This document shows, in pieces, positions 1-64,000 of a stretch of 64,000 nucleotides of DNA (its first letter is position 1; every line of letters starts with the position of its first letter). Below the pieces are notes generated by a model. The model was not told the origin of the DNA, made no database searches, and saw only the letters and a list, made by a program, of their open reading frames with translations. The DNA comes from Flavobacterium beibuense (GTDB taxonomy: Bacteria > Bacteroidota > Bacteroidia > Flavobacteriales > Flavobacteriaceae): contig NZ_JUIW01000001.1 in the NCBI RefSeq assembly GCF_004151245.1, positions 62,001 to 126,000 of the forward strand. Reading direction: 5' to 3'. The translations under genes were made by a program, and so were the position numbers.

Positions 1-1185
1 GTAGAGGAAGGTGATATCCTTGCTGAAATTGAAACTGACAAGGCTACTATGGAGTTTGAATCTTTCAATGCCGGTACTCTTTTATATATCGGTGTTCAGG
101 AAGGCCAGTCTGCTCCGGTAGATAGTATTCTTGCAATAATAGGCCCTGCAGGAACTGATGTTAGCGGTATTGCCGAAAACTTTCAGGCCGGAGGTGCAGC
201 TGCAACTGAAACAAAAGAAGAAGCTAAGCCAGCTGAGTCTAAAGCAGAAACTGCTGAAGCTCCTAAGGCTGAAGCTGTAAATAACGACGGAGGCAGAGTA
301 TTTGTTTCTCCTCTTGCCCGTAAAATAGCCGAAGAAAAAGGAATTAACCTTAATCAGGTTAAGGGTACAGGAGAAAACGGAAGAATCGTTAAGAAAGACG
401 TTGAGAGCTTTACTCCTGGTGCTGCGGCACAACCTGCTCAGGGCGCTCAGGCTCCGGCTGCACAGGCAGCACCTGTTGCTCAGCCATTTATTCCTGCTGG
501 AGAGGTTAGCAAAGAAGAGGTTAAAAACAACCAGATGCGTAAAACTATTGCGCGTCGTCTTGCTGAATCTAAATTCACTGCGCCGGAATATAGCCTTACT
601 ATTGAGCTTGACATGGATAATGCTATTGCAAGCCGTGGTGTTATAAACGCTGTTCCTGATACTAAAGTATCGTTTAATGATATGGTTATCAAAGCATCTG
701 CAATGGCGATTCGCAAACACCCGCAAATCAATACACAGTGGAAAGACGATGTAACGGTATACAACAAGCATATTAGTATTGGTGTAGCTGTAGCTGTAGA
801 AGACGGACTTGTAGTTCCTGTACTTCCGTTTACAGATCTTATGAGTCTTTCTCAAATAGGTAATAACGTAAAAGACCTTGCCGGTAAAGCAAGAAACAAA
901 AAACTTACTCCTGCAGAAATGGAAGGAAGTACGTTTACCGTTTCTAACTTAGGTATGTTTGGTATTCAGGAGTTTACTTCTATCATCAACCAGCCTAACT
1001 CGGCAATTCTTTCGGTAGGCGCTATCGTTCAGAAGCCTGTTGTTAAAAATGGTCAGATAGTAGTGGGTAATACTATGACAGTAACCCTTACCTGCGATCA
1101 CCGTACTATTGATGGTGCTACAGGAGCTCAGTTCCTTCAAACACTTAGACAGTATATTGAAAACCCTGTTACAATGCTGGCATAA
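1..1185 (+). CDS. Pyruvate dehydrogenase complex E2, dihydrolipoamide acetyltransferase (5' end missing)
   Basis: This is the E2 core of a 2-oxo acid dehydrogenase complex, best matching pyruvate dehydrogenase. It transfers acetyl groups from lipoyl-lysine to CoA in the cytoplasm. The reading frame is open at base 1, so the gene starts outside the window; 394 residues are visible. They begin inside a lipoyl domain with the lipoylated Lys in ETDKAT (visible residue 14). After an Ala/Glu/Lys-rich linker comes an E3-binding domain (about 100-136, SPLARKIAEEKG), then an Ala/Pro/Gln-rich hinge and the catalytic acyltransferase domain. That domain ends with the DHRTIDG motif, whose His (about 367) and Asp are the catalytic residues. 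A second upstream lipoyl domain is possible but cannot be seen. A terminator hairpin follows directly. The pyruvate assignment rather than 2-oxoglutarate rests on domain style and is fairly secure. Confidence 0.93.
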   Translation, partial: VEEGDILAEIETDKATMEFESFNAGTLLYIGVQEGQSAPVDSILAIIGPAGTDVSGIAENFQAGGAAATETKEEAKPAESKAETAEAPKAEAVNNDGGRVFVSPLARKIAEEKGINLNQVKGTGENGRIVKKDVESFTPGAAAQPAQGAQAPAAQAAPVAQPFIPAGEVSKEEVKNNQMRKTIARRLAESKFTAPEYSLTIELDMDNAIASRGVINAVPDTKVSFNDMVIKASAMAIRKHPQINTQWKDDVTVYNKHISIGVAVAVEDGLVVPVLPFTDLMSLSQIGNNVKDLAGKARNKKLTPAEMEGSTFTVSNLGMFGIQEFTSIINQPNSAILSVGAIVQKPVVKNGQIVVGNTMTVTLTCDHRTIDGATGAQFLQTLRQYIENPVTMLA

Positions 1186-1208
1186 GCCTGATTGTAATTT
1201 ATAATAAT

Positions 1209-1241
1209 AAATCCGTTCTGATTTCAGGACGGATTTTTTTT
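1209..1241 (+). terminator. Rho-independent terminator after the E2 gene
   Basis: A GC-containing hairpin (arms AATCCGTTCTGA and TCAGGACGGATT, one G-U pair, 2-nt loop) runs straight into eight T residues about 25 bp after the E2 stop codon. Confidence 0.85.
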
Positions 1242-1317
1242 GGGAATATCCGTAATGCAATAACTATTAGGTGCAGCGGGTGATTTTTACTATTTTAGCA
1301 ATACAAAACAAAAAACA

Positions 1318-2277
1318 ATGAAAAGAATATCATTCTTTTTCTTTTCGGCACTATTAACCTTGGTTGTTGGCTGTGCCGGTTCTCATACTAAAAAAGAAAA
1401 TGGTTATAAGGTAAGCGAAGAGAGTGTCGCTACTACACTTAAATTTTTAACCTGTGATGAACTTAAAGGGCGTGACCCCGGGACAGAAGGTATTGAAGAA
1501 GCTGCCAAATATCTTGAGGAGGTATTTGTAAAAAACAGTATTAAACCCTATTTTATTACCTATAGGGATACATTATCTAACTTTTCTAAACCGGCTTATA
1601 ATATTGTAGGCTATCTGGAAGGTAACGATCCGAAACTTAAAAATGAGGTTGTGGTAATTGGTGCCCATTATGACCACGTTGGTATTGGCAAGGCAGTTGC
1701 AGGTGACAGCATTTATAACGGTGCCGATGATAATGCTTCGGGTACTACAGCTGTAGCAGAGTTTGTAAATTACTACGCAAAAGCGAAAACAAACAAGCGC
1801 AGTATATTGTTCTGTTTTTTCTCGGCCGAGGAAAAAGGCCTTTTAGGGTCTAAGCATCTTGCTGCAAAATTAAAGCAGGCTAATATGAATGTTTACCTGA
1901 TGCTTAACTATGAAATGATAGGTGTGCCAATGCCGGCAGGAAAAGATATGGTAGCTTTTATGACAGGTTACGGAAAATCTAACCTTGCAGAAAAAATCAA
2001 TGAATACAGTGGTAAGAAATTTATAGGTTACTATGATTTTGCTATAAAGTATCAGTTGTTCAGGGCTTCGGATAACTATCCTTTCTATACGGAATTCAAT
2101 ATACCGGCCCATACATTCAGTACTACTGATATGGAGAGTTTTCATTACTACCACCAGCCGGGAGATGAGTTTGATGAGATGGATACTGCACACATGGCAG
2201 ATTTTATACAGCAGATGATCCCGATAACGGAAAAGCTTATTAATGCTGAAACGAAAGAAATTGTACTTAAAGACTAA
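1318..2277 (+). CDS. M28-family zinc aminopeptidase, lipoprotein
   Basis: Predicted exported zinc metallopeptidase of family M28, expected to release N-terminal residues from peptides in the periplasm or at the outer membrane. The N-terminus is a lipoprotein signal with lipobox VVGC (Cys19). The M28 metal and catalytic residues are recognisable: GAHYDH (His117), NGADDNASG (Asp137), SAEEKG (Glu171/172), and a late His in ESFHYYHQPGD. The 319-residue length fits a single catalytic domain without a PA insert. The next gene begins at the base after this stop codon, so the two are probably co-transcribed. The natural substrate cannot be inferred from sequence. Confidence 0.9.
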   Translation: MKRISFFFFSALLTLVVGCAGSHTKKENGYKVSEESVATTLKFLTCDELKGRDPGTEGIEEAAKYLEEVFVKNSIKPYFITYRDTLSNFSKPAYNIVGYLEGNDPKLKNEVVVIGAHYDHVGIGKAVAGDSIYNGADDNASGTTAVAEFVNYYAKAKTNKRSILFCFFSAEEKGLLGSKHLAAKLKQANMNVYLMLNYEMIGVPMPAGKDMVAFMTGYGKSNLAEKINEYSGKKFIGYYDFAIKYQLFRASDNYPFYTEFNIPAHTFSTTDMESFHYYHQPGDEFDEMDTAHMADFIQQMIPITEKLINAETKEIVLKD

Positions 2278-2955
2278 ATGAAAAATATAATAATTACGGG
2301 AACGAGCAGGGGTATAGGCTATGAGCTGGCACTGCAGTTTGCAAATGCAGGTCATCAGGTTCTTGCTATTTCCAGAAAAGTTCCTCAGGCTTTTATAGAA
2401 AACCAGAATATTTCCTGTTTGGCTGTGGATATTTCAGAAGAAGTTAACCTGCAAAAAGTAGATGATTTTATAGCAAATACATGGCATAAGGTAGATGTAC
2501 TTATCCATAATGCAGGAGCTCTTATCCATAAGCCGTTTGCCCAAATAACTTCTCAGGAATTTGAATACATCTATAAGGTAAATGTTTTTGGTGTAGCTGC
2601 CTTAAACAGGGTAGTGTTGCCTTATATGAAAAACGGGGCGCATGTTATTACAATAAGTAGTATGGGTGGTGTTCAGGGAACAGTTAAGTTTGCGGGACTT
2701 TCTGCCTACAGTTCCAGTAAAGGGGCTGTAATAACTTTATCTGAGCTTTTGGCTGAGGAATATAAAGAGGCTGGCATTGCCTTTAATGTTCTTGCTCTTG
2801 GTGCGGTTAATACTGAGATGTTGCAGGAAGCTTTTCCTGGTTATGAAGCGCCGCTTTCGGCAACTGACATGGCCAATTATATTTATGATTTTGCTTTAAC
2901 AGGAAATAAATACTTTAACGGTAAAGTGCTGGAAGTATCTTCGAGCACTCCATAA
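2278..2955 (+). CDS. Short-chain dehydrogenase/reductase (SDR)
   Basis: Cytoplasmic NAD(P)-dependent oxidoreductase of the classical SDR family (225 aa, slightly short of the usual 250). It shows the nucleotide-binding TGTSRGIG at the N-terminus, the structural NAG motif (HNAGAL), the active-site Ser in ISSMGG and the catalytic Tyr and Lys in YSSSK. The start codon abuts the TAA of the M28 peptidase and the SprT-like gene follows after 12 bp, so the three probably form one transcript. The substrate is unknown; classical SDRs act on sugars, steroids, quinones or keto-acyl groups, and nothing nearby decides between them. Confidence 0.9.
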   Translation: MKNIIITGTSRGIGYELALQFANAGHQVLAISRKVPQAFIENQNISCLAVDISEEVNLQKVDDFIANTWHKVDVLIHNAGALIHKPFAQITSQEFEYIYKVNVFGVAALNRVVLPYMKNGAHVITISSMGGVQGTVKFAGLSAYSSSKGAVITLSELLAEEYKEAGIAFNVLALGAVNTEMLQEAFPGYEAPLSATDMANYIYDFALTGNKYFNGKVLEVSSSTP

Positions 2956-2967
2956 AAGAAATTATAA

Positions 2968-3567
2968 GTGAAGCATATTATTGAGCCTTATTTGCCGGAG
3001 CATGCTGTTGATAGTGTTTTTGAAATGATAAAACATTATGGGGTTCATCTTAAGATTGTGAATGAAAGGGTTACCCGTCACGGGGATTACAGAAGGAATG
3101 CTAACGGTTATCATCAGATAACGGTAAACTCAAGTCTTAACAAATACAGGTTCCTTATAACACTGGTACATGAAATTGCCCATTTAGCGGCTTTTGAAAA
3201 GTTTGGAAGGAATATAAAACCACATGGCGTGGAATGGAAGGCTACTTTTCAGCGACTGATGGTTCCTTACATACGTCCTGAAATATTTCCGGCGCAGTTA
3301 TTGCCACTTCTCGCGAGGCATTTCAGAAACCCGAAAGCAAGTAGCGATACTGATGCAACGCTCTCAATTGCGTTGAAGCAATTTGATGAGAAGTCAGATA
3401 AAAATTATATTTTTGAAATTCCTTACGGTAGTCATTTCCGCATATACAACGGTAAGATTTTTAGGAAAGGGGCACAAAGGGTTAAACGTTTTGAGTGTAT
3501 GGAGGTTAGTACCGGAAGGGTGTATCTCTTTAACCCGAACGCCGAAGTGGAATTACTGCCTCATTAA
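2968..3567 (+). CDS. SprT-like zinc-metalloprotease domain protein
   Basis: A 199-residue protein with a SprT-like fold: HEIAH zinc motif at residues 68-72 and a downstream His (86) in KPHGVEWK, the usual third ligand region. Family members include the bacterial SprT proteins and, more distantly, the DNA-protein crosslink protease Spartan; the bacterial role is poorly defined. The C-terminal half, about residues 140-199, resembles the zinc-ribbon region of SprT but lacks clear paired cysteines. The start is GTG at 2968, 12 bp after the SDR stop; no ATG lies earlier in this frame. Expected to be cytoplasmic, as no signal peptide is visible. Confidence 0.82.
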   Translation: MKHIIEPYLPEHAVDSVFEMIKHYGVHLKIVNERVTRHGDYRRNANGYHQITVNSSLNKYRFLITLVHEIAHLAAFEKFGRNIKPHGVEWKATFQRLMVPYIRPEIFPAQLLPLLARHFRNPKASSDTDATLSIALKQFDEKSDKNYIFEIPYGSHFRIYNGKIFRKGAQRVKRFECMEVSTGRVYLFNPNAEVELLPH

Positions 3568-3647
3568 TTGTTAAATTGAGGATAAAGCATTTTGAAATTG
3601 ATTTATAAAATAAAAACTTTACATAAATAAAAACGATTGCCAATATA

Positions 3648-4712
3648 ATGAACAAAAATTATTATGCTGTTTTAATGGCGGGGGGTGTAGGTTCTCGTTT
3701 TTGGCCTGTTAGTACTGTACAGTTTCCTAAGCAGTTTCATGATATGCTGGGTACTGGGGAAACACTTATACAAAAAACTTTCAGCAGGCTTTCAAAATTA
3801 ATCCCTAAAGAAAACATACTTGTACTTACAAACGATATATACAATGATCTTGTTTTAGAGCAGTTGCCCGATCTTTGTCAGGATCAGGTAGTGCTTGAGC
3901 CGGCCATGAGAAATACGGCTCCGTGTATTTTGTATGCTACCTTAAAAATAAAAAAACTTAATCCCGATGCCGTTATGGTGGTGGCGCCAAGCGACCACTG
4001 GATTGAGGATGAAAATGCTTTTTTGGATAACCTTCAAAAAGCTTTTGATTGTGCCCTTAAACAGGAGGTTTTAATGACTTTGGGTATTCAGCCTACTTTC
4101 CCTAATACAGGATATGGTTACATAGAATTTAATAAACAGGATACTAATCTTATTAAAAAGGTTTCTCAGTTTAGGGAAAAGCCGGACTATGCAACTGCAA
4201 AAACGTTTTTAAGCAGCGGTAACTTTTTATGGAACGCCGGTATTTTTATCTGGACGGTAGAGGCAGTTTTAAATGCATTTAGAAAGTTTCAGCCTCAAAT
4301 GTACCAGTTGTTTAAAGAGGGTTACAATCATTATAATAATCCTGAAGAGAAAGAATTTATTGAAGAGAATTATACCAAGGCAGATAATATTTCCATTGAC
4401 TATGCATTAATGGAAAATGCCGAAAACGTATATGTGCTTCCTGCTTCTTTCGACTGGAATGATTTAGGTACCTGGGGCTCACTACATGAAAAACTGGGTA
4501 AGGATGAAAATAATAATGCAGTTGTAAATGCAAGGGTTTTTCTTGAAAATGCTACAAATAATATTATCCGTACAGACAATGATAAGACAGTTGTTATAGA
4601 CGGTTTGGATAATTACATTGTTGTGGATAGGGATGACATACTGCTTATCTATCCAAAAGAAAAAGAACAGGAAATTAAAAAAATCACTGCTATTGTTACT
4701 AAGAATAAATAG
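3648..4712 (+). CDS. Mannose-1-phosphate guanylyltransferase
   Basis: Makes GDP-mannose from mannose-1-phosphate and GTP, the donor for mannose- and fucose-containing glycans. The N-terminus carries the nucleotidyltransferase signature AGGVGSRFWPVS followed by FPKQF, and the central region has the APSDHWI metal/sugar segment. At 354 aa it contains only the nucleotidyltransferase and left-handed helix parts, without the phosphomannose isomerase cupin domain of bifunctional enzymes. It stands alone between SprT and a long intergenic region. Its product could feed the glycosyltransferases at 14.4-16.2 kb, but that link is inference. Confidence 0.92.
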   Translation: MNKNYYAVLMAGGVGSRFWPVSTVQFPKQFHDMLGTGETLIQKTFSRLSKLIPKENILVLTNDIYNDLVLEQLPDLCQDQVVLEPAMRNTAPCILYATLKIKKLNPDAVMVVAPSDHWIEDENAFLDNLQKAFDCALKQEVLMTLGIQPTFPNTGYGYIEFNKQDTNLIKKVSQFREKPDYATAKTFLSSGNFLWNAGIFIWTVEAVLNAFRKFQPQMYQLFKEGYNHYNNPEEKEFIEENYTKADNISIDYALMENAENVYVLPASFDWNDLGTWGSLHEKLGKDENNNAVVNARVFLENATNNIIRTDNDKTVVIDGLDNYIVVDRDDILLIYPKEKEQEIKKITAIVTKNK

Positions 4713-5198
4713 TAGTAGATATAGTACACTGTTAAATTTAACTTTTTTTTAAGTAATTTATTTTCAATAAACTATCTTTATTCGTCAGGATATAAATAGT
4801 GCTGAAAAAGAATTGCTAGTCTGGGATAAAAACATAATGTTTATCCTGTATTTTTTCGATTAGTAAGATTTATTACTGGTCGATTTTTTTTTGCCCGAAA
4901 GTTTCATCTTTTCGGATAGGCACTTTTTTTAAATCTCGTTTTTTATTAAGAACAGTCAATAGGATTATTTCTTTTTGTTGATAATCAATATGTAAGTATG
5001 TGTGTTGTTTTGTGTAGTATGGAATTTAGGGTGAATTGAGAAGGGAATTACAACTATTTAAGGAATATAGGCATCTTAATAAGTAAGGCTGTAATGATGT
5101 TGAGTTAAAGTACTACAGTTTTAAAACGAATTTCCGGAAAAATACATGTGGTTCTGTCAGTACTACCTGTATGTAAGAATAAACCAAACCGCTATATA
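4713..5198. other. 486-bp AT-rich intergenic region before the giant surface-protein operon
   Basis: No ORF or RNA gene is recognisable here. Near 4824-4856 there is a weak hairpin (GGATAAA and TTTATCC arms) followed by TGTATTTTTT, a possible terminator for the guanylyltransferase gene. A second small hairpin lies near 4894-4915. The rest is very AT-rich and has several T-runs. I find no clean TAnnTTTG promoter element, although the operon promoter must lie in this stretch. The length suggests an extended 5' leader or upstream regulatory sites. Confidence 0.5.
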
Positions 5199-8100
5199 AT
5201 GAACATAGACCTTACTTTGAGGCGATTTCTTTTTACGTTTTCGCTCTTAATGTTTAGTATGGCAACTTTTGCCCAATTGCCCAATTTTACCTTAACGGTT
5301 ACCCCTACACCGCAAACCTGTTTGGGTAATGGAATGCTTGGTTTTTCTGTTTCAGGTACTAATCCTTCGGCAAGTATAGATTATACGGTGTATCTTTTAC
5401 CCGATACCACTACGCCTGTAGGTGTAACCACCTCATCATTTTTAGGTAGTTTAAGTGCAGGAGATTATATGGTAGTGGCGACCCAGTCGTTAGGCGGTAA
5501 TTCTAATACTCAAACCGCTTCAGTTACCATAATAGATCAGGTGATTGCATTGAACTATCTTCTTCAAACGGTTAAAGTAAGGTGTGGTGCAGATGGAAAA
5601 ATAACTGTGAATGTATTAACAGGAACAGCAGTTTCTTACGAAATAATATCCGGTCCCGTAACAAGGCCGTTACAGCCATCAAATGTATTTAATAACCTGC
5701 CTGTGGGTTTATACCAGGTAAGGGTACATGATAACTGCGGAAATGCAGTTGTTGTATCTGTACAGCTATTGCAGCAAACACCAACAATGTCGTTAGAACC
5801 TTTTACAGCTTTTTTAGATCCTTTACCTGACTGTAATACTATAACGATTCAAAATACTATTCCGGATTTTCTTCCTCCCGGAACTGATATATTTTTACCT
5901 ATAACTGCAACTTATACTGTATATCCTCCAAACGGAGGTCAGCCTGTTACTTTGCTGGCTCCTGATAATGGTTTAAGTGTAGATATACCTTTTTATAATG
6001 GTGAACAATATAGTTATGATGTAACGGTTGTTGATGCCTGTGGTAATGTATTTGAATTTCAGGATTTTATAATAACACCTACTTTTTCTGCTATTGTTAC
6101 TCCGGAAGTTTATACTTGCGAAGACTTCAGCTTCTCTATTGATGTGTTTAATTATATGCCGCCATTTACGGTTCAGTTTTTAGATACGCCTGCCGGATTT
6201 AATCCTGCTTCTTTTAATACCATGCATCCTAATTTTGCCGAAACCGAACAAATGGTGTATGGTTCTGAAACCAATAGTGTTCCTATGGGAGACTATACAG
6301 TACAGGTTACCGATGGTTGCGGGAATGTTGCGGTAAGTAGCTTTACAATCCAAACATTAGAGCTAACGCCTCAGGTAGTAGTACAAAGTTTGGGTTGTAC
6401 TTCGTCCTCTGTAAAATTAAGTATACCAGGTAGGGATATTATTAGTATAGAATTAGTAAGTGCACCTGCAGGGTATCCGGAACCTTTGCCTCAGGATTTG
6501 TCGGCCATGATAAATGGTGATGGAGAATTTATGATCACAGGATTGGCTTATGGTACTTATGTTTTTGAATTTACCGATGAATGCGGTATAGAGTATACTG
6601 AAGAAATTACAGTAGGGTCTTCAACTTTTAATGTCGATGTTAGTCAGCGCCCCGGCTGCGAGGAGGGCATAGGTTCTATGATGGCAAAGGGCATAGGTAC
6701 CAATCTCACTACTGCAACTATAATTGCTGCTCCGCCTGCATTTGAAGTCCCATTGCCTGTAAGCGTTTCGGGAAATATAAATTTTGTAGGCACCTTTTAT
6801 ATGAACAGCCTTCCGGAAGGAGATTATGTTTTTAGTTTCAGCAATGAATGTGGTGGTATTATCACTATGGATATTACAATATTGGGATACCACAAAATAG
6901 TAAACAGCTATGCAGTTACAGAAAATTGCGGCTCATTTGTGCTTAATATACAAAATGCCAGTAACGGTACCGAACTTCAGCAATTCTGGCTGCAAAAATA
7001 TTATCCGGGTATTAATGACTGGGGGCATCCGGGAACCGGGGCAACAGCGGCTAATATAAGTAGTGTAAATGCAGCTGCGTTAATAAATAATGCAAATAAT
7101 TTAAGCCTGCCTTATGATGGTCAGTTCAGGATAGTTAAAACATTTAATACCTATAGCAACGGCAGTTCGGCAAATAATAAATGTATAGAAGTTTTACATG
7201 AATTCTTTGTAAGTGGAGGTCCGCAAATTATAGATTATTATAATACTCCCTGTTTAACAGGTAATGTTGAAGTGGCTATTGAAGCCGAAGGTATAGGACC
7301 GTTAAACTATGCTGTAATAGAAATGAATGGTGAGCCATTTTTTATAGATAACGAAGAGTCTAATATTTTTACAGGACTGGTGCCCGGGACTTATATTTTT
7401 AGGGTGGAAGACAGTTGCGGTAATTACAGAAATGTACAACTTGATCTTACAGAGGTACAGCCTATAGAAATAACAGCTTCAAATTTGTGTCAGGGTGTAA
7501 ATGGGGAGCTGTCTGTTCCGCAGTTTTCGTTTCTTAGCTATGAATGGTATAACGGCGATGACCCGGACACGATTTTAAGTACATCAAACACTCTTGAATT
7601 TTTACCTTTTAATGGTAATACAGATTCTGGTACTTATTATGTTAGGGTATTTACTGATAATCCTGTTTCTTGTATGAACCAGATATTAGAATATGAGGTT
7701 TTACCAACCAACGAACTTAATGCAGGTGATGATAATACAGTTTTGTATTGTAATGACGGTTCTGTAATAAATCTTGAAAACTTTTTAAGTAATCCTCATG
7801 ATGAAGGAGGGGTTTGGAGTGATGTTGCCGGTACCGGAATGCTTTCCGGTAGTGAGTTTGATATTGCTAATATGGAAGAGGGAATATATGAGTTCAGATA
7901 TATTATAACAGGAATGTGTAATATGGCCGATGAAGCTGTTATTACCATTAACCTTAGGGATATTCCTGATGCACCACAGGCAGACCCAGTAGCGGCGATT
8001 TGTGAGGGGGGAGATATTATACTTGGTGCCGGGGAAGTTGTAAATGCAGTTTATGAATGGACAGGACCGGATAACTTTACTTCTTCAGAACAAAATCCTG

Positions 8101-8939
8101 TTATAACAAATGCCGGGATAGCTGCTGCAGGTACTTATCAGGTAAGGGTGTTGGTAAACGGATGTGCTTCGTTAATGACACCTATAGATGTAATAGTAAA
8201 AGAATTACCTGTTTTTGAAATTGCGGGAGATGCTTCGTTATGTGAAGGACAAACAGGGCAACTTGAAATAATAAGCGGAAATTTTGATGAAGACCTTGTT
8301 ACTTATCAATGGTACCTGGATAATAATCTTCTTGAAGGTGTAGATGCTTTGGAGATTGAGATTTTTGAAACCGGTGTTTATAGTGTAACAGTAAGCAGTG
8401 ATGGCTGTATTGCAGAGGAGTCTTTTGAGGTAACCGAAAATACAGCTGCTTTTGATGTAGTAATAGAAAACGGTTGTCGTGATTTTGATTATATGGTGTG
8501 GATTTCAAATGCTGATGAACTGGATGGTGTTTCATATAACTGGACAGGCCCGGAAGGGTTTAATGCGGTAGGTGCGGAAATTAATATATCACAATTACCT
8601 GCGGGTACATACAAGGTAGAAGCTGTTAATGTTGAGGGCTGCAGTGTAACTGCCTCAGTAGATATTGATAATACTTTTTGCCTTATTCCGAGGGGAATAT
8701 CTCCCGGAGATGCTGATTATAACAATGAATTTGATTTGTCTAACCTTAACGCGCAGGATTTAAAGATTTATAACCGTTATGGCTTACTGGTGTATGAAAA
8801 GCAAAATTACAAAAACGAATGGTACGGACAGTCGGATAAAGGTGATGAACTACCAACAGGGACGTACTATTATGTGGTGACGCTTTCTGCCGGAAAAAAA
8901 GTAACAGGCTGGGTATACCTGCAAAGAAATTTAAACTAA
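5199..8939 (+). CDS. Giant cell-surface protein with repeats and T9SS type B sorting domain (copy 1)
   Basis: A 1246-residue exported protein probably anchored or released at the cell surface through the type IX secretion system. I chose ATG 5199 because it starts a normal signal peptide (about residues 1-26, ending TFAQ); a GTG-initiated extension of 17 residues is possible but unlikely. The first ~750 residues carry six modules, each ending in a variant of G-x-Y-x-(V/F)-x-(V/F)-x-D-x-CGN, roughly 100 residues apart, resembling SprB-type repeats. Two Ig/PKD-like modules with CEG and YxWxGP or YQWY motifs follow. The last 84 residues (from IPRGISPGD) form a gliding-motility-associated C-terminal domain with KIYNRYG, VYEK and LPTGTYYYVV. 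The next gene is a close paralogue 15 bp downstream. Adhesin is the likely role but is not proven. Confidence 0.88.
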   Translation: MNIDLTLRRFLFTFSLLMFSMATFAQLPNFTLTVTPTPQTCLGNGMLGFSVSGTNPSASIDYTVYLLPDTTTPVGVTTSSFLGSLSAGDYMVVATQSLGGNSNTQTASVTIIDQVIALNYLLQTVKVRCGADGKITVNVLTGTAVSYEIISGPVTRPLQPSNVFNNLPVGLYQVRVHDNCGNAVVVSVQLLQQTPTMSLEPFTAFLDPLPDCNTITIQNTIPDFLPPGTDIFLPITATYTVYPPNGGQPVTLLAPDNGLSVDIPFYNGEQYSYDVTVVDACGNVFEFQDFIITPTFSAIVTPEVYTCEDFSFSIDVFNYMPPFTVQFLDTPAGFNPASFNTMHPNFAETEQMVYGSETNSVPMGDYTVQVTDGCGNVAVSSFTIQTLELTPQVVVQSLGCTSSSVKLSIPGRDIISIELVSAPAGYPEPLPQDLSAMINGDGEFMITGLAYGTYVFEFTDECGIEYTEEITVGSSTFNVDVSQRPGCEEGIGSMMAKGIGTNLTTATIIAAPPAFEVPLPVSVSGNINFVGTFYMNSLPEGDYVFSFSNECGGIITMDITILGYHKIVNSYAVTENCGSFVLNIQNASNGTELQQFWLQKYYPGINDWGHPGTGATAANISSVNAAALINNANNLSLPYDGQFRIVKTFNTYSNGSSANNKCIEVLHEFFVSGGPQIIDYYNTPCLTGNVEVAIEAEGIGPLNYAVIEMNGEPFFIDNEESNIFTGLVPGTYIFRVEDSCGNYRNVQLDLTEVQPIEITASNLCQGVNGELSVPQFSFLSYEWYNGDDPDTILSTSNTLEFLPFNGNTDSGTYYVRVFTDNPVSCMNQILEYEVLPTNELNAGDDNTVLYCNDGSVINLENFLSNPHDEGGVWSDVAGTGMLSGSEFDIANMEEGIYEFRYIITGMCNMADEAVITINLRDIPDAPQADPVAAICEGGDIILGAGEVVNAVYEWTGPDNFTSSEQNPVITNAGIAAAGTYQVRVLVNGCASLMTPIDVIVKELPVFEIAGDASLCEGQTGQLEIISGNFDEDLVTYQWYLDNNLLEGVDALEIEIFETGVYSVTVSSDGCIAEESFEVTENTAAFDVVIENGCRDFDYMVWISNADELDGVSYNWTGPEGFNAVGAEINISQLPAGTYKVEAVNVEGCSVTASVDIDNTFCLIPRGISPGDADYNNEFDLSNLNAQDLKIYNRYGLLVYEKQNYKNEWYGQSDKGDELPTGTYYYVVTLSAGKKVTGWVYLQRNLN

Positions 8940-8954
8940 CTAAACCTCTATATT

Positions 8955-11900
8955 ATGTTAAACCTTACTGCCGGAAAAAAGATTTTTACACTTTTTTGGC
9001 TATTATTTTCACTTACTGCTTTTGCACAATTGCCATCCTTTACGGTAACGGCGACCCCCACCGCGCAAACATGTTTGGGTAACGGTTCACTTGCATTTTC
9101 TGTTTCCGGTACAGATCCCGCTGCAAATATTGATTATACCGTATACCTTTTGCCTGATACCACTACTCCTGTGGGAGTTACCACTACTGCAACTTTAAAC
9201 AGCCTTGTGGCGGGGAATTATCTTGTTGTGGCTACCCAGTCTCTAGGAGGCGAATCTAATACAGCATCGGTAAACGTTACTATTGCAGATAATACTGTCC
9301 CTATTGGCTATACAATACAAGGGACGAATGTACATTGTGGCAATGATGGTGTTATTGAGGTAAATGTTACCTCTGGTGCCCCCCCGTTAACATACGAAAT
9401 AATGTCTGGTCCCGTAACATTTCCTATACAGTCATCAAATGTGTTTAGCAACCTGCCGGCAGGGTCTTATCAGGTAAGGGTTCACGATGGCTGTGGTGAT
9501 GCTAATGTGGTTACTTATCAGTTAATAGCAGTTCCGGCGGATATTGTTATTGATGATCCCATTGTGGAATCGGCGATGTTACCAAGCTGTACGACTGTAA
9601 ATGTTACTCATTATTATACCCCCGGGGGTGGCAATAGTGAAATATTTTTCCCTTTGCAATTTCAGTTTACAGTTTATCCTCCGGGTGGAGGGATGCCAAT
9701 AATAGTTACACAAAATATATCAACAGGTTCACCAACTAACATAAATAATACTACCTCAACAATTCCTTATTATAATGGGCAGGCTTATAGTTATGATTTA
9801 CAGATCACGGATGCCTGTGGTAATATATTTACACTGGATGATGTTGAAATTGATGAGGAAATAGATATTGAACTTAATTTTATGAATAGCGGTTGTGAGG
9901 AGTTTGTTCTCAATTTGATGCCGGATCATTATATGGGGCCTTATACAGTAACGTTTATTGATTCTCCTGCAGGCTTTGTTCCTTCAGACTTTAATGCTTC
10001 ACATCCGGTTTTTGCGTCGGGAGGAGCTTTTTATGGTACGCCGGCAAACCCTGTACCTTCAGGTCAATATACTGTACAGATTACAGATGCCTGTGGAAAT
10101 ACGGTTCAGAAAACTATCGTTGTTGGTGGAAGCGGAAATCCAGGTTATATAGCGTCTTTTAATTCTGAGATATGTGCCGGTCAGGTAGGTATTAGTATAG
10201 AGGGAGGAGTTATAGTGGACGTGGATATAATAGCAGCGCCGGGTACATATCCTCAAACCTTACCGGATGATGTTTCTGAATATATTGATGATGTTGATTT
10301 TTTTATGCAGCCTCTTCCTGCCGGAAATTATGTGTTTTTAGTAACCGATGCCTGTGGTAATGAGTCTGAACTTATTGTAGAAATATCACCCGGTCAGGGC
10401 CTTGATTTTTCTTTTGACCAAAGGCCGGGGTGTGCCATAGGGGAAGGCTCGGTAAGAGTATATATTAGTGGTAACAGTATTGTAGATACGATAGAAATAA
10501 CTTCGGCGCCTGCTTCGTTTACTGAAGTATTACCTTTTGATGCATCGGCATTTATTGCAGAAAATGGGGCTTTATACATGAATTCGTTGCCTCAGGGTAA
10601 CTATACTTTTGAAGGGCTTGACGGATGCGGAGTTGCACATTCAGGCCAGGTTTTAATTGAAGGTTATGCGGAACAAACCAATAACACGCAGGTTATTCCA
10701 AACTGTGGCTCATTTGATTTTTCTCTTGAGTTTGCATCAAACAACAATAACAGTGTTTCTTTTTGGTTGCAAAAATATGATGAGGTTACCGATACATGGG
10801 GGCATCCTGAAACGGGTGTGACTTATCAGGAAGGTACGCAGCCAAGTAATATGAATTCAAGATTCTTAAATAATAACACAACTAATGTTAACCTGGCTTA
10901 TTTAGGACAATTTAGGGTTATAAGAGTTTTCTTTGTGTTTTCGAACGGGCAGGTTCCTACTACAAGGTGTGTGCAGGTAGTTAATGAGTTTACGTTTGAT
11001 GGCCTGCCAAAAATTATTGATGTATTCAGTCTGCCTTGTGGTGGTCCAAATATGCAGGTAGCTGTTGATGCAGAAGGTATGCCGCCACTTACTTACAGTA
11101 TTACTCAAATGAACGGAAATCCGTTTCTTATTGATAACGGTACTGATAATGTTTTTACCGATTTGGCTCCGGGGACTTATAACTTTAGGGTTACAGATGA
11201 TTGCGGAAACTTTAGAAATATGCAACTGGATATTAACGATCTTGAACCGGTAGATATAGTAGCTACCGGATTATGTGATGGTGCAGACGGACAACTTTCG
11301 GTTTCGCAATTTTCAATATTTGAATACCAATGGTGGAAGGCGGATAACCCAGGGGTTATTTTGAGTACAACCAATACCCTGGATTTTCCTTCATTCAATT
11401 CTGCTACCGATGCAGGAACTTATTTTGTAAGCTTAGTGGCTACAGGTGGGGGTATTGATTGTGAACAGATACTGGAGTATGAAGTGTTACCTTCTGCAGC
11501 TGCAAATGCAGGGGACGACGATACTATTAACTATTGTAACGACGGAGAGGCTATAGACCTAAACGGACTTTTAAGTACTCCGCATGATGAAGGTGGTGTA
11601 TGGAGTGATGTAAATGGTAGTGGGGCTCTTGTTGGTAATATGTTTACTACAGAAGGACTAACAGGAGGTGTGTATGAGTTCAGGTACAGGGTAACCGATA
11701 TGTGTGATAATGCTGATGAAGCTGTTATTGTAATTAATCTTAGAGATATTCCTCAGGCGCCACTTGCCGATCCTGTGGCAGCAGTTTGTGAAGGTGAAGA
11801 TATTCAGCTTGGTGCTGTTACTGTAGCAAATGCCGTTTATGAATGGACAGGTCCTGCTAACTTTACCTCTGCAGAACAAAACCCAATGATAGCAGGTGCA

Positions 11901-12722
11901 GGTGTTGCTGCCAATGGTATTTATGAGGTTAGGGTTATTGTAAACGGTTGTATTTCTGAAGCAGCTACTGTTAATGTTGTAGTTAATCCATCGCCTGATT
12001 TTAATATAGAAGGCGATACTGTTCTTTGTGAAGGGCAAACCGGACAACTGACTGTTGCGGCAGAAAACTTTGATGAAAATGTGGTTACCTACCAGTGGTA
12101 TTTTGAAGAGGAACAGCTTCCCGGTGTAGATGCTTCTGTTATTGATGTTCAGGAAATAGGAACCTATCGCGTTGAGGTTAACAATAATGGTTGTTTAGCA
12201 GAACGAACTATAATAGTGACAAGAAATACAAATGCTTTTGAACTGGTACTTGAAAACGGATGTAATAATTTTGATTATGTAATATCTGTAACAAGTACTG
12301 ATGATCTTGACGGGGCTACTTACAACTGGACGGGTCCTGAAGGATTTAATGCTTCAGGTTCTGAAATCGTAATTTCAGAAATGCCTGCCGGAACCTACGC
12401 GGTTGAGGTTACTAATATGCAGGGCTGTTCTGCAACTGCATCAGTAAATGTTGAAAGTACTTTTTGTACAATACCAAGAGGTGTATCTCCTGGAGATGAT
12501 GGTTATAATGATACTTTTGATCTTTCTAACCTGAATGTCCAGGAAATAAAAATATTTAATCGTTACGGGCTTAAAGTGTATGAAAAGGTTGGTTATATAA
12601 ATGAATGGCATGGCCAATCAGATAAAGGAGAACTACCTACAGGTACCTACTATTATGTAGTTACACTTTCGGCCGGTAAACAGGTAACAGGTTGGGTCTA
12701 CCTTCAAAGACCAGTTAATTAA
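8955..12722 (+). CDS. Giant cell-surface protein with T9SS type B sorting domain (copy 2, paralogue)
   Basis: A 1255-residue paralogue of the preceding protein, colinear along its whole length. It has a signal peptide (about 1-24, ending AFAQ), then near-identical openings such as QTCLGNG and YTVYLLPDTTTPVGVTT, six CGN-type repeat modules, two Ig-like modules and an 83-residue type B sorting domain (IPRGVSPGDDGYND, KIFNRYG, LPTGTYYYVV). Corresponding segments are very similar at both ends and more divergent around residues 170-330, with small insertions there. The 15-bp gap and the absence of an intervening terminator indicate one operon, and a strong hairpin terminator follows. The pair arose by tandem duplication. 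Exported across the outer membrane by T9SS; the ligand is unknown. Confidence 0.88.
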   Translation: MLNLTAGKKIFTLFWLLFSLTAFAQLPSFTVTATPTAQTCLGNGSLAFSVSGTDPAANIDYTVYLLPDTTTPVGVTTTATLNSLVAGNYLVVATQSLGGESNTASVNVTIADNTVPIGYTIQGTNVHCGNDGVIEVNVTSGAPPLTYEIMSGPVTFPIQSSNVFSNLPAGSYQVRVHDGCGDANVVTYQLIAVPADIVIDDPIVESAMLPSCTTVNVTHYYTPGGGNSEIFFPLQFQFTVYPPGGGMPIIVTQNISTGSPTNINNTTSTIPYYNGQAYSYDLQITDACGNIFTLDDVEIDEEIDIELNFMNSGCEEFVLNLMPDHYMGPYTVTFIDSPAGFVPSDFNASHPVFASGGAFYGTPANPVPSGQYTVQITDACGNTVQKTIVVGGSGNPGYIASFNSEICAGQVGISIEGGVIVDVDIIAAPGTYPQTLPDDVSEYIDDVDFFMQPLPAGNYVFLVTDACGNESELIVEISPGQGLDFSFDQRPGCAIGEGSVRVYISGNSIVDTIEITSAPASFTEVLPFDASAFIAENGALYMNSLPQGNYTFEGLDGCGVAHSGQVLIEGYAEQTNNTQVIPNCGSFDFSLEFASNNNNSVSFWLQKYDEVTDTWGHPETGVTYQEGTQPSNMNSRFLNNNTTNVNLAYLGQFRVIRVFFVFSNGQVPTTRCVQVVNEFTFDGLPKIIDVFSLPCGGPNMQVAVDAEGMPPLTYSITQMNGNPFLIDNGTDNVFTDLAPGTYNFRVTDDCGNFRNMQLDINDLEPVDIVATGLCDGADGQLSVSQFSIFEYQWWKADNPGVILSTTNTLDFPSFNSATDAGTYFVSLVATGGGIDCEQILEYEVLPSAAANAGDDDTINYCNDGEAIDLNGLLSTPHDEGGVWSDVNGSGALVGNMFTTEGLTGGVYEFRYRVTDMCDNADEAVIVINLRDIPQAPLADPVAAVCEGEDIQLGAVTVANAVYEWTGPANFTSAEQNPMIAGAGVAANGIYEVRVIVNGCISEAATVNVVVNPSPDFNIEGDTVLCEGQTGQLTVAAENFDENVVTYQWYFEEEQLPGVDASVIDVQEIGTYRVEVNNNGCLAERTIIVTRNTNAFELVLENGCNNFDYVISVTSTDDLDGATYNWTGPEGFNASGSEIVISEMPAGTYAVEVTNMQGCSATASVNVESTFCTIPRGVSPGDDGYNDTFDLSNLNVQEIKIFNRYGLKVYEKVGYINEWHGQSDKGELPTGTYYYVVTLSAGKQVTGWVYLQRPVN

Positions 12723-12738
12723 TGGTATTTTAAGTGTC

Positions 12739-12770
12739 AAAAAAAGCTTAGCATTTGCTAAGCTTTTTTA
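12739..12770. terminator. Bidirectional terminator between the surface-protein operon and the ABC genes
   Basis: A perfect hairpin (AAAAAGCTTAGCA, 3-nt loop, then GCTAAGCTTTTT) has a T-run on both strands. It lies 17 bp after the stop of the upper-strand operon and overlaps the stop codon of the lower-strand ATPase gene. Confidence 0.88.
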
Positions 12771-13568
12771 TTTATTAAGATGTAAGTCGTTACTTCTTTC
12801 TTCATCATCTTCTTCCAGAAGACTTTCACGTACTTTCTTGAACAGGTCTGACGAGTAAACAAATTCCACAATAGATTTATTTCTTGTTTCCAGTATCTGT
12901 TCATTATTACCTTCCCACTCTTTTATTCCGTTTTTAAGGAATATAATCTTTTCACCTATCTGTAATACAGAGTTCATATCGTGTGTGTTTATTACAGTAG
13001 TAATGTCATACTCACGGGTAATTTCCTGTATAAGTTCATCAATAAGGATAGATGTTTCCGGATCAAGGCCTGAGTTAGGCTCATCACAAAATAGGTATTT
13101 AGGGTTGTTAACAATAGCCCTTGCTATGGCAACCCTTTTTTGCATACCTCCCGAAAGTTCGTTAGGAAACTTATGGTTGGCGTCTTTCAGGTTAACCCTG
13201 TCAAGTACTTCATTTACCCTTTCTTTAATTACCCTGCTTTTCTTGTCGGTAAACATTTTTAAGGGAAAACCTACATTCTCTTCCACATTCATGGAGTCAA
13301 AAAGGGCGCTGCCCTGAAATACCATTCCTATCTCTGTTCTAAGCTTTCTTTTTTCGTCTTTGCTTAGTTCAGAATATATTCTTCCGTCAAATGAAATTGT
13401 TCCTACTTCAGGGGTATGTATGCCTAAAAGCGATTTAAGCATTACGGTTTTACCCGATCCGCTTCGTCCTATGATAAGGTTAGTTTTTCCGGTTTCAAAA
13501 GTTGCAGAAATACCTTTAAGCACTTTGGTATCCCCAAACGATTTTTCTATGTCTTTAATCTCAATCAT
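12768..13568 (-). CDS. MlaF-like ABC transporter ATPase
   Basis: Cytoplasmic ATPase subunit of an Mla/Ttg2-type ABC transporter, which moves phospholipids or other lipids between the inner membrane and the periplasm. Walker A is GRSGSGKT at residues 34-41, the signature is LSGGMQKR and Walker B is YLFCDEPNSGLDP, with an H-loop in INTHDMNS. The 266-aa length matches MlaF. Its start codon overlaps the stop of the permease gene by one base (TAATG), indicating translational coupling. No MlaD-type substrate-binding gene is adjacent; in Bacteroidota it is often elsewhere. Confidence 0.9.
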   Translation of the reverse strand: MIEIKDIEKSFGDTKVLKGISATFETGKTNLIIGRSGSGKTVMLKSLLGIHTPEVGTISFDGRIYSELSKDEKRKLRTEIGMVFQGSALFDSMNVEENVGFPLKMFTDKKSRVIKERVNEVLDRVNLKDANHKFPNELSGGMQKRVAIARAIVNNPKYLFCDEPNSGLDPETSILIDELIQEITREYDITTVINTHDMNSVLQIGEKIIFLKNGIKEWEGNNEQILETRNKSIVEFVYSSDLFKKVRESLLEEDDEERSNDLHLNK

Positions 13569-14308
13569 TAGCTTAAAAGTAATTGCGTTATAATATAGTT
13601 AACGGTAATAATAACCACACTGGTCCACACGAATGATGTGGTACTTGCCTTACCAACTTCCAGCGCTCCTCCTTTCATGTAAAAACCATGGAATGAAGGA
13701 ATGGTTGCCAACAGCATACCAAAAATAAAGGTTTTAAGAAATGCATAAAACACATGGAAAGGTATAAAGTCGGTTTGTATACCGGTAATAAACTGATCAC
13801 TTCCTACAAAGCCTCCATAAACACCTGCAAGCCATCCTCCTAAAATACCAAGGAACATAGAGATTGCGATTACAAACGGATACAAGGTAAAAGCTACAAT
13901 TTTAGGAAATACAAGGTAATTAATAGCATTAACCCCCATAACTTCCAGTGCATCTATCTGTTCTGTTACCCTCATCGTGCCTATACTCGAAGTAATGTAA
14001 GAACCTGCACGACCTGCCATAATTATGGAAATGAAAGTAGGTGCAAACTCAAGTATAACTGATTGCCTTGTCGCAAATGCGATAAGCGATTTTGGTATTA
14101 GCGGATTGGTAAGGTTAAGTGCTGTTTGTATAGCAACAACCCCGCCTATAAAGAACGAAATGAAGGCTACAATGCCTAGTGAACCGATAATAAGGTCGTC
14201 TATTTCCTTAAGTATCAGCTGTTTCATTACGACCCATTTTGTTGGCTTATTAAAAACCTCCTTGATCATAAGGAAGTAATGGCCTATCTGATGTAAAGCT
14301 TTAATCAT
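13568..14308 (-). CDS. MlaE-like ABC transporter permease
   Basis: Integral inner-membrane permease of the MlaE family (246 aa, about five membrane segments), the partner of the downstream ATPase. Typical family segments include GGVVAIQTALN near residues 53-63, the stretch FAPTFISIIMAGRAGS and the conserved EQIDALEVMGVNAINYLV, which is thought to contact the ATPase. First gene of a two-gene operon, with a one-base overlap between them. Likely role is lipid trafficking for outer-membrane maintenance, by family; the direction of transport cannot be read from sequence. Confidence 0.9.
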   Translation of the reverse strand: MIKALHQIGHYFLMIKEVFNKPTKWVVMKQLILKEIDDLIIGSLGIVAFISFFIGGVVAIQTALNLTNPLIPKSLIAFATRQSVILEFAPTFISIIMAGRAGSYITSSIGTMRVTEQIDALEVMGVNAINYLVFPKIVAFTLYPFVIAISMFLGILGGWLAGVYGGFVGSDQFITGIQTDFIPFHVFYAFLKTFIFGMLLATIPSFHGFYMKGGALEVGKASTTSFVWTSVVIITVNYIITQLLLS

Positions 14309-14388
14309 CTAAATTTCGAAATAAAGGCTAAAGTACCGAATTGTACCCAGTTTTTAGTATTACTTAATAGTTTTTTAATATTCTTGGG

Positions 14389-15240
14389 TTAGTTAAAGAC
14401 TTTCTTTTTCATCTTTGCCCAACGGTATTTTCTTATGAACTTTGCCTGCTCTTTTGTTACCAGCATAGTTTTCTTTTCTCTCTTTGCTTTAAAGTAACCG
14501 TTTATGTAATCGGCAAAAAGTGAAGGTTTGCCTTTTCTTATTGCCAGCTTAGCAGAAGCGATAGCGGTAATTAAAAATCCGTAGCCTAAAGTATAAAATG
14601 CTGCACCCTGTTTGTAACGTGCCGCTTTATCGTAATTAGCTCCGGTAGGTTTTAGGTGTTTTACCTTGAGGTTATCTATGGTTATTACTTCCCAACCGTA
14701 AAATTTTGCAAGCAGTTCGTCTACAGTGTCCCATCCCATGGCAACCCTTAGTTTGTCCATCTGTAAAAAACACTCTTTACGATACGCTTTAAATGCGCCG
14801 CGAATATGGTCTTTGTCAGTAAGGTTCTCCAGTATCCATTTGCCGTTTTGCTCTATATAGGCAAATCCGCCTACAATGCCTGCCTTCGGGTTATTTTTAA
14901 AAGTATTGAGTATAGTTTCAAAATAATTGTCAGGCAGTATAAGGTCGGCATCCAGTTTTACAATGACATCATAATCTTCATCAATGGTTTCATAACCGGC
15001 ATTAAAAGCCTGTATTACTTTGCTTCCCGGTAGGTGAACTGCATCGGAAGATTTATTGACCAGTTTTATCCAGGGATATTTTTTAGCAAATTCTTTTACT
15101 ATTTCTGCTGTCTTATCTGTTGAATTATCGTTTACCACTACAGCTTTTGCAGGCAAAACAGTTTGTTCTGCAAGCGATTGCAGAGTGATAGCCATAAAAG
15201 CTTCCTCGTTGTATGCCGGGATAATGATGTAATATTTCAT
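14389..15240 (-). CDS. Glycosyltransferase family 2
   Basis: A GT-A fold glycosyltransferase of about 283 aa, expected at the cytoplasmic face of the membrane in glycan or glycolipid synthesis. It opens with KYYIIIPAYNEE, has the nucleotide-sugar segment VVNDNSTDKT and a metal-binding KLDADLILP. I start it at ATG 15240; a TTG codon at 15261 would add seven residues that family members lack. It is divergent from the next glycosyltransferase, with starts 58 bp apart, so both promoters sit in that gap. The sugar donor and acceptor are unknown. Confidence 0.85.
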   Translation of the reverse strand: MKYYIIIPAYNEEAFMAITLQSLAEQTVLPAKAVVVNDNSTDKTAEIVKEFAKKYPWIKLVNKSSDAVHLPGSKVIQAFNAGYETIDEDYDVIVKLDADLILPDNYFETILNTFKNNPKAGIVGGFAYIEQNGKWILENLTDKDHIRGAFKAYRKECFLQMDKLRVAMGWDTVDELLAKFYGWEVITIDNLKVKHLKPTGANYDKAARYKQGAAFYTLGYGFLITAIASAKLAIRKGKPSLFADYINGYFKAKREKKTMLVTKEQAKFIRKYRWAKMKKKVFN

Positions 15241-15268
15241 TTTATACAGAAATTGGTGCAAATATCTC

Positions 15269-15276
15269 TATTTTTG
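15269..15276 (+). promoter_or_regulatory. -7 promoter element for the glycosyltransferase-flippase operon
   Basis: TATTTTTG matches the Bacteroidota -7 consensus TAnnTTTG exactly and lies 22 bp before the proposed TTG start at 15299. No good -33 TTG is found at 17-23 bp spacing, so confidence is moderate. Confidence 0.5.
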
Positions 15277-15298
15277 TGTTATAAGAAAAACACAAATC

Positions 15299-16174
15299 TT
15301 GAATAAAACAGTTTTCGTAGTTATTGTAACCTATAACGGAGCACATTGGATGGATAAGAACATTCAGTCCCTGCTTAACTCCTCGTATCAGGTTAAGATT
15401 ATTGTGGCAGATAACTGCTCTACGGATGATACTGTTAGTGTAGTTGAAAAGTATCCTGAGGTTACATTTCTTAAAATGACCTCCAATCTTGGTTTTGGCA
15501 AAGCTAATAATATAGGGATAAAGGAAGCCCTTGAAAAAGGAGCTGATTATGTTTTTCTTCTTAATCAGGATGCATGGGTGTTTAATGATACCGTAGGTAA
15601 CCTAATACAGGTAATGGAAAAGGATACAGGTATAGGATTGGTAAGTCCGATGCATTATATAGCCGATGAGGTAACTCTCGATTCTAACTTTAAGACATAT
15701 CTGGATAGGGGAGTACCTTTTCACAATTCACAAAGTTTAATACAGGTAACTTTTGTAAATGCTGCTGCCTGGATGTTAAGTAGGGAGTGTATTGAGAAAA
15801 CAGGTTACTTCGAACCGCTTTTCGGACATTATGGAGAGGATCGTAATTACTGCGACAGAGTTTTATATCATGGCTTTTCCATTGTTATAAACGAATACTC
15901 TAAAATAGTGCATGACAGGGTAATAACCCGAAATTTTAAAAAGGATATTATACAATGCAGATATAAGCTGCTTACCACTTTGCTAAACATTAATCATGGT
16001 TTGGCTAAGAGCTATATGCTGGGATTAAAAGATGTTTTAGGATTGACCAAATATTTTAGTAAGTTTTATGGGTTTGGTAAATCAGTTAAATTGTTTTTTA
16101 ACCTGTTTGGATATTATATCGGCCTGATGTTTAAATCGGGACAAATAATAACAGCCAGAAACAACGCAAAATAA
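15299..16174 (+). CDS. Glycosyltransferase family 2 (rhamnosyltransferase-like)
   Basis: A 291-residue GT-A glycosyltransferase starting VFVVIVTYNGAHW, with ADNCSTDD for the nucleotide and NQDAWVF in place of the DxD metal motif. The segment GHYGEDRNYCDR is typical of rhamnosyl- or galactofuranosyl-transferase-like GT2 enzymes that build O-antigen or capsule. The start is TTG at 15299: it precedes the conserved first beta-strand directly and there is no earlier ATG in frame, so this is a probable non-ATG start. The flippase gene starts at the base after its stop, so the two are coupled and probably act on the same lipid-linked glycan. Confidence 0.85.
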   Translation: MNKTVFVVIVTYNGAHWMDKNIQSLLNSSYQVKIIVADNCSTDDTVSVVEKYPEVTFLKMTSNLGFGKANNIGIKEALEKGADYVFLLNQDAWVFNDTVGNLIQVMEKDTGIGLVSPMHYIADEVTLDSNFKTYLDRGVPFHNSQSLIQVTFVNAAAWMLSRECIEKTGYFEPLFGHYGEDRNYCDRVLYHGFSIVINEYSKIVHDRVITRNFKKDIIQCRYKLLTTLLNINHGLAKSYMLGLKDVLGLTKYFSKFYGFGKSVKLFFNLFGYYIGLMFKSGQIITARNNAK

Positions 16175-17638
16175 ATGGAAAAGAAAGCCTCCATAAAGCA
16201 GTTTTTTCTTTACTCGGTTATTAACTATATCGGTACGGCAATAGGTGTCGTGTCTACTGTTCTTATATATCCTCAAAACAAAGAGCTGTATGGTACCATA
16301 AGTTATGTAGAGGGTATAGCTCAGTTGCTATTTCCTATTATGGTACTTGGGGCGTCTCAGGCACTTATAAAGTTTTATCCTGCACTCGATGAATATAAAA
16401 AGAGGCAGCTCTTTAATTACAGCATTGTTTCGGTAGGGATTATTAGCGCTGTTGTTTTTTTAGGCATACTGCTTTATAATAATTTGAAGGAGAGTGAAAC
16501 CGGCTGGTTGCTGTATTTTGCTTTTCCTATAGCCTTATCGTTGGCTTTTGTGGAGCTTTTCAGAAAACAGGCTCAGGATCTTCAAAAACTTGCGGTACCT
16601 ACACTTTATGAAAAGCTGTTTCCTAAAATAGCTTTGCCATTGGTTTTTATATTATTCCTGAACCATATAATCGGGGTATATGAATCGCTTTTGTTTTTTG
16701 CGGTTTGTTACGGACTGATTTTTATCCTTACAGCTATATATGTTTTTAAGCATTACAAACCGGGATTTAATTACAGATTTAAAACCCTGTTTGGAGAAAT
16801 ATCAAGAAAAGAATACTTCCGTTATAGCCTGTATGCTTTTGCAGGCAGTTTAGGTTCGTTGCTGGCTTTCAGAATAGACAGTATAGTAATCTTTAATATG
16901 ATATCCGAAGAGGCTAACGGTACTTTTAAAATAGGGTCTAATCTGGCTTCTACGTTGCAAATTCCGGCTGTGGGATTGTTTGCCTTATATGCGCCTATTG
17001 TTTCAGGCTATCTTAAAAATGATAACTTCAGCGAACTGCATGTTAAGTATAAAGAGGTGGCAAGGCTGCTGTTTTTTATAGGAGCAGTTTTATACAGTTG
17101 TATATTTTTAGGAATCGACGATCTTTTTATGCTAATGCCTACCAGGGATAAACTGATGGACAGCATACCTGTTATTCTTGTTTTAGGATTTAGTGTGCTG
17201 GTTAATATGGCTACCGGTTTTAATTCAGAAATTATTACCTATTCTAAGTATTACAGGTTTAATCTTATTACCATACTATTACTTATATTGCTTAATATAT
17301 CGCTAAATGTGTATTTTGTTTATGCCGGTTACGGAATACTTGGTGTATCCTATGCTTCCTTTATTGCTATGGCACTGTTTAATATCTCTAAGCTTATATT
17401 TATTTACAAAAAGTTTAAACTTATACCTTTTGATGCTGCTTTCTTTAAGATGGCTGCTGTGTTTGTGTTTACTCTGGTGCTGGTTTATTTTTTACCTAAT
17501 GCAGAAAGTCACCTTGTTAACCTGTTGTATAAGGTAGGCCTGTCGTTTATTTTAAACATTGTAATTGTTTATAAGCTGAAATTGGTGCATCAGGTAAACG
17601 TATGGATAGATAAAGTAATGTCTTTTGGGAGGAAATAA
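16175..17638 (+). CDS. Polysaccharide flippase (Wzx/MOP-like)
   Basis: Integral inner-membrane protein of 487 aa with about 12-14 hydrophobic segments, belonging to the polysaccharide biosynthesis branch of the MOP flippase superfamily. Members move lipid-linked oligosaccharides from the cytoplasmic to the periplasmic leaflet. The N-terminus (KKASIKQFFLYSVINYIGTA) is typical of flavobacterial versions. It directly follows the glycosyltransferase gene with no spacing, which supports a shared surface-glycan pathway, although no polymerase or further transferases are present nearby. Confidence 0.85.
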   Translation: MEKKASIKQFFLYSVINYIGTAIGVVSTVLIYPQNKELYGTISYVEGIAQLLFPIMVLGASQALIKFYPALDEYKKRQLFNYSIVSVGIISAVVFLGILLYNNLKESETGWLLYFAFPIALSLAFVELFRKQAQDLQKLAVPTLYEKLFPKIALPLVFILFLNHIIGVYESLLFFAVCYGLIFILTAIYVFKHYKPGFNYRFKTLFGEISRKEYFRYSLYAFAGSLGSLLAFRIDSIVIFNMISEEANGTFKIGSNLASTLQIPAVGLFALYAPIVSGYLKNDNFSELHVKYKEVARLLFFIGAVLYSCIFLGIDDLFMLMPTRDKLMDSIPVILVLGFSVLVNMATGFNSEIITYSKYYRFNLITILLLILLNISLNVYFVYAGYGILGVSYASFIAMALFNISKLIFIYKKFKLIPFDAAFFKMAAVFVFTLVLVYFLPNAESHLVNLLYKVGLSFILNIVIVYKLKLVHQVNVWIDKVMSFGRK

Positions 17639-17664
17639 AAAAGGACAGCCATAGCTGTCCTTTC
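17634..17664 (-). terminator. Terminator for the KAS III-like gene (convergent with the flippase)
   Basis: Hairpin AAAGGACAGC-CATA-GCTGTCCTTT. Read on the lower strand it is followed by TTTTTTATTT, the better T-run, so it mainly ends the KAS III gene. It may also stop the flippase transcript from the other side. Confidence 0.8.
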
Positions 17665-17684
17665 CAAGATAATATTTAGAGGAA

Positions 17685-18743
17685 TTAAATTTTGTAAACA
17701 AAAGCATTGATATTCATTCCGGCACCTACCGAAGCAAAAATTAAAATGTCTCCTTTATTAAGTTCCTGATTTTCCAATTGTCCTTTTATAAGCAGATCAT
17801 AAAGGGTAGGAACAGTTGCTACGCTACTGTTACCAAGTTTATGGATACTCATAGGCATAACTCCTTCAGGAGGTGTTTTGTCGTATAGTTTAAAGAAACG
17901 ATCAATGATAGCTTCGTCCATTTTTTCGTTAGCCTGGTGTATAAGTACTTTCTTTACATCATCTATGGCTACCCCGCTATTGTCAAGACACTCTTTCATA
18001 GCGAGAGGCACGTGGTTAAGAGCAAATTCGTAAATCTTGCGTCCGTACATTTTTATATACCGAACATCAGGATCGTGAGTAACATTATAGGAATTTCCAA
18101 AGAAAAGGAAATAGGCTTCGTCATAAGTAAATGATGCTGTTTCGTGTGCCAATATACCGCCTTCCTCATCGGTAGCTTCAATAATACTGGCTCCGGCTCC
18201 GTCCGAATAGATCATGCTGTCGCGATCATGCGGGTCTACCACACGGGAAAGTGTCTCGGCACCTATTACCAGACAACGTTTTGCCATGCCGGCTTTTATA
18301 AATGCTTTTGCCTGTATAACGCCTTCTACCCATCCCGGACAACCGAATAGGATATCATAGGCCACACACTTAGGATTTTTTATTCTAAGGCTGTGTTTTA
18401 CGCGTGAAGCAAGGCTTGGTAATATATCAGTTTGAATGGCGCCTTCCTTTACATTGCCAAAGTTATGGGCAAAAATAATATAGTCTATTGTTTCCGGGTC
18501 AATACCAGCATCCTCAATAGCTCTTTGAGAAGCAAAATAAGCGATATCAGAAGTAAGCATGTCATCATCAACATAACGACGCTCTTCAATTCCGGTTATC
18601 TGTTTAAATTTTTCAGCAACCTCTTCGTTAGAGTAAGGTAGTGGTTTTCCTCCTTCGCCTAAAAAGCTGTGCTGGGCAAATTCTAAGTTTGTTACTATCC
18701 TAGTAGGTATGTAACTTCCTGATCCTGTTATTCTGATATTCAT
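17685..18743 (-). CDS. 3-oxoacyl-ACP synthase III family protein (KAS III-like)
   Basis: Thiolase-fold condensing enzyme of 352 aa. The Cys-His-Asn triad is visible: Cys135 in LFGCPGW, His269 in IHQANEK and Asn305 in KLGNSSVA; MIYSDGAGA is also typical. KAS III enzymes condense acyl-CoA with malonyl-ACP, starting fatty-acid or specialised lipid synthesis. The gene is monocistronic rather than in a fab cluster, and the N-terminal insert around residues 25-40 (LGEGGKPLPYS) is longer than in housekeeping FabH. It may therefore be a FabH paralogue acting on a special substrate; that part is inference. Upstream at 18762-18776 is a promoter-like 15-mer shared with the PQQ dehydrogenase gene. Confidence 0.85.
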   Translation of the reverse strand: MNIRITGSGSYIPTRIVTNLEFAQHSFLGEGGKPLPYSNEEVAEKFKQITGIEERRYVDDDMLTSDIAYFASQRAIEDAGIDPETIDYIIFAHNFGNVKEGAIQTDILPSLASRVKHSLRIKNPKCVAYDILFGCPGWVEGVIQAKAFIKAGMAKRCLVIGAETLSRVVDPHDRDSMIYSDGAGASIIEATDEEGGILAHETASFTYDEAYFLFFGNSYNVTHDPDVRYIKMYGRKIYEFALNHVPLAMKECLDNSGVAIDDVKKVLIHQANEKMDEAIIDRFFKLYDKTPPEGVMPMSIHKLGNSSVATVPTLYDLLIKGQLENQELNKGDILIFASVGAGMNINAFVYKI

Positions 18744-18761
18744 TATATTGTTTGTTTAAAG

Positions 18762-18776
18762 CTAAGTTAATTATAA
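18762..18776 (-). promoter_or_regulatory. Candidate promoter element of the KAS III-like gene
   Basis: The lower strand reads TTATAATTAACTTAG, containing TAACTTAG, one mismatch from TAnnTTTG, 19 bp before the start codon. The same 15 bases occur 28 bp upstream of the PQQ dehydrogenase gene (40547-40561). Confidence 0.4.
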
Positions 18777-18864
18777 AAACGTTATATTAATATCTAAACT
18801 GTTATGCAAGCATATAATTTGCAGATATCTAAAAATAAAGGGATTTATTTATGAAAATGATATT

Positions 18865-19236
18865 TTATGCAGACTGAATTTTTATTTTCATTATAGTTGC
18901 TATGCTAAGCGCTCTTGTTTTTATTTTCTCTGCATTTGAACCTGTGAACAAAGTGTCTGTTGTGGTGTTAAAATGTGACAGCCAAATGTCAAAATGAGTA
19001 TTGGTTAGGGGTTCTTTAGCATTTAAATCCAAATGTAGCTGCATCACATTTTTTTTATAATTGCCGGTATGAAACAGGCTTAATTCCCAAAAATCAGTAA
19101 GATGGGGCAGGTGTGCCTCCAGATCTATTTTAGCAACATCGGTAAATATATAGCTTATGGCAGGGTCGGCTAAAAGGCGGTTGTAAAATTCCCTCATTAG
19201 TAATTCTATGTCTGCTCTTGTTTCTATATCTTTCAT
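18865..19236 (-). CDS. Group III truncated haemoglobin
   Basis: A 123-residue haem protein of the 2-on-2 truncated globin family, group III. The family-typical HLPHLTDFWELSLF segment and the MQLHLDL region that places the proximal His are both present. Group III globins are proposed to handle oxygen, NO or peroxide under microaerobic or nitrosative stress; the precise function is unsettled. The protein is cytoplasmic with no signal peptide. The gene is monocistronic: upstream gcvP is closed by a terminator, and a TAACTTTG promoter with a TGAT-N4-ATCA site centred near -40 sits in front of it. Confidence 0.88.
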   Translation of the reverse strand: MKDIETRADIELLMREFYNRLLADPAISYIFTDVAKIDLEAHLPHLTDFWELSLFHTGNYKKNVMQLHLDLNAKEPLTNTHFDIWLSHFNTTTDTLFTGSNAEKIKTRALSIATIMKIKIQSA

Positions 19237-19253
19237 CCTGTTTGAAGTTTGCT

Positions 19254-19261
19254 CAAAGTTA
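19254..19261 (-). promoter_or_regulatory. -7 promoter element of the truncated haemoglobin gene
   Basis: The lower strand reads TAACTTTG, an exact TAnnTTTG match, 17 bp upstream of the haemoglobin start codon. It lies downstream of the gcvP terminator, which supports independent transcription. Confidence 0.65.
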
Positions 19262-19284
19262 AGACACGACTCACAATTTGTTTA

Positions 19285-19296
19285 TGATGCAAATCA
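19285..19296. promoter_or_regulatory. CRP/FNR-like half-site pair upstream of truncated haemoglobin
   Basis: TGATGCAAATCA has the TGAT-N4-ATCA layout used by CRP/FNR-family regulators. Its centre is about 36 bp upstream of the -7 element, which would put it near -41 from the expected transcription start, the class II activator position. Only eight bases are specified, so chance is possible. Confidence 0.35.
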
Positions 19297-19303
19297 CTAT
19301 AAA

Positions 19304-19335
19304 TAAAAAAGGCTGCCTTTGGGCAGCCTTTTTTG
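19304..19335 (-). terminator. Terminator after gcvP
   Basis: Strong hairpin AAGGCTGCC-CAAA-GGCAGCC on the lower strand followed by TTTTTTATTT, 10 bp after the gcvP stop. It has T-runs in both directions but only gcvP reads into it. Confidence 0.88.
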
Positions 19336-19344
19336 TTGAAGATA

Positions 19345-22200
19345 TTAGTTGTTTTCTTCCATGTAAGCTTCAATTGGTGCGCATGAGCAAACCAGGTTAC
19401 GGTCGCCATAAGCATCATCAACTCTTCTTACACTTGGCCAGAATTTATTTTCTGTTAAATACTCAAGCGGGAAAGCAGCTTTCTCTCTTGTGTATGGTAA
19501 ATCCCAAGAATCAGAGGTAAGCATTGCTAATGTGTGCGGAGAATTTTTAAGCACGTTGTTTTTGTCATCAGCAGAAGCCTCTTCAATTTCCTGACGGATA
19601 GCGATCATTGCATCACAAAAACGGTCAAGCTCTTCAAGGTTTTCACTCTCTGTAGGCTCGATCATTAATGTACCTGCTACCGGGAATGATACTGTTGGCG
19701 CGTGGAAACCGTAGTCCATTAAACGTTTAGCAATATCAGTTACCTCAATGCCATTTTGTTTAAACGGACGGCACTCAATAATCATTTCGTGAGCGGCACG
19801 GCCCATTTCGCCTGTATATAAAGTCTGGTAATGACCTTTTAGTCTTTCTTTAATGTAGTTAGCGTTAAGGATAGCGTGGTGAGTAGAGCTTGTTAAGCCT
19901 TCTTCACCCAGCATAGTGATGTAACCGTAAGAAATAAGGCATACAAGTGCAGAACCCCATGGAGCTGCAGAAATTGCAGTAATAGGAGTGTTACCACCGG
20001 TAGTAATTACAGGGTTTGTAGGCAGGAACGGAACAAGGTGTGAGGCAACACATATCGGGCCAACACCAGGGCCACCACCACCGTGAGGGATAGCAAATGT
20101 TTTGTGCAGGTTAAGGTGGCAAACGTCTGCGCCAATTGTAGCAGGGTTAGTTAAACCTACCTGTGCATTCATGTTAGCACCATCCATATAAACCTGTCCG
20201 CCGTTATCGTGGATAATTTTAGTTACCTCTTTAATTGAAGCCTCATATACACCGTGAGTAGACGGGTAAGTAACCATTAAACAAGCAAGGTTATCTTTAT
20301 GTTGCTCAGCTTTGGCTCTTAAGTCTTCAACATCAATGTTTCCGTCTTCAGTTGTTTTGGTAACAACCACTTTCATACCTGCCATAGTAGCAGTAGCAGG
20401 GTTAGTACCGTGAGCCGAAGCAGGGATTAGGGCGATATCTCTGTGGCTGTCACCTCTTGACTGGTGGTAAGCACGGATAACCATTAAACCTGCATATTCA
20501 CCCTGAGCACCAGAGTTAGGCTGTAGTGTAGTACCTGCAAAACCTGTAATAACATTAAGCTGCTCTTCAAGTTTTTTAAGCATTATCTGGTAACCCTGAG
20601 CCTGCTCAAGCGGAGCAAACGGGTGGATGTTGTTCCATCTTGGGTAGCTTAGCGGTAGCATTTCTGCAGCAGCGTTAAGCTTCATGGTACAAGATCCTAA
20701 AGAAATCATAGAGTGGTTAAGAGAAAGGTCTTTACGCTCCAGTTTCTTAATGTAACGCATTAATGCAGTTTCGCTGTGGTATTTGTTGAATACCTCGTGC
20801 TTAAGGAACTCACTTGTTCTTATTAAAGAAGAAGGGATGTTTTCTGTTTGTGCAAGGGCAGTAACAGTTTCAGCAGTTTTTCCTGTAGCTTCAGCAAATA
20901 CAGCAACAATATCGTTAATGTCTTTTATAGAAGTGGTTTCGTTAAATGCTATAGAAACCGTATCGTTATCTACATAGTAGAAGTTAATCTCTTTGTTTTC
21001 TGCAGCAGCCTTAACTTTAGCAGCATCAGCTTTAACTGTAATAGTGTCAAAGAATGAAGTGTTTGTTTGATAAACACCAATTTTGTTAAGAGCCTCTGCA
21101 GTTGTAACAGCGCTTGCGTGTACTTTATCTGCAATGTACTGAAGCCCTTTAGGACCGTGGTATACTGCATACATACCTGCCATAACAGCAAGAAGTACCT
21201 GAGCCGTACAAATGTTTGAAGTAGCTTTTTCACGTTTAATGTGCTGCTCTCTTGTTTGAAGCGCCATACGAAGGGCACGGTTACCGTTAGTATCAACAGT
21301 TACACCAATAATCCTTCCCGGCATACTTCTTTTGTACTCTTCTTTAGTAGCAAAGTAAGCCGCGTGAGGACCACCGTAACCCATTGGGATACCAAAACGC
21401 TGAGTAGTACCTACTACAACATCAGCACCCATTTCGCCCGGTGAAGTAAGTTTCACTAAGCTTAATATATCTGCAGCTACAGCTGTCTTAATTTCTTTTT
21501 CTTTTGCTTTAGCAATAAATCCTGCATAATCGTAAACCTGACCGAATTTACCAGGGTACTGTAGGATAGCGCCAAAGAACTCATCAGAGAAATCAAACTC
21601 TTCGTGGTTACCTATTACAAGCTCCACACCTATTGGAGTAGAACGTGTTTGAAGTACCGATAAAGTTTGAGGTAGTATTTCTTCGGAAACAAAGAACTTG
21701 TTTACGTTGTTTTTCTTTTGATCACGTGTACGAACATCAAATAAAAGAGCCATAGCTTCTGCTGCTGATGTACCTTCATCAAGAAGGGAAGCATTGGCAA
21801 TTTCCATACCTGTAAGTTCAATTACAGTAGTCTGGTAATTTAATAAAGCTTCAAGACGCCCCTGAGCAATCTCTGCCTGATATGGAGTATAGGCAGTATA
21901 CCATCCCGGGTTCTCGAAGATATTTCTTTGTATAGGAGCCGGTACAATAGCAGGGTGGTAGCCCAAACCGATATATGACCTGAATATTTTATTTTTTGCT
22001 CCTAACTGATGTATGTGGTTTAGATACTCATATTCCGTCATTGCAGGATCCAGGTTTAACGGAGCCTTTAAGCGGATATCATCCGGTAAAGTTTCATAGA
22101 TCAACTGGTCTATGGATTCGACACCAATGGTCTTAAACATGTGCTGCAGATCATTCTCCCTTGGGCCAATGTGTCTTAAAGCAAAAGCATCTGTTCTCAT
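19345..22200 (-). CDS. gcvP: Glycine dehydrogenase (decarboxylating), P-protein
   Basis: The PLP-dependent P-protein of the glycine cleavage system. It decarboxylates glycine and passes the aminomethyl group to the lipoyl H-protein. At 951 aa it is the fused homodimeric form, with both halves in one chain. The N-terminus [12 protein letters not shown] is characteristic. The PLP-binding Lys lies in [16 protein letters not shown], about residue 700. I start at ATG 22200; an in-frame ATG at 22233 would add 11 non-conserved residues. No gcvT or gcvH is adjacent, which is usual in Flavobacteria. Monocistronic, with its own terminator and a TAATTTTG -7 element upstream. Confidence 0.96.
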
Positions 22201-22230
22201 ATGATATTGTTGCGTGTTTTTTAGAAGGTA

Positions 22231-22238
22231 CAAAATTA
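22231..22238 (-). promoter_or_regulatory. -7 promoter element of gcvP
   Basis: The lower strand reads TAATTTTG, an exact TAnnTTTG match, 30 bp upstream of the chosen ATG at 22200. It overlaps the codons of the longer possible start at 22233, which supports the shorter protein. Confidence 0.5.
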
Positions 22239-22337
22239 GTTAATTATATCCAAATTTTAATGTCTTTTTTGCTGCGAAATTTAGGAATTTTTCATTGACG
22301 AATAAATACTGTTAACATATTGATTATTTTTGTAAGT

Positions 22338-23156
22338 ATGATAGCACTAAAACGCATGTTAGATACTTACCTTCACGGTAGTATGCACGTGGCAATGTCG
22401 GTTCTTGCACTGGTACTTATGACCAATCATATGTTTGGGTTGAAATTTAATTTGCCTATGGCCGGATTTGCCTATTGTGGTACCATGTTTAGCTACAATT
22501 TTATGAAGTATGAAAGCTGGTATCGTTTTAAAAGGACAATAACACCAAGGCTTAAAATTATTACTGCACTTAGTGTTATTGCTTTTATAGCTGCTGTTGT
22601 TTTTTTTCTGATGCTTAAGAGGGTGACCCAAATTACCGGAATCATCTTTTTTGGGTTAACGGCACTTTATACCATACCTGTTTTTCCTAAACGTCCTAAC
22701 CTTAGGAACCTCAGCGGAATAAAAGTCTATCTTGTAGCCTTATGCTGGGCTGGGGTTACTACCCTTATGCCGTTGGTTGAGATGGGGCACGAAATAGTTA
22801 CCGATGTAATCCTTAAGTTTAGTCAGCGCTTTTTACTGGTGCTTATCCTTATCCTTATTTTTGAGATTATCGATTTAAGGGAAGATGATCCGATGTTGCG
22901 CACTGTTCCGCAAATAATAGGGGTAAAAATGACCAAGCTGCTTAACCTGTTTCTGTTGGTTCCCTTTTACTGTCTTGAATTCTTTAAAAGCACGGTAGAT
23001 ACCATGCAGCTTTTGGTTAATATAGTGCTTGTAGTGGCTACGGCCCTGTTTACCATTTTTGCCACTCCCGAACGTAATAAATACTATACGCTTTTTTGGG
23101 TGGAGAGTATTCCTATATTTTGGTTAGGACTGGTAGTATTGGCGAGTAATTTATAA
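22338..23156 (+). CDS. UbiA-like integral membrane protein
   Basis: A 272-residue protein with about eight or nine membrane segments that resembles the UbiA prenyltransferase superfamily, which attaches polyprenyl chains to aromatic acceptors in the membrane. The second aspartate motif is present as IDLRED in the segment EIIDLREDDP. The position of the first motif reads YNFMKYES and lacks the canonical NDxxDxxxD aspartates. It may therefore be a divergent or non-catalytic member. ATG 22338 is chosen over a TTG at 22320. The last six bases overlap the convergent TIGR01777 gene. Assignment is moderate; otherwise call it a conserved flavobacterial membrane protein. Confidence 0.62.
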   Translation: MIALKRMLDTYLHGSMHVAMSVLALVLMTNHMFGLKFNLPMAGFAYCGTMFSYNFMKYESWYRFKRTITPRLKIITALSVIAFIAAVVFFLMLKRVTQITGIIFFGLTALYTIPVFPKRPNLRNLSGIKVYLVALCWAGVTTLMPLVEMGHEIVTDVILKFSQRFLLVLILILIFEIIDLREDDPMLRTVPQIIGVKMTKLLNLFLLVPFYCLEFFKSTVDTMQLLVNIVLVVATALFTIFATPERNKYYTLFWVESIPIFWLGLVVLASNL

Positions 23157-24053
23157 GTTTTGTAATGCCTCTTCTAAATTCGGGTATTTAAAAGTAAACC
23201 CGTTTTCCTGTAAACGTTTAGGTATTACGTTCCTGCTTTTTAAAACCAGTTCGGTCTCTGTGCCTATTATCTTTGCACCCAGGTCTAACATGAGTTTGCT
23301 AATAGGAATAGCAAAAGGTGCTTTTACACGCTTTGCTATAGCTGCCATAAATTTAGTGTTGCGAACAGGGGTTGGATTAACCACATTTACAACGCCTTCC
23401 GCCTGAGTTTTGATTACAAATTCTACTGCACGGGCAAAATCATGTTGATGTATCCAGCTTACATATTGCCTGCCGTTGCCCTGTTTACCGCCCATTCCCA
23501 TTTTTGCTAATTTCCTTAGCATAGGGTAGGCGCCTCCTTTTTTGCCTAATACTATTGAAGTGCGTAAGGCGGTTTTTATGGTTTGGGGAGTTTCTGTCTT
23601 AAAGAAAACCTTCTCCCAGGCGCGGGCCACTTTCATAGAGAAATCAAAACCTTTGTCTCCGTTAACCTCATCCATCTGTTTGTGATATGAACCCTTGTAA
23701 ATGGTAGCAGTTGATGAGTTTAGCCATTGCTTTGGAGGGTTTTTGCATTGTAAAACAGCTTTGTTCAATATGGCAGTACTGTCTATTCGTGAAGCCATTA
23801 TTTCATTTTTGTTGCGCTCGTTATACCTGCAGTTTACAGATTTACCGGCCAGGTTAATAAGTACATCGCAGTTTTCAAGTTCATGTTCCCATCCACTAAA
23901 ACTTTTAGCGTCCCAGTTTACATATTTAATGTTGTTTTTTTTGCCCTCTTTACCTCGGGTAAGAATCACAATTTCTTGGGCCTTATCTTTAAAATATTCG
24001 ATAAGGATGCTGCCGAGAAAGCCTGTCCCTGCAGCAATAATCATCTTTTTCAT
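23151..24053 (-). CDS. TIGR01777-family NAD(P)-binding oxidoreductase
   Basis: A 300-residue extended-SDR/epimerase-like protein. The Rossmann motif AAGTGFLGS is at residues 7-15; the NLAGKSVNCRY and SSTATIYK segments and the C-terminal DUF1731-like end (KSRNVIPKRLQENGF) are hallmarks of the TIGR01777 group. E. coli YfcH is in the same group. The activity of these proteins is unknown. Its 3' end overlaps the convergent membrane-protein gene by six bases. Located between the UbiA-like gene and the GbsR-linked membrane operon, with no evident functional link to either. Confidence 0.88.
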   Translation of the reverse strand: MKKMIIAAGTGFLGSILIEYFKDKAQEIVILTRGKEGKKNNIKYVNWDAKSFSGWEHELENCDVLINLAGKSVNCRYNERNKNEIMASRIDSTAILNKAVLQCKNPPKQWLNSSTATIYKGSYHKQMDEVNGDKGFDFSMKVARAWEKVFFKTETPQTIKTALRTSIVLGKKGGAYPMLRKLAKMGMGGKQGNGRQYVSWIHQHDFARAVEFVIKTQAEGVVNVVNPTPVRNTKFMAAIAKRVKAPFAIPISKLMLDLGAKIIGTETELVLKSRNVIPKRLQENGFTFKYPNLEEALQNL

Positions 24054-24082
24054 AACATTTTATAATTAAGGTAAGGTGTGGT

Positions 24083-24436
24083 TTATTCTTCTTTTGAGGT
24101 TATGAATTTGTCTATCCTGTAGGTTACATAAACAAAGTAGGCAGCAACCATCATAGGAATGACAAATACTGTCAAAATTATTAAGTGGTCAGGTATAGCA
24201 TCGTTCCATCCTAAAAATGCTAGTATCAATGCTGTAATTGCAAATAACCAATAGTAAAGAATCAGATTTTTCAAGTTTTGCGGTATCTTTTTAAAGTATA
24301 GATATGTAATTGATATTGCTATTAGCAGTTGTAATGGCCCCAATACCATCTGAGCATACATCCCAAAGAATATAGTGGTATATAAAAGTAGAGTGGCAAA
24401 AAAACAAAAGCGGTTAAGTATGTGTAGGTATCTCAT
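24083..24436 (-). CDS. Small membrane protein, third gene of the GbsR-linked operon
   Basis: A 117-residue protein of unknown family with about four hydrophobic segments and a charged C-terminus (ITSKEE). It starts MRYLHILNRFC and has a short basic loop between the second and third helices (FKKIPQNLKN). It lies 3 bp after the preceding membrane-protein gene, so it is last in the three-gene operon behind the operator-like palindrome at 25206. It is not visibly related to the other two. Role unknown; the context with a GbsR-type regulator suggests a membrane or osmotic response. Confidence 0.7.
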   Translation of the reverse strand: MRYLHILNRFCFFATLLLYTTIFFGMYAQMVLGPLQLLIAISITYLYFKKIPQNLKNLILYYWLFAITALILAFLGWNDAIPDHLIILTVFVIPMMVAAYFVYVTYRIDKFITSKEE

Positions 24437-24439
24437 AAT

Positions 24440-24826
24440 TTACGGTCTGTAAACAATATGTTCTTCAGTTCTGCTTTGTCTTGCTTTTCTTTTTCCCCTA
24501 AAAAAGAAGTATAGGTTTAAGAATAGCATTATGCCAAGGTAAATAGAGAATCCGCCTATCTTGTGGCTAAGTGCTTCCACTAAGCTCTGATAGCTATCGT
24601 TGCTCAGGTTAAGTTTCAGGATCATAAGAGCATAGCCCAGGTTAAGAAGGTAAAAGCCTGTTTCAAAAAGTTTGTTTGTAGCATTTGCTATTTCTTCCCT
24701 GCCCTTAAAAATGTCCAGCATAAAGATCTTTCCGTTTTTAAAAAGGGTACGTGAAACTATAAATGTAAGTGCTAATACAACAGGTAAGTAAATGGTGTAG
24801 CCGATTAAAATTTTTGTGGTTTCCAT
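24440..24826 (-). CDS. Small membrane protein with KNG-(x)-GYA motif (paralogue 2)
   Basis: A 128-residue protein with three to four membrane segments. Its central part aligns with the next-upstream gene product: FKNGKIFMLDIFKGREE corresponds to YKNGNIYVLELLHGHKE, and GFYLLNLGYALM to GYYLVNIGYAAM. This indicates a tandem duplication. The C-terminus is basic (FRGKRKARQSRTEE). It sits 3 bp from the downstream gene and 11 bp from the upstream one. I do not recognise an experimentally defined family; similar small proteins next to GbsR regulators occur in other Bacteroidota, from memory. Confidence 0.72.
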   Translation of the reverse strand: METTKILIGYTIYLPVVLALTFIVSRTLFKNGKIFMLDIFKGREEIANATNKLFETGFYLLNLGYALMILKLNLSNDSYQSLVEALSHKIGGFSIYLGIMLFLNLYFFFRGKRKARQSRTEEHIVYRP

Positions 24827-24837
24827 AATAATAAAAT

Positions 24838-25188
24838 TTAGTCGTTAATAATTTTTTGAACGTATTTGGTTAACAGGAATATGTTGAGGTAATGCAGTAT
24901 GCAGAGGATGCTTATTATTGTTGCCGACTTAACCGCTATGGTCTCTATTAGCTGGTTTAGTGTGGTTACGGTTTGCCAGTTTAGTAATGTCATTGCTGCA
25001 TAGCCTATGTTTACCAGGTAATAGCCAACCAATAATATCCTGTTAATACGCAGGCAAAGTTCCTTATGGCCGTGCAGCAATTCCAAAACATATATATTCC
25101 CGTTCTTATAGCAAATTTTTCCCACTACCGCGATAATGTAAACTACAATGAGAAGGAAGATGCCGTATGTAAGGATATTAAGATTCAT
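24838..25188 (-). CDS. Small membrane protein with KNG-(x)-GYA motif (paralogue 1)
   Basis: A 116-residue protein with three to four membrane segments and first gene of the operon. The motif CYKNGNIYVLELLHG (about residues 26-40) followed by GYYLVNIGYAAM defines a pair with the next gene. The loop between the first two helices is hydrophilic and contains the conserved KNG. The start codon is 18 bp downstream of a 26-bp palindrome that matches the one in front of the regulator gene, so repression or activation by that regulator is likely. Function unknown. Confidence 0.72.
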   Translation of the reverse strand: MNLNILTYGIFLLIVVYIIAVVGKICYKNGNIYVLELLHGHKELCLRINRILLVGYYLVNIGYAAMTLLNWQTVTTLNQLIETIAVKSATIISILCILHYLNIFLLTKYVQKIIND

Positions 25189-25205
25189 AACTTATTATTT
25201 ATTTC

Positions 25206-25231
25206 AAAGTTTCAGAAAAAAATGAAAGTTT
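25206..25231. promoter_or_regulatory. Candidate GbsR-type operator of the small membrane-protein operon
   Basis: AAAGTTTCA, 8-nt spacer, TGAAAGTTT: a 9-8-9 inverted repeat with one mismatch, in the gap between the regulator stop and the first membrane-protein start. Layout and half-site match the palindrome at 25778-25803. Confidence 0.6.
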
Positions 25232-25249
25232 TGATTAAAAAAAATGATG

Positions 25250-25753
25250 TTATTTCATCATCTTCATTAAAAGTTTAGTAAGCCAGTTGTCTTTGTACTC
25301 TGTAGCTTTTTCTATAATGTTATCTGTTTTCAGTACAAACTCATAAAGCTTGTCAGTCTGTTCAGCAAAATATTTTGCTTCAGTTGATTTTTCCTCAACC
25401 CCGGTAGAAACTTCCTTCAGTACTTTAAGGGCAGGCTTTATTTCTCGCTTGCTGCGTTCTTTAGCTATTTTAATGGCAAGCTCGTCAAGATCTTTCTCTG
25501 CAGTAAAAAACTCCTTACGTTCGCCCTGTTTAAATTCTTTATAAACAATACCCCAGTCCATAAGCGCACGTATATTCATACTGGCATTACCTCGGGAAAT
25601 TTGAAGCTCTTCCATAATGTCTTCCATAGAAAGCGGTTCTTTACTTACCATTAACAGGGCGTGTATTTGGGCCATTGTTTTATTTATGCCCCATTGCGAA
25701 CCTAACGCTCCCCAGGTTTGTACAAACTTATTTTTTGCTTCCTTGAATTCCAT
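25250..25753 (-). CDS. GbsR/MarR-family transcriptional regulator
   Basis: A 167-residue winged-helix regulator of the GbsR type, related to MarR. The N-terminal FVQTWGALGSQWGINKTMAQ and the recognition region MEELQISRGNASMNIRALMDWGIV are strongly characteristic; the C-terminal ~70 residues are helical and charged, probably for dimerisation. GbsR proteins respond to choline or glycine betaine in Bacillus, but Bacteroidota members have no assigned ligand. It is upstream of three membrane-protein genes on the same strand, separated by 61 bp. Perfect palindromes precede both this gene and the operon, so autoregulation and control of the neighbours are the simplest reading. Confidence 0.85.
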   Translation of the reverse strand: MEFKEAKNKFVQTWGALGSQWGINKTMAQIHALLMVSKEPLSMEDIMEELQISRGNASMNIRALMDWGIVYKEFKQGERKEFFTAEKDLDELAIKIAKERSKREIKPALKVLKEVSTGVEEKSTEAKYFAEQTDKLYEFVLKTDNIIEKATEYKDNWLTKLLMKMMK

Positions 25754-25777
25754 AAGTCAAAGGTATAAATTATTTTT

Positions 25778-25803
25778 AAACTTTCAAAAATAATTGAAAG
25801 TTT
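25778..25803. promoter_or_regulatory. Candidate autoregulatory operator of the GbsR-type gene
   Basis: AAACTTTCA, spacer AAAATAAT, TGAAAGTTT: a perfect inverted repeat with 9-bp arms, centred about 37 bp upstream of the regulator start codon. A second copy with the same spacing lies downstream at 25206-25231. Confidence 0.65.
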
Positions 25804-25812
25804 ATTTGTTAG

Positions 25813-25848
25813 GTATAAAAAAACGTTGCTAATATTATTAGCAACGTC
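25813..25848 (-). terminator. Terminator after the M3 peptidase gene
   Basis: The lower strand reads ACGTTGCTAAT-AAT-ATTAGCAACGT followed by TTTTTTTATA, 24 bp after the peptidase stop: an 11-bp perfect stem with a T-run. Confidence 0.88.
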
Positions 25849-25871
25849 TCCTATCGAATGATCAAAATAAA

Positions 25872-27902
25872 CTAAACAAGCAGTCCGGCTCTTTTTAATA
25901 AAGCTTCCGGTTTAGGCTCCTGCCCGCGGAAACGTTTATAAAGTAGCATGGGGTGCTCTGTACCTCCTTTAGAAAGGATATTGTCTTTAAATTTACGGGC
26001 AGTTTCCCTGTCAAAAATTCCTTTCTCCTGAAAATATTCAAAAGCGTCGGCATCCAGTACCTCGGCCCATTTATAACTGTAATATCCTGAAGAATAACCT
26101 CCCTGGAAAATATGCGAAAAGGCGGTACTCATGGCATTTTCATGTACGTCGGGATATAGCTGAGTAGGAGAGAACTGCTCTATCTCAAAGCTTTTAACAT
26201 CACCTATAGCAGCCGGATCCTGTGCATGCCAACCCATATCAAGTAAACCGAAGCTCAACTGACGTAGGGTTGCCATACCCTCCTGGAAGGTAGCACTCTC
26301 TTTAATTTTTTCTATGTACTCCATAGGGATAACTTCTCCCGTTTTATAGTGGTGAGCAAAAAGCTCTAATGCCTCAGGCTCATAGCACCAGTTTTCCATT
26401 ATCTGGCTCGGTAGCTCCACAAAATCCCAATATACGCTTGTGCCCGATAGATTAGGGTAGGTAGTGTTTGCCAGCATACCGTGAAGTGCATGGCCAAACT
26501 CATGGAAAAGAGTAGTTACCTCGTTAAAGGTAAGAAGCGACGGTTTTGTTTCGGTAGGTTTTGTAAAATTACAAACTATAGAAACGTGCGGCCTTTCGTT
26601 AATACCGTCTTTAATATATTGCGATTTGAACGATGTCATCCAGGCACCGTTACGTTTGCCTTTTCTCGGGAAGAAGTCGGCATAGAAAATAGCTGTTAGA
26701 TCACCATTTTCATCTTTCACTTCATAAGTCCTTACATCTTTATGATATTTATCGATATCCTGAACTTCGGTAAACGAAATGCCGTATAGTTTACCTGCAA
26801 TGGTAAAGGCGCCGTTTAGAACTTTGTCCAGTTCAAAATAAGGTTTCAGTTTTTCATCGTCAAGATTAAAAAGCTTTTGTTTTAGCTTTTCGGCATAGTA
26901 GGCACCATCCCATTTTTCAAGATGATCCAGTCCGTCAAGTTCTTTGGCAAAAGCACTAAGCTCGGTAAATTCTTTTTGTGCTGCCGGTTTTGCTTTTACC
27001 AACAGGTCGTTTAGGAAAGAACGGACTTTCTCAGGACTCTCAGCCATACGTTCTTCAAGTACAAAGTCGGCATGCGATTTATAACCTAGAAGGTTAGCAC
27101 GCTCGTGGCGAAGTTTCACTATCTGTAGTACTATTTCCTGATTATCAAATTCATTGTTCTGGAAACCTTTTGCGCCAAAGGCCAATGCCATTTTTTTGCG
27201 CAGATCCCTGTTATCTGCATAAGTCATAAACGGCATATAGCTAGGGAAGTCAAGAGTAAATACCCATCCTTCTTTTTCCATGCCCATAGCTATTTCTCGG
27301 GCTGCTTCTATGGCACCTTCCGGTAAACCGGAAAGATCTTTCTCATCTGTAATATGTAATGTAAAGGCATTGGTTTCTGCCAATACGTTTTCTCCAAACC
27401 TAAGGCTAAGTTGTGAAAGTTCTTTGTCTATTTCGCGAAGCCTTGTTTTTTTGTCTTCCGGCAGATTCGCACCGTTACGTGCAAAGCTCTTGTATTTTTT
27501 ATCTAATAGTGTAACCTGTTCTATGGTAAGGTCAAGGCTGTCTTTACTGTCGTATACTGCTTTTACCCTTGCAAACAGTTCTTTGTTTAAACGGATGTCA
27601 TTGCTGAATTCTGATAACATAGGCGAAACCTCCATGGCCGTTTTCTGTATCTCGTCATTGGTTTCGGCAGAGTGGAGGTTAAAGAATATGGAAGAAGTTC
27701 TTTCCAGCATGTTGCCACTAAAAGACAAAGCTTCTATAGTGTTTGAAAAACCTGGTGCTTCAGGGTTGTTTACAATAGCATCAATTTCCTTTTTAGCTTC
27801 GGCAATCCCTTCTTTAAAAGCGGGAAGAAAATCTTCGGTCTTAATTCCGTTAAAAGGGGCAGTATCGTGTTTTGTATTAAATTTTTGGGTAAGTAAATTC
27901 AT
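25872..27902 (-). CDS. M3-family zinc oligopeptidase (Dcp/OpdA-like)
   Basis: A 676-residue thimet-type metallopeptidase, expected to cleave short peptides. The zinc motif HEFGHALHG starts at about residue 467, with the third-ligand Glu expected about 25 residues later. The C-terminal region (GGYSSGYYSYKWAEVLDADAF) is the usual substrate-binding segment of the Dcp and oligopeptidase A branch. No signal peptide is visible, so it is probably cytoplasmic. I prefer ATG 27902 because homologues begin just before the T-APF-x-x-I segment; an in-frame ATG at 27926 would add eight residues. Monocistronic with its own terminator. Confidence 0.92.
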   Translation of the reverse strand: MNLLTQKFNTKHDTAPFNGIKTEDFLPAFKEGIAEAKKEIDAIVNNPEAPGFSNTIEALSFSGNMLERTSSIFFNLHSAETNDEIQKTAMEVSPMLSEFSNDIRLNKELFARVKAVYDSKDSLDLTIEQVTLLDKKYKSFARNGANLPEDKKTRLREIDKELSQLSLRFGENVLAETNAFTLHITDEKDLSGLPEGAIEAAREIAMGMEKEGWVFTLDFPSYMPFMTYADNRDLRKKMALAFGAKGFQNNEFDNQEIVLQIVKLRHERANLLGYKSHADFVLEERMAESPEKVRSFLNDLLVKAKPAAQKEFTELSAFAKELDGLDHLEKWDGAYYAEKLKQKLFNLDDEKLKPYFELDKVLNGAFTIAGKLYGISFTEVQDIDKYHKDVRTYEVKDENGDLTAIFYADFFPRKGKRNGAWMTSFKSQYIKDGINERPHVSIVCNFTKPTETKPSLLTFNEVTTLFHEFGHALHGMLANTTYPNLSGTSVYWDFVELPSQIMENWCYEPEALELFAHHYKTGEVIPMEYIEKIKESATFQEGMATLRQLSFGLLDMGWHAQDPAAIGDVKSFEIEQFSPTQLYPDVHENAMSTAFSHIFQGGYSSGYYSYKWAEVLDADAFEYFQEKGIFDRETARKFKDNILSKGGTEHPMLLYKRFRGQEPKPEALLKRAGLLV

Positions 27903-27992
27903 AGTCTCGTTTAAGGTTTTAAACATAAATATGTTGAAAGTTGGTCAACAATTATACCAAAGGTATTCATTTTGACTTAAGGTAAAAAGCTA

Positions 27993-28020
27993 TAAAAAAA
28001 GCTGCCCAATTGGCAGCTTT
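27993..28020 (-). terminator. Terminator of the purK-purE-lipoprotein operon
   Basis: Lower strand AAAGCTGCC-AATT-GGGCAGCTTT followed by TTTTATAGC, 7 bp after the small lipoprotein stop codon. Confidence 0.85.
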
Positions 28021-28026
28021 ATAGTG

Positions 28027-28251
28027 TTATCCTTTTTTAGGCAAATTAGTGGACATCTTTGCTTTTATCGAATCAAGTGATTTATTCTTCGGACTTTCAT
28101 ATTTAGGTTCAACAGGTTCGTTTGTTTCTTCCTTTTCATTCAGAACTGATTCGTAGCTTACGTTATCATCAGTCTCAGTTTTTTGCTGAGAGCTTTTACA
28201 GCTAATAAATATTGCTGTTACAGCTATAAGTGTGAAGAATTTTACTTTCAT
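28027..28251 (-). CDS. Small lipoprotein of unknown function
   Basis: A 74-residue predicted lipoprotein: hydrophobic N-terminus followed by lipobox FISC (Cys18), then a highly charged, Glu/Lys/Pro-rich tail with no predicted fold. It is 8 bp after purE on the same strand and just before a terminator, so it is the last gene of the purine operon. A purine-related role is not implied; position may be incidental. The signal peptide and operon position support it being a real gene. Confidence 0.72.
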   Translation of the reverse strand: MKVKFFTLIAVTAIFISCKSSQQKTETDDNVSYESVLNEKEETNEPVEPKYESPKNKSLDSIKAKMSTNLPKKG

Positions 28252-28259
28252 ACTCTTTA

Positions 28260-28742
28260 TTATTTCTGTAAACCTTCGGCAGCTTTAAGAACAGCTTCCT
28301 TAAGTTTTAATTTGTAAGCAATAATTTTATCTAAAACAGCTTTGTCATGGCTTCCCACAATTTGTGCTGCCAGTATGCCTGCATTTTTAGCTCCGTTAAG
28401 TGCTACCGTTGCAACCGGTACACCACCCGGCATTTGTAGTATAGACAATACGCTGTCCCATCCGTCAATAGAGTTGCTTGACTTAACCGGTACGCCAATA
28501 ACAGGAAGCGGAGACATAGAAGCTACCATACCTGGTAAGTGTGCTGCACCACCTGCACCTGCAATAATTACAGATATTCCATTATTGTGTGCATTTGTAC
28601 TAAAGTCTACCAGTTTTTCAGGTGTACGGTGAGCAGAAACGATATCTACGTGTGTTTCTATACCAAACTCTTTTAACATGTCTATGGCGTCCTGCATTAC
28701 CGGCATATCCGATATGCTGCCCATTACTACAGCTACTTTCAT
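28260..28742 (-). CDS. purE: N5-carboxyaminoimidazole ribonucleotide mutase
   Basis: Class I PurE of 160 aa: converts N5-CAIR to 4-carboxyaminoimidazole ribonucleotide in de novo purine synthesis. The N-terminal VVMGSISDMPVMQDA holds the substrate phosphate (family motif GSxSD), SAHRTPE contains the catalytic-region His, and AGAGGAAHLPGM is the conserved central loop. It follows purK after 15 bp on the same strand, the classical pairing. Cytoplasmic octamer in the family. Confidence 0.95.
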   Translation of the reverse strand: MKVAVVMGSISDMPVMQDAIDMLKEFGIETHVDIVSAHRTPEKLVDFSTNAHNNGISVIIAGAGGAAHLPGMVASMSPLPVIGVPVKSSNSIDGWDSVLSILQMPGGVPVATVALNGAKNAGILAAQIVGSHDKAVLDKIIAYKLKLKEAVLKAAEGLQK

Positions 28743-28757
28743 TCTTGTTCTATTAAG

Positions 28758-29918
28758 TTAGCCTTGCTGGCTTATTACTTTAATCGTGTTTTTTACTTCT
28801 TCGGCTATTTTTCTGGCAACAGTAATATCCTCATTTACTATGGTAACGTGACCCATTTTTCTGAAAGGCCTTGTTTCCTTTTTGCCATAGATGTGAGGTG
28901 TAACCCCGTCTTTATCTAAAATAGTCTCAATGTTTTGATATACCACATTTCCGGTATAACCTTCAGCACCTACTAAGTTAACCATAATTCCGGCAACTTT
29001 GCTATCTGTATTTCCTAAAGGCAGGTCAAGAATAGCACGCAGGTGCTGTTCAAACTGAGATGTATAACTTGCCTCTATAGAGTAGTGTCCGCTATTGTGT
29101 GGTCTTGGTGCTACTTCGTTTACCAGTATCTGGTCATCTTCTGTCTGGAACATTTCTACAGCAAGTAATCCTACGTGGTTAAATGCTTCCGAAACCTTTA
29201 AAGCGATAGCCCTTGCTTTTTCTGCAACAGCATCATCAATACGGGCTGGGCAAATTACATATTCTACCTGATTTGCTTCCGGGTGGAATTCCATTTCAAC
29301 CACAGGGTATGTTTTTATTTGTCCCGACGGAGTTCTCGTAACTATAACAGCAAGTTCATTCTTAAACGGAATCATGGTCTCTGCTATACACTGTACATTG
29401 GCAAGCCCTTCAAAGCTTTCCATAGAGCGTATAACTTTAACGCCGTTTCCGTCATAACCACCTTCGGTACTTTTCCATACAAAAGGCATGCTTATTTCGT
29501 TATTTTCAACAGCAGCTTTTAAGTCGGTAAGGCTTTCAAAGCGTTTGTAATCCGCAGTAGGGATGTTGTTAGCGCTGTAAAAGTCTTTTTGAGTGCCTTT
29601 GTTTTGTATCTGTTTTAAGGTTTTTGGCGATGGGTATACTTTAACTCCTTCGGCTTCCAGTTTTTCAAGAGCCTCAACATTAACAAGTTCAATCTCAAAA
29701 GTAAGTACGTCTACCTGTTTACCAAAGTTATATACCGTATCAAAATCCATAAGGCTGCCCTTAAAGAATTTGTTACTGCCTATTTTGCATGGTGCCTCAT
29801 CGCTTGGGTCCAGTACATAGGTTTGTATATCAAATTTTCTGGTTTCGGTAAGCAGCATTTTTCCAAGCTGCCCGCCTCCTAAAATTCCTAACTTAAAATC
29901 AGAAGAAAAATAATTCAT
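28758..29918 (-). CDS. purK: N5-carboxyaminoimidazole ribonucleotide synthase
   Basis: ATP-grasp enzyme of 386 aa that carboxylates AIR with bicarbonate and ATP, the step before PurE. The N-terminal LGILGGGQLGKMLLTE is diagnostic of PurK. The ATP-grasp core includes KSTEGGYDGNGV and the metal-binding VNEVAPRPHNSGHYS near residue 270. First gene of purK-purE-lipoprotein; a perfect TATCTTTG -7 element lies upstream of it. Confidence 0.95.
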   Translation of the reverse strand: MNYFSSDFKLGILGGGQLGKMLLTETRKFDIQTYVLDPSDEAPCKIGSNKFFKGSLMDFDTVYNFGKQVDVLTFEIELVNVEALEKLEAEGVKVYPSPKTLKQIQNKGTQKDFYSANNIPTADYKRFESLTDLKAAVENNEISMPFVWKSTEGGYDGNGVKVIRSMESFEGLANVQCIAETMIPFKNELAVIVTRTPSGQIKTYPVVEMEFHPEANQVEYVICPARIDDAVAEKARAIALKVSEAFNHVGLLAVEMFQTEDDQILVNEVAPRPHNSGHYSIEASYTSQFEQHLRAILDLPLGNTDSKVAGIMVNLVGAEGYTGNVVYQNIETILDKDGVTPHIYGKKETRPFRKMGHVTIVNEDITVARKIAEEVKNTIKVISQQG

Positions 29919-29943
29919 TTATCGTGTTTATTATTTTGCTGTG

Positions 29944-29951
29944 CAAAGATA
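29944..29951 (-). promoter_or_regulatory. -7 promoter element of the purK operon
   Basis: The lower strand reads TATCTTTGC, an exact TAnnTTTG match, 25 bp upstream of the purK start codon. No clear -33 TTG at standard spacing. Confidence 0.62.
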
Positions 29952-30117
29952 CTTAAAGCCGTAAAATTATGCAGTGCTAAACGAATATTTATCGGCAAAG
30001 CTTTTTGCTGTCAGAAATTTTTGGGTAATTTTTTAGTTAATTTTAGCAATTGAGCCTAAGTCTTATCTAAATATTAGTTGTAATTTAGGCTTTCTGTTTA
30101 CAGGTAAAATTAAGAAT

Positions 30118-31581
30118 ATGAGATTGACAGTTGACCGAAAACCCGTAAAAGTACTTCCTGATACAAGACGCGTTATAGCGCGCTTTTTTTTTAATGGGGA
30201 GGAACGTGCCGTTGAAATGCTGAAGAAAATACTGACACTGGATAAGGAGGAAGTCTTTAATATCATTTCTCCCTTACTTCAGGATTTTTCCAAAAGACAC
30301 AGGAGTATTACCAAAAAACTGATGCGCCATTGCGAGCGGGTAAGGAGATATATAGAAATGGCCGGGGGTAATATTGATGAAATGGATGACTGGTGCAAAC
30401 TTTTGATAGGTTCTTATTTTACTCATGAATATTCTATTGAATCAGCCGCATTTTTTAACCCGTCTATAGTACCCGATCCCGATCAGGCGAATCTTGAGGA
30501 AGGGCAGCTTCGTATTATAATCAGTTTCAGGGCAGTGGGTGAGGGACATGTGTCGTCTGTTGTTTTCAGGAGGGCAATACTTGACAGGGATGGTAGTATT
30601 ACCGTAATTCCGGCAGGTAATTATATAGATGAAGCCGATAAAATTCATAATCTCATTTACCATAAAAGACAGTTTTTAAAGAAGGCTGATGAAGCCGATA
30701 TTAATGAGCATTTTTTGCAGGTGGTTACAGAAAAACTGGAAGACCGGTTTGATTATAACCAGTTAAAAGAACTGGTGTATGAAGCTTGGGATAAAACGAC
30801 CGATCCTAAGGATATAGCGCAGTACAAAATGATACTGGCCTTGAGTGACAGTTACAGACGTATTACTTTTTCTAAGGATACGGATATTAGTGACAGGGTT
30901 ATTTTTCCTATTTCTGATTTTGAAAGTAAGGGTATAGAAGATGCACGTTTTGTAAAGTTTACCGATGATAACGGGCGTATTATTTATTATGCTACCTATA
31001 CTGCTTATGACGGGGTACATATAATGCCCAAACTTTTAAAGACTACCGATTTCTACGAATTTAAGACCAGTCCGCTGCATGGTAACGGTGCACGTAATAA
31101 AAACCTGGCGCTTTTCCCGAGGAAAATTAACGGTAAGTATGCCATGTTGGCCCGAATAGACGGCTGGAACAATTACCTAATGTATTCTGATAATATTAAT
31201 GAATGGGAAGATCCGGTAAAAATTCAGGGACCTGAATATTCGTGGGAATTTGTTCAGATTGGTAACTGCGGATCTCCTATTGAAACAGAATGCGGGTGGC
31301 TGGTTATTACGCATGCGGTAGGGCCTATGCGTCGTTATACTATTAGTGCTTCACTTTTAGATATAGAAGACCCGTCTAAAGAAATTGGCAGATTAAAGGA
31401 TCCGCTTATTATGCCTAATACAGATGAGCGCGAGGGGTATGTACCTAATGTAGTTTACTCCTGTGGTTCTATTATTCATAATGACGAGCTGATAATACCT
31501 TATGGGCATTCCGATCATAGTTCGGGCTTTGCATCGGTTAATCTTAAAACTTTGCTGGACAGGCTTAAAAGTGGCGGTTAA
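30118..31581 (+). CDS. Glycoside hydrolase family 130 protein (mannoside phosphorylase-like)
   Basis: A 487-residue GH130-type five-bladed beta-propeller with an N-terminal helical extension of about 130 residues. GH130 enzymes phosphorolyse or hydrolyse beta-mannosides; the proton-donor Asp is in the GIEDAR motif (Asp275), and ISFRAVGE and PRKINGKYAMLARIDG are typical blade segments. Later GSPIETECGWLVITHAVG fits the phosphate/sugar site. No signal peptide, so cytoplasmic. The gene stands alone, about 70 bp before an MFS transporter gene with its own promoter, and has no SusCD partner. The exact substrate (mannose-N-glycan, mannobiose or other) cannot be read. Confidence 0.82.
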   Translation: MRLTVDRKPVKVLPDTRRVIARFFFNGEERAVEMLKKILTLDKEEVFNIISPLLQDFSKRHRSITKKLMRHCERVRRYIEMAGGNIDEMDDWCKLLIGSYFTHEYSIESAAFFNPSIVPDPDQANLEEGQLRIIISFRAVGEGHVSSVVFRRAILDRDGSITVIPAGNYIDEADKIHNLIYHKRQFLKKADEADINEHFLQVVTEKLEDRFDYNQLKELVYEAWDKTTDPKDIAQYKMILALSDSYRRITFSKDTDISDRVIFPISDFESKGIEDARFVKFTDDNGRIIYYATYTAYDGVHIMPKLLKTTDFYEFKTSPLHGNGARNKNLALFPRKINGKYAMLARIDGWNNYLMYSDNINEWEDPVKIQGPEYSWEFVQIGNCGSPIETECGWLVITHAVGPMRRYTISASLLDIEDPSKEIGRLKDPLIMPNTDEREGYVPNVVYSCGSIIHNDELIIPYGHSDHSSGFASVNLKTLLDRLKSGG

Positions 31582-31618
31582 ATAATTGTTTTTAATGCAA
31601 TTGATTTTGGTACTGTTG

Positions 31619-31626
31619 TATATTTG
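31619..31626 (+). promoter_or_regulatory. -7 promoter element of the MFS transporter gene
   Basis: TATATTTGC, an exact TAnnTTTG match, 24 bp upstream of the ATG at 31651. Its position supports that start over an in-frame codon at 31624 that would overlap the element. Confidence 0.6.
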
Positions 31627-31650
31627 CATAAAATTACGCATCTAGCCATC

Positions 31651-32946
31651 ATGGAAAACGACAGTGCCGAAAAGCAAACCGGCTTCTTTAAAAAAAATCC
31701 TGTACTTAAAATAAAAGAATTCCGCTCTTACCTTGCGGTGCGTTTCGGGCTCATTTTTGCCCTGAATATGCAAATTACCATAATATTCTATTGGGTATAC
31801 CATATTACTTCCAATAAACTTGCCCTGGGAGGTGTAGGCCTTTCGGAAGTTATTCCTGCCATTACATTTTCCTTTTTTGCAGGTCATTTTGTAGACCTTA
31901 ACGAAAAGCGAAAGATGGTATTGCTGTGCCTGGCTTCTTATATTTTGCTTGGAGCAAGCCTTTTTACATTAACCACTCCGTTTGCCCTTGATAATTTAGG
32001 GGTAGATTATACATTATACCTTGTATACTTCTTTGTGTTTTGTGGCGGTGCTATACGTTCGTTCATGGGGCCGTCCATGTTTTCACTTTTCGGTCTTGTG
32101 GTTCCAAGAAAACATTATGCAAATGCTACAAGCTGGAGCAGTATGGCTTGGCAAACGGGTTCGGTTTTAGGACCTCTTGCTGCCGGTGTACTTATTGCTC
32201 TTGACGGTATTACATTAGGTATGGGAGTAGTTGTGGCTATAGAACTGTTGTTGTTAATTCCTATGCTAAGTGTTGGTGTAAAGCCAATATTAAAAAAAGA
32301 AAAAGAGCCTATACTACAAAGCCTTACACAGGGTATACGTTTTGTGTTAAAAACCCCTGAACTTTTAGGGGCTCAGTTATTGGATATGTTCTCTGTATTG
32401 TTTGGTGGGGCAGTGGCACTATTACCGGTTTACCAAAAGGAAATACTTATGGTAGACGAAGTGGGTTATGGTATACTGCGCGCAGCTCCGGGTATAGGAG
32501 CATTAATTACACTGGGTATACTGGCCTTTTTACCATTACGTACCAACCCTGGTAAAAAATTGTTTGTAGCTGTAGGCGGATTTGCCATATCAATTATAAT
32601 ATTCGGTATCTCTAAAAACTTTATACTCTCATTTGCCATGCTTATGCTCTCAGGTATGTTTGATGCGGTAAGTGTAGTAATACGCAGTACGATTCTTCAG
32701 CTGGTAACACCAGATCATATGCGAGGCAGGGTTGCTTCAGTAAACACCATGTTTGTAAGTTCATCTAACGAGTTAGGTGATTTTGAAAGCGGTGTTATGG
32801 CACACTGGCTGGGTACGGTTAGGGCAGTAGTTGTGGGTGGTTGCCTTACCCTGGGTGTGGTTGCAGTAACATTCTTCAGTGCTCCGCAATTACGCAGGTT
32901 TGGTTTCTATGAAGAGGAAAAACAGGATGAACAAAAAGAAGAATAA
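31651..32946 (+). CDS. MFS transporter (EntS/MFS_3-like exporter)
   Basis: Inner-membrane major facilitator of 431 aa with about 12 membrane segments, of the branch that includes the enterobactin exporter EntS. The first-to-second cytoplasmic loop carries FAGHFVDLNEKRKMV, the MFS signature. An acidic C-terminal tail ends EEEKQDEQKEE. ATG 31651 is chosen because a promoter element lies immediately upstream. Convergent with the symporter gene: the two stop codons abut. The cargo is unknown and there is no siderophore cluster in the window. Confidence 0.85.
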   Translation: MENDSAEKQTGFFKKNPVLKIKEFRSYLAVRFGLIFALNMQITIIFYWVYHITSNKLALGGVGLSEVIPAITFSFFAGHFVDLNEKRKMVLLCLASYILLGASLFTLTTPFALDNLGVDYTLYLVYFFVFCGGAIRSFMGPSMFSLFGLVVPRKHYANATSWSSMAWQTGSVLGPLAAGVLIALDGITLGMGVVVAIELLLLIPMLSVGVKPILKKEKEPILQSLTQGIRFVLKTPELLGAQLLDMFSVLFGGAVALLPVYQKEILMVDEVGYGILRAAPGIGALITLGILAFLPLRTNPGKKLFVAVGGFAISIIIFGISKNFILSFAMLMLSGMFDAVSVVIRSTILQLVTPDHMRGRVASVNTMFVSSSNELGDFESGVMAHWLGTVRAVVVGGCLTLGVVAVTFFSAPQLRRFGFYEEEKQDEQKEE

Positions 32947-34167
32947 TTAAATTTCTTCCGGTTCTTCGGTAAGGAATTCACCTTCCGTTTTTGCTATAAC
33001 TATAGTGGCTACACCATTGCCTATAAAGTTGGTTATGGCACGGGCTTCGCTCATAAACTTATCTACACCTAAAAGAAATGCAAGCCCTTCCAATGGTATT
33101 TTATGAATTGCTGTTAAGGTGGAAGCCAATACTATAAAACCACTTCCTGTAACTCCTGCTGCTCCTTTCGATGTAATCATGAGCAGGCCGATAATGGTAA
33201 CTATTTCACCAAAAGATAAGTGTACATTGTAAAGCTGCGCTAAAAATATCACAGCCATAGAAAGGTAAATAGAGGTTCCGTCAAGGTTAAAGGAATAGCC
33301 TGTAGGTACAACCAAACCTACTACCGATTTACTGCATCCCATTTTTTCCAGTTTTTCCATCAGGTTAGGTAAAGCCGCTTCTGATGATGAGGTTCCTAAA
33401 ACAATAAGTAACTCAGCTTTTATATAAGAAAGGAACTCCAGTATGTTCATTTTAAAATACCTTAGGATGCCTCCAAGTATTATAAATATAAAGATAGCCA
33501 TAGTGATATAAATGGTTATCATGAGCTTGCTCAATGGGAGTAGTGTATGTAGTCCAAACTTACCTATTGTATAAGCCATGCCTCCAAAAGCACCTAAAGG
33601 AGCCAGATACATTACAAACTTTAAGGCCTTAAAAACAATATTCGAACATTTGTATAAAAAGGCCACAGCCTTTTCCCTTTTGCTGCTGTAGTTTAATACA
33701 ATTCCCACTATGATAGCGGCAAGTAATACCTGTAAGGTTACATTGTCTAAAAAGAATTGCAGCCAGCTAAAATCACTTTTTTCTCCCGTGTATTTTGAAG
33801 CGTCGCCAATATCAAGGCCTGATTTGTCGATTTTACCGGGTTGGATAATGTAAGCTACGATAACCCCTATGGCCAGGGCAAAAGTGGTAACGATTTCGAA
33901 GTAGATAAGGGATTTTATTCCAATTCGGCCAACTTTCTTCAGGTTGCCCATTCCTGCAATTCCAAGTACGATGGTAAGGAAGATAATAGGAGCAATAAAT
34001 ACTTTTATTATTTTGATAAACCAGTCGCCTATAATCTTGGTTTTAACTGCTGTATCAGGGCTAAAGTGCCCTAATAGTATAGCAGCTATAATGGCAATAA
34101 GTACCCAAAATGTAAGATTTGTGGTTATTTTATAGAGTAAGCTGTTATTGGATTGAGGCTCTTGCAT
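32947..34167 (-). CDS. Dicarboxylate/amino acid:cation symporter (DAACS)
   Basis: Inner-membrane secondary transporter of 406 aa for dicarboxylates or acidic/neutral amino acids with Na+ or H+. The re-entrant loop motif GTSSSEAALP, the substrate/cation helix GYSFNLDGTSIYLS and the C-terminal SKGAAGVTGSGFIVLAST are all present. The start codon overlaps the stop of the upstream helical-protein gene by one base, so they are translationally coupled. Which substrate is carried cannot be decided from the sequence. Confidence 0.93.
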   Translation of the reverse strand: MQEPQSNNSLLYKITTNLTFWVLIAIIAAILLGHFSPDTAVKTKIIGDWFIKIIKVFIAPIIFLTIVLGIAGMGNLKKVGRIGIKSLIYFEIVTTFALAIGVIVAYIIQPGKIDKSGLDIGDASKYTGEKSDFSWLQFFLDNVTLQVLLAAIIVGIVLNYSSKREKAVAFLYKCSNIVFKALKFVMYLAPLGAFGGMAYTIGKFGLHTLLPLSKLMITIYITMAIFIFIILGGILRYFKMNILEFLSYIKAELLIVLGTSSSEAALPNLMEKLEKMGCSKSVVGLVVPTGYSFNLDGTSIYLSMAVIFLAQLYNVHLSFGEIVTIIGLLMITSKGAAGVTGSGFIVLASTLTAIHKIPLEGLAFLLGVDKFMSEARAITNFIGNGVATIVIAKTEGEFLTEEPEEI

Positions 34168-34733
34168 TATATTGCCTTTTTAGATTTTTCTATTCTTTGT
34201 AAAATGTCTTTAGCTGCCGATTTATATGCTGCTGTGTGTTGAGGGAACCCTAAAGGTAAAATGTTTTCCAGTTCAGGATAAATCCAGTCTTCTTTCTTGC
34301 CTAAAATATACAATGTCCTCATGGAGTAGGCTTTTGTGGCAACCTTACCTTTAGGGTCTATAAGCCAGTCAAAACAGGTTTCGGTTATTTTACTGAGATG
34401 TTTGCCGTTTAAAAAAGGAATCTTTCCTTTATAATGATGGTCAGCCGCAAACAGGCATATTTTGGAAACAGGTCTTATAGCACTCTCATGAGTGTATTTT
34501 TCCAATGTGTCGCAAAACGCATCAAGGTAATCCTGTAACCAATCAATTTTATTTTCAAATACAAGCTCACTTACCCAGCATGCCTTATGATGGTTTTTGT
34601 CGGTAACATCAATGGCAATCTTTACTAAATCGGGTAATAGGTTTTTGTCTCTAAGTACCATTGCGCTCAGTTCATCTCTTATTGGACGGTGAGCAGTACT
34701 GTTTGCAATCTTATCGTAAAAAAGCTGATTCAA
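34167..34733 (-). CDS. Helical (HEAT-like) protein of unknown function
   Basis: A 188-residue, mostly alpha-helical cytoplasmic protein with the feel of paired HEAT/ARM-like helices (NHHKACWVSELVFENK, KVATKAYSMRTLYILGKK). Similar flavobacterial proteins have been labelled adenylosuccinate lyase, as I recall. This one lacks the lyase signature and is far too short, so I do not use that name. It overlaps the symporter start by one base and may be translated with it. Function unknown. Confidence 0.72.
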   Translation of the reverse strand: MNQLFYDKIANSTAHRPIRDELSAMVLRDKNLLPDLVKIAIDVTDKNHHKACWVSELVFENKIDWLQDYLDAFCDTLEKYTHESAIRPVSKICLFAADHHYKGKIPFLNGKHLSKITETCFDWLIDPKGKVATKAYSMRTLYILGKKEDWIYPELENILPLGFPQHTAAYKSAAKDILQRIEKSKKAI

Positions 34734-34780
34734 TTTGACTGATTATTAAGAATGCGGAAAATACAAAAAATAACAGAGCA

Positions 34781-34820
34781 TAAAAAAACCAGGGCAAAAC
34801 ATATTGTTTTACCCTGGTTA
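34781..34820 (-). terminator. Terminator after the type A T9SS protein gene
   Basis: Lower strand AACCAGGGTAAAAC-AATAT-GTTTTGCCCTGGTT followed by TTTTTATGC: a long stem with one mismatch and a T-run, about 22 bp after the stop. Confidence 0.85.
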
Positions 34821-34841
34821 CACAAATTGGAAATTAGCAGT

Positions 34842-36251
34842 TTATTTCCTGATAAATATCTGGGAGAATTGTTTGTTATCTCCTGTAAGCTTAATAATAT
34901 AAGTTCCTGCAGTAAGAGAAGAAACATCTATGCTGTTGCTTGTTGAGAAAACTCCCTGTAAAAGGGTTTTTCCTGTAACATCAAAAATTGTATAATCTTG
35001 TGCTTCTGTATTGTCAGGAAGCATCACGTTAAGAATGTCAGACGTTGGGTTAGGATACAAAGTTACGTTATTGTTTAATTCAGGGTCATTAATGCCTAAG
35101 TTGCACTCAGGGTTCATTGATACTGTAAACGGATCTATAGATGCCGTGTTGTCAGGGCAAAACGATGGTGCGGCTGTAACGTAGTATACTCCCGGAGTAG
35201 TTATAGTGTAGCTTACATCGGTAGCGCCTTCTATGGCTTCTCCGTTTTTATACCATTGTGCTATTGTATAAGGACTTTGTATAGTACATGTAATTGTGCT
35301 TTCCTCACATATAAGATATCCAAAATCCGGATCAAATATTACATCATCACTTAAGTCGTTAATTGAGATTAATCCTGCCCAGTTGTATGTGTCTATGGTG
35401 AATGGTGCTGATTCATATGTTTCGCCATCTAAAGTTACAATCACTTTAAAATCTCCGGCATCATAAGTATAAGTGTCATATGTAAATTCAGCTGCAGTTG
35501 CTCCTTCTATAAGTTGGAACTCCTCTTCTAAGAAATATTTAAAATACCATTGGTATGAGTCGTATTCCATAGTGTTTGTTACTTCTACACTACTTGTGCT
35601 TTGAGGGCACTGCATAGCTGTACCATCTATAATGGGAGTTGGGTCAACTGGTCCGCAGTCAGGATTGTTTATAACTACAATAGGTAGTGTGTTTGTTGTG
35701 CTGTTAGGGCAAAAATCAGGAGCGGCAACTGCATGATAAATCCCTGCTGTTGTAATGGTGTAAGTAGGTTCTGTTGCGCCTTCAATTTCTACGCCATCTT
35801 TGTACCACTGTACAACATTGTAAGGTAGTTGTATTGTATTAGTAATGGTGCTGCCCTCACAAATATAATATCCCTGGTCAGGATTAAATATAACATCATC
35901 ACTTGTTTGGGTTTCAACAATTAACCCAGCCCATGCATAACTGTCTATCGTGATAGTGTTAGACTCATAAGTTTCTCCGTCAAGAGTAACCACTACTTTG
36001 AATATTGATTGGTCATAAGTATACCAGTCGTAAGTGAAAGATGCTCCGGTTGCGCCATCAATTGGCTCAAATTCATCTGTAGTAAACCAATATTTAGAAT
36101 ACCACTGATAGCTCTCGTATTCCATGTCTGTTGTTATTGAGGCAGTACCATTTGTGTACGGACACAGCATAGTGTCTCCCTCGATAGTGGGTGCCTGAGC
36201 CTTTGTTAATATAGGCGCAAGGCATAGTAAAATAAGTAATAACTTTTTCAT
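34842..36251 (-). CDS. Secreted T9SS type A protein with a duplicated Ig-like module
   Basis: A 469-residue protein with a signal peptide (about residues 1-18, ending TKAQ) and a C-terminal type A sorting domain of about 80 residues (VTLYPNPTSD, YTIFDVTGK, LTAGTYIIKL). Such proteins cross the outer membrane by T9SS and are usually cell-surface attached. The body consists of two homologous ~180-residue units, each with a CP start, a YQWY Ig-like core, VTLDGETYES, WAGLI, an internal SDDVIF-(D/N)-P-D-(F/Q)-GY segment and a second Ig-like half with QWYK(D/N)G. The duplication is direct and in frame. No enzymatic domain is visible; the role may be binding or structural. Confidence 0.85.
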   Translation of the reverse strand: MKKLLLILLCLAPILTKAQAPTIEGDTMLCPYTNGTASITTDMEYESYQWYSKYWFTTDEFEPIDGATGASFTYDWYTYDQSIFKVVVTLDGETYESNTITIDSYAWAGLIVETQTSDDVIFNPDQGYYICEGSTITNTIQLPYNVVQWYKDGVEIEGATEPTYTITTAGIYHAVAAPDFCPNSTTNTLPIVVINNPDCGPVDPTPIIDGTAMQCPQSTSSVEVTNTMEYDSYQWYFKYFLEEEFQLIEGATAAEFTYDTYTYDAGDFKVIVTLDGETYESAPFTIDTYNWAGLISINDLSDDVIFDPDFGYLICEESTITCTIQSPYTIAQWYKNGEAIEGATDVSYTITTPGVYYVTAAPSFCPDNTASIDPFTVSMNPECNLGINDPELNNNVTLYPNPTSDILNVMLPDNTEAQDYTIFDVTGKTLLQGVFSTSNSIDVSSLTAGTYIIKLTGDNKQFSQIFIRK

Positions 36252-36508
36252 AGTAAAAGCAGTTTTAGTTCATTATGCTAAATTACTTTACCTCATTTCC
36301 TTAGTGTTTACCATTGCTTGGATAAAGTGTGACATTTTAAAATATTAGTGTGACGTTTTTTTATTTAAAACATTTACAATGAATGTTTTAATTGAAAAAG
36401 TGCTGGACGGACAATGAGTCGTTTATAAAATTTAATCAAAAATTAATTAAGTAGGTATTTATTGGTTAAATCAAAAAGCTAACTTTAATGAACTGAAAAA
36501 ATATATGT

Positions 36509-37117
36509 ATGGTCAGGATAATTTTTATTCTCTTTTTTGTGATTGAATTGCATGCTCAGGAAGTTAAATCTCCGGCTAAATTTGAATTTGGTGCCTGCTA
36601 TGGCTGGGGAAAGGAATTTGATAATTATGATTATACTTTTTCAAACAGCTATGTTCAGTTGCAGTTTTATTACAGCTTTAATCCGGAAAAAAAATGGGAA
36701 TATCAGGTAGCACTTATGCCCGAAATAAACTTTGCCCAGCATCAGCTTCTAAACAAATACTTTGTTACACCTGATGATCCCGAATACGAAAGGAAAAGAA
36801 ATGAGTATACCAGACTTAAAGATGTAAGGCAGGTTATTTTAAATGTTGCGTTCTTTTTGAGGTATAATGTATGCGATAATTTTAATGTGTATGCTATGGG
36901 TAACGTGGGGCCAATGTTTAATGATACCGAGACAGAAAGGCTTAACAAGGGTTTTGCCTTTAATGATGTTTTTGCTGTTGGTGCCGCAGTTAGTTTTTAT
37001 GATATTACCCTTGATATACGTCCAGGTGTTGCTCATGTTTCCAATGCCGGGCTGTATGAATCCAATGCCGGATTCAATACCTATAATATCTCTTTGGGCA
37101 TAATTGTTCCTCTTTAA
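36509..37117 (+). CDS. PagL-like lipid A acyloxyacyl hydrolase / outer-membrane beta-barrel
   Basis: A 202-residue exported outer-membrane beta-barrel. A short signal peptide (about 1-17, ending LHAQ) precedes alternating amphipathic strands. The C-terminal AHVSNAGLYESNAGFN reproduces the H-x-S-N pattern of PagL-type lipid A 3-O-deacylases, where His and Ser are catalytic. PagL removes an acyl chain from lipid A at the outer membrane, in the family. The final residues (IIVPL) form the last strand. The 3' end overlaps the convergent TonB receptor gene by four bases. Assignment rests mainly on the HxSN region, so moderate. Confidence 0.68.
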   Translation: MVRIIFILFFVIELHAQEVKSPAKFEFGACYGWGKEFDNYDYTFSNSYVQLQFYYSFNPEKKWEYQVALMPEINFAQHQLLNKYFVTPDDPEYERKRNEYTRLKDVRQVILNVAFFLRYNVCDNFNVYAMGNVGPMFNDTETERLNKGFAFNDVFAVGAAVSFYDITLDIRPGVAHVSNAGLYESNAGFNTYNISLGIIVPL

Positions 37118-39183
37118 AAATGATAATTTAAACGTAAATTTCCATAATAGTTAATAGGTAAGCCAGGATAATAAAATCTTGGTGCCGAATTGCCAAATCC
37201 TGTGGCGTTTACTAAAACCATACTTGCATAAGATGTATTTGTGAGGTTGTTAATGCCTGCGGAAAAAATTAGATAGAGATTTTTCATGGGATTTATCTGT
37301 TGGCTTGCTTTAATATTTATAAGTTGAAAGCTGTCGTTATATTCTGTATTGGCATCATTTAAAGGCATTTTATCTGTATAGGAATAATTTGCTGTAAAAG
37401 ATAAACCAAACCCTGTTTTTAAATCAATACCTGTATTTACATTTTTGTTGGGGACACCTGTAAGATCGTTTCCTGTGTAATTATTACCATTGTCATTAAA
37501 ATCTTTAAACTTATAATTGCCTATAGAAGCGTTTATGTAGGGTTGTAAAGTTATGTTGCCGAATCTTGTAATGTAATTTAGTTTTACTTCTAATCCCTCG
37601 TGCAATGTTTTTCCGGCATTTTTACCCACATATCTGTCATCGTCAACTCGTTGAGCCACCAGGAGATCTTTTATAATCATCCTGTATACAGATAATTCCA
37701 GATACATTTTTTTATTAATAAGATTAGTTTTGCTTCCTATCTCAATGTTATAACCACTTTCAGGTTTGATATTATCATTAATTGTGCCTTCTGGGGTAAG
37801 AGTTTCTTCAATCGCAGGAAGAGAGAATCCTTTGCTGGCCGATACATATAAGGTTTGACTGGAGGATGGTTTGTATAACATTGCTATTTGAGGAGACCAA
37901 ATAGCATTATAATTATATTTTTGGGTAAATTCATTTTCGTTTTGTAAAGTATTTTTAAGCTCAAAATTTGTTTTGTTGTAGTTTATGCCTCCATGCATTT
38001 CCAGTTTTCTTGTAAAAGCTATATGTATCTGCATAAAAGCGTTAATAAAAAACCTGTCTTGATTTATGGCTGAAAGTTTTTCTCCCTGTAAGCTCCCATT
38101 GCCATTGTTCTGCTCGTATAAATTTGCGAAAGTATTACCGGTAAATCCGTCTTTAAATAATTCTGCTCCGGCAATGATTTTCGTACTTAATTTACCTGTT
38201 TTAAATGAGGAGTTAAACTGCGTGCGTCCTCCAAAACCGGTAGTGTTTTGTGAAAGAATATCAAACGGTCGCGGTTCATAATTGTCTTTTACGTTTATAA
38301 ATACAGAAGTAGAGCTTGTTAACCCGTTTTTTATTTTTGCGTCAAAAGCCAATCCGCCTAAGTAAGAGCGGTATTGCTCATAACCTTTAGCGGCTTTCCA
38401 TGTATTAGATGCTGCCTGCGGGTTAGTTTCAAATGTGTTTTTATCTATAGAGCTGGGTATGTATGCTTTTAAATAAGTATAATTTCCAAAATACGTAAAG
38501 CTTGTTTTTTCAGCTTTAAATAATTCTCCTGCTAAAGTTACCCCCTCACGGTTGTATGAGCTATTTTCTCTATAGCCTTTAGAACTAAGGTTGTGATAGC
38601 TAATGTTTATATTTCCTTTCTGAGAGGCGTAACCATATGTTAAGGTATTTTTTATCATACCAAAAGAGCCAACGGTGGAACTTATTACAGCACTATTGCC
38701 ATAATAAGAACTTATTTTTGGAGAAAATAAAACAGCACCTCCCAGTCCGGCTCCGTAAATACTTGATAATGGGCCTTTAATTATTTCAGCCTGACTGAGT
38801 ATTTCTAAATCTATATCTTCTATAGTGGTTTCACTATTTCCCGACGTTAATGGAATACTCCCGTAAAAAGCTCTTATTTTATTAGTTCCGTAGGGTGTTC
38901 GCGCACCTATTCCTCTTATCGTTATGCGGTTTGTATTTAAACTGCCCGACTGCATGTTTACACCGGCAACCTTGTTTAATACAAGTGATATATCAGAAAG
39001 ATTATTGCTTTGTAATTCTTCGGATGAAAGAACGCTTATGGATGCTGGTACATTAAGCAGGGTATCATTAATATGATACGGGCTTATTACTATTTCTTTA
39101 AGTATGTTTAAAGTGTCTAAAGGATGCTGTGCTGATAAAGAAGAAGTAAATAGCAGTAGGATATTAAATTTAAACTTTTGCAT
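37114..39183 (-). CDS. TonB-dependent receptor (PqqU/YncD-like)
   Basis: Outer-membrane receptor of 689 aa: signal peptide (about 1-18), no carboxypeptidase-like N-terminal domain, plug domain (about 30-150, with ITIRGIGARTPYGTNKIR and AEIIKGPLSSIYGAGLGGAV) and a 22-strand barrel ending in Phe. Barrel segments such as PESGYNIEIGSKT, YVGKNAGKTLHEGLEVKL and a final APRFYYPG-x-x-IN recall E. coli YncD/PqqU, which I know as a PQQ importer. The upstream gene encodes a PQQ-dependent dehydrogenase on the same strand, 64 bp away, so PQQ is a reasonable ligand guess; siderophores remain possible. A stable hairpin immediately precedes its start codon. Confidence 0.85.
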   Translation of the reverse strand: MQKFKFNILLLFTSSLSAQHPLDTLNILKEIVISPYHINDTLLNVPASISVLSSEELQSNNLSDISLVLNKVAGVNMQSGSLNTNRITIRGIGARTPYGTNKIRAFYGSIPLTSGNSETTIEDIDLEILSQAEIIKGPLSSIYGAGLGGAVLFSPKISSYYGNSAVISSTVGSFGMIKNTLTYGYASQKGNINISYHNLSSKGYRENSSYNREGVTLAGELFKAEKTSFTYFGNYTYLKAYIPSSIDKNTFETNPQAASNTWKAAKGYEQYRSYLGGLAFDAKIKNGLTSSTSVFINVKDNYEPRPFDILSQNTTGFGGRTQFNSSFKTGKLSTKIIAGAELFKDGFTGNTFANLYEQNNGNGSLQGEKLSAINQDRFFINAFMQIHIAFTRKLEMHGGINYNKTNFELKNTLQNENEFTQKYNYNAIWSPQIAMLYKPSSSQTLYVSASKGFSLPAIEETLTPEGTINDNIKPESGYNIEIGSKTNLINKKMYLELSVYRMIIKDLLVAQRVDDDRYVGKNAGKTLHEGLEVKLNYITRFGNITLQPYINASIGNYKFKDFNDNGNNYTGNDLTGVPNKNVNTGIDLKTGFGLSFTANYSYTDKMPLNDANTEYNDSFQLINIKASQQINPMKNLYLIFSAGINNLTNTSYASMVLVNATGFGNSAPRFYYPGLPINYYGNLRLNYHF

Positions 39184-39195
39184 ATATTATTAAAA

Positions 39196-39230
39196 GCATA
39201 AACTCTATAACATCTGTATAGAGTTTATGC
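39196..39230 (-). promoter_or_regulatory. Strong intercistronic hairpin in front of the TonB receptor start
   Basis: Perfect 14-bp inverted repeat (GCATAAACTCTATA, 7-nt loop, TATAGAGTTTATGC) between the dehydrogenase stop and the receptor start. On the lower strand it is followed by TTTTAATAATAT and then the receptor ATG, 12 bases from the stem. It could be a partial terminator, an mRNA stabiliser or a translational control element. Confidence 0.6.
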
Positions 39231-39247
39231 CACTTTAAATTTATTTT

Positions 39248-40519
39248 TTATTTGTCTGCGGTTACTTTCCAAATAGTGTTTCCACTGTCATCATTAACTA
39301 ACAGGCTGCCATCATTCATAACTGTAATATCTACAGGTCGGCCATAGGCTTCAGCATTTTCTTCGTTATTAATAAAACCTGTAAGAAAATCTTCCGGTTT
39401 ACCAGCAGGTTTGCCGTTTTTAAAAGGTACAAACAAAACTTTATAACCACTTAATACAGATCTGTTCCATGATCCATGTTGTCCAACAAATGCACCATTT
39501 TTGTATTTTTCAGGAAATGCGTTTTTGTCATAAAAAGCTATACCTAGAGAAGCGGTGTGGCTGCCAACAGGAACATCCGGTACGATTGCCTTTTCAACCA
39601 GGTCTTTGCGCGCACCCTTCATACGCGGATCCTCAATTTGTCCGAAGTAAGAATAAGGCCATCCGTAAAAACCTCCTTTTTTAACACTTGTTATATAATC
39701 TGGAACCAGATTATCTCCAAGATCATCACGTTCATTAACAGCTGTCCATAATTCTCCCGTTGCCGGATTCCAGTCCATGCCTACCGGATTTCTTAATCCG
39801 TTGGCATATATTACTTCTCCGGTTCCGTCGGGGTTTATTTCTAAAATATTAGCTCTGCGTTTTTCTTCATCCATACCGTGCTCTGCGTTATTGCTAGCAG
39901 AACCAACAGAAATATAAATCTTTGAGCCGTCTTTACTGGCTATAAGGTTTCGGGTCCAGTGATTGTTGTAGCCACCTGCAGGCAGCTCAGCAATTTTTTC
40001 ACCTTTTCCTTCTAATTTAAGGATGCCTTCTTTATAAGGATACCTGTATAAACCATCAGTATTTGCAACATAAAAATAGTTGTTTAATATAAGCATCCCA
40101 TAGGGCTGGTTCAAATTTTCAACAAAAACATTGTGTGTTTCAAAAATCCCGTCTTTATCATTATCACGAAAAATTATAATTCTGTCAGCACTATTTCTTG
40201 TGCCCGATTCAGCTACAAAAACATCATTATTAGGACCTATATATGTATTGCGCGGGTTTTTAAGGTTACCGGCAAACTTTGTTACAGTAAAACCTGAAGG
40301 GGCTTTTGGCATTTGCCCTTCGGGCCATTCGGTAATGCTGTTTCTTTTCGTTACCGACTTTGTTTCATAAGGAGGGGGCAATGTAATATCACCAATTGCA
40401 GTAGTAACGGTAGTGCTGCCTTTAGCGTTTGCCTGCTCTTTTTCTTCTTTATTCAGTTTTTCTTTGCATGAATATAATGTAAATACGGAAATAAGAGATA
40501 GTAGAAATATTCTTTTCAT
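39248..40519 (-). CDS. PQQ-dependent sugar dehydrogenase (sorbosone/glucose dehydrogenase-like) lipoprotein
   Basis: A 423-residue lipoprotein with lipobox YSC (Cys18) and a beta-propeller of the soluble PQQ glucose dehydrogenase/sorbosone dehydrogenase family. These enzymes oxidise aldoses in the periplasm with PQQ as cofactor. Expected cofactor-contact segments are visible: NHWTRNLIAS, GLRNPVGMDWNP, ERDDLGDN and GQHGSWNRSVLSGY. No PQQ biosynthesis genes are in the window, and the next gene encodes a TonB receptor of the type that could import PQQ. Upstream lies TTATAATTAACTTAG (40547-40561), shared with the KAS III-like gene promoter. The substrate is unknown. Confidence 0.85.
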   Translation of the reverse strand: MKRIFLLSLISVFTLYSCKEKLNKEEKEQANAKGSTTVTTAIGDITLPPPYETKSVTKRNSITEWPEGQMPKAPSGFTVTKFAGNLKNPRNTYIGPNNDVFVAESGTRNSADRIIIFRDNDKDGIFETHNVFVENLNQPYGMLILNNYFYVANTDGLYRYPYKEGILKLEGKGEKIAELPAGGYNNHWTRNLIASKDGSKIYISVGSASNNAEHGMDEEKRRANILEINPDGTGEVIYANGLRNPVGMDWNPATGELWTAVNERDDLGDNLVPDYITSVKKGGFYGWPYSYFGQIEDPRMKGARKDLVEKAIVPDVPVGSHTASLGIAFYDKNAFPEKYKNGAFVGQHGSWNRSVLSGYKVLFVPFKNGKPAGKPEDFLTGFINNEENAEAYGRPVDITVMNDGSLLVNDDSGNTIWKVTADK

Positions 40520-40546
40520 AGATTACGGATTGGTTCAATGTAGTAA

Positions 40547-40561
40547 CTAAGTTAATTATAA
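40547..40561 (-). promoter_or_regulatory. Candidate promoter element of the PQQ dehydrogenase gene
   Basis: Lower strand TTATAATTAACTTAG with -7-like TAACTTAG, 28 bp before the start codon, and a TTG 23 bp further upstream. Identical to the 15-mer at 18762-18776. Confidence 0.4.
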
Positions 40562-40665
40562 GATTTTTTGTAAAAAGCAAAAGCATAAATATTAGCTATA
40601 TTTTAACGCCTTATGGAAATTAAAACAAAATACTTAAGGTATAAGGACAGCAAATTCCTAATTAG

Positions 40666-40673
40666 TATATTTG
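40666..40673 (+). promoter_or_regulatory. -7 promoter element of the hpt operon
   Basis: TATATTTG, exact TAnnTTTG match, 27 bp before the GTG chosen for hpt. It overlaps the alternative TTG start at 40671, which argues against that start. Confidence 0.6.
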
Positions 40674-40700
40674 CAAATTATTTCAAACCTGTTAGTAAGC

Positions 40701-41228
40701 GTGATACAGCTTCATGATAAACATTTTGTGCCCTTTATAAACGCTGACGAAATTGATACGGCAATAGCGGATATGGCGGCTAAGATTGCTGCCGATATGG
40801 AGGATGAAGTGCCCGTGTTTGTAGGCGTGCTTAATGGTGCCTTTATGGTAGTTTCCGATTTGATGAAGCACTATACAAAACCCTGTGAAGTAAGTTTTGT
40901 CAAGCTGGCTTCTTATGAAGGTACACAAAGCACAAATGAGGTAAAGCAGCTTATAGGTTTGGATAAAAAGCTTGAGGGACGCACAGTAATAATCGTGGAG
41001 GATATTGTTGATACCGGCAATACTGTGGAAGAACTCAAAAAAATGTTTGAGGCAGTTAATGTTAAGCAGCTTAAAATAGCTGCGTTATTTTTTAAGCCTG
41101 AAGCTTATACAAAAAACATAAAGCTGGATTATACAGCATTTAGCATACCTAATAAATTTATAGTGGGCTATGGCCTGGACTATGATGGGTTAGGCAGGAA
41201 TTTACCGGAAATTTATCAACTTAAATAA
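40701..41228 (+). CDS. hpt: Hypoxanthine phosphoribosyltransferase
   Basis: Purine salvage enzyme of 175 aa: joins hypoxanthine or guanine to PRPP, giving IMP or GMP in the cytoplasm. The PRPP loop VIIVEDIVDTGNT is clear, as are the N-terminal VLNGAFMVVSDL and the C-terminal FIVGYGLDYDGLGRN. I place the start at GTG 40701 (protein begins MIQLHDK) because homologues start there and the promoter element overlaps the earlier TTG at 40671. Adenylate kinase follows after 16 bp, so the two nucleotide-salvage genes form an operon. Confidence 0.93.
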   Translation: MIQLHDKHFVPFINADEIDTAIADMAAKIAADMEDEVPVFVGVLNGAFMVVSDLMKHYTKPCEVSFVKLASYEGTQSTNEVKQLIGLDKKLEGRTVIIVEDIVDTGNTVEELKKMFEAVNVKQLKIAALFFKPEAYTKNIKLDYTAFSIPNKFIVGYGLDYDGLGRNLPEIYQLK

Positions 41229-41244
41229 CATACTAAAACATACA

Positions 41245-41817
41245 ATGATTAATATCGTATTATTTGGAAAACCAGGTGCAGGAAAAGGTACTCAGGCGGA
41301 ATTTTTAAAAGAAAAATACAACTTAACACATATCTCTACAGGAGACATATTCCGTTACAATCTTAAAAACGGTACTGAACTTGGTAAAGAGGCTCAGCTT
41401 TATATTGATAAGGGAGAACTGGTTCCGGATGCATTAACAATAAAAATGCTTCAGGATGAGGTAGAGAAAAACCCTGAAACTAAAGGTTTTCTTTTTGACG
41501 GTTTTCCAAGAACAGTTGCTCAGGCAGATGCACTTGATGCGTTCCTTAAATCTAAAGGATGGGGAGTAACTGCTACGGTTGCTCTTGAAGCAGATGATGA
41601 GGTGCTTGTACAAAGACTTTTAGAGAGAGGAAAAACCAGCGGAAGGGCAGACGACCAGGACGAAGCACTAATAAGAAACCGTTACCAGGAATATAATGAG
41701 AAAACTGCTCCGCTTATTGAGTATTACAAAGGGCAGGGTAAATTTTATGCCGTAAACGGTATTGGCGAAATATCAGAAGTGACCGAAAGGTTAAGCCTGA
41801 TTATAGACAAGCTGTAA
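41245..41817 (+). CDS. adk: Adenylate kinase
   Basis: Converts AMP and ATP to two ADP. A 190-residue short-form enzyme with P-loop GKPGAGKGTQ at residues 7-16, AMP-binding ISTGDIFR and DGFPRT, and a compact LID (LLERGKTSGRADD) without zinc cysteines. It lies between hpt and a CBS-domain membrane protein gene; spacing to each is about 16 bp, suggesting a single transcript. Confidence 0.96.
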   Translation: MINIVLFGKPGAGKGTQAEFLKEKYNLTHISTGDIFRYNLKNGTELGKEAQLYIDKGELVPDALTIKMLQDEVEKNPETKGFLFDGFPRTVAQADALDAFLKSKGWGVTATVALEADDEVLVQRLLERGKTSGRADDQDEALIRNRYQEYNEKTAPLIEYYKGQGKFYAVNGIGEISEVTERLSLIIDKL

Positions 41818-41832
41818 CTAAAAGCCTAACGA

Positions 41833-43113
41833 TTGGAAATAGCCATAATATTATTTTTAATACTGCTTAACGGTGTTTTTTCCATGTCGGAAATTGCACT
41901 TATATCGGCACGTAAAAGCCGTTTGGAAACAGCGGCAAAAAAAGGTAACTCCAGTGCTCAAACCGCATTAGATCTTGCCAACTCGCCTAATAAATTCCTT
42001 TCTACCGTACAAATAGGTATTACCCTTATTGGTATACTTACCGGTATTTATAGTGGTGACAAGGTTACTGATGATGTAAAGGTATTTGTTGTACAGTTTG
42101 AGATGCTTGCGCCTTATGCCGACAGTATTGCTGTAGGTATAGTGGTGGTTATACTTACTTTTTTCTCTTTGGTATTAGGAGAGCTGTTGCCAAAAAGGAT
42201 AGGTTTAACTTATCCTGAAAGCATTGCAAAGCTGGTAGCACTGCCAATGAAATTTATTTCGATAATAACGGCGCCGTTTATATGGTTACTTACTTCGTCT
42301 ACTGATTTTTTAATGAAGATATTCAACATCCGCCCAACGGCAGATGGTAAGGTGACTGAAGAGGAGATTAAAGCTATAATTAAGGAAGGTACAGAAGGTG
42401 GCGAAGTTCAGGAGATAGAGCAGGATATTATGGAACGTGTTTTCCATATTGGGGACAGGAAGGTAAACTCACTGATGACGCACCGCAAATCGGTAGCATA
42501 TCTCTCCACGCAGTCAGACAAAGACCGTATCAAGGAAATAATGCTGCAGGAACTTCATTCGGTTTATCCGGTATGTGAAGACAATCTGGACGATGTTATT
42601 GGTGTGGTATTGCTTAAGGATATTTTTGCTAATTACGAAAAGCCTTTATTTAACCTGCGACAGATAACAAAAGAGCCGGTATATCTTATAGAGCATACCT
42701 CGGCATACAAGGCTTTGGAGATTTTCAAGAAAACCAAAGTGCACTATGCTTTGGTTACCGATGAGTATGGAGTGTTTCAGGGTATAATTACCCTTAACGA
42801 TATACTTGAGGCTTTGGTAGGGGACGCGTCTGATTTTTATCACGACGAATTCCAGCTTGTGGAAAATACCGATGGTACATGGACTGTAGATGGGCATTAT
42901 CCGCTACATGATTTTTTAACTTATTTTGATCTCGACGAGCTTACTACCGATTATGAGGTAACAACGGTAAGCGGACTTATAATGACAGAGCTTTCTTACA
43001 TTCCTAAAGAAGGAGAGAAGCTGGCTTGGAATCACTTTGAGCTTGAGGTACTTAAAATGGATGGTGTTAAGATTGATAAGGTAAAGGTGAAATCGATAAA
43101 TAAAGAAGAGTAG
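41833..43113 (+). CDS. Hemolysin-family CNNM/CorC-type membrane protein with CBS domains
   Basis: A 426-residue protein with an N-terminal DUF21/CNNM membrane domain (about 1-190, four helices), a CBS pair (about 210-330, with MTHRKSVAYLS and YALVTDEYGVFQGIITLNDILEAL) and a C-terminal CorC_HlyC domain (about 345-420). Family members are linked to Mg2+/Co2+ homeostasis; the historical hemolysin label is probably misleading. The start is TTG at 41833: the first membrane helix begins directly (MEIAIILFLILLNG) and the next in-frame ATG would delete it. Third gene behind hpt-adk. Confidence 0.88.
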   Translation: MEIAIILFLILLNGVFSMSEIALISARKSRLETAAKKGNSSAQTALDLANSPNKFLSTVQIGITLIGILTGIYSGDKVTDDVKVFVVQFEMLAPYADSIAVGIVVVILTFFSLVLGELLPKRIGLTYPESIAKLVALPMKFISIITAPFIWLLTSSTDFLMKIFNIRPTADGKVTEEEIKAIIKEGTEGGEVQEIEQDIMERVFHIGDRKVNSLMTHRKSVAYLSTQSDKDRIKEIMLQELHSVYPVCEDNLDDVIGVVLLKDIFANYEKPLFNLRQITKEPVYLIEHTSAYKALEIFKKTKVHYALVTDEYGVFQGIITLNDILEALVGDASDFYHDEFQLVENTDGTWTVDGHYPLHDFLTYFDLDELTTDYEVTTVSGLIMTELSYIPKEGEKLAWNHFELEVLKMDGVKIDKVKVKSINKEE

Positions 43114-43167
43114 TTTTTTAACTAAAAATCTTTATTTTTTTCGCCAAACCATATCAAACACCAATTT

Positions 43168-44076
43168 ATGAAAACTAACTCCTGCATTGTTTGCGGTGAC
43201 AGTAAACCTGTTAACGAAACAATAGCAATAAATAGCCAGTTGTACTGTACCGGCTGTTTTGAAAGTACTTTTACCAGCGAAAATATGCTGGAAAATAAAA
43301 CTATTGAAGTACAACGAGACCCTACCGTTTGCTCATTTTGTAAAAAAGATTTTGATACTGTGGAATTGAATAAAATTTCACAGTATCCTATTTGTCCCGA
43401 TTGTGAAGTTGATGTAAAAAATAAAACATTTCCTCTTTGGGTAAAAGGTTTTTTTGCTGCCGTACTTGTATTGGTGATATTTTCTTTTTTCTGGAACTGG
43501 AAATACTTCACAGCCTACAATAGTGTTAATGAAGCAGGTAAGCTTTATGGTGAGGGAGATTTTGCTTCTGCAGCAAAGGAAATGACAAAAGCCAGGGATA
43601 TAGTTCCTGAAGTTCAGGATCTAACTATTCTTATATCATATTATAATGGTATTGCATTGTTGCAGGAAAGTAAATATACAGAGGCACTAAAGGAATTTGC
43701 TGTTTGCAAAGAATATCTGCCGGAAAATTATGATATCGATTTTTTAATCGTTAGTAGTAAAATTGGATTGGCATTCGATAATAAGGATTACGAAGCTTTT
43801 TTGGATTTATCTAAGGAACGTCTTGAATTATATCCTGACATAGCGGATTACAGAGCTTCTGTAGCTTCTGCCTATGCCTGTATTTATGCAGAAAAGGGTG
43901 ATGACGATGCCAAGGCAGGTGCTTTTGAATATTTGGATAAAGCAAAAGCTGTTGATAGTATTAGTGATGATGCTAAACAATATTATAAGGCTATCGAGTA
44001 TAGGATTTACTCTCGTAATATAATTACAAGAGAGGAATTCCAAAAGCAATTTCCTAACGGATGGACTAAAAGCTAG
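43168..44076 (+). CDS. Zinc-ribbon, single-pass membrane protein with TPR-like helices
   Basis: A 302-residue protein of unknown family. Two zinc ribbons lie at the N-terminus: CIVCGD with CTGC (residues 6-35) and CSFCKK with CPDC (about 55-80). A single membrane helix follows (about 90-110, VKGFFAAVLVLVIFSFFW). The remaining ~190 residues are helical repeats of TPR type (YGEGDFASAAKEMTKAR, YTEALKEFAVCKEYLPEN). By the positive-inside rule the ribbons would be cytoplasmic and the TPRs periplasmic. The next gene, 26 bp on, is a membrane HExxH protein, and the two may act together. Function unknown. Confidence 0.75.
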   Translation: MKTNSCIVCGDSKPVNETIAINSQLYCTGCFESTFTSENMLENKTIEVQRDPTVCSFCKKDFDTVELNKISQYPICPDCEVDVKNKTFPLWVKGFFAAVLVLVIFSFFWNWKYFTAYNSVNEAGKLYGEGDFASAAKEMTKARDIVPEVQDLTILISYYNGIALLQESKYTEALKEFAVCKEYLPENYDIDFLIVSSKIGLAFDNKDYEAFLDLSKERLELYPDIADYRASVASAYACIYAEKGDDDAKAGAFEYLDKAKAVDSISDDAKQYYKAIEYRIYSRNIITREEFQKQFPNGWTKS

Positions 44077-44102
44077 TTTCCTAATTAATATACTAATCAA
44101 TT

Positions 44103-44630
44103 ATGTTTTTTATACCAGGCGAAATAATATCAATAGTAACTTTTCCGGGAGTTATTGTACACGAGTTTGCACATATGTTTTTTTGTAAATTGAGAAAAGT
44201 GGCAGTATTTGATGCTTGCTATTTTCAGGTTGGTAACCCGGCCGGATATGTAGTACATGAAAGTACTTCAAATTTTTATACCACTTTCTTAATATCAATG
44301 GGGCCGTTTTTTATTAACACGCTCCTTTGCCTCCTTATTTGTCTTCCTGCTTATATGCCAATTAAGTTTTTTGATTTGGCCCACCCTCTATCCTATTTTT
44401 TAATATGGCTGGGTGTATCAATAGGTATGCATGCAGTACCCTCAAACCAGGATGCAAATAATGTTTATGACCAGGCAAAGCACGAAATAAAAAAGCTAAA
44501 TCTGCTTGCAATCCTGTCGTTCCCTTTAATCGGATTAATATATGTATTTAATGTATTAAGGTTTGTTTGGGCCGATTTATTTTATGGAATTGCGATTGGT
44601 ATAGGTATTCCGTCATTAATATTTAATTAA
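44103..44630 (+). CDS. Membrane metalloprotease-like protein with HExxH motif (M50/DUF3267-like)
   Basis: A 175-residue integral membrane protein with about four helices. HEFAH occurs at residues 21-25 inside the first helix, followed by FFCKLRKVAVFDACYF, and a later helix has GVSIGMHAVPSNQD, which could supply the third metal ligand. The layout resembles site-2-protease-like M50 and DUF3267 proteins. Intramembrane proteolysis is therefore possible but not shown. It directly follows the zinc-ribbon/TPR gene (26 bp), suggesting a shared function. The start ATG at 44103 is the only sensible one. Confidence 0.7.
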   Translation: MFFIPGEIISIVTFPGVIVHEFAHMFFCKLRKVAVFDACYFQVGNPAGYVVHESTSNFYTTFLISMGPFFINTLLCLLICLPAYMPIKFFDLAHPLSYFLIWLGVSIGMHAVPSNQDANNVYDQAKHEIKKLNLLAILSFPLIGLIYVFNVLRFVWADLFYGIAIGIGIPSLIFN

Positions 44631-44645
44631 TAAGGATTAAAGGCT

Positions 44646-44653
44646 TAACTTTG
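44646..44653 (+). promoter_or_regulatory. -7 promoter element of obgE
   Basis: TAACTTTG, exact TAnnTTTG match, 40 bp upstream of the obgE start codon. Confidence 0.6.
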
Positions 44654-44693
44654 TCGCGGTAATTTTTTAACCTTAAGCTTTAAAGCAGATAGA

Positions 44694-45695
44694 ATGACAG
44701 AAGGGAATTTTGTAGATTACGTAAAAATATATGTTGCTTCCGGTAAAGGAGGTAAAGGATCTACTCACCTGCACAGGGAGAAGTTTATTGAAAAAGGTGG
44801 GCCTGATGGTGGCGACGGTGGTCGTGGCGGTCACGTTTACCTGGTGGGGAACAAAGGTCTTTGGACATTGTTTCACCTTAAGTTTGCACGTCACATTAAA
44901 GCCGGACACGGAGGAGATGGTGGTAGTGCGAGAAGTACAGGTGCTGATGGCGAAGATAAGTATATCGAGGTGCCGTTGGGTACAGTAGTGCGCGATAAGG
45001 AAACAAATGAGATACTTTTTGAAATAACCGAAGAAGGAGAGAAAAAAATACTTGCAAAAGGAGGTAAGGGAGGTTTAGGTAACTGGCATTTTCGTAGTGC
45101 TACAAACCAGACACCACGTTATGCCCAGCCGGGACTTTATGGTGAGGAGCTAGATGTTATCCTTGAGCTAAAAGTGCTGGCAGATGTAGGATTGGTAGGA
45201 TTCCCTAATGCAGGTAAATCTACGTTACTTTCGGTGCTTACTTCTGCAAAACCAAAAATTGCAGATTATCCGTTTACCACATTAAAACCTAACTTAGGTA
45301 TTGTGGCCTACAGGGATTTTCAGTCGTTTGTTATGGCTGATATTCCCGGAATTATTGAAGGTGCTGCAGAAGGTAAAGGTTTAGGGCATTATTTCCTTAG
45401 GCATATAGAACGAAACTCTACATTATTGTTCCTTGTTCCTGCGGATGCTGAGGATATCAAAAAGGAATATGAGATACTTCTTGATGAGTTGAGAAGATAT
45501 AATCCTGAAATGTTAGACAAAGACAGGCTGGTAGCGATTACAAAATGCGATATGCTGGATGAGGAGCTTAAGGGCGAATTAAAACAGCAACTGGATAAAG
45601 AACTAAAAGATGTGCCGTATTTGTTTATCTCATCGGTAGCACAACAAGGGCTTACCGAGTTAAAAGATAAACTGTGGCAAATGCTTAACAGTTAA
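44694..45695 (+). CDS. obgE: Obg-family GTPase (ribosome assembly)
   Basis: Essential GTPase acting in 50S ribosomal subunit maturation and stress control. At 333 aa it has the glycine-rich Obg domain (about 1-158, with ASGKGGKGS and GGDGGRGGH repeats) and the G domain: G1 [10 protein letters not shown]2/switch [11 protein letters not shown]3 [10 protein letters not shown]4 TKCD. It lacks the C-terminal OCT extension of some homologues. Own promoter upstream and a strong terminator downstream, so probably monocistronic. Confidence 0.95.
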
Positions 45696-45696
45696 A

Positions 45697-45735
45697 ATAA
45701 CAAAAGGCGCTTTATAGCGCCTTTTGTTATTTTAT
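45697..45735 (+). terminator. Terminator after obgE
   Basis: Perfect 14-bp hairpin AATAACAAAAGGCGC-TTTATA-like loop-GCGCCTTTTGTTATT, followed by TTTATAATG. It starts right after the stop codon. Confidence 0.85.
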
Positions 45736-45881
45736 AATGTGTTTTTGCATCTTCTTTATTTTACGAAATTCTTAAAAATAGGTATATTCGCAGCTCTAAA
45801 ACGAGATAGTTAATAATAACGGTGTAACAAATATGTAATACAGCTACTTATTAGCTAAACTATTAACTTTATTAAAATCAG

Positions 45882-48026
45882 ATGAAAAAACTTATTTTAT
45901 TCCTTACCATGTCACTTATGGTAATGCCTGTAAGGGCTGACGAGGGTATGTGGTTTTTAATGTTCATTGAGCGTTTAAATCACAGGGATATGCAAAAAAT
46001 GGGCTTACAGTTAACTGCTGAGGAAATTTACAGCGTTAATCACAACAGCCTTAAAGATGCAATCGTACAGTTTGACGGAGGATGTACTGCAGAGGTTATC
46101 TCTAAAGACGGTTTAGTGCTAACTAACCACCACTGTGGTTATGAGGCTATTGCTGAACTTTCATCTCCTGAGGCTAACTATTTAAGAGATGGTTACTGGG
46201 CTCCAACAAGGGCAGATGAGCTTAAGCCAAAAAGCCTTTCGGTTCGTTTCTTTGTAAGAATGGATGATGTTTCTAAGAGAATCCTTTCTAAACTTAACGA
46301 CAATATGACTGAAGCTGAAAGAGAAAAAGCTATTCAGCAGGAAAGTGCTCTTATTGAAAAAGAAAATAATGAAGGTGGTAAATATGTAGTTTCTGTTCGC
46401 TCATTCTTTCAGGGTAATGAGTTCTACTATTTCGTTTATCAGGACTATAACGATGTTCGTCTTGTAGGTACACCTCCTGAGAGCATTGGTAAATTTGGTG
46501 GTGATACAGATAACTGGGAGTGGCCTCGTCATACAGGTGACTTCTCTATGTTCCGTATCTATGCAGATGCAAACGGTAACCCGGCAGAATATTCTCCAAA
46601 CAACGTTCCGTTACATCCTAAACAATATCTTCCGGTAAGCTTAAAAGGTGTGGAAGAAGGTGACTTTGCCATGATTTTAGGTTACCCTGGGCGTACAAAC
46701 CGTTGGATGCCTGCTGCAGGTATCGAGCAAAATGTAAAGTATGCTTATCCTGCATGGGTAGAGTCTTCTAAATTAGGTATGGACAGGATGAAGGTATACA
46801 TGGATCAAAGCGACAAAGTTCGTCTTGACTATGCTTCAAAATACGCTCAGGTAGCAAACTACTGGAAAAATCGTCAGGGTATGATTGATGCCCTTACAGC
46901 TCACAAAACAGCTGAAACTAAAGCAGCGGGTGAAGCTAAATTTAATAAATGGGCTAACAAAAAAGAAAATAAAGCCAAGTATGGCGATGTTGTGGCTAAC
47001 ATCAACGCTTACTATGCTAAAACTAATGAAAAAGCACGTCAGGATAACTACCTTGTAGGTTTATTAAGAACAAGTGCTTTTGCAGTTCTTCCGTACAGAG
47101 TAGGTGGTGCATTAATGCAGTATGCTAACTCTAACGAGGCACAAAAAGCACAATATCTTCCAAGAATTGAAGAGTTTGTGGCAGAAGAGTATAAAACATT
47201 ATACATGCCTCTTGAAAAAGATGTTCTTGCTGCTCAGCTTCATTTATATGCTACTAAATCTACAGGTTATGCAATTGCTCCTTTAGTAGCTAAAATAGGT
47301 GAGGAGAATAACTACGATTATACAAAATATGTAAACGAAGCTTTTGAAACAAGTATCTTCAGATCTAAAGAGAGTGTTGAAGAGTTCCTTAAGAGTCCAA
47401 ATGCTGAGGCACTACAAAACGATCCTTTATTCCTTCTTTCAAACGACATCTTAACTCAGTACAGAGCGGTGCCGGATGAGATTGCTGCTTTAGAGGACAG
47501 CTATTCAAAATCATTCCGTTTACTGGTTCAGGGTATGAGAGACGCTAACCCGAAAGAGAAGTATTACCCGGATGCAAACAGTACACTGCGTTTAACTTAC
47601 GGTAAGGTAATCGCTTTGCCTAAAGACGACAGGAACGATGCTGAGAAAAACTACTACACTACAATGAAAGGTGAAGTAGCTAAATATAAGCCAAACGATG
47701 CTGAGTTTGATTTACCTAAGAGACTTCTTGAAATGTATGAGGATAAAGATTTTGGCCAGTATGCAGACAAAGAAGGTTATATGCCGGTAAACTTCCTTAC
47801 TGATAACGATATTACAGGAGGTAACTCAGGTTCACCTGTGTTAAACGGTAAAGGTGAACTTATAGGTGTTGCTTTTGACGGTAATATTGAGGCTATGGCC
47901 GGAGACGTTATATTTGATGACAAACTGCAAAGAACAATTAACGTAGATATACGTTATGTACTTTGGGTTATCGACAGATTCTCTGGTGCGAAACATATTG
48001 TGGACGAAATGACGATTGTGAGATAA
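45882..48026 (+). CDS. S46-family dipeptidyl-peptidase (DPP7-type)
   Basis: Exported serine peptidase of 714 aa that removes dipeptides from the N-terminus in the periplasm. Signal peptide about 1-19 (ending VRAD). Catalytic His in LTNHHCG (residues 83-84), the Asp within GDTDNWEWPRHTGDF, and Ser649 in GGNSGSPV. The residue that sets S1 specificity is Gly667 in VAFDGN; DPP7 has Gly there and prefers hydrophobic residues, whereas DPP11 has Arg and prefers acidic ones, from what I know of the Porphyromonas enzymes. So this is DPP7-type. S46 peptidases occur mainly in Bacteroidota. Monocistronic with a terminator. Confidence 0.93.
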   Translation: MKKLILFLTMSLMVMPVRADEGMWFLMFIERLNHRDMQKMGLQLTAEEIYSVNHNSLKDAIVQFDGGCTAEVISKDGLVLTNHHCGYEAIAELSSPEANYLRDGYWAPTRADELKPKSLSVRFFVRMDDVSKRILSKLNDNMTEAEREKAIQQESALIEKENNEGGKYVVSVRSFFQGNEFYYFVYQDYNDVRLVGTPPESIGKFGGDTDNWEWPRHTGDFSMFRIYADANGNPAEYSPNNVPLHPKQYLPVSLKGVEEGDFAMILGYPGRTNRWMPAAGIEQNVKYAYPAWVESSKLGMDRMKVYMDQSDKVRLDYASKYAQVANYWKNRQGMIDALTAHKTAETKAAGEAKFNKWANKKENKAKYGDVVANINAYYAKTNEKARQDNYLVGLLRTSAFAVLPYRVGGALMQYANSNEAQKAQYLPRIEEFVAEEYKTLYMPLEKDVLAAQLHLYATKSTGYAIAPLVAKIGEENNYDYTKYVNEAFETSIFRSKESVEEFLKSPNAEALQNDPLFLLSNDILTQYRAVPDEIAALEDSYSKSFRLLVQGMRDANPKEKYYPDANSTLRLTYGKVIALPKDDRNDAEKNYYTTMKGEVAKYKPNDAEFDLPKRLLEMYEDKDFGQYADKEGYMPVNFLTDNDITGGNSGSPVLNGKGELIGVAFDGNIEAMAGDVIFDDKLQRTINVDIRYVLWVIDRFSGAKHIVDEMTIVR

Positions 48027-48046
48027 TTTAATTATTTGTTCAAATT

Positions 48047-48080
48047 AAAAACGGCTTCTTTTAAGAAGCCGTTTTTTTAT
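48047..48080 (+). terminator. Terminator after the S46 peptidase gene
   Basis: AAAACGGCTTCTT-TTA-AGAAGCCGTTTTTTT: a 9-bp GC-containing stem and long T-run about 25 bp after the stop. Confidence 0.87.
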
Positions 48081-48256
48081 TTACCTAAAAAAGTAAGGAT
48101 GGGCTAGGGTATGGCCCGGTTTATTTTGTGTTTAATATATGTTTTGCAGTATGGGTGTTCTTATGCCATGATTTTATTACTTTTGGTATTTAATAGTATA
48201 GAGCATTATTTTCCGGCAAAGGTTGGGAAGCTCCTAAAAAAATAATCAGAAACTAA

Positions 48257-49615
48257 ATGCGTACACATTTTATAGCTATTGGCGGTGCTGCTATGCACAA
48301 TCTGGCCCTGGCCCTGCATGAAAAAGGATATAATGTAACAGGTAGTGACGATGCCATTTTTGAGCCATCGCGTTCACGTCTTGAAAAGAAAGGATTACTG
48401 CCGCAGGAACTGGGGTGGTATCCTGAAAAGATCACTGCCGATATTGATGCTGTAATTTTAGGTATGCACGCTAAGGCTGATAACCCTGAGCTTTTAAAAG
48501 CGCAGGAAATGGGGCTTACAATTTATTCTTATCCTGAGTTTTTATACGAACAGTCTAAAAATAAAACCCGCGTGGTAATTGGAGGGTCACATGGTAAAAC
48601 AACCATAACCAGTATGATACTTCATGTAATGCACTATCATGGTATAGAAGTAGACTATATGGTGGGTGCACAACTTGAAGGCTTTGAAACCATGGTACAC
48701 CTTACAGAGGATAACGACTTTATTGTGCTTGAAGGGGATGAATACCTTTCTTCACCGATGGACAGAAGGCCTAAGTTTCATCTGTACAATCCTAACATAG
48801 CGCTTATAAGCGGTATTGCATGGGATCATATAAATGTATTCCCTACCTATGAGAACTATGTGGGGCAGTTTGAGATATTTATCCAGAAGATTACAAACGG
48901 TGGCATATTAGTATATAATGAAGATGATGCTGAAGTAAAAAGGATTGCCGAAGCTGCTACAAACCCAATTCGTAAGCTGCCTTACACTACGCCTCAATAT
49001 TCTGTTGAAAATGGTATTACCTATCTTGAAACTCCGGAAGGGGCTATGCCTATTGAGGTGTTTGGGGCGCACAACCTTAATAACCTGGCCGGAGCCAAAT
49101 GGATATGCCAGAATATGGGTGTTGATGAAGCCGACTTCTATGAGGCTATTGCAAGTTTTAAAGGTGCCAGTAAACGCCTTGAAAAAATTGCAGAGAATGG
49201 TAAGAATGTGGCTTATAAGGATTTTGCCCATTCACCAAGTAAGGTTGCTGCTACAACTAAAGCCGTAAAAGAACAATATCCCGAAAGAAAACTTATCGCC
49301 TGCTTAGAACTGCATACTTACAGCAGCCTTAATGCTGAATTCTTAAAAGAATATGAGGGAGCGCTTGATAATGCCGATGTGGCAGTGGTGTTCTATTCGC
49401 CGGAAGCGGTTAAGATAAAACAGCTTGAAGAGGTAACCTATGAGCAGATAGCCAAAGCCTTTAATCGTGAAGACCTTATAATTTATACCAACCCTGAGGC
49501 TTTTAAGGAATATCTTTTCCATTTAAAATATGATACCGAAGGCGTGGCGCTTCTTTTAATGAGTTCCGGTAATTATGGCGGACTTAATTTTGACGATGTA
49601 AAAACACTGATGTAA
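48257..49615 (+). CDS. mpl: UDP-N-acetylmuramate:L-Ala-gamma-D-Glu-meso-DAP ligase
   Basis: Cell-wall recycling ligase that attaches the recovered tripeptide to UDP-MurNAc. The 452-residue Mur-ligase chain shows the N-terminal UDP-binding IGGAAMHNLALALHE, the ATP loop GGSHGKTTITSM (about 108-119) and the central HINVFPTYENYV; the C-terminal domain has KDFAHSPSKV. The N-terminal domain spacing and HFIAIGGAAMHNLA favour Mpl over MurC. Cytoplasmic. Its 3' end contains a 14-bp tandem duplication (49598-49625) straddling the stop codon. Confidence 0.9.
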   Translation: MRTHFIAIGGAAMHNLALALHEKGYNVTGSDDAIFEPSRSRLEKKGLLPQELGWYPEKITADIDAVILGMHAKADNPELLKAQEMGLTIYSYPEFLYEQSKNKTRVVIGGSHGKTTITSMILHVMHYHGIEVDYMVGAQLEGFETMVHLTEDNDFIVLEGDEYLSSPMDRRPKFHLYNPNIALISGIAWDHINVFPTYENYVGQFEIFIQKITNGGILVYNEDDAEVKRIAEAATNPIRKLPYTTPQYSVENGITYLETPEGAMPIEVFGAHNLNNLAGAKWICQNMGVDEADFYEAIASFKGASKRLEKIAENGKNVAYKDFAHSPSKVAATTKAVKEQYPERKLIACLELHTYSSLNAEFLKEYEGALDNADVAVVFYSPEAVKIKQLEEVTYEQIAKAFNREDLIIYTNPEAFKEYLFHLKYDTEGVALLLMSSGNYGGLNFDDVKTLM

Positions 49616-49625
49616 AAACACTGAT
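49598..49625 (+). repeat. 14-bp tandem duplication at the mpl stop codon
   Basis: GTAAAAACACTGAT occurs twice in direct succession; the first copy contributes the last codons of mpl and the stop codon falls at the start of the second. The second copy is non-coding. Confidence 0.8.
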
Positions 49626-49635
49626 GAAGCAATAT

Positions 49636-49678
49636 ATAATTGGTTTTAAAGTTTATATCTTACAAATAAACCAATTAT
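49636..49678. promoter_or_regulatory. 11-bp inverted repeat in front of the lipoprotein gene
   Basis: ATAATTGGTTT and AAACCAATTAT are perfectly complementary arms separated by 21 bases, ending 4 bp before the start codon at 49683. No T-run follows, so it is not an obvious terminator; an operator or 5' hairpin is more likely. Confidence 0.45.
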
Positions 49679-49682
49679 TGCT

Positions 49683-50309
49683 ATGAAGAAAATTTTAAGT
49701 GTTTTAGCCTTGTCGGCTATTGTATTGTCATGCTCTGATGATGACAGTAACTCAACTCAGGAATCTTTTTTTAATCTTAAAGACGGTAATCTCTGGGTGT
49801 ATAAAAAATATATTGCTAATGCAGAAGGAGTAGAGAGCTTTTCCGGAATAACCGATAGTGTAACGGTTTCCGGTAATCAGACAATTGGGGATGTTAGTTA
49901 TGTGAGGTTGCTACATGAAGAATATAACCAGTCGATTAAAGTTAATGAGAGGGAAGAGTTTGTGAGAGTTGATGAAAGCGGATATCTGGTAAATGAACAG
50001 GGTGTTGTTATCCATCCTGGTGCTGACTTTAACTTTCAGGATACACAACCGGCAAATGATGGATCTGAGGTTTATGGGGAATTGAATTATACTCTTAACG
50101 AAATGCAAAACGTTACTGTAGAGGGACAAAATTATTCTGTTTACCCATATGTAGCGATGTTTGTTTCTGATCCGGAACATAATTTGCCTGAAGGGGTAGG
50201 TTGTTTTAATAATTACTCTGCGGGCATAGGAATGGTGGCTACACATACAAGATTTGTCTCTGGGACAAATTATATAGAATACAGGTTAACAGATTATGAT
50301 ATAAATTAA
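49683..50309 (+). CDS. Predicted lipoprotein of unknown function
   Basis: A 208-residue exported lipoprotein: lipobox VLSC (Cys17), then an acidic Ser/Asp spacer (SDDDSNST) and a globular part beginning FFNLKDGNLWVYKKY. This opening resembles other Bacteroidota lipoproteins of unknown function. The acidic residues right after the lipid-modified Cys fit the lipoprotein export signal for surface exposure in Bacteroidota, so it may be surface-exposed. The gene is single, closed by a bidirectional terminator and preceded by an inverted repeat. Function unknown. Confidence 0.8.
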   Translation: MKKILSVLALSAIVLSCSDDDSNSTQESFFNLKDGNLWVYKKYIANAEGVESFSGITDSVTVSGNQTIGDVSYVRLLHEEYNQSIKVNEREEFVRVDESGYLVNEQGVVIHPGADFNFQDTQPANDGSEVYGELNYTLNEMQNVTVEGQNYSVYPYVAMFVSDPEHNLPEGVGCFNNYSAGIGMVATHTRFVSGTNYIEYRLTDYDIN

Positions 50310-50340
50310 AAAAGAGGGACTTAATGTCCCTCTTTTTTAT
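50305..50340. terminator. Bidirectional terminator between lipoprotein and DUF1287 genes
   Basis: AAAAAAGAGGGAC-TTAAT-GTCCCTCTTTTTT: perfect hairpin with A- and T-runs that serves both convergent genes. Confidence 0.9.
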
Positions 50341-50905
50341 ATCGGTAGTGCCCGCTTATCGAATAGTCAAAGAGGCAGTCGTCTAAATTCTGTCCGCTGC
50401 CTATATTGTGTACAATCATATAATTGCCTGATTTTCCTTTTTTGTTTACCACTATACCTATATGGGGCAGCCTGTCGTTTAACATCCAGGTTACAATATC
50501 TCCCGGTTTGTAGTCGCTTCCCTTTTGTGTTACTGCAAGTTTTTCTCCTTTACGGGTAAAAAAAGTTTGCAGGTTAGGCACCCTTCTGTGGTCAATATTA
50601 GTATCGGTAGATTTTAGTCCCCATATCTTGGGATATTTAGCAAAGTTAGCCTTCATGTCTTCATGAACTTCCTTTTGCAGGTCGATTCCAAGTTTTCGGT
50701 AAGCACGTATAACCACATCGGTACATACACCGGTATGGGCAGGAACATCTCCGTTAGGATATTTTATTTTTACATATTTCGGCTCATACCTTACAGCATC
50801 TTTAGTAAGTGTTAGGGCAGCATCAGAAAGTTGTATGTAGAAATCTTTTTGTACATCAGCTTTTAAAACAGAACCGATAAGGAATAAGAGTAAAAGTTGC
50901 TTCAT
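50321..50905 (-). CDS. DUF1287 domain-containing exported protein
   Basis: A 194-residue protein with an N-terminal signal peptide (about 1-16) and a DUF1287 domain, thought to have an NlpC/P60-like cysteine-peptidase fold. The conserved Cys is in HTGVCTDVVIRAYR, DHRRVPNLQTFF follows and a C-terminal RLPHIGIVVN carries the candidate catalytic His. A role in cell-wall peptide hydrolysis is plausible but undocumented. Convergent with the lipoprotein gene and divergent from radC, with 89 bp between their starts. Confidence 0.85.
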   Translation of the reverse strand: MKQLLLLFLIGSVLKADVQKDFYIQLSDAALTLTKDAVRYEPKYVKIKYPNGDVPAHTGVCTDVVIRAYRKLGIDLQKEVHEDMKANFAKYPKIWGLKSTDTNIDHRRVPNLQTFFTRKGEKLAVTQKGSDYKPGDIVTWMLNDRLPHIGIVVNKKGKSGNYMIVHNIGSGQNLDDCLFDYSISGHYRYKKEGH

Positions 50906-50994
50906 TCACTATGGTGTTTTAATTTGTAACGTAATATTATTCTGTAATAGTATGTGGTTTTTAATTAAATTCGTATAACCTTACTTTAATAATT

Positions 50995-51693
50995 ATGGAA
51001 GAAACCACAGGAGCCTTTTCGATCAAGTATTGGGCAGAAGACGATAAACCCCGCGAAAAATTAATGCTTAAGGGCAAAACCGCCCTTAGTGATGCCGAAC
51101 TGATTGCCATACTTATAGGCTCAGGTAGCCGCAACGAGAGTGCTGTAGAACTCAGCAAGCGCATACTTAAAAGTGTAGATAACAACCTTAATGCTCTGGG
51201 CAAATTATCCATTCAGCAACTCATGAACTTTAAGGGGATAGGGGAGGCAAAAGCCGTAACCATTGCCGCCGCTGCCGAACTGGGCCGAAGACGAAGGGAA
51301 GAAGATACTCCTGACTTAAAAAAGGTAACTTCCAGTAAAGCAGTTTATGATATTATGCAACCGCTTATAGGTGAGTTGCCCCATGAGGAGTTTTGGGTAC
51401 TTTACCTTAATAACTCCAACAAGGTTATTTACAAGTCGCAATTAAGCAAAGGTGGTATTACAGGTACAGTTGTAGATGTTCGTTTGGCCTTTAAACTTGC
51501 GCTGGAACATAATGCAACAGGTATGATACTGGTGCATAACCATCCTTCCGGAACCTTACAGGCCAGTGAGCCTGACAGGCAGATAACCAAACAAATGCAA
51601 CAGGCAGGGCATAGCCTGAGCATTAATATCCTTGACCATGTTATAGTAACCGAGAAATCATATCTCAGTTTTGCTGACGAGGGTATGTTGTAA
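50995..51693 (+). CDS. radC: RadC/UPF0758 JAB-domain protein
   Basis: A 232-residue RadC-family protein. The N-terminal helix-hairpin-helix part (FKGIGEAKAVTIAAA) precedes the JAB/MPN metalloprotease-like domain, with the zinc motif VHNHPSGTLQASEPD near residues 181-195. Despite the name, a recombination-repair role in E. coli was withdrawn; these proteins are often found near mobile or defence genes. An Mrr-like nuclease gene starts 24 bp downstream, so they may be co-expressed. Confidence 0.9.
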   Translation: MEETTGAFSIKYWAEDDKPREKLMLKGKTALSDAELIAILIGSGSRNESAVELSKRILKSVDNNLNALGKLSIQQLMNFKGIGEAKAVTIAAAAELGRRRREEDTPDLKKVTSSKAVYDIMQPLIGELPHEEFWVLYLNNSNKVIYKSQLSKGGITGTVVDVRLAFKLALEHNATGMILVHNHPSGTLQASEPDRQITKQMQQAGHSLSINILDHVIVTEKSYLSFADEGML

Positions 51694-51717
51694 TTTTTAG
51701 AATTTATTATCAAGCTT

Positions 51718-52521
51718 ATGGGTGAAGGTTTAAAGTATGAACAGTTTACAAGGGATATATATCAGACTTTGTTGGAAAGAGAAGGCTTAACTGTCGATGT
51801 ACAACATAATTTAAAAATTAAAGGTAAAGCTACTTTTCATCAAATAGATGTTTATTGGGAGTGTAAAGTTGGACTGGGTATTCATAAAGTAGCAATAGAG
51901 TGTAAAAACTATAATAAGAATTTATCGGTAGGGCGAGTTAAAGAATTTTGGAGTTCAATTTCTGATATAGGTAATATTAATGGAATAATGGTAACGTCAA
52001 AAGGATACCAAAAAGGAGCTAAAGAATTTGCAGAATATTATGGGATTAAATTGGTTGTTTTACGTGAAACTATTGACGAGGATTGGGAAGGAAGAGTTAG
52101 ATATCTTACGACTACTATTGAATCAATTTCTAGTAAGGTCACAAATATTTATATTAAACTGGATAAAGAATGGATGTTTGAGAAGTTTAAGGGAAAAATA
52201 TCTGATAATTTAAATTTAAAGCTTAATTTGACTAATGAATTTATGGTTGTTGATTCTAAAGGTGCTAAAGTAAATTCTTTGCTTGAATTAGAAGATAGAT
52301 TACCTATTTTGGATAGTGAAGCAAAGCAAGGGTTAAAACATTTTTATACTTTTAATGATTCGTATATAATTACTGAAATGTTTGGGATGGTAAAAATTGT
52401 AGGTATTGAATTTACTTATAATATTTCAGTTGGTAAAATGAAGTTTGACTATGATGGTAAAGAAACTGCTAAAGCAATTATGAAAGATGTTTTATCAGGT
52501 GAAATTAACTTTGTTCGATGA
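51718..52521 (+). CDS. Mrr-like restriction-endonuclease-fold protein
   Basis: A 267-residue protein whose first ~115 residues match the Mrr catalytic fold of the PD-(D/E)xK nucleases. Asp44 lies in HQIDVYWE, and Glu61 and Lys63 in AIECKNYNK form the ExK catalytic pair; LSVGRVKEFWSS and VTSKGYQKGAKEFAEYYG follow as the usual alpha-beta elements. The C-terminal 150 residues are of unknown type and may be a sensing or DNA-contact domain. No methyltransferase is adjacent. Base composition is more AT-rich than in the neighbours, a possible sign of transfer. It is 24 bp after radC and closed by a terminator. A type IV-like defence role is inferred, not shown. Confidence 0.75.
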   Translation: MGEGLKYEQFTRDIYQTLLEREGLTVDVQHNLKIKGKATFHQIDVYWECKVGLGIHKVAIECKNYNKNLSVGRVKEFWSSISDIGNINGIMVTSKGYQKGAKEFAEYYGIKLVVLRETIDEDWEGRVRYLTTTIESISSKVTNIYIKLDKEWMFEKFKGKISDNLNLKLNLTNEFMVVDSKGAKVNSLLELEDRLPILDSEAKQGLKHFYTFNDSYIITEMFGMVKIVGIEFTYNISVGKMKFDYDGKETAKAIMKDVLSGEINFVR

Positions 52522-52534
52522 TATTAATCTTTAT

Positions 52535-52568
52535 GACAAAGCGGGCAATATGCCCGCTTTGTTTTTAT
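52535..52568 (+). terminator. Terminator after the Mrr-like gene
   Basis: CAAAGCGGGCA-ATA-TGCCCGCTTTG followed by TTTTTATTT; the stem is GC-rich and perfect. It overlaps the end of the convergent NAD(P)-binding gene. Confidence 0.88.
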
Positions 52569-53203
52569 TTGTTGGCTATAAAAGGAGCCTGCCTTATGTA
52601 GGCTTCATCAGTAAGCAGCTTAATTAAAAACTGCGCCAGTGAGGTAGCGCTTATCTTACTGCCGGGACAGTCTGTAAGGCTTATGGCAATTTCCGGAGAT
52701 TCTTCGGTTAAGTCAATCATCGGGAGTCTTACCATAGTCCAGTCTGTAATGCTTTCTGTTAGCATCTCATATTCTTTCTGCTTGTTTTTTGTGGTAGCGG
52801 GAAAATGCTCATACATCCAGTTGGTGGCTGCTTTAGAGTTAGGGCTTTTATTATCGGTAGGAGTATCTACATTCAATCCTGTAATAACAATGTATCGGTT
52901 TATATTCAGCTTATTCATTGCAGACAGAATATTGCCTGTAGAAGTTGTGAATATATCGATAGGATTTGGTGAGACACCCATACCCAGCACGCTTATAACC
53001 GCATCACAATCTTTTAATATCGAAAGTACATCATCAGGGTTTGAAACATTTCCTGTAATGACTTCGATTTCAGGAAGATTTGTGTTCTCAGGATTTCTAA
53101 ACAACGCCTTAACTTGATAGTTGGTTTTTGCGAGTTCTTCAATAAGGAATTTACCGGCTTTTCCGGTGGCGCCTATAACGGCAATTTTTATAGATGGTTT
53201 CAT
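52565..53203 (-). CDS. NAD(P)-binding (NmrA/SDR-like) oxidoreductase
   Basis: A 212-residue single Rossmann-domain protein of the atypical SDR (NAD(P)H-binding, NmrA-like) type. The glycine-rich loop is VIGATGKAGKFLIEE near the N-terminus, followed by CDAVISVLGMG. The catalytic Tyr-x-x-x-Lys of classical SDRs is absent, so it may sense redox cofactors or reduce an unidentified substrate. Monocistronic; divergent from the ABC operon starting at 53408. Confidence 0.82.
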   Translation of the reverse strand: MKPSIKIAVIGATGKAGKFLIEELAKTNYQVKALFRNPENTNLPEIEVITGNVSNPDDVLSILKDCDAVISVLGMGVSPNPIDIFTTSTGNILSAMNKLNINRYIVITGLNVDTPTDNKSPNSKAATNWMYEHFPATTKNKQKEYEMLTESITDWTMVRLPMIDLTEESPEIAISLTDCPGSKISATSLAQFLIKLLTDEAYIRQAPFIANK

Positions 53204-53334
53204 AAAATTTCTCTTTTAAAATAGATAATAAACTATTGCTTCGCTAACCGGTTTTAAGGTTGGCAAAGTGCGGCAAAACCAGTTTGCCTGTCTGTTACTA
53301 TTTTATAAAGAGATTCTAATGTGTTAAAAGTAGT

Positions 53335-53357
53335 AAATTGTAGGAAGATTACAATTT
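53335..53357. promoter_or_regulatory. Palindromic operator candidate upstream of the His-rich ABC operon
   Basis: AAATTGTA, 7-nt spacer, TACAATTT: perfect 8-bp arms, ending 50 bp before the ATPase start codon, in the only intergenic region before this operon. The 23-bp layout is similar to Fur/Zur-family boxes, but the sequence does not match a known consensus. Confidence 0.45.
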
Positions 53358-53407
53358 TATTATCGCCCTATTTTCGCTAACTTGCATCACATCAAAATAA
53401 ATCCGGA

Positions 53408-54037
53408 ATGATTACTACAAAAGATATACGCTTTTCTTACGGGAAAGGCACTTCTTTTCAGTTTCCTGACATAACAGCTTCAAAAGGAGACAGCCTGCTT
53501 ATAACGGGAGGATCGGGAAAAGGAAAAACCACATTGCTGCATTTGCTTGGAGGGCTTTTACGTCCGCAATCGGGAGATGTTTTTATAGATGATACAAGCC
53601 TGTCTGTTTTGTCAGACAGGAAACTCGATCACTTTAGAGGTAAAAACATTGGGTTGGTATTACAGCAATCCTATTTTGTGGCATCACTAAACGTTTTGGA
53701 AAATGTTGTACTGGCATCATGGCTGGCAACAGGACGTCATGCAACAGAAAAAGCTAAGCAGCTTTTAGAACAACTGGATTTAAAAGACCATATGCATAAA
53801 TTGCCTTCTCAGCTTAGTATTGGTCAGCAGCAAAGGGTGTCTATTGCCCGTGCACTTATTAATGAGCCAAAGCTGTTGCTTGCCGATGAACCTACTTCAA
53901 GCCTTGATGATGAAAATGCCTATAAGGTAGCCGATATGCTTTCGGGACTTGCCAAGCAGTTTGGTACTGCACTGGTTATAGTAACTCACGACCAAAGATT
54001 AAAAGACCGTTTCCCTAATCAAATTACGTTATCATGA
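53408..54037 (+). CDS. LolD/MacB-like ABC transporter ATPase
   Basis: Cytoplasmic ATPase (209 aa) of the MacB/LolD/FtsE type that pairs with FtsX-like permeases. Walker A GGSGKGKTT (about 35-43), signature LSIGQQQRV, Walker B LLLADEPTSSLDD and H-loop VTHDQRL are all intact. The start of the permease gene overlaps its stop by 4 bp (ATGA), so translation is coupled. First gene of an apparent five-gene operon ending at 57305. Confidence 0.9.
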   Translation: MITTKDIRFSYGKGTSFQFPDITASKGDSLLITGGSGKGKTTLLHLLGGLLRPQSGDVFIDDTSLSVLSDRKLDHFRGKNIGLVLQQSYFVASLNVLENVVLASWLATGRHATEKAKQLLEQLDLKDHMHKLPSQLSIGQQQRVSIARALINEPKLLLADEPTSSLDDENAYKVADMLSGLAKQFGTALVIVTHDQRLKDRFPNQITLS

Positions 54038-55407
54038 TTACTAAAATAGCCTGGAAAAATATATGGTTTAAGCCACTAAATACACTTCTTAGTATTATCC
54101 TGCTAACAGCGAGTGTGGCCATTATTACCCTTCTTATTTTACTGCAGGATCAGTTTGAAAAGAAATTCAGTGACAATATAGATGGTATAGATATGGTGCT
54201 TGGTGCTCAGGGGAGCCCGTTGCAACTGATACTGTCTTCGGTTTATCAGGTAGATGCTCCAACAGGTAATATAGATTATACCGAAGCTAAAAAATGGATG
54301 AAACACCCGTTTGTGGAAACAGCAATTCCGCTTGCCTTTGGTGATAATTACAGAGGATTTAGGATTGTTGGGACAACTCCGGAATATTTACATAAATATG
54401 GTGCGGAGATAACCAATGGTAAGATTTTCGATAAGAATTTTGAAGTTGTTGTAGGTAGTACAGTGGCACAAAAAATGAATATCAAGGTAGGAGATAAGTT
54501 CTTTGGTTCTCACGGAGATTCAGAAGAAGGTGAGGTGCATGAGAACCATGCCTATATAGTAACTGGTATAGCATCTTCAACAGGTAAGGTGGTAGATAAC
54601 CTTATTCTATGTAATATTCCAAGCGTTTGGGCAATGCATGACCACGAACACGATCATGAAAATGAAGGGGAGGCGGTGGAAGACCATGATCACGAAGGTC
54701 ACGGCCATCACGACCATGAAGCTGCTGAAGAAGCTCATGACCACGAAGACCACATGGCAGCTGAAGAGGAAGGTGAAGAGCATCATCATGAAGATGGCCA
54801 CGATCACGATCATGCAGAAGAAGTTCATGATCATGTGGATATGCCTGTAAGCGAAGAAGGGAAAGAAATAACAGCTGTGCTTATTAAGTTTAAAAGCAAA
54901 ATGGGGATAGTAACCTGGCCAAGGCTTATACCTCAAAATACAAAAATGCAGGGAGCTCTTCCGGCTATAGAGATAAACAGATTGTTTACGCTTTTTGGTA
55001 TAGGCCTTGATGCATTACAGTACCTTGCTTATGGTATTATGCTTATATCGGGTATCAGTATTTTTATTGCCTTGTTCAATACGCTTAAAGAGAGAAAATA
55101 CGAATTTGCCCTGTTGCGCGTTAATGGTGCCAGCAGGCTGCAACTATTAATGCTTGTTCTTATAGAAAGCCTTTTATTATGCGTTACAGGATACATTTTT
55201 GGAACGATTGTTGGGAGGTTAGCATTGAGCTTTATTTCGGGTTCGTCTGAAAGCGAATTTAAAATTTCGTTTAATCCTCTCGAGTTTGTGTGGGAAAAAG
55301 AGGGATATTTATTCCTGCTCACTATCTTTGTAGGGGTTTTAGCGGCGGTTATACCTGCGGTTAAGGCTTACGGATTAAATATTTCAAAAACACTGGCAAA
55401 TGCGTAA
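54034..55407 (+). CDS. FtsX/MacB-like ABC permease with a His-rich extracytoplasmic region
   Basis: A 457-residue permease: one N-terminal membrane helix (about 20-40), a large extracytoplasmic domain, three C-terminal FtsX-type helices (about 330-450) and a final KAYGLN-x-SKTLANA. Residues about 199-270 hold some 21 histidines alternating with Asp/Glu (for example HDHEHDHE, GHGHHDHE, EEHHHEDGHDHDH), a likely metal-binding stretch inside the extracytoplasmic domain. The same kind of ABC-permease/ATPase pair with a His-rich partner protein occurs in zinc-linked clusters of Proteobacteria, from memory. The next gene overlaps by 8 bp. Metal transport or metal-dependent substrate export is inference. 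Confidence 0.85.
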   Translation: MITKIAWKNIWFKPLNTLLSIILLTASVAIITLLILLQDQFEKKFSDNIDGIDMVLGAQGSPLQLILSSVYQVDAPTGNIDYTEAKKWMKHPFVETAIPLAFGDNYRGFRIVGTTPEYLHKYGAEITNGKIFDKNFEVVVGSTVAQKMNIKVGDKFFGSHGDSEEGEVHENHAYIVTGIASSTGKVVDNLILCNIPSVWAMHDHEHDHENEGEAVEDHDHEGHGHHDHEAAEEAHDHEDHMAAEEEGEEHHHEDGHDHDHAEEVHDHVDMPVSEEGKEITAVLIKFKSKMGIVTWPRLIPQNTKMQGALPAIEINRLFTLFGIGLDALQYLAYGIMLISGISIFIALFNTLKERKYEFALLRVNGASRLQLLMLVLIESLLLCVTGYIFGTIVGRLALSFISGSSESEFKISFNPLEFVWEKEGYLFLLTIFVGVLAAVIPAVKAYGLNISKTLANA

Positions 55408-55906
55408 AAATTATTTCATTGTAGCAGTACTTATGTTCTCGGGGTTGATGTTGATGTCATTGCGAACACCTTCTTTACAAAGTTCCGGTTTTACAACTAC
55501 AAACACAGAGGCAGACAATACTGCTGTTTTCTCGGATACCTTATCCTGGAAACTTTTAGGACAAATAAAATATATTAAGAAAGCAACCGATGATTATCCT
55601 GAAGGGGTAATGTTCCCGGTTGTAAACCCTACACTAAAAGCAAAAAGCAAAAAAACTATAATAATGAGCGGCTTTATTATTCCTATTGATAATAAAAGTT
55701 ATGCGCTTAGTAAAAATGTTTTTGCTTCCTGCTTTTTCTGTGGTCAGGCCGGTCCTGAAACCATAATGGGAATTAAGTTTAAAAATCCTAATATGAAGCT
55801 TAAAACCGACCAGTATGTAACGCTGGAAGGTACATTTAGATATAATGACTCTGATGTGGACGACTGGATTTACCACATTGAAAATGCTGTTATTATAAAA
55901 GGGTAA
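55400..55906 (+). CDS. Exported DUF3299-like protein coupled to the His-rich ABC permease
   Basis: A 168-residue exported protein: N-terminal hydrophobic signal (about 1-22), then a small beta-rich domain resembling DUF3299, with SGFIIPIDNK and SCFFCGQAGPETIMGI containing a CxxC. The CxxC could bind metal or form a disulphide. The ATG is 8 bp inside the end of the permease gene and its TAA overlaps the next ATG by one base, so tight translational coupling ties it to the ABC genes. It is probably a periplasmic partner of the transporter. The family assignment is moderate. Confidence 0.68.
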   Translation: MRKNYFIVAVLMFSGLMLMSLRTPSLQSSGFTTTNTEADNTAVFSDTLSWKLLGQIKYIKKATDDYPEGVMFPVVNPTLKAKSKKTIIMSGFIIPIDNKSYALSKNVFASCFFCGQAGPETIMGIKFKNPNMKLKTDQYVTLEGTFRYNDSDVDDWIYHIENAVIIKG

Positions 55907-56589
55907 TGAAGCTAAAGGAAAAGAAAGCAGTGTTTTTTGATCTCGACCATACATTATGGGACTTCGAGAAAAACTCTGCGCTTACTTTTCAGGTAATTCT
56001 TCAAAAGCATAATGTTGAGGTTGATATAGAGATGTTTATAGAGAACTATATTCCTATCAATCTTAAATACTGGAAAATGTATCGCGATGGCCATATCAGT
56101 CAGCAGGAGTTAAGATACAAAAGGCTTAAAGAAGCATTTGTTACTGTAGGATGTGATGTGGAAGATATTATTATTGATAAGCTTTGGGAAGATTATATAG
56201 CTCTTTTGCCTACCTATAATCACTTGTATGAAGGGACTGTAGAGATACTGGAATATTTGAGGCCTAATTACAGCCTTCATATAATTACTAATGGGGTTCA
56301 GGAAATAGCTAAACTTAAAAATGCGGATATTTACCATTATTTTGATACCATAACAAACTCTGAGCAGGCCGGATGTAAAAAGCCGGATGCGAAGATTTTT
56401 GAATATGCCTTAAAAATTGCTAACGTAGAAAAAAATACCGGGGTAATGATAGGCGACTGCATTGAAGCTGATGTTCAGGGTGCCCTGGATTGTGGTTTGG
56501 ATGCAATTTACTTTAACGAAAACAAGCTGGCAGTAAAAGAGGGGATACCCCAGGTTCATAATCTGCTGGAATTAAAAAATTTCCTTTAA
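55906..56589 (+). CDS. yjjG: YjjG-type HAD-superfamily pyrimidine nucleotidase
   Basis: HAD phosphatase of 227 aa with the YjjG/TIGR02254 pattern: motif I FFDLDHTLWDFEKN (the family's DLD[HN]TLWD), motif II ITNGV, motif III Lys in CKKPDAKIF and motif IV IGDCIEADV. E. coli YjjG dephosphorylates noncanonical pyrimidine nucleotides, protecting against mutagenic analogues. Cytoplasmic. The start codon overlaps the DUF3299-like stop by one base; the link to the ABC genes may be positional only. Confidence 0.88.
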   Translation: MKLKEKKAVFFDLDHTLWDFEKNSALTFQVILQKHNVEVDIEMFIENYIPINLKYWKMYRDGHISQQELRYKRLKEAFVTVGCDVEDIIIDKLWEDYIALLPTYNHLYEGTVEILEYLRPNYSLHIITNGVQEIAKLKNADIYHYFDTITNSEQAGCKKPDAKIFEYALKIANVEKNTGVMIGDCIEADVQGALDCGLDAIYFNENKLAVKEGIPQVHNLLELKNFL

Positions 56590-56591
56590 AA

Positions 56592-57305
56592 ATGAAAAAG
56601 ATAGCTCTTTTAGCAGCGTTGCTGTTTAGTGGTGTTTTATTTGCTCAAAGTACAGATATTAATGATTATAAGTATGTAGTGCTACCAAAACAGTTTACTT
56701 TTCTTTCTGATAAAAATCAGTTTAGTCTGAACGATCTTACTAAAATGATGTTTGAGAAGAAAGGTTTTGAGGTTTATTATGAAGGAGATGAAATGCCTTT
56801 TGAGCTGAAAATGGACAAATGTAAGGCCTTGTATGGTGATTTGATAATGGATTCAAAGTTTCTCTCTACACAAATGACGATTGTGTTGAAAAACTGTGTA
56901 GGTCAGGAAGTTTTTAAATCATTAGAAGGCTCAAGTAAAGAAAAAGAGTTGAGGAAAGCCTATTATGAATCACTTCGTGAAGCTTCCAAATCGCTTGAGG
57001 TTACGGATTACAAGTACAAAGGGGAAAATGCACAACCTCTACAGCAACAAACTTCACAGGATAAAACAACTGTTGCACAAAGTAAAGATAATCAGCTGTA
57101 TGCAAAGCCTACGTCATACGGTTATGAACTGCTGGATAAAACACAAAAAACAGTTCTTAAAATGTATAAAACATCTCAGTCTGATTCTTATAGTGCTAAG
57201 ATGGAAGATATAACGGGAGTTGTGTTTAAAAAAGATGGTAACTGGGTTTTTGAATACTATCTTAACGATGAACCTGTTTCACAGGTGCTGAATATTAAAT
57301 TCTAA
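56592..57305 (+). CDS. Exported protein of unknown function
   Basis: A 237-residue protein with a clean signal peptide (about 1-19, ending LFAQ) and no domain I recognise. The first ~145 residues are mixed alpha/beta (YKYVVLPKQFTFLSDKNQF, KCKALYGDLIMDSK), followed by a Gln/Thr-rich linker (QPLQQQTSQDKTTVAQ) and a C-terminal ~65-residue beta-rich segment. Two cysteines (about 78 and 102) could form a disulphide. It starts 2 bp after yjjG and is the last gene of that operon; the convergent rarA gene ends 5 bp later. Function unknown. Confidence 0.75.
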   Translation: MKKIALLAALLFSGVLFAQSTDINDYKYVVLPKQFTFLSDKNQFSLNDLTKMMFEKKGFEVYYEGDEMPFELKMDKCKALYGDLIMDSKFLSTQMTIVLKNCVGQEVFKSLEGSSKEKELRKAYYESLREASKSLEVTDYKYKGENAQPLQQQTSQDKTTVAQSKDNQLYAKPTSYGYELLDKTQKTVLKMYKTSQSDSYSAKMEDITGVVFKKDGNWVFEYYLNDEPVSQVLNIKF

Positions 57306-57309
57306 GTCT

Positions 57310-58587
57310 TTAATAATTATATTTTCCTTTCCACCTGTTCTTCAAAAAGTCGCGGGTAGAATTTTCACGGCTATTATTTCCCGGTTCATAAAAAGGTGTG
57401 CCTTTTATTTCGTCCGGTAAAAATTCCTGATCGGCAAAATTGTTGTTGTAGTCGTGTGCATACTTGTAGTCATCTCCATAACCTAAGTCTTTCATGAGTT
57501 TTGTAGGCGCATTACGCAAATGAAACGGCACAGGCAGATCACCTGTTTGTTTTACCATTTGTTGCGCTTTTCCTATAGCCATATAAGAGGCATTGCTTTT
57601 AGGTGATGTGGCAAGATATATTGCGCACTGACTTAAAATGATGCGGGATTCCGGATAGCCTATGGTAGATACTGCCTGAAAGGTGTTGTTTGCCATGATA
57701 AGAGCGGTAGGGTTGGCATTGCCTATATCTTCAGATGCGAGTATAAGCATGCGTCGTGCTATGAATTTTAAATCTTCACCACCTTCAATCATCCGTGCCA
57801 GCCAATACACGGCACCATTTGGGTCGCTGCCTCTCATTGATTTGATAAAGGCAGAAATAATATCATAATGCTGTTCTCCGGTCTTATCATAAAGTACAGT
57901 GTTTTTTTGAACCAACTGCATTACCTTATCATTAGTTATTATAATATCATCGTCTTCTGATGCATTAATAATAAGCTCAAAAATATTAAGAAGTTTTCTT
58001 CCATCACCTCCTGAAAGTCGAAGTAGGGCCTCTGTTTCCTTTAGGTCAATATTTTTATGCTTTAAAGTTTCATCAGTATTCATTGCCCTATGTAGTAATG
58101 CTTCTAAATCCTCTTTGGAAAAAGCATTTAATACATATACCTGACATCTTGACAATAAAGCGGGAATAACCTCAAAACTCGGATTTTCGGTAGTAGCGCC
58201 TATTAGTGTTACCCAGCCTTTCTCTACAGCAGCTAAAAGGGAGTCCTGCTGCGATTTGCTAAAACGGTGAATCTCATCGATAAACAGAATAGGATTTTTT
58301 GAAGTAAATAATCCGCCACTCTGTTTGGCTTTGTCTATCACTTCACGCACTTCTTTAACACCCGAATTAATTGCACTTAACACATAAAACGGCCTTTTAG
58401 ATTCTTCGGCCATAATTTGAGCCAATGTTGTTTTTCCTGTTCCCGGAGGCCCCCATAGGATAAGAGACGGAATAACTCCGCGGGCTATCTGATGGGTTAA
58501 CGAACCGTTTGGGCCAACCAAATGCTGTTGGCTGATATATTCTGATAAATGCTTAGGGCGTATGCGTTCTGCTAAAGGTGCTTCCAT
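57310..58587 (-). CDS. rarA: Replication-associated recombination protein A (RarA/MgsA)
   Basis: AAA+ ATPase of 425 aa related to clamp-loader subunits, acting at stalled replication forks. It shows [16 protein letters not shown] at the N-terminus, Walker [11 protein letters not shown] at about 45-54, Walker [17 protein letters not shown] and sensor 1 [12 protein letters not shown], plus the C-terminal tetramerisation domain ([21 protein letters not shown]). Length matches E. coli RarA. Monocistronic; divergent from the rhomboid gene. Confidence 0.94.
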
Positions 58588-58676
58588 TGTGTAAAATTAC
58601 TGAATTATGACAAAATTGCACTAAAGCAAAATTGGTTAAATTATTGTGTGGATACAAATAGCTTAACATACCTTTT

Positions 58677-59495
58677 ATGACCGATAATCAATTCAAATTC
58701 ACTCCTTCTGTACTGGCCTGGCCTTTGTATTTTGTTCTTTCTTTGTGGGTTATATATTGGGCCGACATTAAATTCCATCTTCATTTAAATGATTTTGGTA
58801 TTTATCCGCGTACATTAAAGGGATTGCGCGGAGTTGTTTTCAGTCCTTTTCTTCATGGTAGTTTAGAGCATCTTTATAATAATTCGATACCGTTATTGGT
58901 ACTTGTAGCTGCCTTGCGATATTTTTATAGAAAACAGGCATTTAAGGTAATTGTTTATGGTATTTTACTTTCGGGGTTGTTTACCTGGGCAATAGGTAGG
59001 GAATCCTATCATATAGGAGCCAGCGGACTGATATATGTGTTGGTAAGTTTTATTTTCTTTAAAGGTATACAAACGGGTTATTACAGGTTAGTAGCTTTGT
59101 CTTTACTTATAATTATACTGTATGGAGGAATGATATGGTATATATTTCCGGAGGTTAAGCAGGGGATATCCTGGGAAGGTCATTTAGGCGGATTGCTGAC
59201 AGGATTACTGTTTTCCAGAATATATGTAACCCCTCAATACAAAAAACAAATTACTTATGATTGGGAGAGGCCGGATTTTGATCCCAGTCAGGATGCATTT
59301 ATGAAACGCTTTGATGAGAATGGTAATTTTGTAAATCCTCCCAAGCCAGATTCCGAAGAGTTATTTGAAGATGAAAATAATATGCCGGCAGATAATTCTA
59401 CCCATACACACAGCAGGCCTGTAATAAGGATAGTATATAGTTATACTCCCAAACCTGAAAAGGATGGAGAGAAGGAAAACAAAAAATCAGATTAA
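58677..59495 (+). CDS. Rhomboid-family intramembrane serine protease
   Basis: A 272-residue membrane protein with about six helices in the rhomboid arrangement. The catalytic Ser is in GASGLIYV (about residue 118) and the His in SWEGHLGGLLTG (about 170); the early FSPFLHGSLEHLYNNS is typical of rhomboids. The C-terminal ~80 residues are soluble and acidic, with a His-containing patch (THTHSRP). It would cleave membrane-anchored proteins within the bilayer; no substrate can be named. Its stop abuts that of the convergent rlmB. Confidence 0.88.
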   Translation: MTDNQFKFTPSVLAWPLYFVLSLWVIYWADIKFHLHLNDFGIYPRTLKGLRGVVFSPFLHGSLEHLYNNSIPLLVLVAALRYFYRKQAFKVIVYGILLSGLFTWAIGRESYHIGASGLIYVLVSFIFFKGIQTGYYRLVALSLLIIILYGGMIWYIFPEVKQGISWEGHLGGLLTGLLFSRIYVTPQYKKQITYDWERPDFDPSQDAFMKRFDENGNFVNPPKPDSEELFEDENNMPADNSTHTHSRPVIRIVYSYTPKPEKDGEKENKKSD

Positions 59496-60230
59496 TTAAA
59501 GGCGTTGTCTAACAGCTTCATATAGAAAAGCACCGCAGGCTACCGATACATTTAGCGAAGATATTGTTCCAAACATAGGCAGTTTTGCTTTTTCGTCTAC
59601 TATTTTTAAAACAGAAGGGTTTATGCCTCTGTCTTCCGATCCCATTATTATAGCTACGGGCTCGTTAAACGAAACATCATAAATGGTGTTTTCTGTTTTC
59701 TCTGTTGCGGCTATGGTTTTTATACCTGAACCCTGAAGGTGAAAAATAGCATCTTTTATATGCTCTACTTTGCAGATAGGTACATTAAATACCGCTCCGG
59801 CAGAAGTCTTAACAGTGTCTCCGTTTACAGGAGCAGATCCCTGTTTTTGTATTATTATACCATCTACACCTGTGCATTCTGCTGTACGGATAATAGCACC
59901 AAAGTTTCGGGCATCAGATAATTGGTCAAGAATAAGGAATAATGGAGTTTTACCACTTTCTAATACATTTTCTACTAAATTTTCAAGATCATGAAAGCGT
60001 ATAGGAGCAATGGTTGCCACAGCTCCCTGGTGATTGTTTGGGGTAAGCCTGTTTAGTTTTTCAACAGGTACGTAACTAAAGTTAATGTTGTTTTGTTTTA
60101 TAGTTTTCATCAGGTCACGCATCAAGTCTCCCTGTGCCTCTTTCTGAATAAAAACCTTATCAATTTCTTTACCTGCATTTATGGCTTCAACAATAGCCCT
60201 TATCCCAAAAATCTGATGTTCTTTTTCCAT
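59496..60230 (-). CDS. rlmB: 23S rRNA (guanosine-2'-O-)-methyltransferase, RlmB-like
   Basis: SpoU-class (TrmH/RlmB) methyltransferase of 244 aa that 2'-O-methylates a guanosine of 23S rRNA with S-adenosylmethionine. N-terminal substrate-binding domain (about 1-80, IFGIRAIVEAINAGK), then the knotted SPOUT domain with LDQLSDARNFGAIIRTAE, IIMGSEDRGI and LNVSVACGAFLYE. I take ATG 60230; the longer reading from 60254 adds a non-conserved VFLYLCK stretch. The specific target (E. coli G2251) is assumed from family. Confidence 0.92.
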   Translation of the reverse strand: MEKEHQIFGIRAIVEAINAGKEIDKVFIQKEAQGDLMRDLMKTIKQNNINFSYVPVEKLNRLTPNNHQGAVATIAPIRFHDLENLVENVLESGKTPLFLILDQLSDARNFGAIIRTAECTGVDGIIIQKQGSAPVNGDTVKTSAGAVFNVPICKVEHIKDAIFHLQGSGIKTIAATEKTENTIYDVSFNEPVAIIMGSEDRGINPSVLKIVDEKAKLPMFGTISSLNVSVACGAFLYEAVRQRL

Positions 60231-60242
60231 TTTGCAAAGGTA

Positions 60243-60275
60243 TAAAAAAACCACCCTGTTAAGGGTGGTTTAAGA
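60243..60275 (-). terminator. Terminator at the 3' end of the SusC-SusD locus
   Basis: Lower strand AAACCACCCT-TAAC-AGGGTGGTTT followed by TTTTTATA, about 16 bp after the last lipoprotein stop. It closes the sus-type operon and insulates rlmB. Confidence 0.88.
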
Positions 60276-60290
60276 GACGAAGTTTCTCTT

Positions 60291-60797
60291 TTAATACTCA
60301 TCTTCCAAAAAGCCGGTTCTTTTGTGTCCTGCGAAGATGATTATAGTACCCGGATCATAACTAAACTCCCCTTTAAAATAGATACTATCAACTACAACAC
60401 CTGATTCGGTAACTGAAGCACCTTTAAGTATTTTACCGTCAGTTACATTAAAAGTACTTCCCGGGTCTACCAGGTTTTCCTCATCTGTAGTGCTGAAGGT
60501 AAAGTTGTTAAGATCTACCGCTACTGTTCCTTTTATCCAGTAACCGTTTTGATTATCATCTATAAACATCCTGCCGTCTCCGGCATTTGTATCATAAGTT
60601 TTATGAAGTACGTGCTGTGCTAACACATCGCCTGATGCTTCATCTATTATATCAATCCACCACTCTCCGTTCATTGCTACAGATGGAGTGGTTTCCATAC
60701 CGTAGTCATCATAACCATCTTCATCACAAGAAACAATCAGTGTTGTAAACAGAGTTAAGAAGAAGATGTGTACTATATTTAATTTTATTTTTTTCAT
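60291..60797 (-). CDS. Lipid-binding-hydrolase-like lipoprotein of the Sus locus
   Basis: A 168-residue lipoprotein with lipobox IVSC (about Cys24) followed by an acidic spacer (DEDGYDDYG), fitting surface export. The domain (NGEWWIDIID, FIDDNQNGYWIKG, FKGEFSYDPG) matches small lipocalin-like or PF12888-type lipid-binding putative hydrolases found with SusCD pairs in Bacteroidota. Last gene of the locus, 11 bp downstream of the DUF5011-type gene. It probably binds ligand at the surface with SusD; the ligand is unknown. Confidence 0.72.
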   Translation of the reverse strand: MKKIKLNIVHIFFLTLFTTLIVSCDEDGYDDYGMETTPSVAMNGEWWIDIIDEASGDVLAQHVLHKTYDTNAGDGRMFIDDNQNGYWIKGTVAVDLNNFTFSTTDEENLVDPGSTFNVTDGKILKGASVTESGVVVDSIYFKGEFSYDPGTIIIFAGHKRTGFLEDEY

Positions 60798-60808
60798 ATT
60801 GTTCTCTT

Positions 60809-61459
60809 TTATCTTGTGAAATTACGAGTTGCGGTACCGTAATAAGCAGAAGCCGTAAGTACCCAGTTGAAAGAGTCTTGACTGATTATGTTTCCAATGT
60901 TACTTTCTACATCAATTCCTGATTCGGATGCATCAACCTGAAAAGGTACATATACATGAGCATCATCCAGGTTGTAGAATGTTACATTAAGAAGATTTCT
61001 AGAATCAGAAAGAGGCAGTCCTCCGGCATTATTACATTGATATACCCTGTCGCCAAGTTTTGTAACTGTGTTAGGATTACCGTTTCTGAAAAATGTTCCT
61101 TCAAGATTTATTGTGCTTGGATCTGCACTAAGTACAATTACAATTCTTCTTTGTGAAGTTGAGAATCCATCACTGTTAACAGCTGAATAGTAAACATTGT
61201 ATACTCCTGGAGTAGAAGTGTCTACATCTTCAGACCCAACGGTTGTAACCTCAATTTCTTCACCGTTCTCAGTAGCCGATGCTCCTTCTTCAGTATATGT
61301 GTCTCCTACAGAGAGCACTTCAGTTGAAGGGCCATTCATTTCTAATAAGGGATAATAAGTGACCTTAGTTGTGCCAACAGGGTCTTCATATCCGCAGGAA
61401 GCCAGTACGGCAAGTGATAAAATTAATCCTGCTTTTATTGTTTTATATAAGATTTTCAT
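60809..61459 (-). CDS. DUF5011-type Ig-like surface lipoprotein of the Sus locus
   Basis: A 216-residue lipoprotein (lipobox LASC, about Cys20). It has an Ig-like DUF5011 domain (about 35-110) with LSVGDTYTEEGASATENGEE and VDTSTPGVYNVYYSAVNSDG, then a C-terminal ~100-residue beta-rich part. I start at ATG 61459; a longer frame from 61504 would place 15 non-signal residues before the lipoprotein signal. It lies between the SusD-like gene and the lipid-binding lipoprotein, and is typical of an accessory surface glycan- or peptide-binding protein. No enzymatic motif. Confidence 0.78.
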   Translation of the reverse strand: MKILYKTIKAGLILSLAVLASCGYEDPVGTTKVTYYPLLEMNGPSTEVLSVGDTYTEEGASATENGEEIEVTTVGSEDVDTSTPGVYNVYYSAVNSDGFSTSQRRIVIVLSADPSTINLEGTFFRNGNPNTVTKLGDRVYQCNNAGGLPLSDSRNLLNVTFYNLDDAHVYVPFQVDASESGIDVESNIGNIISQDSFNWVLTASAYYGTATRNFTR

Positions 61460-61479
61460 GACTTTAATTTTTTTTGAAA

Positions 61480-63021
61480 TTATTCTGTTTTCTGATCCCA
61501 CCAAACATTATCTGTAAGGCTGGTGTGCTGAGTTATATTAGGATTTCTGTTTACTTCATCATCAGGATAGAATAAAATACTAGGTATTTGTACATTAGGT
61601 AATGTTGAAATAGCAGATGGTATCCTGTTTCCTATTGAATAATCTTCAGTTCCTTCAGGTACTACCTCAGGGAATTTAGTTCTGGTTGCCTCTATATAAG
61701 CTTCAATATTATTGATATAAGGAAGAGAAGCCCATTTTTGAATTATAACCTGTCTTACTAAAGTTTCAGTATCACCTGCTGCATTATATTCATATGCGCC
61801 ACCTGCCTCTGTAAGTGCTGTAGCTGCAGCTGTAGCCTCACCCGCTGTAAATACCGGTATTAGGTTTTCTTCAGTATCGGTTAGATCGTCATCTTTTTCA
61901 AAATACTTAGAATAAGTAAGGAAAGACTGTAGTACACCGTTGTCATATTTTTCTTTTGCTCCTGCTCCGCCTGCATAGCGTATTAAAGCTTCGGCCTGAA
62001 GGAAATTGCTTTCGGCTAATGACATTAAGAAAACCGGAGTTTCCTGCCAAATATTAGGTCTTCCATAAGCAACAGCTGTGTTGTTAAAGTCATTACCTGT
62101 TCCCTGAGAAATTGAAGGGAAGTTTAATGGATCTTCTCCTGCCGGTCTGTATGCTGCCTGTATTCTTATGTCTCCGTTTGATTCATAAAAATCACGTAGT
62201 GTGTTGCTGGCTACATTGTTTACATCACCAAGTCTGTCAATCTGTACTTCATAAAAAGGATTTCTCTTGTTTTGAGTATCTGCAAAGTTTGTAAATGCAG
62301 CATCAACTGTAATAAAGTTGTCTTCGGCTAATAATGCATTTACAGCAGTTGGATTTGCCATAGGAGTATAAGCCATTCTTATATACATTTTTAATTTTAA
62401 TGTATTTGAAAACTCAATCCATCTGGCTACATTACCTCCATATATCTGATCCTGAGAGCCTACACCTCCATTTACTGGGTTTGCTTCGTAAGCAGCAACA
62501 GCCTCGTCTAATTTTGCTATAAGATCTGTATAAACATCTTCTCCAGGAGTTACTGCAGGAGTGATGTTTTCTATACCTTGTAAAGCTTCTGTGTAAGGAA
62601 TATCACCAAATAAGTCTACCATTAACTGAAAAGTATATGCTTTTAAACAGGTTGCGATAACTACAGTACCTGTATCACCGTCTTCTTGTGCAGTAGTTAT
62701 AGTGAACTCCAAGTCGTTTAGACATCCGGCATAAATCTCAGTCCATAATCTGTCGGCATAAGAAGTTGTTAGGTTATATTGGTCAAAAACTTCATATTGG
62801 CTGGCACTAGGAGACTGTGTATGATATTGAGCCCAAAAACCTCCTAAGTTTGTTAATTCACCTCCAAGAATGGTTACTAACGATGCTTCAGAAGAAGCAA
62901 GTGCAAGTCCCTTAGTTATTTGAGCAGGTGAGTTTGGGTCTGTGTTTATATCCAGCTCATCGTCACAGGATGTGAAGACTACTGCAAATGATAATAAGAA
63001 TATTTTAAATATATTTTTCAT
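61480..63021 (-). CDS. SusD-like outer-membrane lipoprotein (SusD-like_2/RagB type)
   Basis: Surface lipoprotein of 513 aa that caps a SusC channel and binds nutrients. Lipobox FTSC (Cys19) is followed by acidic DDELDINTDPNSP, a pattern typical of the SusD-like_2 group (PF12771). Helical TPR-like SusD core includes FWAQYHTQSPSASQYEVFDQY and the VDLFGDIPYTEALQG segment. It is 11 bp downstream of the susC gene. SusD-like_2 members are often associated with uptake of substrates other than starch; no degradative enzyme is visible here to name the substrate. Confidence 0.9.
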   Translation of the reverse strand: MKNIFKIFLLSFAVVFTSCDDELDINTDPNSPAQITKGLALASSEASLVTILGGELTNLGGFWAQYHTQSPSASQYEVFDQYNLTTSYADRLWTEIYAGCLNDLEFTITTAQEDGDTGTVVIATCLKAYTFQLMVDLFGDIPYTEALQGIENITPAVTPGEDVYTDLIAKLDEAVAAYEANPVNGGVGSQDQIYGGNVARWIEFSNTLKLKMYIRMAYTPMANPTAVNALLAEDNFITVDAAFTNFADTQNKRNPFYEVQIDRLGDVNNVASNTLRDFYESNGDIRIQAAYRPAGEDPLNFPSISQGTGNDFNNTAVAYGRPNIWQETPVFLMSLAESNFLQAEALIRYAGGAGAKEKYDNGVLQSFLTYSKYFEKDDDLTDTEENLIPVFTAGEATAAATALTEAGGAYEYNAAGDTETLVRQVIIQKWASLPYINNIEAYIEATRTKFPEVVPEGTEDYSIGNRIPSAISTLPNVQIPSILFYPDDEVNRNPNITQHTSLTDNVWWDQKTE

Positions 63022-63032
63022 GATATTTTTTT

Positions 63033-64000
63033 TTAAAAGTTTGCTTTAATGCTAAAACCAATGCTTCTTGTAGAAGGGTTAGCGCTAAATTCACCAAACT
63101 GACTTTGTAGATCTGTACCAAATGTTGATGCTTCCGGATCAATGTACTGATTGCTTCTTGGTGTCCATATGAATAGGTTACGTCCTATTGCAGATACCTG
63201 TAATCTTTGTACAAATCCGTCGCCTAATAACTTAGATGGTATATCATAGCTTAAAACAACCTCTCTTAATTTAACGAATGACTTGTCTATAACTGTAGCT
63301 CTTGCAAGAGCATCAGCTCTGTAATAATCATCCATGTGTTCCACATCTACCGGAGTAGTGTTAGGTGAGTAAGAAACAGTTCCGTCATCGGCTACATCTT
63401 TAACTACCGATCCCGGTACAATAAATGGTTGACGATCGTTATAAGTTGTAGTTATAGAGTTACCTGTAAATCTTGTGATATCTGCTGTACGAGAGTACAT
63501 TAAACCACCCTGACGAATATCAAACGTAAAATCTAGTGATACACCTTTCCATCTGAAAGTGTTTCCTATACCCATAGTGTAATCGTACTGAGTGTCACCG
63601 TAAACTTCTTTTACAGAAGAGGCTACAGGTACTCCGTTTGCATCAACAACAATGTTTCCGTCCGGATCTGTTTCCGGTACACTACCCATAATAAGGGCGA
63701 TTGGCTGTCCAGGTTGTGCTACTAATGATGTAGTACTTAAACCACCAAGGTCTACCTGTTGGATACGAGGGTCTAGTTCTTCAAGTACCGCGTTGTTTGT
63801 TGCAAAGTTTACTGAAGTGCTCCACTCAAAGCCATCTGTTTTACTTCTTACAAGGTTTAATGTTAATAAAGCTTCAAAACCTTTATTAGAGATAGTACCA
63901 ATGTTAGCTGTTTGATTTGTATAACCACTACTTGGTGCTAACGGAAGATTTAATATCTGATCTTCTACTTTTGCATCATAGTAAGTGGCATCAATTGAGA
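63033..64000 (-). CDS. SusC/RagA-family TonB-linked outer-membrane transporter (5' end missing)
   Basis: The C-terminal ~322 residues of a SusC/RagA porin-like TonB-dependent transporter. The frame stays open through base 64000 on the lower strand, so the N-terminus, plug and start lie outside the window. Visible barrel segments include ATYYDAKVEDQILNLPLAP, NKGFEALLTLNLVRSK, LVAQPGQPIALIMGSVPETD and the typical end YIDPEASTF with a final IKANF (aromatic last residue). It works with the SusD-like protein to import oligosaccharides or peptides. The partial ORF starting at an internal Met at 63689 is not the true start. Confidence 0.92.
   Translation of the reverse strand, partial: SIDATYYDAKVEDQILNLPLAPSSGYTNQTANIGTISNKGFEALLTLNLVRSKTDGFEWSTSVNFATNNAVLEELDPRIQQVDLGGLSTTSLVAQPGQPIALIMGSVPETDPDGNIVVDANGVPVASSVKEVYGDTQYDYTMGIGNTFRWKGVSLDFTFDIRQGGLMYSRTADITRFTGNSITTTYNDRQPFIVPGSVVKDVADDGTVSYSPNTTPVDVEHMDDYYRADALARATVIDKSFVKLREVVLSYDIPSKLLGDGFVQRLQVSAIGRNLFIWTPRSNQYIDPEASTFGTDLQSQFGEFSANPSTRSIGFSIKANF

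Follow-up and report, generated by a model that had tools for sequence, protein, structure and literature searches.

What is a three-gene ABC transporter cassette with a histidine-rich permease likely to do in a flavobacterium? The locus lies in the window, the 64,000-nucleotide stretch of the Flavobacterium beibuense genome analyzed here, and its ORFs, all on the forward strand, encode a LolD/FtsE-like ATPase subunit of 209 aa (53408..54037; Pfam ABC_tran, E value 1.1e-30), a permease of MacB/LolC type of 457 aa (54034..55407; Pfam FtsX and MacB_PCD), and an exported OB-fold protein of 168 aa (55400..55906), assigned as a remote DUF3299 relative from its model, the PDB match 4hsp/PA4066, and a profile match. 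The ORF coordinates agree with the preliminary description, which had the ATPase and permease genes overlapping by 4 bp and the permease and third genes by 8 bp. We consider it probable, at roughly 60%, that the cassette represents the Bacteroidota branch of the Zrg (PA4063-PA4066) systems, an ABC machine of the MacB/LolCDE type that handles periplasmic zinc in scarcity. The ORF of a HAD-family hydrolase on the same strand (55906..56589; Pfam Hydrolase, E value 4.5e-22) shares 1 bp with the third gene, so a longer transcript is possible; judged by this overlap, the hydrolase is a possible fourth gene of the transcript, and it probably falls outside the ABC system. A cluster of HAD-type proteins like this one recurs in 34 of the 80 Bacteroidota loci compared.

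The permease contains a His/Asp/Glu-rich loop at residues 199 to 270 (54628..54843), whose 21 His, as initially counted, are accompanied by 12 Asp and 18 Glu; the entire protein has 26 His. Model confidence drops below a pLDDT of 50 at residues 213 to 226 and 228 to 266, and the stretch is, as modeled, a disordered insert of very variable length. Its composition is beyond chance, as the next richest 72-residue stretch in the window (57 nonoverlapping ORFs of at least 100 aa) holds 8 His, and as the loop region of 96 aligned Bacteroidota permeases is 18.8% His versus 1.5% in the remainder of the same proteins. His is kept at a common position in all 96 loops (2 to 32 His, median 8, with the truncated permease of L054 excluded), so the stretch is not missing from the orthologues; its loss from all of them would have spoken against the original suggestion. 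The great variation in loop length, the repeat-like growth of some loops (e.g., that of L048), and the 17 of 96 loops with four or fewer His (H202 counted in) would suit a functional ABC unit in which the loop is neutral low-complexity sequence, as would its absence from Catenovulum (L121) and Deinococcota (L113, L114, and L134), where an adjacent copy of the separate His-rich protein ZrgA is absent too. We nevertheless regard neutrality as quite improbable, given the retention and enrichment of His in Bacteroidota and the absence of the loop from all five ZrgA-bearing loci. Nor is the loop confined to Bacteroidota, let alone to this genome; DUF3299 loci of roseobacters have it in two cases, as does an alphaproteobacterial branch linked to alkaline phosphatase.

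The AlphaFold2 model of the permease (pLDDT 86.8) has four transmembrane helices (residues 14 to 49, 310 to 353, 368 to 409, and 420 to 446) and a large domain between the first and second, the architecture of type VII ABC transporters. The top structural matches are LolCDE, MacB, and a Streptococcus pneumoniae ABC transporter (first row 5xu1_M, with Z 25.3, rmsd 7.4, and 352 aligned), and LolE chains rank highest in the fold search. Machines with the LolCDE, MacB, or HrtBA fold work by mechanotransmission or export. The best NCBIfam match of the permease is LolC/E, for which it scores 37.1 bits of the 362.45 that define the equivalog, and MacB gives 17.9 bits of 966; the best model for the ATPase, LolD, gives 183.3 bits, below its cut-off of 307.75. 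On these scores the permease is a relative of MacB and LolC/E, and neither one proper. A Lol-like machine that releases a lipoprotein or protein, with a zinc-related exported cargo, would fit the LolD, LolC/E, and LolE matches, as well as the PhoA-type gene (PhoA is a zinc enzyme) that precedes the relatives in L113 to L116, L118, L119, and L134. However, both subunits score far under the LolD and LolC/E cut-offs and the N-terminal region of the third protein contains no Cys and hence no lipobox, and we give this possibility little credence.

Four permease residues, D104 (codon 54343..54345), H160 (54511..54513), H169 (54538..54540), and H202 (54637..54639), are set apart by their conservation, the last of them where the His-rich loop begins. 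All 111 permeases from three clades share D104, H160, and H202, and 108 of them have H169, whereas the four are found in 0 of 13 control FtsX permeases, a set to which LolC/E and MacB themselves do not belong. We propose these residues, from the alignment, as a candidate metal site, which is a new finding, and they would cluster in space.

The partner was initially called DUF3299-like, which holds as a remote relationship and lies below the Pfam threshold. Its model (pLDDT 85.2) retrieves PA4066 (4hsp) as the first Foldseek match (E value 3e-3, with no match at 1e-3 or better); the structural comparison with 4hsp gives Z 8.9 and rmsd 3.1 with 103 aligned, values that other OB folds tie, and the predicted structure has the OB fold of PA4066. 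With hhalign, the family profile matches five DUF3299 proteins at a probability of 94.5. In Pfam, the third protein matches no family up to an E value of 1, and the gathering score of DUF3299 (PF11736; 22 bits) is reached by neither this protein nor any other of its own genome (0 matches); DUF3299 matches are found in 7 of 16 relatives, with a best E value of 0.013. A sequence search of the PDB with the family yielded two chance-level matches, 4hsp not among them. The CxHxxxPPxNQ motif of the five aligned DUF3299 proteins is not found in the window family, which has CFFCGxxGPE there instead, and all 51 aligned members keep both Cys of the CFFC motif (C111 and C114; 55730..55741).

The three-gene arrangement proved widespread in Bacteroidota. 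The permease occurs in 39 of 247 sampled genomes and 28 of 121 genera; across 80 loci, the third gene lies downstream in 76 and the ATPase gene within 150 bp of the permease gene in 73, the seven others being L054, L060, L069, L081, L094 (ATPase 229 bp away), L102, and L111. By phmmer, neighbors include a Fur-type regulator at 18 loci, MerC at 17, and a COG0523/ZigA-like GTPase at 15, with any of the three at 22 and none at 58; most neighbor clusters are unannotated. For Fur, approximately 0.1 to 0.4 of 80 loci would be expected by chance, an estimate from 61 genomes, which have 30 matches to the same query or 95 to PF01475, versus the 18 seen, which are not independent, as nine are from Pedobacter. 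Pfam confirmed MerC in the four loci tested and identified one ZIP transporter neighbor, and for the one GTPase compared with NCBIfam, the best model is ZigA (E value 1e-161; 538 bits, with a cut-off of 600). Six of nine linked regulators that were scanned pass the Pfam Fur cut-off; the regulators at L053 and L048 score too low for it, and the one at L058 has no match. Fur, ZigA-like, MerC, and ZIP genes beside relatives' cassettes thus uphold the zinc link suggested at the outset. Within the 64-kb window, Fur, MerC, and COG0523 gave no match, and the genome has no ZigA-model match. Two Fur-family proteins are encoded in the genome, of which only that at G000:C7 matches a cassette-linked regulator (L065; E value 1.3e-26); this sequence match would not prove a shared function, and the Fur-family tree did not resolve.

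A Fur-box-like palindrome, TGCAAYTNARTTGCA, occurs in Sphingobacteriaceae, with 10 exact copies in 8 of the 80 loci and 0 in six Markov controls; this refined pattern was derived from the same loci, and its exact and one-mismatch counts alone stand. An initial, looser count (two mismatches) was weak, at 30 versus 16 to 19 in order-1 controls. Among four Pedobacter genomes, six of seven exact sites fall in the cassette locus. With up to one mismatch there are 32 off-locus sites, and of 11 that were fetched, eight lie inside ORFs, two are intergenic (L161 and L163, the latter about 330 bp before an unannotated ORF resembling a TonB receptor), and one is at the start of another MerC gene (L162); a regulon is not readable from these 11. 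At the window operon, neither a TGCAAYTNARTTGCA-like or Zur-type box nor a linked zinc gene was found. A perfect palindrome at 53335-53357, AAATTGTA-N7-TACAATTT, was considered as a window-specific operator and rejected, as it is not conserved in L002 or L003.

Zinc-regulated homologues have been published (PMC9817125 and PMC11481552). Kinship with PA4063-PA4066 and Zrg, proposed initially, stands on three features: the ATPase-permease-DUF3299-type order, found in the window, in the PA4063-PA4066 locus (L135), and, by the third gene, in the 76 relatives; the signature residues common to 111 of 111 permeases, which tie window-type permeases to PA4065/ZrgB; and the predicted structure of the third protein, for which PA4066 is the top match. 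In a tree of 49 of the 111 permeases, which carries long-branch warnings and leaves out L114, where an IS adjoins a truncated permease, Bacteroidota and Zrg permeases form separate, well-supported clades. ZrgA (PF10986) has no match in the F. beibuense genome up to an E value of 10, and none over the cut-off in 247 Bacteroidota genomes, in which four weak matches lie below it. At the five ZrgA-bearing loci the loop region of the permease has 1 or 2 His, and at roseobacter loci L122 and L130, without adjacent ZrgA, it has 16 and 14. Of eight DUF3299-linked proteobacterial permeases, the five beside ZrgA have no loop and two of the three lacking ZrgA have one; non-Bacteroidota were sampled via plasmid records, of which 61 bear ZrgA and 56 of these are Phaeobacter; 5 were opened, each from a different genus, and one Rhodobacteraceae record was omitted. 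An HMM built from the five ZrgA proteins found no separate ZrgA-like protein among the ORFs of L001 to L111 and the window. It matched permeases only, weakly (best E value 0.004), on the low-complexity loop and with high composition bias, and a ZrgA fusion was rejected. Of the original idea that the His-rich function is built into the permease, what survives is its location there where a separate ZrgA is not found; as for a fusion, a ZrgA domain is undetectable, and the His-rich part looks swapped rather than fused.

We envisage a complex of two ATPases and two permeases in which the disordered loop would gather zinc near the membrane and pass it to a fixed site, formed by D104, H160, H169, and H202, on the periplasmic domain. 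ATP-driven motion of this domain would move zinc, or a zinc-bound partner, onward, with the OB-fold CxxC protein as the presumed periplasmic partner. A separate ZrgA, where present, would take the role of the loop, and zinc would repress the cassette in this genome.

Genuine zinc import through the inner membrane, in which the loop would act as a built-in substrate-binding element, seems unlikely to us, since the fold is that of LolCDE, MacB, and HrtBA, machines of mechanotransmission or export, although the lack of a detected ZrgA in this genome and in the 247 Bacteroidota genomes would favor it. According to PMC9820375 and PMC9817125, the Vibrio Zrg operon and ZnuABC together support low-zinc growth and ZrgA is proposed as a solute-binding protein. 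Import would also be favored by the worse growth and higher zinc demand of P. aeruginosa without znuA and zrmB upon loss of PA4065, but cell zinc was not relevantly changed in that background (PMC11481552). ZnuABC-type importer permeases have many transmembrane segments and no periplasmic domain (PMC9820375), and the four-helix window permease with its large domain is not of this type. Also doubtful is export of a metallophore, alone or complexed with metal, the function that has been proposed for PA4064/PA4065 in connection with pyochelin and cobalt. Such export would accord with the MacB-like fold, with P. aeruginosa genetic data (PMC11481552), and with the HlyD/EmrA-like adaptor (NCBIfam) adjoining L122 and the "biotin/lipoyl-binding protein" at the equivalent place in L130, whereas the recurrent neighbors identified in Bacteroidota, where most neighbor clusters are unannotated, are zinc-allocation genes.

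We retain periplasmic zinc handling as the preferred reading. A wider generalization is possible, and we offer it tentatively: Zrg-type machines may be zinc-specific mechanotransmission ABC complexes with an Asp/His zinc site built into the permease and an exchangeable collector, either ZrgA or a loop grown beside H202. The model of ZrgA as an importer's substrate-binding protein would then not be general, and the large Bacteroidota branch, with a CxxC OB-fold partner of its own, would represent the simpler version. Published work disagrees on the role of PA4064/PA4065 and ZrgBC, zinc import in one view and metallophore export in the other (PMC11481552, PMC9820375, and the preprint PMC11761036). 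A branch without ZrgA, with zinc-allocation neighbors in some relatives and the four signature residues kept, suggests concrete mutants for this dispute, namely, in the four residues, in the loop, and with ZrgA swapped for the loop. For Bacteroidota, we propose a zinc-scarcity system; in the openly licensed literature, represented mostly by listings, we did not recognize this cassette as described in the phylum.

Among the nearest known systems, LolCDE and MacB resemble the cassette in permease fold and ATPase type, and the window proteins score far below their family cut-offs. The P. aeruginosa PA4063-PA4066 locus has the same ATPase, permease, and OB-fold order in a published zinc setting, and shares residues with the family at the D104, H160, H169, D188, and H202 positions (H169 not in every row). 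In contrast to the window, it has a separate ZrgA (PA4063), a permease loop region with only 2 His, and a full DUF3299 third protein with a CxH motif, and the permeases are 25% identical. The same core trio is found in Vibrio ZrgABCDE (published), Phaeobacter (L112), Sulfitobacter (L132), Pseudooceanicola (L133), and Aeromonas (L131), with an adjoining Fur-family gene closest to Zur in Phaeobacter and an adjoining COG0523 GTPase in Pseudooceanicola; unlike the window, these loci have ZrgA and a loopless permease, approximately 25% identical. Roseobacter loci L122 and L130 resemble the window in having a His-rich loop at the equivalent place and no adjacent ZrgA, but differ in their full DUF3299 third protein, upstream adaptor-type gene, and permease of the Zrg clade. 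The PhoA-linked branch (L113, L115, L116, L118, L119, and L134) likewise combines an ATPase and a permease with a small CPFC-motif protein, and the four alphaproteobacterial members examined have the His-rich loop, which the Deinococcota lack; in this branch, unlike the window, the small protein comes before the ATPase, and an alkaline phosphatase gene lies upstream.

The cassette comprises an ATPase (53408-54037), a permease (54034-55407), and a small exported protein (55400-55906), all ORFs on the plus strand; their coordinates agree with the gene overlaps of 4 and 8 bp claimed in the preliminary description. The nearest NCBIfam model for the ATPase is LolD, with a score far under the LolD cut-off. 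The permease carries FtsX and MacB_PCD domains (Pfam) and scores far under the LolC/E and MacB equivalog cut-offs. Its predicted structure (pLDDT 86.8, 37 sequences) has the architecture of a type VII ABC permease; the best structural matches include LolCDE, MacB, HrtBA (which exports heme), and an ABC transporter of S. pneumoniae. The three-gene arrangement is kept in 80 Bacteroidota loci. An ATPase gene is found no more than 150 bp from the permease in 73/80 (39 of them with the 4-bp overlap). The third gene is 3' of the permease in 76/80 (8-bp overlap in 35, gap of >30 bp in 21) and absent downstream of it in four (L060, L069, L081, and L102). At a threshold of E up to 1e-40, 39 of 247 Bacteroidota genomes encode the permease, own genome counted, in 28 of 121 genera. 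Its distribution is patchy even within the genus: among 36 same-genus relatives, 11 gave matches better than 1e-90. The named scan listed at least 584 relatives, of which the best 80 were retained, all Bacteroidota going by record titles. In the window, the cassette is separated from a RadC-like ORF (by eye) by an ORF resembling a restriction endonuclease (also by eye) and one for an NmrA/NAD-binding protein (51718-53203); several relatives have a RadC-like ORF directly 5' of the cassette.

The 21 histidines previously claimed for the permease are all found in residues 199-270; the richest other stretch of equal length among 57 window ORFs has 8. This stretch is predicted to be disordered, with pLDDT under 50 for residues 213-226 and 228-266, and belongs to the domain that separates TM1 from TM2, which by homology is periplasmic. 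Taking the loop region between the SVWxxH and EITA segments, with H202 counted in, we found 2 to 32 histidines (median, 8) in 96 Bacteroidota permeases (the truncated L054 excluded), with four or fewer in 17. Histidine makes up 18.8% of the loop region versus 1.5% of the remaining permease. The permeases form three supported tree groups (Bacteroidota, 100/99; Zrg-type, 100/99; phosphatase-linked, 100/97; all with long-branch warnings), and the loop is therefore present in three lineages.

Four residues, D104, H160, D188, and H202, are identical in 111/111 permeases, loop-bearing and loop-less alike, and H169 is kept in 108. Thirteen further FtsX-type permeases, encoded by relatives of the window's genome and placed in the same alignment, have none of D104, H160, H169, and H202. 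D188 is found in 6 of these 13 and was therefore left out of the signature; R354, G365, and P441 are common to the window permease and all 13. Because the three histidines and one aspartate are so conserved, we consider them a plausible candidate zinc site, judging from sequence.

The third protein had been called DUF3299-like. The window protein matches no Pfam family, and 7 of 16 aligned family members give weak DUF3299 matches (best E, 0.013). With the third-protein model (pLDDT 85.2), Foldseek ranks the DUF3299 protein PA4066 (structure 4hsp) first (E, 3e-3), as does VIA-align (Z 8.9, rmsd 3.1, 103 aligned), there tied with unrelated OB folds. Comparison of the family profile with five DUF3299 proteins gives a probability of 94.5. 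The kinship with DUF3299 is a remote one. A CxxC motif is invariant in the family (51/51), whereas the five DUF3299 proteins have CxHxxxPPxNQ at its place. Two loci carry two third-type genes in tandem (L010 2765-3711 and L012 2720-3672), the first copy with an altered motif, CFFCS, and one additional residue before AG.ET.

Neighbors were counted in the 80 Bacteroidota loci, trio and general synteny aside. Fur-type regulators are near the cassette in 18 (9 Pedobacter, 4 Flavobacterium, 2 Cyclobacteriaceae, 2 Chitinophaga, and 1 Dysgonomonas) and additionally in L015, outside those 80; COG0523-type GTPases are near 15 and MerC-family proteins near 17. Any of the three occurs in 22 loci and none in 58. 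By our estimate, from 30 matches of a regulator query or 95 of PF01475 in 61 genomes, chance would place a Fur-type gene at ~0.1 to 0.4 of 80 loci, which are not independent. Six of nine linked regulators are over the Pfam Fur cut-off; L053 and L048 (below it) and L058 (no Pfam match) were counted as Fur-type by similarity to other regulators (E, 2e-16 or better to L015). Five Bacteroidota regulators all score below NCBIfam cut-offs, with Fur rather than Zur best in three; for a Phaeobacter regulator, Zur is nearest (E, 7.8e-26; 90.8 bits of 167). For the one GTPase scored against NCBIfam (L073), the nearest model is ZigA, a zinc metallochaperone (538 bits; cut-off, 600). In a Flavobacterium MAG (L058), genes for a Fur-type regulator, MerC, and a ZigA-like protein (the last in two frames) are directly 5' of the cassette, and a HAD gene of the window's type is downstream. 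In Dysgonomonas (L109), a ZIP transporter is directly 3' of the trio (Pfam E, 2.5e-40). In two Chitinophaga loci, a SCO1/SenC-like gene separates the third gene from the Fur gene (L068 4911-5537, by Pfam; L089 7044-7706, by a blast cluster shared with L068). The window's 64 kb holds no Fur-type, MerC, or COG0523-type gene, and its genome has no match to the ZigA model. Elsewhere in this genome (G000:C7), unlinked to the cassette, is a gene for a Fur-family protein that shares 38% identity with the L065 regulator (E, 1.3e-26). This protein (L136 5841-6218; Pfam, 38.6 bits) has CxxC motifs resembling those of cassette-linked regulators of relatives.

The palindrome TGCAAYTNARTTGCA, which we take to have the shape of a Fur box, is found 5' of the ATPase or near ZigA-like/MerC gene starts, mostly in Sphingobacteriaceae. 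Exact copies number 10 in 8 loci versus 0 in six controls, and copies with one mismatch 25 in 14 loci versus 1 to 4 in controls. In four Pedobacter genomes, the cassette locus holds 6 of 7 genome-wide exact sites. No such box was found at the window. A perfect palindrome there, AAATTGTA-N7-TACAATTT (53335-53357, ~50 bp 5' of the ATPase start), is not kept in the closest relatives.

By homology, the cassette would encode an ATP-driven machine with moving periplasmic domains. The loop may collect zinc, which the signature residues would hold before it moves on; the third protein is a putative partner.

ZrgA (PF10986), the separate His-rich protein of the Zrg systems, has no match in the window's genome and none over cut-off in the 247 Bacteroidota genomes (4 weak matches below it). 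Outside Bacteroidota, where our sample consists of plasmid records, permeases beside an adjacent ZrgA have 1 or 2 loop-region histidines (Phaeobacter L112, 1; Aeromonas L131, 2; Sulfitobacter L132, 1; Pseudooceanicola L133, 1; P. aeruginosa L135, 2), and of three lacking one, Alisedimentitalea L122 has 16, Ruegeria L130 14, and Catenovulum L121 2. The pattern in these eight DUF3299-linked proteobacterial loci on plasmid records fits a swap in which a built-in loop takes the place of the separate His-rich protein, but Catenovulum breaks it. Both roseobacter loci without adjacent ZrgA have an adaptor-type gene 5' of the ATPase (L122 1088-2302, HlyD/EmrA-like by NCBIfam; L130 3176-4285, annotated as biotin/lipoyl-binding), which would suit a tripartite exporter. 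A tandem pair of annotated DUF3299 genes is 3' of the ZrgA-type permease in L132 (5259-6259) and L133 (5320-6263).

In seven plasmid loci of Deinococcota (L113, L114, and L134) and Alphaproteobacteria (L115, L116, L118, and L119), ABC genes of the same type are preceded by a gene annotated as alkaline phosphatase (PF00245 in 3/3 tested: L113, L115, and L118) and by one for a small protein. PhoA-type enzymes are zinc enzymes. The small protein has CPFC in each locus; the two tested match no Pfam family, one of them (L113) giving just a weak Tat-signal match. No ZrgA lies alongside, and the loop region has 8 to 13 histidines in the four Alphaproteobacteria and 1 in the three Deinococcota.

Published views of Zrg-type systems differ in direction. 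Data from V. cholerae and V. parahaemolyticus have been interpreted as zinc import with ZrgA as the binding protein (PMC9820375, PMC9817125), and data from P. aeruginosa as export of pyochelin-cobalt (PMC11481552). Since the Bacteroidota branch has no ZrgA and is partly tied to zinc-allocation genes, our comparison argues for zinc handling as the common part of Zrg-type systems.
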